Source of the DNA: JAUWCW01 sp030609125 [NCBI: Candidatus Rokuibacteriota bacterium]
GTDB taxonomy: Bacteria; JAUVQV01
Assembly (NCBI GenBank): GCA_030609125.1
Contig: JAUWCW010000119.1
Span: 1-6,403 of the forward strand
Direction of reading: 5' to 3'
DNA: 6,403 nucleotides
Each line of letters opens with the position of its first letter. The first letter of the stretch is position 1. This document shows, piece by piece, positions 1 to 6,403 of this stretch. The notes under the pieces were generated by a model. It ran no database searches, was not told where the DNA came from, and saw nothing but the letters and a program-made list of their open reading frames with translations. The translations under genes were made by a program, and so were the position numbers.

Positions 1-66
1 GGATAATATTTCACTCAGGAGACGATTTCAGAAACGTAACCTGCCCCACGGGAGGAGGAAAAACCG

Positions 67-744
67 ATGGAACTGCTGAAAAAAACCAAGGATCTTCTTG
101 CCAGCTTGGTGGACGTGACAGAGGCGGGGTCGAAGATCGCCAGGTACAAGATCGAAGTGGCCAACCTTGACCGCAAGCTGGGAGTGGCTTTCAAACAGAT
201 CGGGGAGAGGCTCTACCAGATGAACAAGGAAGACACCCTGGAGGTGACGTCCGACCCCGAGATCACCGCAGCGCTCAAGGAGGTTGCCAAGATCCGGACA
301 CGCATGGGAACGATTCACCAGCAGGTCGGCACTGCGCGGGACAAGGCCGTGTCGGAGTGGGACAAAGCGGCGAGCGTCGTGAAGAAAGAGACGTCCCGCG
401 CCTCCAAGGCGGTCAAGGAGGAGGCGTCCCGCGCCCGCAAGGTGGTGAAAGACGAGGCAGGCCGGGCTTCCAAGGCGGTGAAGAAGGAGGCGGGACGGGC
501 GGCCACGCTCATCAAGGATGAGACGAAGAGAGCCAAGGAGGCCATCAAGAAGGTGTCTGAGAAGAAGGCTGCCCGGAAGAAGGCGGCGGCGAAGAAGGCG
601 GCCCCGAAGAAGGCTCCTCCGAAGAAGAAGGCCGCCCCGAAGAAGGCGGCCCCGAAGAAGGCTTCTCCGAAGAAGAAGGCCGCCCCGAAGAAAGTGGCGG
701 CGAAGAAGGCACCTCCGAAGAAGGCACCCCCAAAGAAAGGGTAG
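67..744 (+). CDS. Histone H1-like lysine-rich protein with 11-residue repeats and AAPKK tail
   Basis: This 225-aa protein has three parts. Residues 1-95 are mostly helical and charged, with a stretch (about 40-90, containing a DPEI motif) like small coiled-coil bacterial proteins. Residues about 95-160 are five clear 11-residue units plus one degenerate unit, each K-x-E-x-x-R-A-x-x-x-V/I (for example [11 protein letters not shown], then [11 protein letters not shown]). Residues 163-225 are almost only Lys, Ala and Pro, like the C-terminal tail of histone H1 and of bacterial H1-like and AlgP-type proteins. The likely role is binding DNA or another polyanion through the cationic tail, with the repeats forming a long amphipathic helix; this is inferred from composition. 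No signal peptide is visible. The ATG follows a strong GGAGGAGG at 51-58. The gene stands alone and converges on the fumarase genes, with 46 bp between them and no clear terminator. A role in nucleoid compaction, stress protection or polymer-granule binding cannot be told apart from sequence. Confidence 0.85.
622..717 (+). repeat. 48-bp tandem repeat encoding the Lys/Ala/Pro tail
   Basis: Two adjacent 48-nt units (622-669 and 670-717) encode [16 protein letters not shown] and [16 protein letters not shown]. Each starts with three AAG codons followed by GCCGCCCCG. Shorter [10 protein letters not shown] units flank them from about 590 to 741. The reading frame is kept, so the tail seems to have grown by in-frame duplication. 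Such tails usually vary in length between strains. Confidence 0.8.
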
Positions 745-790
745 AGTCCGAACGGATGGGCGACTGTCCGGGGGGCGGCCGCAGGAGCGG

Positions 791-1354
791 TTAGGGCCGG
801 CGATACTCGGCGACACCTTTTTCGTAGAGGTCGCCCCCGAAGGTGTCGTTCACGACGATCACCGGAAAATCCTTCACTTCCAGGCGGCGGATCGCCTCTG
901 GACCGAGGTCGTCGTAGGCAACGACTTCCGCCTTCAGAATGCGCTGTGCGAGCAGCGCTCCCGCTCCGCCGGTGGCGGCGAAATAGACGGCCTTGCTGCG
1001 CGCCATGGCCTCCCTGACTTCGCCGGAGCGGCTCCCCTTGCCGATCATCCCCTTCAGGCCCGCTTCCATCAGGGCGGGGGCGTAGGCGTCCATTCTGCCG
1101 CTCGTGGTGGGACCGGCGGAACCGATGACAGATCCCGGCCTGGCCGGGGTGGGCCCGACGTAATAGATGATCTGGCCCTGGATGTCGAAAGGAAGCGGTT
1201 TGCCCTCGTTCAGGAGGGAGACGAGCCGTGCGTGGGCCGCGTCCCTGGCGATGTAGAGGACGCCGGTGATGAGGACCCTGTCCCCGCAGCGCAGGGCCGT
1301 CACGTCCCCGTCGGTGAGAGGAGCCGAGAGGAAGACCTTCTTCTCTTCGCTCAC
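791..1354 (-). CDS. Class I fumarate hydratase (fumarate/tartrate hydro-lyase), beta subunit
   Basis: This 187-aa protein is the C-terminal-type (beta) subunit of the two-subunit, iron-sulfur class I hydro-lyases that interconvert fumarate and L-malate, with L(+)-tartrate as the alternative substrate in close relatives. Family motifs include an [12 protein letters not shown] start (13-24), [11 protein letters not shown] near residue 82-92, KGMIGKGS, the glycine-rich [10 protein letters not shown] (126-135), and the end segment [19 protein letters not shown]. The length is normal for a stand-alone beta subunit. The start codon is GTG at 1354, supported by AAGGAGG upstream with good spacing and by a 4-nt overlap (GTGA) with the stop codon of the alpha gene, which suggests translational coupling. 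It acts in the cytosol with alpha in the TCA cycle or in fumarate metabolism. Fumarate rather than tartrate is the more likely substrate, but sequence alone does not settle it. Confidence 0.93.
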
Positions 1355-2193
1355 AGGATCGCCTCCTTGTGCCGGTGGGCGTGGCAGTTGATGTTCACGG
1401 CCACGGGAAGGCTGGCTATGTGGCAGGGGTGCATCTCGATGTGGACCCCCAGGGCGGTAACGTCTCCGCCGAAGCCCGCCGGCCCGATGCCGAGGCGGTT
1501 GATATCCTCGGTGAGCTGCTCTTCCAGGGCCGCCGTTCCGGGGTCCCGGCTCCGCTCCGCCACCGTGCGGAGGAGGGCCTTCTTGGCCAGGAAGGCGGAG
1601 TGCTCGAAGTTACCCCCCAGGCCGACCCCGATGACGAGGGGGGGGCAGGGGTTGGGGCCCGCCTTCTCGACTGTTTCAAGGATGAATTTTCTGGCCCCTT
1701 CCCACCCCTCGGCGGGCTTGAGCATCTTCAGGGCACTCATGTTCTCGCTGCCGCCCCCTTTGGGGGCGACGGTGATCTTGAGGCTGCTCCCCGGGACGAT
1801 CCTGGTGTGAATGATGGCCGGGGTGTTGTCGCCGGTGTTCTTTCTCGGCGCGATGGGGGGGCTTACAACAGATTTGCGCAGATAGCCCGCGCTATACCCC
1901 TGGCGCACTCCCTCCTGGACGGCCTTTTCGAGGTCTCCCTCGATGTGCAGGTCCTGGCCGACCTCGAGAAAGACGATGGCCAGACCCGTGTCCTGGCACA
2001 TGGGCACCGCATCCTTTCTCGCGAGACGGGCGTTTTCGAGGAGCTGATCGAGGATGTCCCTTCCGGCGGGAGAGCGCTCCCGTTCGCGGCCCGATTCGAA
2101 AGCCCGGACAACGTCTTCGCCCAGCTGCCGGTTGGCCTCGATGGCGAGCCTCGCCACCGTGTCGGTTATGACGGAACTATTGATCTCTTTCAT
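1351..2193 (-). CDS. Class I fumarate hydratase (fumarate/tartrate hydro-lyase), alpha subunit
   Basis: This 280-aa protein is the Fe-S-cluster-bearing alpha subunit. It has PMCQDTGLA (64-72), the [15 protein letters not shown] segment (146-160), [14 protein letters not shown] (181-194) and the C-terminal [17 protein letters not shown] (258-274). Cys66, Cys183 and Cys270 are the likely ligands of the 4Fe-4S cluster, whose open iron binds substrate; Cys257 (MHPCHIAS) is an extra nearby cysteine. Length and the ATG at 2193 agree with other stand-alone alpha subunits; the ribosome binding site is weak (CCTGAAACGAA before ATG). It is the first gene of a two-gene operon with beta. Class I enzymes are oxygen-labile, which suits an anaerobic or microaerobic life. 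Separate alpha and beta genes, rather than the fused FumA/FumB form of enteric bacteria, are typical of many anaerobes and thermophiles. Confidence 0.95.
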
Positions 2194-2237
2194 TTCGTTT
2201 CAGGATGCTGCGTGGTGTCCGGCAGCGAACCCGCATG

Positions 2238-2267
2238 ATGATAATCCCCGGGAAGGAAGGATGTCAA
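2238..2267 (-). promoter_or_regulatory. Sigma70-type promoter for the fumarase alpha-beta operon
   Basis: Read on the minus strand, a perfect -35 TTGACA (2267-2262) is followed after 18 bp by TATCAT (2243-2238), which matches the -10 consensus at five of six positions. The transcript would start near 2231, leaving a leader of about 38 nt before the alpha start at 2193. The promoter lies in the 84-bp gap behind the response-regulator stop codon, so the fumarase genes can be transcribed independently of it. Confidence 0.6.
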
Positions 2268-2277
2268 ACAGGAAGAA

Positions 2278-2691
2278 TCAGCGGAGAGAGGCGAGAATCT
2301 CCCGCACGTGGTCGCGGTGGAGCGGCTTGCAGAGAAAGCGGTCGGCGCCGTACTGCTCCGACCTGGCGCGATCGTCGCTGCTCGTCGAACAGGTGAGGAC
2401 GACCATGGTTGAAGAACCCCATCGCTCGTCGTGCCTCAGGCGCTGAAGGATCTCCAGGCCGCCGATGGCGGGAAGCATGAGGTCGATCAGAATGACTTTT
2501 TCTGTTCGCGACGGGTCAGGGTCGCTCTGCTCGAAGAAGGCAATGGCATCCTCACCGGTACTGAAGCAGGTCACCTGGTCGATCCCCGCCAACTCGAGAG
2601 CCATCCTTGCGATCAACTGGTGATCGGGGTCGTCTTCGATGACGAAAAACTCATACTTTTGCACGGCGGTATCACCCGCGACTGCCAGCAT
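2278..2691 (-). CDS. Single-domain response regulator (receiver only, Rcp1-like)
   Basis: This 137-aa protein is a complete CheY-like receiver domain with no output domain. The acidic pocket is E19-D20-D21 (VIEDDPDH), the phosphate-accepting aspartate is D70 in ILIDLMLPAIGG, the switch threonine is T100 in VVLTCS, and the conserved lysine is K122 in CKPL. The extended loop before the phospho-site and the LMLPAIGGLEILQRLR pattern recall Rcp1-type regulators that partner phytochrome-like or hybrid kinases. Such proteins pass phosphate by protein contact rather than binding DNA. No histidine kinase lies in the window, so the partner is encoded elsewhere. The start at 2691 is ATG with a G-rich but not textbook ribosome site; a GTG at codon 10 is a weaker choice. 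It has its own promoter at 2733-2761 and lies 84 bp upstream of the fumarase operon on the same strand; a functional link to fumarase is not implied. Confidence 0.92.
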   Translation of the reverse strand: MLAVAGDTAVQKYEFFVIEDDPDHQLIARMALELAGIDQVTCFSTGEDAIAFFEQSDPDPSRTEKVILIDLMLPAIGGLEILQRLRHDERWGSSTMVVLTCSTSSDDRARSEQYGADRFLCKPLHRDHVREILASLR

Positions 2692-2732
2692 CCCATCCCC
2701 CCATCCGGGTACCCGTCAACTGCCACTTCCTT

Positions 2733-2761
2733 ATTATACCACTTCATGGAAACCTTGTTAC
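2733..2761 (-). promoter_or_regulatory. Sigma70-type promoter for the receiver-domain gene
   Basis: On the minus strand GTAACA (2761-2756, four of six against TTGACA) is followed by a 17-bp spacer and a perfect TATAAT (2738-2733). Transcription would start near 2726, about 35 nt before the ATG at 2691. It sits in an AT-rich island that stands out from the GC-rich surroundings. Confidence 0.6.
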
Positions 2762-3041
2762 CCTACCATCCAACCATTTAATTGTAGAACTGTTTTAACT
2801 TACATGAGTGCTAAGCCGATGCTAGTGCAACAGTTGTGCCTCCATCTGCCAGTCCCTGAGGTTCATCACCTTATCGGGGGTATTTACAGGTTTCCGGTTC
2901 GATGTGGGTATTTCCCCTCTGTTATTTCGATGCCGAGACGAGAAAGGGGGGCCGGACTCTTGAGGAGAATACCCCATCTGTGCGAACTGCCCCTCACCTC
3001 GCGGTGCTCTCGCAACAGCGTCGCAAGCTGCGGGACGGCGG

Positions 3042-3055
3042 GTGGACGCTTCCAC
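3042..3055 (-). terminator. Short hairpin directly after the PP-loop gene stop
   Basis: On the minus strand GTGGA-AGCG-TCCAC forms a perfect 5-bp stem with a 4-nt loop and begins at the base after the TGA stop. There is no U-tract behind it, so it is not a classical intrinsic terminator; it may stabilise the mRNA 3' end or be chance. Confidence 0.25.
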
Positions 3056-4027
3056 TCAAACCCTGAGCGGGGCGATCTCTTCCTCGCTGATCGGCGCGGC
3101 TTCGACCTCGCCGGATCTGCCCCGGCCCTCCAGGGAGACTCTTACGGGCTCCCCGGCGGCCTTGCAGTAGCGGGCACAGAGAGAGGCCGCGAGCTGCACG
3201 TCCGCTTCAGACGGCTCTCCCGCAAGGAGGGCCACCGGGCCTGGAATCTCCACGGTGCGAAAGATCACATCCTTCTCGCCTTTCAGTTCCATGAGGCGGC
3301 AGTTTTCATCGTGGTTCCGGCCCACAATGACCTTGACGGCCGGGTGAAGCCGGAAATGCCGTCCGATCCTGAGCATCTCGAGAGCAGGGATTCCTTCCTC
3401 GGGTCCGTTCTCGAAGAGATCGCGGAGACGGGCCGAAAAGGACTGGTCGGTGAGGAGGCATCCTCCCGCCGGAGAGGGGTAGTCGCGGATGCCGTACTTC
3501 TCCGCCAGGCCCATCTGGGGCTTGCGCGAGCGCCCCTGAATGTCGAGGAGCCGCTGCCGATCGACTTTGCCCCCCTGTTCGGGGATCGTCTCGGCCAGAC
3601 GCAGGGCGGAGAGGGGGCGCAGGATGAGCCCCCGGTAGCCTGAGAGGTTCGCCACGCGATTCAGGGCGGCCCGGGTCTGGGACATGGGCCGCTGGTTCAG
3701 CACCTCGCCGGTGAAGATGAAGTCCCAGCCTTCGCGCTCCATGATCTTTCCCGCTTCCGTCAGCATCAGGGTATGGCAGTCGATGCACGGGTTCATGTTT
3801 GCCCCGTAGCCGCTGGCCGGATTCTTCACCACTTCCAGATGAATCCCGGTGATGTCCCGGATCAGGAGGCGAAAGCCTATCTTCCCGGCGGCCTTTTCGG
3901 CGTTGGCGGAGCCGAAAAAGGGAGTTGTGAACGAAATGCCGACGACGTCGATCCCCTGGTCCATCAGCAGTCTGGCGGCCAGCATGCTGTCGAGCCCCCC
4001 CGACATCAGGCCTATTCCCGTAACCAT
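3056..4027 (-). CDS. PP-loop ATP pyrophosphatase, MnmA/ThiI-like tRNA thiolation-type protein with C-terminal NFACT-R-like domain
   Basis: This 323-aa cytosolic protein begins with the ATP pyrophosphatase P-loop SGGLDS (9-14), as in MnmA and ThiI, which adenylate a tRNA uridine before sulfur insertion. It has a CxxC at Cys81/Cys84 (NPCIDCH) and a further cysteine in AGGCLLTD (Cys190), placed like the catalytic cysteine pair of MnmA-type 2-thiouridylases. Residues about 215-300 (IGRHFRLHPAVKVIVGRNHDEN ... IPGPVALLAG) resemble the NFACT-R-type RNA-binding domain found fused to such PP-loop proteins. It lacks the THUMP domain of true ThiI and the full MnmA architecture, so the exact tRNA position modified is unknown. 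The ATG at 4027 places the P-loop at the normal distance from the N-terminus, but no ribosome site precedes it; an extended -10-like element six bases upstream suggests a leaderless message. It is separated from its neighbours by 101 bp and 364 bp and looks like a single-gene unit. Confidence 0.85.
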   Translation of the reverse strand: MVTGIGLMSGGLDSMLAARLLMDQGIDVVGISFTTPFFGSANAEKAAGKIGFRLLIRDITGIHLEVVKNPASGYGANMNPCIDCHTLMLTEAGKIMEREGWDFIFTGEVLNQRPMSQTRAALNRVANLSGYRGLILRPLSALRLAETIPEQGGKVDRQRLLDIQGRSRKPQMGLAEKYGIRDYPSPAGGCLLTDQSFSARLRDLFENGPEEGIPALEMLRIGRHFRLHPAVKVIVGRNHDENCRLMELKGEKDVIFRTVEIPGPVALLAGEPSEADVQLAASLCARYCKAAGEPVRVSLEGRGRSGEVEAAPISEEEIAPLRV

Positions 4028-4033
4028 CGGAGA

Positions 4034-4041
4034 ATAGTATC
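4034..4041 (-). promoter_or_regulatory. Extended -10-like element just before the PP-loop gene
   Basis: On the minus strand TG-A-TACTAT ends at 4034, six bases before the ATG at 4027. TG-n plus a four-of-six -10 hexamer would place transcription start at or next to the A of the start codon. I see no good -35. The call is weak and rests mainly on the matching absence of a ribosome binding site. Confidence 0.3.
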
Positions 4042-4128
4042 ACATGGCAGGGTCACGTCCGGACATTCGACATTTCGCTGGAGCCGCGGCAAGGGTATCC
4101 AGCAAATGGTGTCCCTCCCCGTCTATTA

Positions 4129-4767
4129 CTAAGACAATCTCGATGTGCGGAGGCGGGGGATGAAGCGGGGGACTTCGTTCATGTACTGCCTGTACCGGTC
4201 GCCATACAGGGAGAGCAGGCGGCGCTCCTCGATGAGGGCGCCCACCACGAAGTAGATGACGGCGAAGATCCGGACGACCAGCCAGGTGCGTGTGAAAGTC
4301 GGGCTGAGCAGGAAGATGGCTATGGCGCCGGAGTACATGGGGTGGCGAACCATGCCGTAGACACCACGGCGCTGCAGGGGAAGCTCGCGAATCCCCTCGG
4401 CGTCTCCCGACGCGTTCTCGCCTCGAAGATGCCGGCGCACCTGAGTCAGTCCGAGAAACTCTCCGGCTCTGAAGACCCGGAAGCCGGCGGCGGCGAAGAG
4501 AAGGGACGCTCCCTGAAGGATCGTGAGCACGGTTTTCAGCCATGCGGGAAGGGAGAAGATGGTGACATCCGGGACTGTCCACACCGCCGCGGCAACTGCC
4601 GCCGTGGATGCCACGCTCACGAGGGAGTAGGTGAAGCGGTACCAGGTGGCGGCCCATTTCGCCCCCCAGGCTCGCACCGCCCAGCGCTTGCAGGCGCCGG
4701 TGGCGGGCAGAGAGTGAACGATCGCGAATCCGAGCAGCGCGCCGGTCAGCCATACGATCTCTTTCAT
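4129..4767 (-). CDS. ICMT/NnrU-like integral membrane methyltransferase family protein
   Basis: This 212-aa membrane protein has about five hydrophobic segments (roughly 3-23, 43-64, 77-98, 142-157 and 161-179). The C-terminal half has the signature of the isoprenylcysteine/phospholipid methyltransferase fold: VYGMVRHPMYSG (136-147), EERRL (180-184) and YGDRYRQYMNEVPRFIP (188-204). Family members use S-adenosylmethionine at the membrane interface; NnrU, a relative, is linked to nitric oxide/nitrite metabolism. The bacterial substrate cannot be read from sequence. The ATG at 4767 puts the first membrane helix at the N-terminus; a GTG at 4803 with GGAG upstream would add 12 hydrophilic residues and remains possible. 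It ends with three in-frame stop codons in a row (TAG TAA TAG). It is the last gene of the microprotein/membrane cluster, or has its own promoter in the gap in front of it. Confidence 0.85.
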   Translation of the reverse strand: MKEIVWLTGALLGFAIVHSLPATGACKRWAVRAWGAKWAATWYRFTYSLVSVASTAAVAAAVWTVPDVTIFSLPAWLKTVLTILQGASLLFAAAGFRVFRAGEFLGLTQVRRHLRGENASGDAEGIRELPLQRRGVYGMVRHPMYSGAIAIFLLSPTFTRTWLVVRIFAVIYFVVGALIEERRLLSLYGDRYRQYMNEVPRFIPRLRTSRLS

Positions 4768-4819
4768 CTGATCTCGGTACCTCTCCACCGGCGCACTTGA
4801 CACTCCCGGCTCCGAGCAG

Positions 4820-4847
4820 AAAAGATTCTAACCGGACCTGTTGTCAA
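4820..4847 (-). promoter_or_regulatory. Possible promoter for the membrane methyltransferase
   Basis: On the minus strand a perfect TTGACA (4847-4842) is followed after 16 bp by TCTTTT (4825-4820), a poor -10. If used, the transcript would start near 4813, too close to the GTG at 4803 for a normal leader, which would favour the ATG at 4767. The poor -10 keeps this uncertain. Confidence 0.3.
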
Positions 4848-4861
4848 GGCTTTGCGCGGGC

Positions 4862-5281
4862 CTATCCTCCCCCCCGCCAGGCCATGTGCAGCACGGCGCC
4901 GACGAAAAAGTCCGCCCAGGCGAGGCCGATGTCCGGGAGGGTGGACTTCCAGAGAAGCCAGTCCATGAGCGGCGCCCCGGCGGGTCCGAGCCTGGCGATC
5001 ATGAAGTGGGACATCAGCACCGTTCCGTAGATGACGATCAGCCCGTTCAGGAGGTAGCCGTAGACGGCGGTACGGCGGAAGGCGAAGAGCGCGGTCACCA
5101 CCACCACGTCCAGCAGGGGAAGCAGGGCGGCGGTGACGAACGATACCCGGAAGGTCAGAACGGCGGGGTCCGCCTTGTCCGGGGCCCAGATGGGGTGAAT
5201 CCGCAGGTGCAGCATGAGGCCGGAGAAAGCCATGAGAAAGAGCGCTCCGAGGAGCACCTTTTTGTTGTCCGCGCCCTTCAT
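4862..5281 (-). CDS. Small four-helix membrane protein of unknown function
   Basis: This 139-aa protein is not one I recognise. It has four hydrophobic segments at about 9-26, 44-68, 73-94 and 118-134, with short charged or aromatic loops (HPIWAPDKADP after helix 1, FAFRRTAVYGY between helices 2 and 3). Histidines 25, 29, 92 and 132 sit at or near helix ends, a pattern that could hold heme or metal, but no known heme motif is visible. The ATG at 5281 starts one base after the stop of the 32-aa gene (TGACATG), with little ribosome site of its own, so translation is probably coupled. The close spacing with the two tiny proteins upstream suggests that they work with it, perhaps as accessory subunits. 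Function is unknown; quinone-, heme- or gas-linked redox roles are guesses from the neighbourhood only. Confidence 0.75.
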   Translation of the reverse strand: MKGADNKKVLLGALFLMAFSGLMLHLRIHPIWAPDKADPAVLTFRVSFVTAALLPLLDVVVVTALFAFRRTAVYGYLLNGLIVIYGTVLMSHFMIARLGPAGAPLMDWLLWKSTLPDIGLAWADFFVGAVLHMAWRGGG

Positions 5282-5282
5282 G

Positions 5283-5381
5283 TCAGAACCTGGTCACGCT
5301 GCCGAGCCAGAAAGTCAGCAGAATTGCCGCCACGTGCAGCACCCACCAGCCGGGACGGAACTTCATGAAGTGCTTCAGCAT
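5283..5381 (-). CDS. 32-aa membrane microprotein, second of a tandem paralogous pair
   Basis: This tiny protein begins MLKHFMKFRPGWWVLHVAAI and ends TFWLGSVTRF, with one predicted membrane helix at about 12-29 and a basic N-terminus (probably inside the cell). The ATG at 5381 follows a strong GGGAGGG (5395-5389) at good spacing and lies 4 nt after the stop of the upstream 36-aa gene; its own stop is one base before the next start. It shares KFxP, WWxLHxAAI and a glycine seven residues after the Ile with its neighbour, so the two are paralogs by duplication. I do not recognise a described family. Ribosome site, tight packing and the conserved motif argue for a real gene despite its length. Confidence 0.72.
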   Translation of the reverse strand: MLKHFMKFRPGWWVLHVAAILLTFWLGSVTRF

Positions 5382-5385
5382 GATC

Positions 5386-5496
5386 TCACCCTCCCGTGAG
5401 GATTTGCCCGGCGGCGTAGACGGCCGCGATGGCGGCGGTGTGGAGCAGCCACCAGCGGAAAGTGAGGAAGGGAGCGAATTTTACGACCTCTTTCAT
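5386..5496 (-). CDS. 36-aa membrane microprotein, first of a tandem paralogous pair
   Basis: The 36-aa product begins MKEVVKFAPFLTFRWWLLHT, then AAIAAVYAAGQILTGG. It has a single membrane helix at about 15-33 with a lysine-containing N-terminus. The ATG at 5496 has an excellent AAAGGAGG ribosome site (CCTCC on the plus strand at 5501-5505). A longer reading frame extends upstream to 5646, but that part is low-complexity and lacks a ribosome site, so the short start is chosen. It is the first gene of a tightly packed cluster leading into the 32-aa paralog and the 139-aa membrane protein. Single-helix proteins of this size are often small subunits of membrane enzymes (as CydX is for cytochrome bd), but no such partner is identified here, so the role is unknown. 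Confidence 0.75.
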   Translation of the reverse strand: MKEVVKFAPFLTFRWWLLHTAAIAAVYAAGQILTGG

Positions 5497-5528
5497 GACG
5501 CCTCCTTTGTTCCGGTTGCCCCGGCGTT

Positions 5529-5544
5529 TGCAGCGGCTGCTGCA
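5529..5544. repeat. Inverted repeat in the leader of the microprotein cluster
   Basis: TGCAGC-GGCT-GCTGCA is a perfect 6-bp inverted repeat with a 4-base centre, lying 33 bp before the 36-aa gene start in the 197-bp divergent region. It could be an operator or an mRNA hairpin near the first ribosome site. No convincing promoter was found in this gap on either strand. Confidence 0.4.
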
Positions 5545-5693
5545 TGGACGGCTCGAGGGAAATTCTGCCCCGTCGATGATGAAAATGCAACTCTCTTCCG
5601 GGACCGTCTTGGCGCTCCGGGGGCCGTGGGGTAAGATGACCATCATGTTGCCGCGCTGCAGTGTCAGGATGCTTCGGGAAGGAGGGCGGTAGC

Positions 5694-6113
5694 GTGCCGC
5701 GTTTGCCCGCCTGGCTGGTGGTCCTGGGGGCGGTCCTGTACTTCATTGTCCCCTGGGACTTCGACTTCGTCCCTGTCGCGGGCAGAGTGGACGACCTGAT
5801 CCTCCTCGGCCTTGCCCTCATGTACGCCTGGAAACAGAAAAAGGCGCGTGTCGGAGCGGACCCCGGGCGTGCCGGGGCCGAAGGCGGGCGCACCGGCGAC
5901 GGGGCGGGGGCCGAGGACCCCTACACGGTTCTCGGTGTCGGCAGGGACGCCTCGGAGGAAGAGATCAAGGCGGCCTACCGCGAGCTGCTCGGCAAGTACC
6001 ACCCCGACCGGGTCCAGCACCTGGGCGAGGAGTTCAGGGAGATGGCCTCCCGCAAGGCGGTCTCCCTGAACCGGGCCTACGAGAGGATCAAGGCGGAAAA
6101 GCACTTCTCCTGA
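5694..6113 (+). CDS. DUF1232 membrane segment fused to a C-terminal J domain (DnaJ-like co-chaperone)
   Basis: This 139-aa protein has an N-terminal DUF1232-type segment (about 5-46: [28 protein letters not shown]), with the family's P-x-D ... P-x-x-G-x-x-DD pattern and two hydrophobic stretches. A Gly/Ala-rich linker (about 50-74) leads to a J domain (75-137) with DPYTVLGV at its start and the HPD motif at 103-105 ([11 protein letters not shown]), which stimulates the ATPase of DnaK-type Hsp70. The predicted arrangement is a membrane-tethered J domain facing the cytosol that recruits DnaK to the membrane. The GTG start at 5694 is chosen because AAGGAGGG (5679-5686) lies at ideal spacing; a GTG at 5661 would cut into sequence without a ribosome site. 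It is divergent from the microprotein cluster and 75 bp ahead of a secreted protein. No zinc-finger or C-terminal substrate-binding domain of classical DnaJ is present. Confidence 0.9.
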
Positions 6114-6188
6114 CGGGGCCCTCCGGGAACATTCTCCTCTCCGACGTTGTCATGAAGACCGGACAGAAAAAAGAGAGGAGGCACGACC

Positions 6189-6403
6189 ATGAAAAAGCTC
6201 ACGGCTTTCACCGCCGCGCTCATTCTTCTGGCGGCGGCAGCTGCGCCGCTTCCGGCAGAGGCGCGCTCCCGCGGCAAGCACCTCGACCGGTACGGGCGTA
6301 CCGAGACGGTCTTCCGTACCGACGCCTGGTCGCCCGGTTTCTCGATCTCCCTTGCCATTCCCGGTTACTGGACGCCGCCGCGGGCACACTACCGTCCTCC
6401 CCG
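6189..6403 (+). CDS. Secreted/periplasmic hypothetical protein, 3' end beyond the window
   Basis: The first 71 codons are present; the gene continues past the right edge. The N-terminus MKKLTAFTAALILLAAAAAP is a typical Sec signal peptide, with probable cleavage after PAEA (about residue 25) and no lipobox cysteine. The mature part begins RSRGKHLDRYGRTETVFRTD and is rich in Arg, aromatic residues and Pro (IPGYWTPPRAHYRPP), like small envelope proteins with Y/P-rich stretches. I do not recognise the family. The ATG has an AGGAGG (6176-6181) seven bases upstream. No convincing promoter is seen in the 75-bp gap behind the J-domain gene, so the two may share a transcript. Confidence 0.75.
   Translation, partial: MKKLTAFTAALILLAAAAAPLPAEARSRGKHLDRYGRTETVFRTDAWSPGFSISLAIPGYWTPPRAHYRPP

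Follow-up and report, generated by a model that had tools for sequence, protein, structure and literature searches.

Two tandem single-helix peptides resembling cytochrome b559 subunits and a linked four-helix protein make up a conserved bacterial membrane system

Cytochrome b559 is a heme protein of the oxygen-evolving photosystem II in plants and cyanobacteria. Its subunits PsbE and PsbF are described as binding a single heme b through two histidines located towards the cytoplasmic side (PMC9986647, PMC9214863), and both superoxide oxidase and superoxide reductase activity have been reported for this cytochrome in work cited in PMC3772215 and PMC9214863. According to the account given in PMC3772215, the rubredoxin domain of RubA (RBD1) in oxygenic phototrophs is followed by a C-terminal membrane helix, and, apart from exceptions named there, the genes rubA, ycf48 and psbEFLJ are clustered in the same way in the cyanobacteria sequenced. 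The superoxide oxidase SOO (CybB) is presented in PMC11869295 as a four-helix membrane protein linked to superoxide, b hemes and quinone. The literature matches listed in our search comprised titles and the beginnings of abstracts, with subscription papers and preprints outside their scope, and no b559 homologue outside oxygenic phototrophs appeared among them.

Organization and conservation of the alpha, beta and 4TM genes

The stretch of DNA analyzed here, referred to as the window, is an entire contig of 6403 bases belonging to a genome of 2.3 Mb that is 92% complete and whose phylum is represented by 2 genomes in the genome set used. Three genes, alpha, beta and 4TM, follow one another in this order, head to tail, on the minus strand. 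Alpha (5386..5496) encodes a 36-residue single-helix peptide, MKEVVKFAPFLTFRWWLLHTAAIAAVYAAGQILTGG (5496..5386), with Trp15/Trp16, Gly30 and His19 as a putative axial heme ligand, while beta (5283..5381) encodes a 32-residue single-helix peptide, MLKHFMKFRPGWWVLHVAAILLTFWLGSVTRF (5381..5283), with Trp12/Trp13, Gly27 and His16 in the same putative role. 4TM (4862..5281) encodes a 139-residue four-helix membrane protein, the probable partner of the two peptides. A preliminary description of this DNA had called the two short frames membrane microproteins with strong ribosome sites, closely packed on their downstream neighbours. Both frames are real at these coordinates and encode membrane peptides, and the gaps measure 4 nt between alpha and beta and 1 nt between beta and 4TM. 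Judging from the sequence, the ribosome-binding sites are indeed strong, that of alpha reading AAAGGAGG, with AGGAGG at 5501..5506 (minus strand), and that of beta reading GGGAGGG at 5389..5395 (minus strand), adjoining the alpha stop. The 4TM gene is preceded by a weak ribosome site only.

The remainder of the window contains several other genes. An NnrU/PEMT-like membrane methyltransferase gene (4129-4776, minus; PF07298, E 1.1e-8) is located downstream of 4TM, and a ThiI-like domain fused to an NFACT-R_2 RNA-binding domain is encoded at 3056-4027 (minus). On the plus strand, a DUF1232 domain fused to a DnaJ domain is encoded divergently from alpha (5661-6113), and the protein encoded at 67-744 bears a long Lys-Ala-Pro-rich histone-like tail and returned no Pfam match at E<=1.

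Of 60 genomes searched, 4 had a relative of the window's 4TM: the window's own genome, the only genome belonging to its order, and two that are distant. A 4TM profile matched 13 of 386 sampled genomes, reduced to 12 once L021, a long unrelated protein, was discounted. A pattern scan of a species-genome collection returned 29 named loci, 21 of which carry titles referring to Nitrospirota/Nitrospirae, its families or Thermodesulfovibrionia; the titles of the remaining 8 refer to Proteobacteria, Deltaproteobacteria, Desantisbacteria or an unclassified bacterium. Alpha and then beta lie directly ahead of 4TM in 28 of these 29 loci, a tandem arrangement conserved in related genomes of the kind for which the preliminary description had proposed to look. 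At the exception, L044, 4TM has no first helix in frame and the peptides are absent from the stretch read. The same set occurs in the window and in six more genomes (G001, G036, G059, G065, G093 and G340). The beta profile A8, built on 32 of 35 betas (without L033, L037 and L046), retrieved 11 of the 386 genomes at E<1e-12, the next score being 3.9e-4, and these are the same 11 genomes that carry 4TM with the peptides. The twelfth 4TM genome, G126, has Trp in place of the 4TM residue His92 and no peptides in the stretch read, which suggests that His92 and the peptides occur together. Alpha, beta and 4TM form a membrane system of three parts, and both its existence and its conservation are firm.

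Some further occurrences were recorded. The G126 homologue of 4TM, with neither alpha nor beta in the stretch read, lies at 1449-1872 of L018. The complete alpha-beta-4TM set is found at L034 (VEOY01000057.1, MnB_6 Mn-Nitrospirae-1), in a Nitrospirae MAG labelled Mn-Nitrospirae. In the middle of L090 (G330), on the minus strand, a lone peptide with the b559-like pattern and the sequence FLKLGWWAVHAIAISLVFTWG scored E 8.4e-4 against the beta profile; it stands beside a gene judged NUDIX-like by eye, 4TM was not seen in this 3-kb locus, and the peptide perhaps represents a separate one-peptide branch.

The relationship between the two peptides was then considered. The aligned cores of the window's alpha and beta share 8 identical residues, 3 encoded by the same codon and 5 by synonymous codons, and their ungapped score of 53 was reached by 0 of 5000 shuffles. 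Profile comparison of alpha against beta with hhalign returned 97.7%, and this value together with the tandem order in the related loci bears out the earlier proposal of tandem paralogues. A recent duplication was rejected because no DNA repeat of at least 12 bases occurs in 5283-5500. Across 35 loci the commonest residues are F-L-R-x-G-W-W-x-x-H-x3-I-x2-V-Y-x2-G for alpha and R-Y-K-P-G-W-W-x-L-H-x3-I-x2-T-x2-L-G for beta. The peptides had been collected with a pattern requiring a pair of aromatics, a His and Gly/Ala at +11, in that order, so that the search itself partly dictates these columns. The KFxP element, included in the shared motif by the preliminary description, is a peculiarity of the window. 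A count over 24 codons around the His gave pN < pS in 594/594 alpha pairs and in 589/594 beta pairs (of 595 pairs, one that had fewer than 3 differences was omitted; the 35-locus set retains the near-identical pair L030/L033). This is the synonymous-site excess suggested earlier as a check and, with synonymous codons at 5 of the 8 shared residues, it agrees with the view that the motif is kept at the protein level. L033 and L044 were left out of A6, and A7 comprises 29 of the 35 alphas (without L023, L033, L037, L047, L048 and L050).

Resemblance of the peptides to cytochrome b559

The preliminary description recognized no described family. The peptides do resemble cytochrome b559 subunits, though below curated cut-offs. 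The window's alpha matched Pfam PF00283 (Cytochrom_B559) with E=0.0014 and 18.4 bits, below the cut-off of 30, and NCBIfam TIGR01333 (cyt_b559_beta) with E=0.019 and 14.5 bits, the cut-off of 61.15 bits not being reached. In the PDB it had 55 matches at E<=10, every one a cytochrome b559 subunit, the best with E 0.025. The window's beta gave no Pfam match at E<=1 and a single weak, unrelated match in the PDB. At the profile level, all 9 PDB matches of the beta profile A8 at E<=1 were cytochrome b559 beta (E 0.049-0.86), and the sole match of the alpha profile at E<=1 was a potassium channel (E 0.041). PF00283 matched 9 of 29 alphas and 0 of 32 betas at E<=1.

Direct comparisons were carried out with PsbE/PsbF references from the three genomes exceeding the PF00283 cut-off. 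The hhalign values were 90.5% for alpha and 90.4% for beta, while 14 control comparisons, with the four helices of 4TM and with helices that we presume, from their position, to be those of PsbL, PsbJ and RubA, ranged from 0.1 to 8.5%. His-anchored hydrophobic windows were also ranked by ungapped fit against a background of 785 windows taken from six-frame translations of the loci, and all of the 25 best-ranked windows were alphas or betas when PsbF was the reference, as were 24 of 25 when PsbE was. In a permutation null test, using every fourth row, columns were permuted within each side of the His: the observed fit of alpha was reached by 0/2000 permutations against PsbE and 2/2000 against PsbF, and that of beta by 1/2000 against PsbF and 18/2000 against PsbE. 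When the two Trp columns were removed the fit was reached by 0/1000 permutations, except for beta against PsbE (85/1000). Beta thus fits PsbF better than PsbE, and alpha fits both.

Alpha, beta, PsbE and PsbF share the same spacing, consisting of Trp at -4 (Trp/Tyr in b559), His, Ile/Val at +4 and Gly at +11. At position -5, where the Arg of PsbF is taken by us as a heme-propionate contact, alpha has Gly in 25/35 and Arg in 3/35 sequences, the window's own alpha bearing Arg, and beta has Gly in 34/35 and Leu in 1/35. Pro at +5 is found in 0/35 alphas and is absent in at least 33/35 betas, L020 having Pro. A six-frame PF00283 scan at E<=1 recovered alpha in 2 of 11 carrier genomes (G000 and G001) and returned weak matches in 7 of 13 control genomes other than Synechococcus; at E<=0.02, 9 of 386 genomes matched, 3 of them over the cut-off. 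PF00283 alone was rejected as proof because five other genomes with matches below the cut-off score like the window. Alpha and beta fall short of membership in the b559 family, as no curated cut-off is passed, Arg(-5) and Pro(+5) are missing from most of the peptides and the six-frame scans recovered few of the carriers. It is nevertheless likely, on the strength of these sequence comparisons, that they work like b559.

The reaction-centre family PF00124 was absent from all 19 searched genome handles carrying the system, some of them incomplete (G250 and G397 have the locus in common and are probably a single genome, which would make 18), and photosystem membership of alpha and beta was rejected on this ground. 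The same family was present in the control Synechococcus elongatus and in G048, which we take to belong to the Cyanobacteriota as it has reaction-centre genes and psbEF. Among 386 genomes of the phylum of G048 there was one 4TM match (E 0.0014); it contains three internal stops and was ascribed to chance, so that no bridge was found there.

The four-helix protein, rubredoxin fusions and neighbouring genes

Among 34 sequences of 4TM, His25, His29, Asn79 and Met90 are invariant and His92 is nearly so (33/34, G126 having Trp). The AlphaFold2 model shows, at high confidence, four long helices (pLDDT 91.2, pTM 0.82). According to a positive-inside reading, based on the Lys/Arg content of the N-terminus and loop 2, His25, His29 and His92 would lie near the outer face. 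Searches with the protein returned nothing from Pfam at E<=1, from NCBIfam at E<=0.1 or from Foldseek at E<=0.001. The first Foldseek matches above this threshold were designed heme-binding four-helix proteins, a structural likeness that may reflect only a common arrangement; neither superoxide oxidase nor b561 occurred among the best 50 Foldseek matches of each 4TM search. The genomes G036, G059, G065 and G340 encode 4TM and alpha as one fused protein, with alpha at the C-terminal end and beta following.

A second type of fusion concerns rubredoxin. At L046 and L050, and at L019 as judged by eye, alpha is preceded by a rubredoxin domain (CxxCG...CPxCG). Pfam RUBY_RBDX was over its cut-off in the alphas of both L046 and L050, PF00301 (Rubredoxin) reached 22.5 bits in L050, just below the 23-bit cut-off, and all 15 PDB matches of L050 at E<=0.01 were rubredoxins. 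The model of the rubredoxin-alpha fusion was of modest quality (pLDDT 73.1, pTM 0.39), and rubredoxins ranked first in its Foldseek search, in which no match at all reached E<=0.001.

The genes surrounding the system were analyzed at 27 of the 29 loci, leaving out L033, a near-copy of L030, and L044, which lacks the peptides; 140 of the 146 neighbour genes were scanned. Rubrerythrin was the commonest Pfam family (11/140). Ten background genomes contained 58 rubrerythrin matches in about 27 Mb, a density at which the 27 loci, 0.27 Mb in all, would be expected to contain about 0.6; this background is not random, as eight of the ten genomes had been picked for defence genes near the set. Similarity of the flanks to seed proteins placed a superoxide dismutase, superoxide reductase, rubrerythrin or ferritin near 12 of the 27 loci (L022, L024, L028, L030, L031, L035, L037, L038, L046, L047, L048 and L050), loci that are not independent since many of the lineages are related. 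The superoxide reductase of L047 matches Pfam Desulfoferrodox, and those of L035, L046 and L050 are 28-33% identical to it. None of these defence genes was in reach at the other 15 loci or within the 6403-base window.

Proposed function, alternatives and comparison with known systems

The fusion of rubredoxin to alpha and the presence in some genomes of rubrerythrin, superoxide reductase or superoxide dismutase nearby suggest an exchange of electrons between rubredoxin-type proteins and quinone. From the data as a whole we infer a heme, an orientation, a complex, an electron route and a physiological role for alpha, beta and 4TM. We consider it moderately probable that a single heme b is bridged by one His from alpha and one from beta, and that the two peptides and 4TM constitute a small cytochrome of the membrane through which rubredoxin-type proteins and quinone exchange electrons as part of the defence against oxygen. 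Each peptide would be a single-pass helix whose basic N-terminus lies on the cytoplasmic side, and would direct its single His, near the cytoplasmic side, to one heme b held between two parallel helices. The alpha-beta pair would dock on 4TM, whose His25, His29 and His92 near the outer face may hold a second heme or a quinone. The assembly would most likely connect the quinone pool, by electron transfer, with rubredoxin-type proteins of the cytoplasm, and these proteins would in turn feed, or unload, the defence against superoxide and peroxide (superoxide reductase, superoxide dismutase, rubrerythrin). The idea put forward in the preliminary description, that the Trp pair and the His serve a partner or cofactor, fits this scheme, the likely partner being the adjacent 4TM and the likely cofactor, from the sequence comparisons, heme b.

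The peptides might instead be accessory helices that stabilize 4TM, their histidines binding a quinone or a metal or forming hydrogen bonds in the bundle, with no heme bridge. 4TM has invariant histidines of its own and is fused to alpha in four genomes, as such a role would lead one to expect; however, both peptides are alike around the same His, with Trp(-4), Ile/Val(+4) and Gly(+11) as in PsbE/PsbF, the pattern expected of two ligands to one cofactor, and we regard accessory helices as rather unlikely. The size and hydrophobicity of alpha and beta would also suit small regulatory or toxin-like membrane peptides devoid of a cofactor, an improbable identity in view of the fixed linkage to 4TM, the conserved His and the fusions to rubredoxin and to 4TM.

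The alpha and beta polypeptides of the LH1/LH2 antennae are likewise short, tandem and single-helix, with one conserved His, and by analogy the present peptides could bind (bacterio)chlorophyll. At E<=1, however, 29 alphas matched 6 Pfam families and 32 betas matched 2, none of them an antenna model, and no photosynthetic reaction centre was present in the 19 system-bearing genomes searched; antenna polypeptides were rejected on these grounds, and we consider them very improbable. That the two frames are open merely by chance, as their shortness would allow, is refuted by their conservation, namely the tandem pair in 28/29 loci and the predominance of pS over pN in 594/594 and 589/594 pairs, and its probability is negligible.

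Returning to a bridging heme b in an oxygen-defence cytochrome, a further proposal concerns evolution and is put forward tentatively, as we hold it to be somewhat doubtful: cytochrome b559 might not have originated together with photosystem II, but descend from an oxygen-defence cytochrome of non-photosynthetic bacteria that is linked to rubredoxin and composed of alpha, beta and 4TM, or have a common ancestor with it. If this were true, the cyanobacterial rubA-ycf48-psbEFLJ cluster would preserve an older partnership between rubredoxin and b559, which takes here the form of a direct fusion. A b559 look-alike pair in bacteria devoid of a reaction centre would provide a testable outgroup for the origin and function of b559, and the number of known microproteins, often overlooked by gene finders, grows by two proteins of less than 40 residues.

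Among described systems, the superoxide oxidase SOO/CybB (cytochrome b561) resembles 4TM in being a small four-helix membrane protein. It differs in that SOO is one chain with two b hemes, whereas here additional single-helix peptides bear His, and in that 4TM matches no family model, b561-type included, of Pfam (E<=1) or NCBIfam (E<=0.1). RubA/RBD1 shares with the L046 and L050 alphas the combination of a rubredoxin domain and a C-terminal helix, whereas its presumed helix, read by position from L064, has no His motif and gave hhalign values of 0.2-0.36%. Cytochrome b559 differs from alpha and beta in that PsbE has a long tail, alpha stopping soon after its helix, in that the linked partner here is 4TM, and in that Arg at -5 and Pro at +5 are mostly lost in the peptides. 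PsbE/PsbF and alpha/beta are nonetheless alike in consisting of two short single-helix subunits in tandem order with one conserved His each, Trp/Tyr at -4 and Gly at +11. The resemblance is good, though short of family membership, and alpha and beta come closer to cytochrome b559 than anything else found here outside oxygenic phototrophs.
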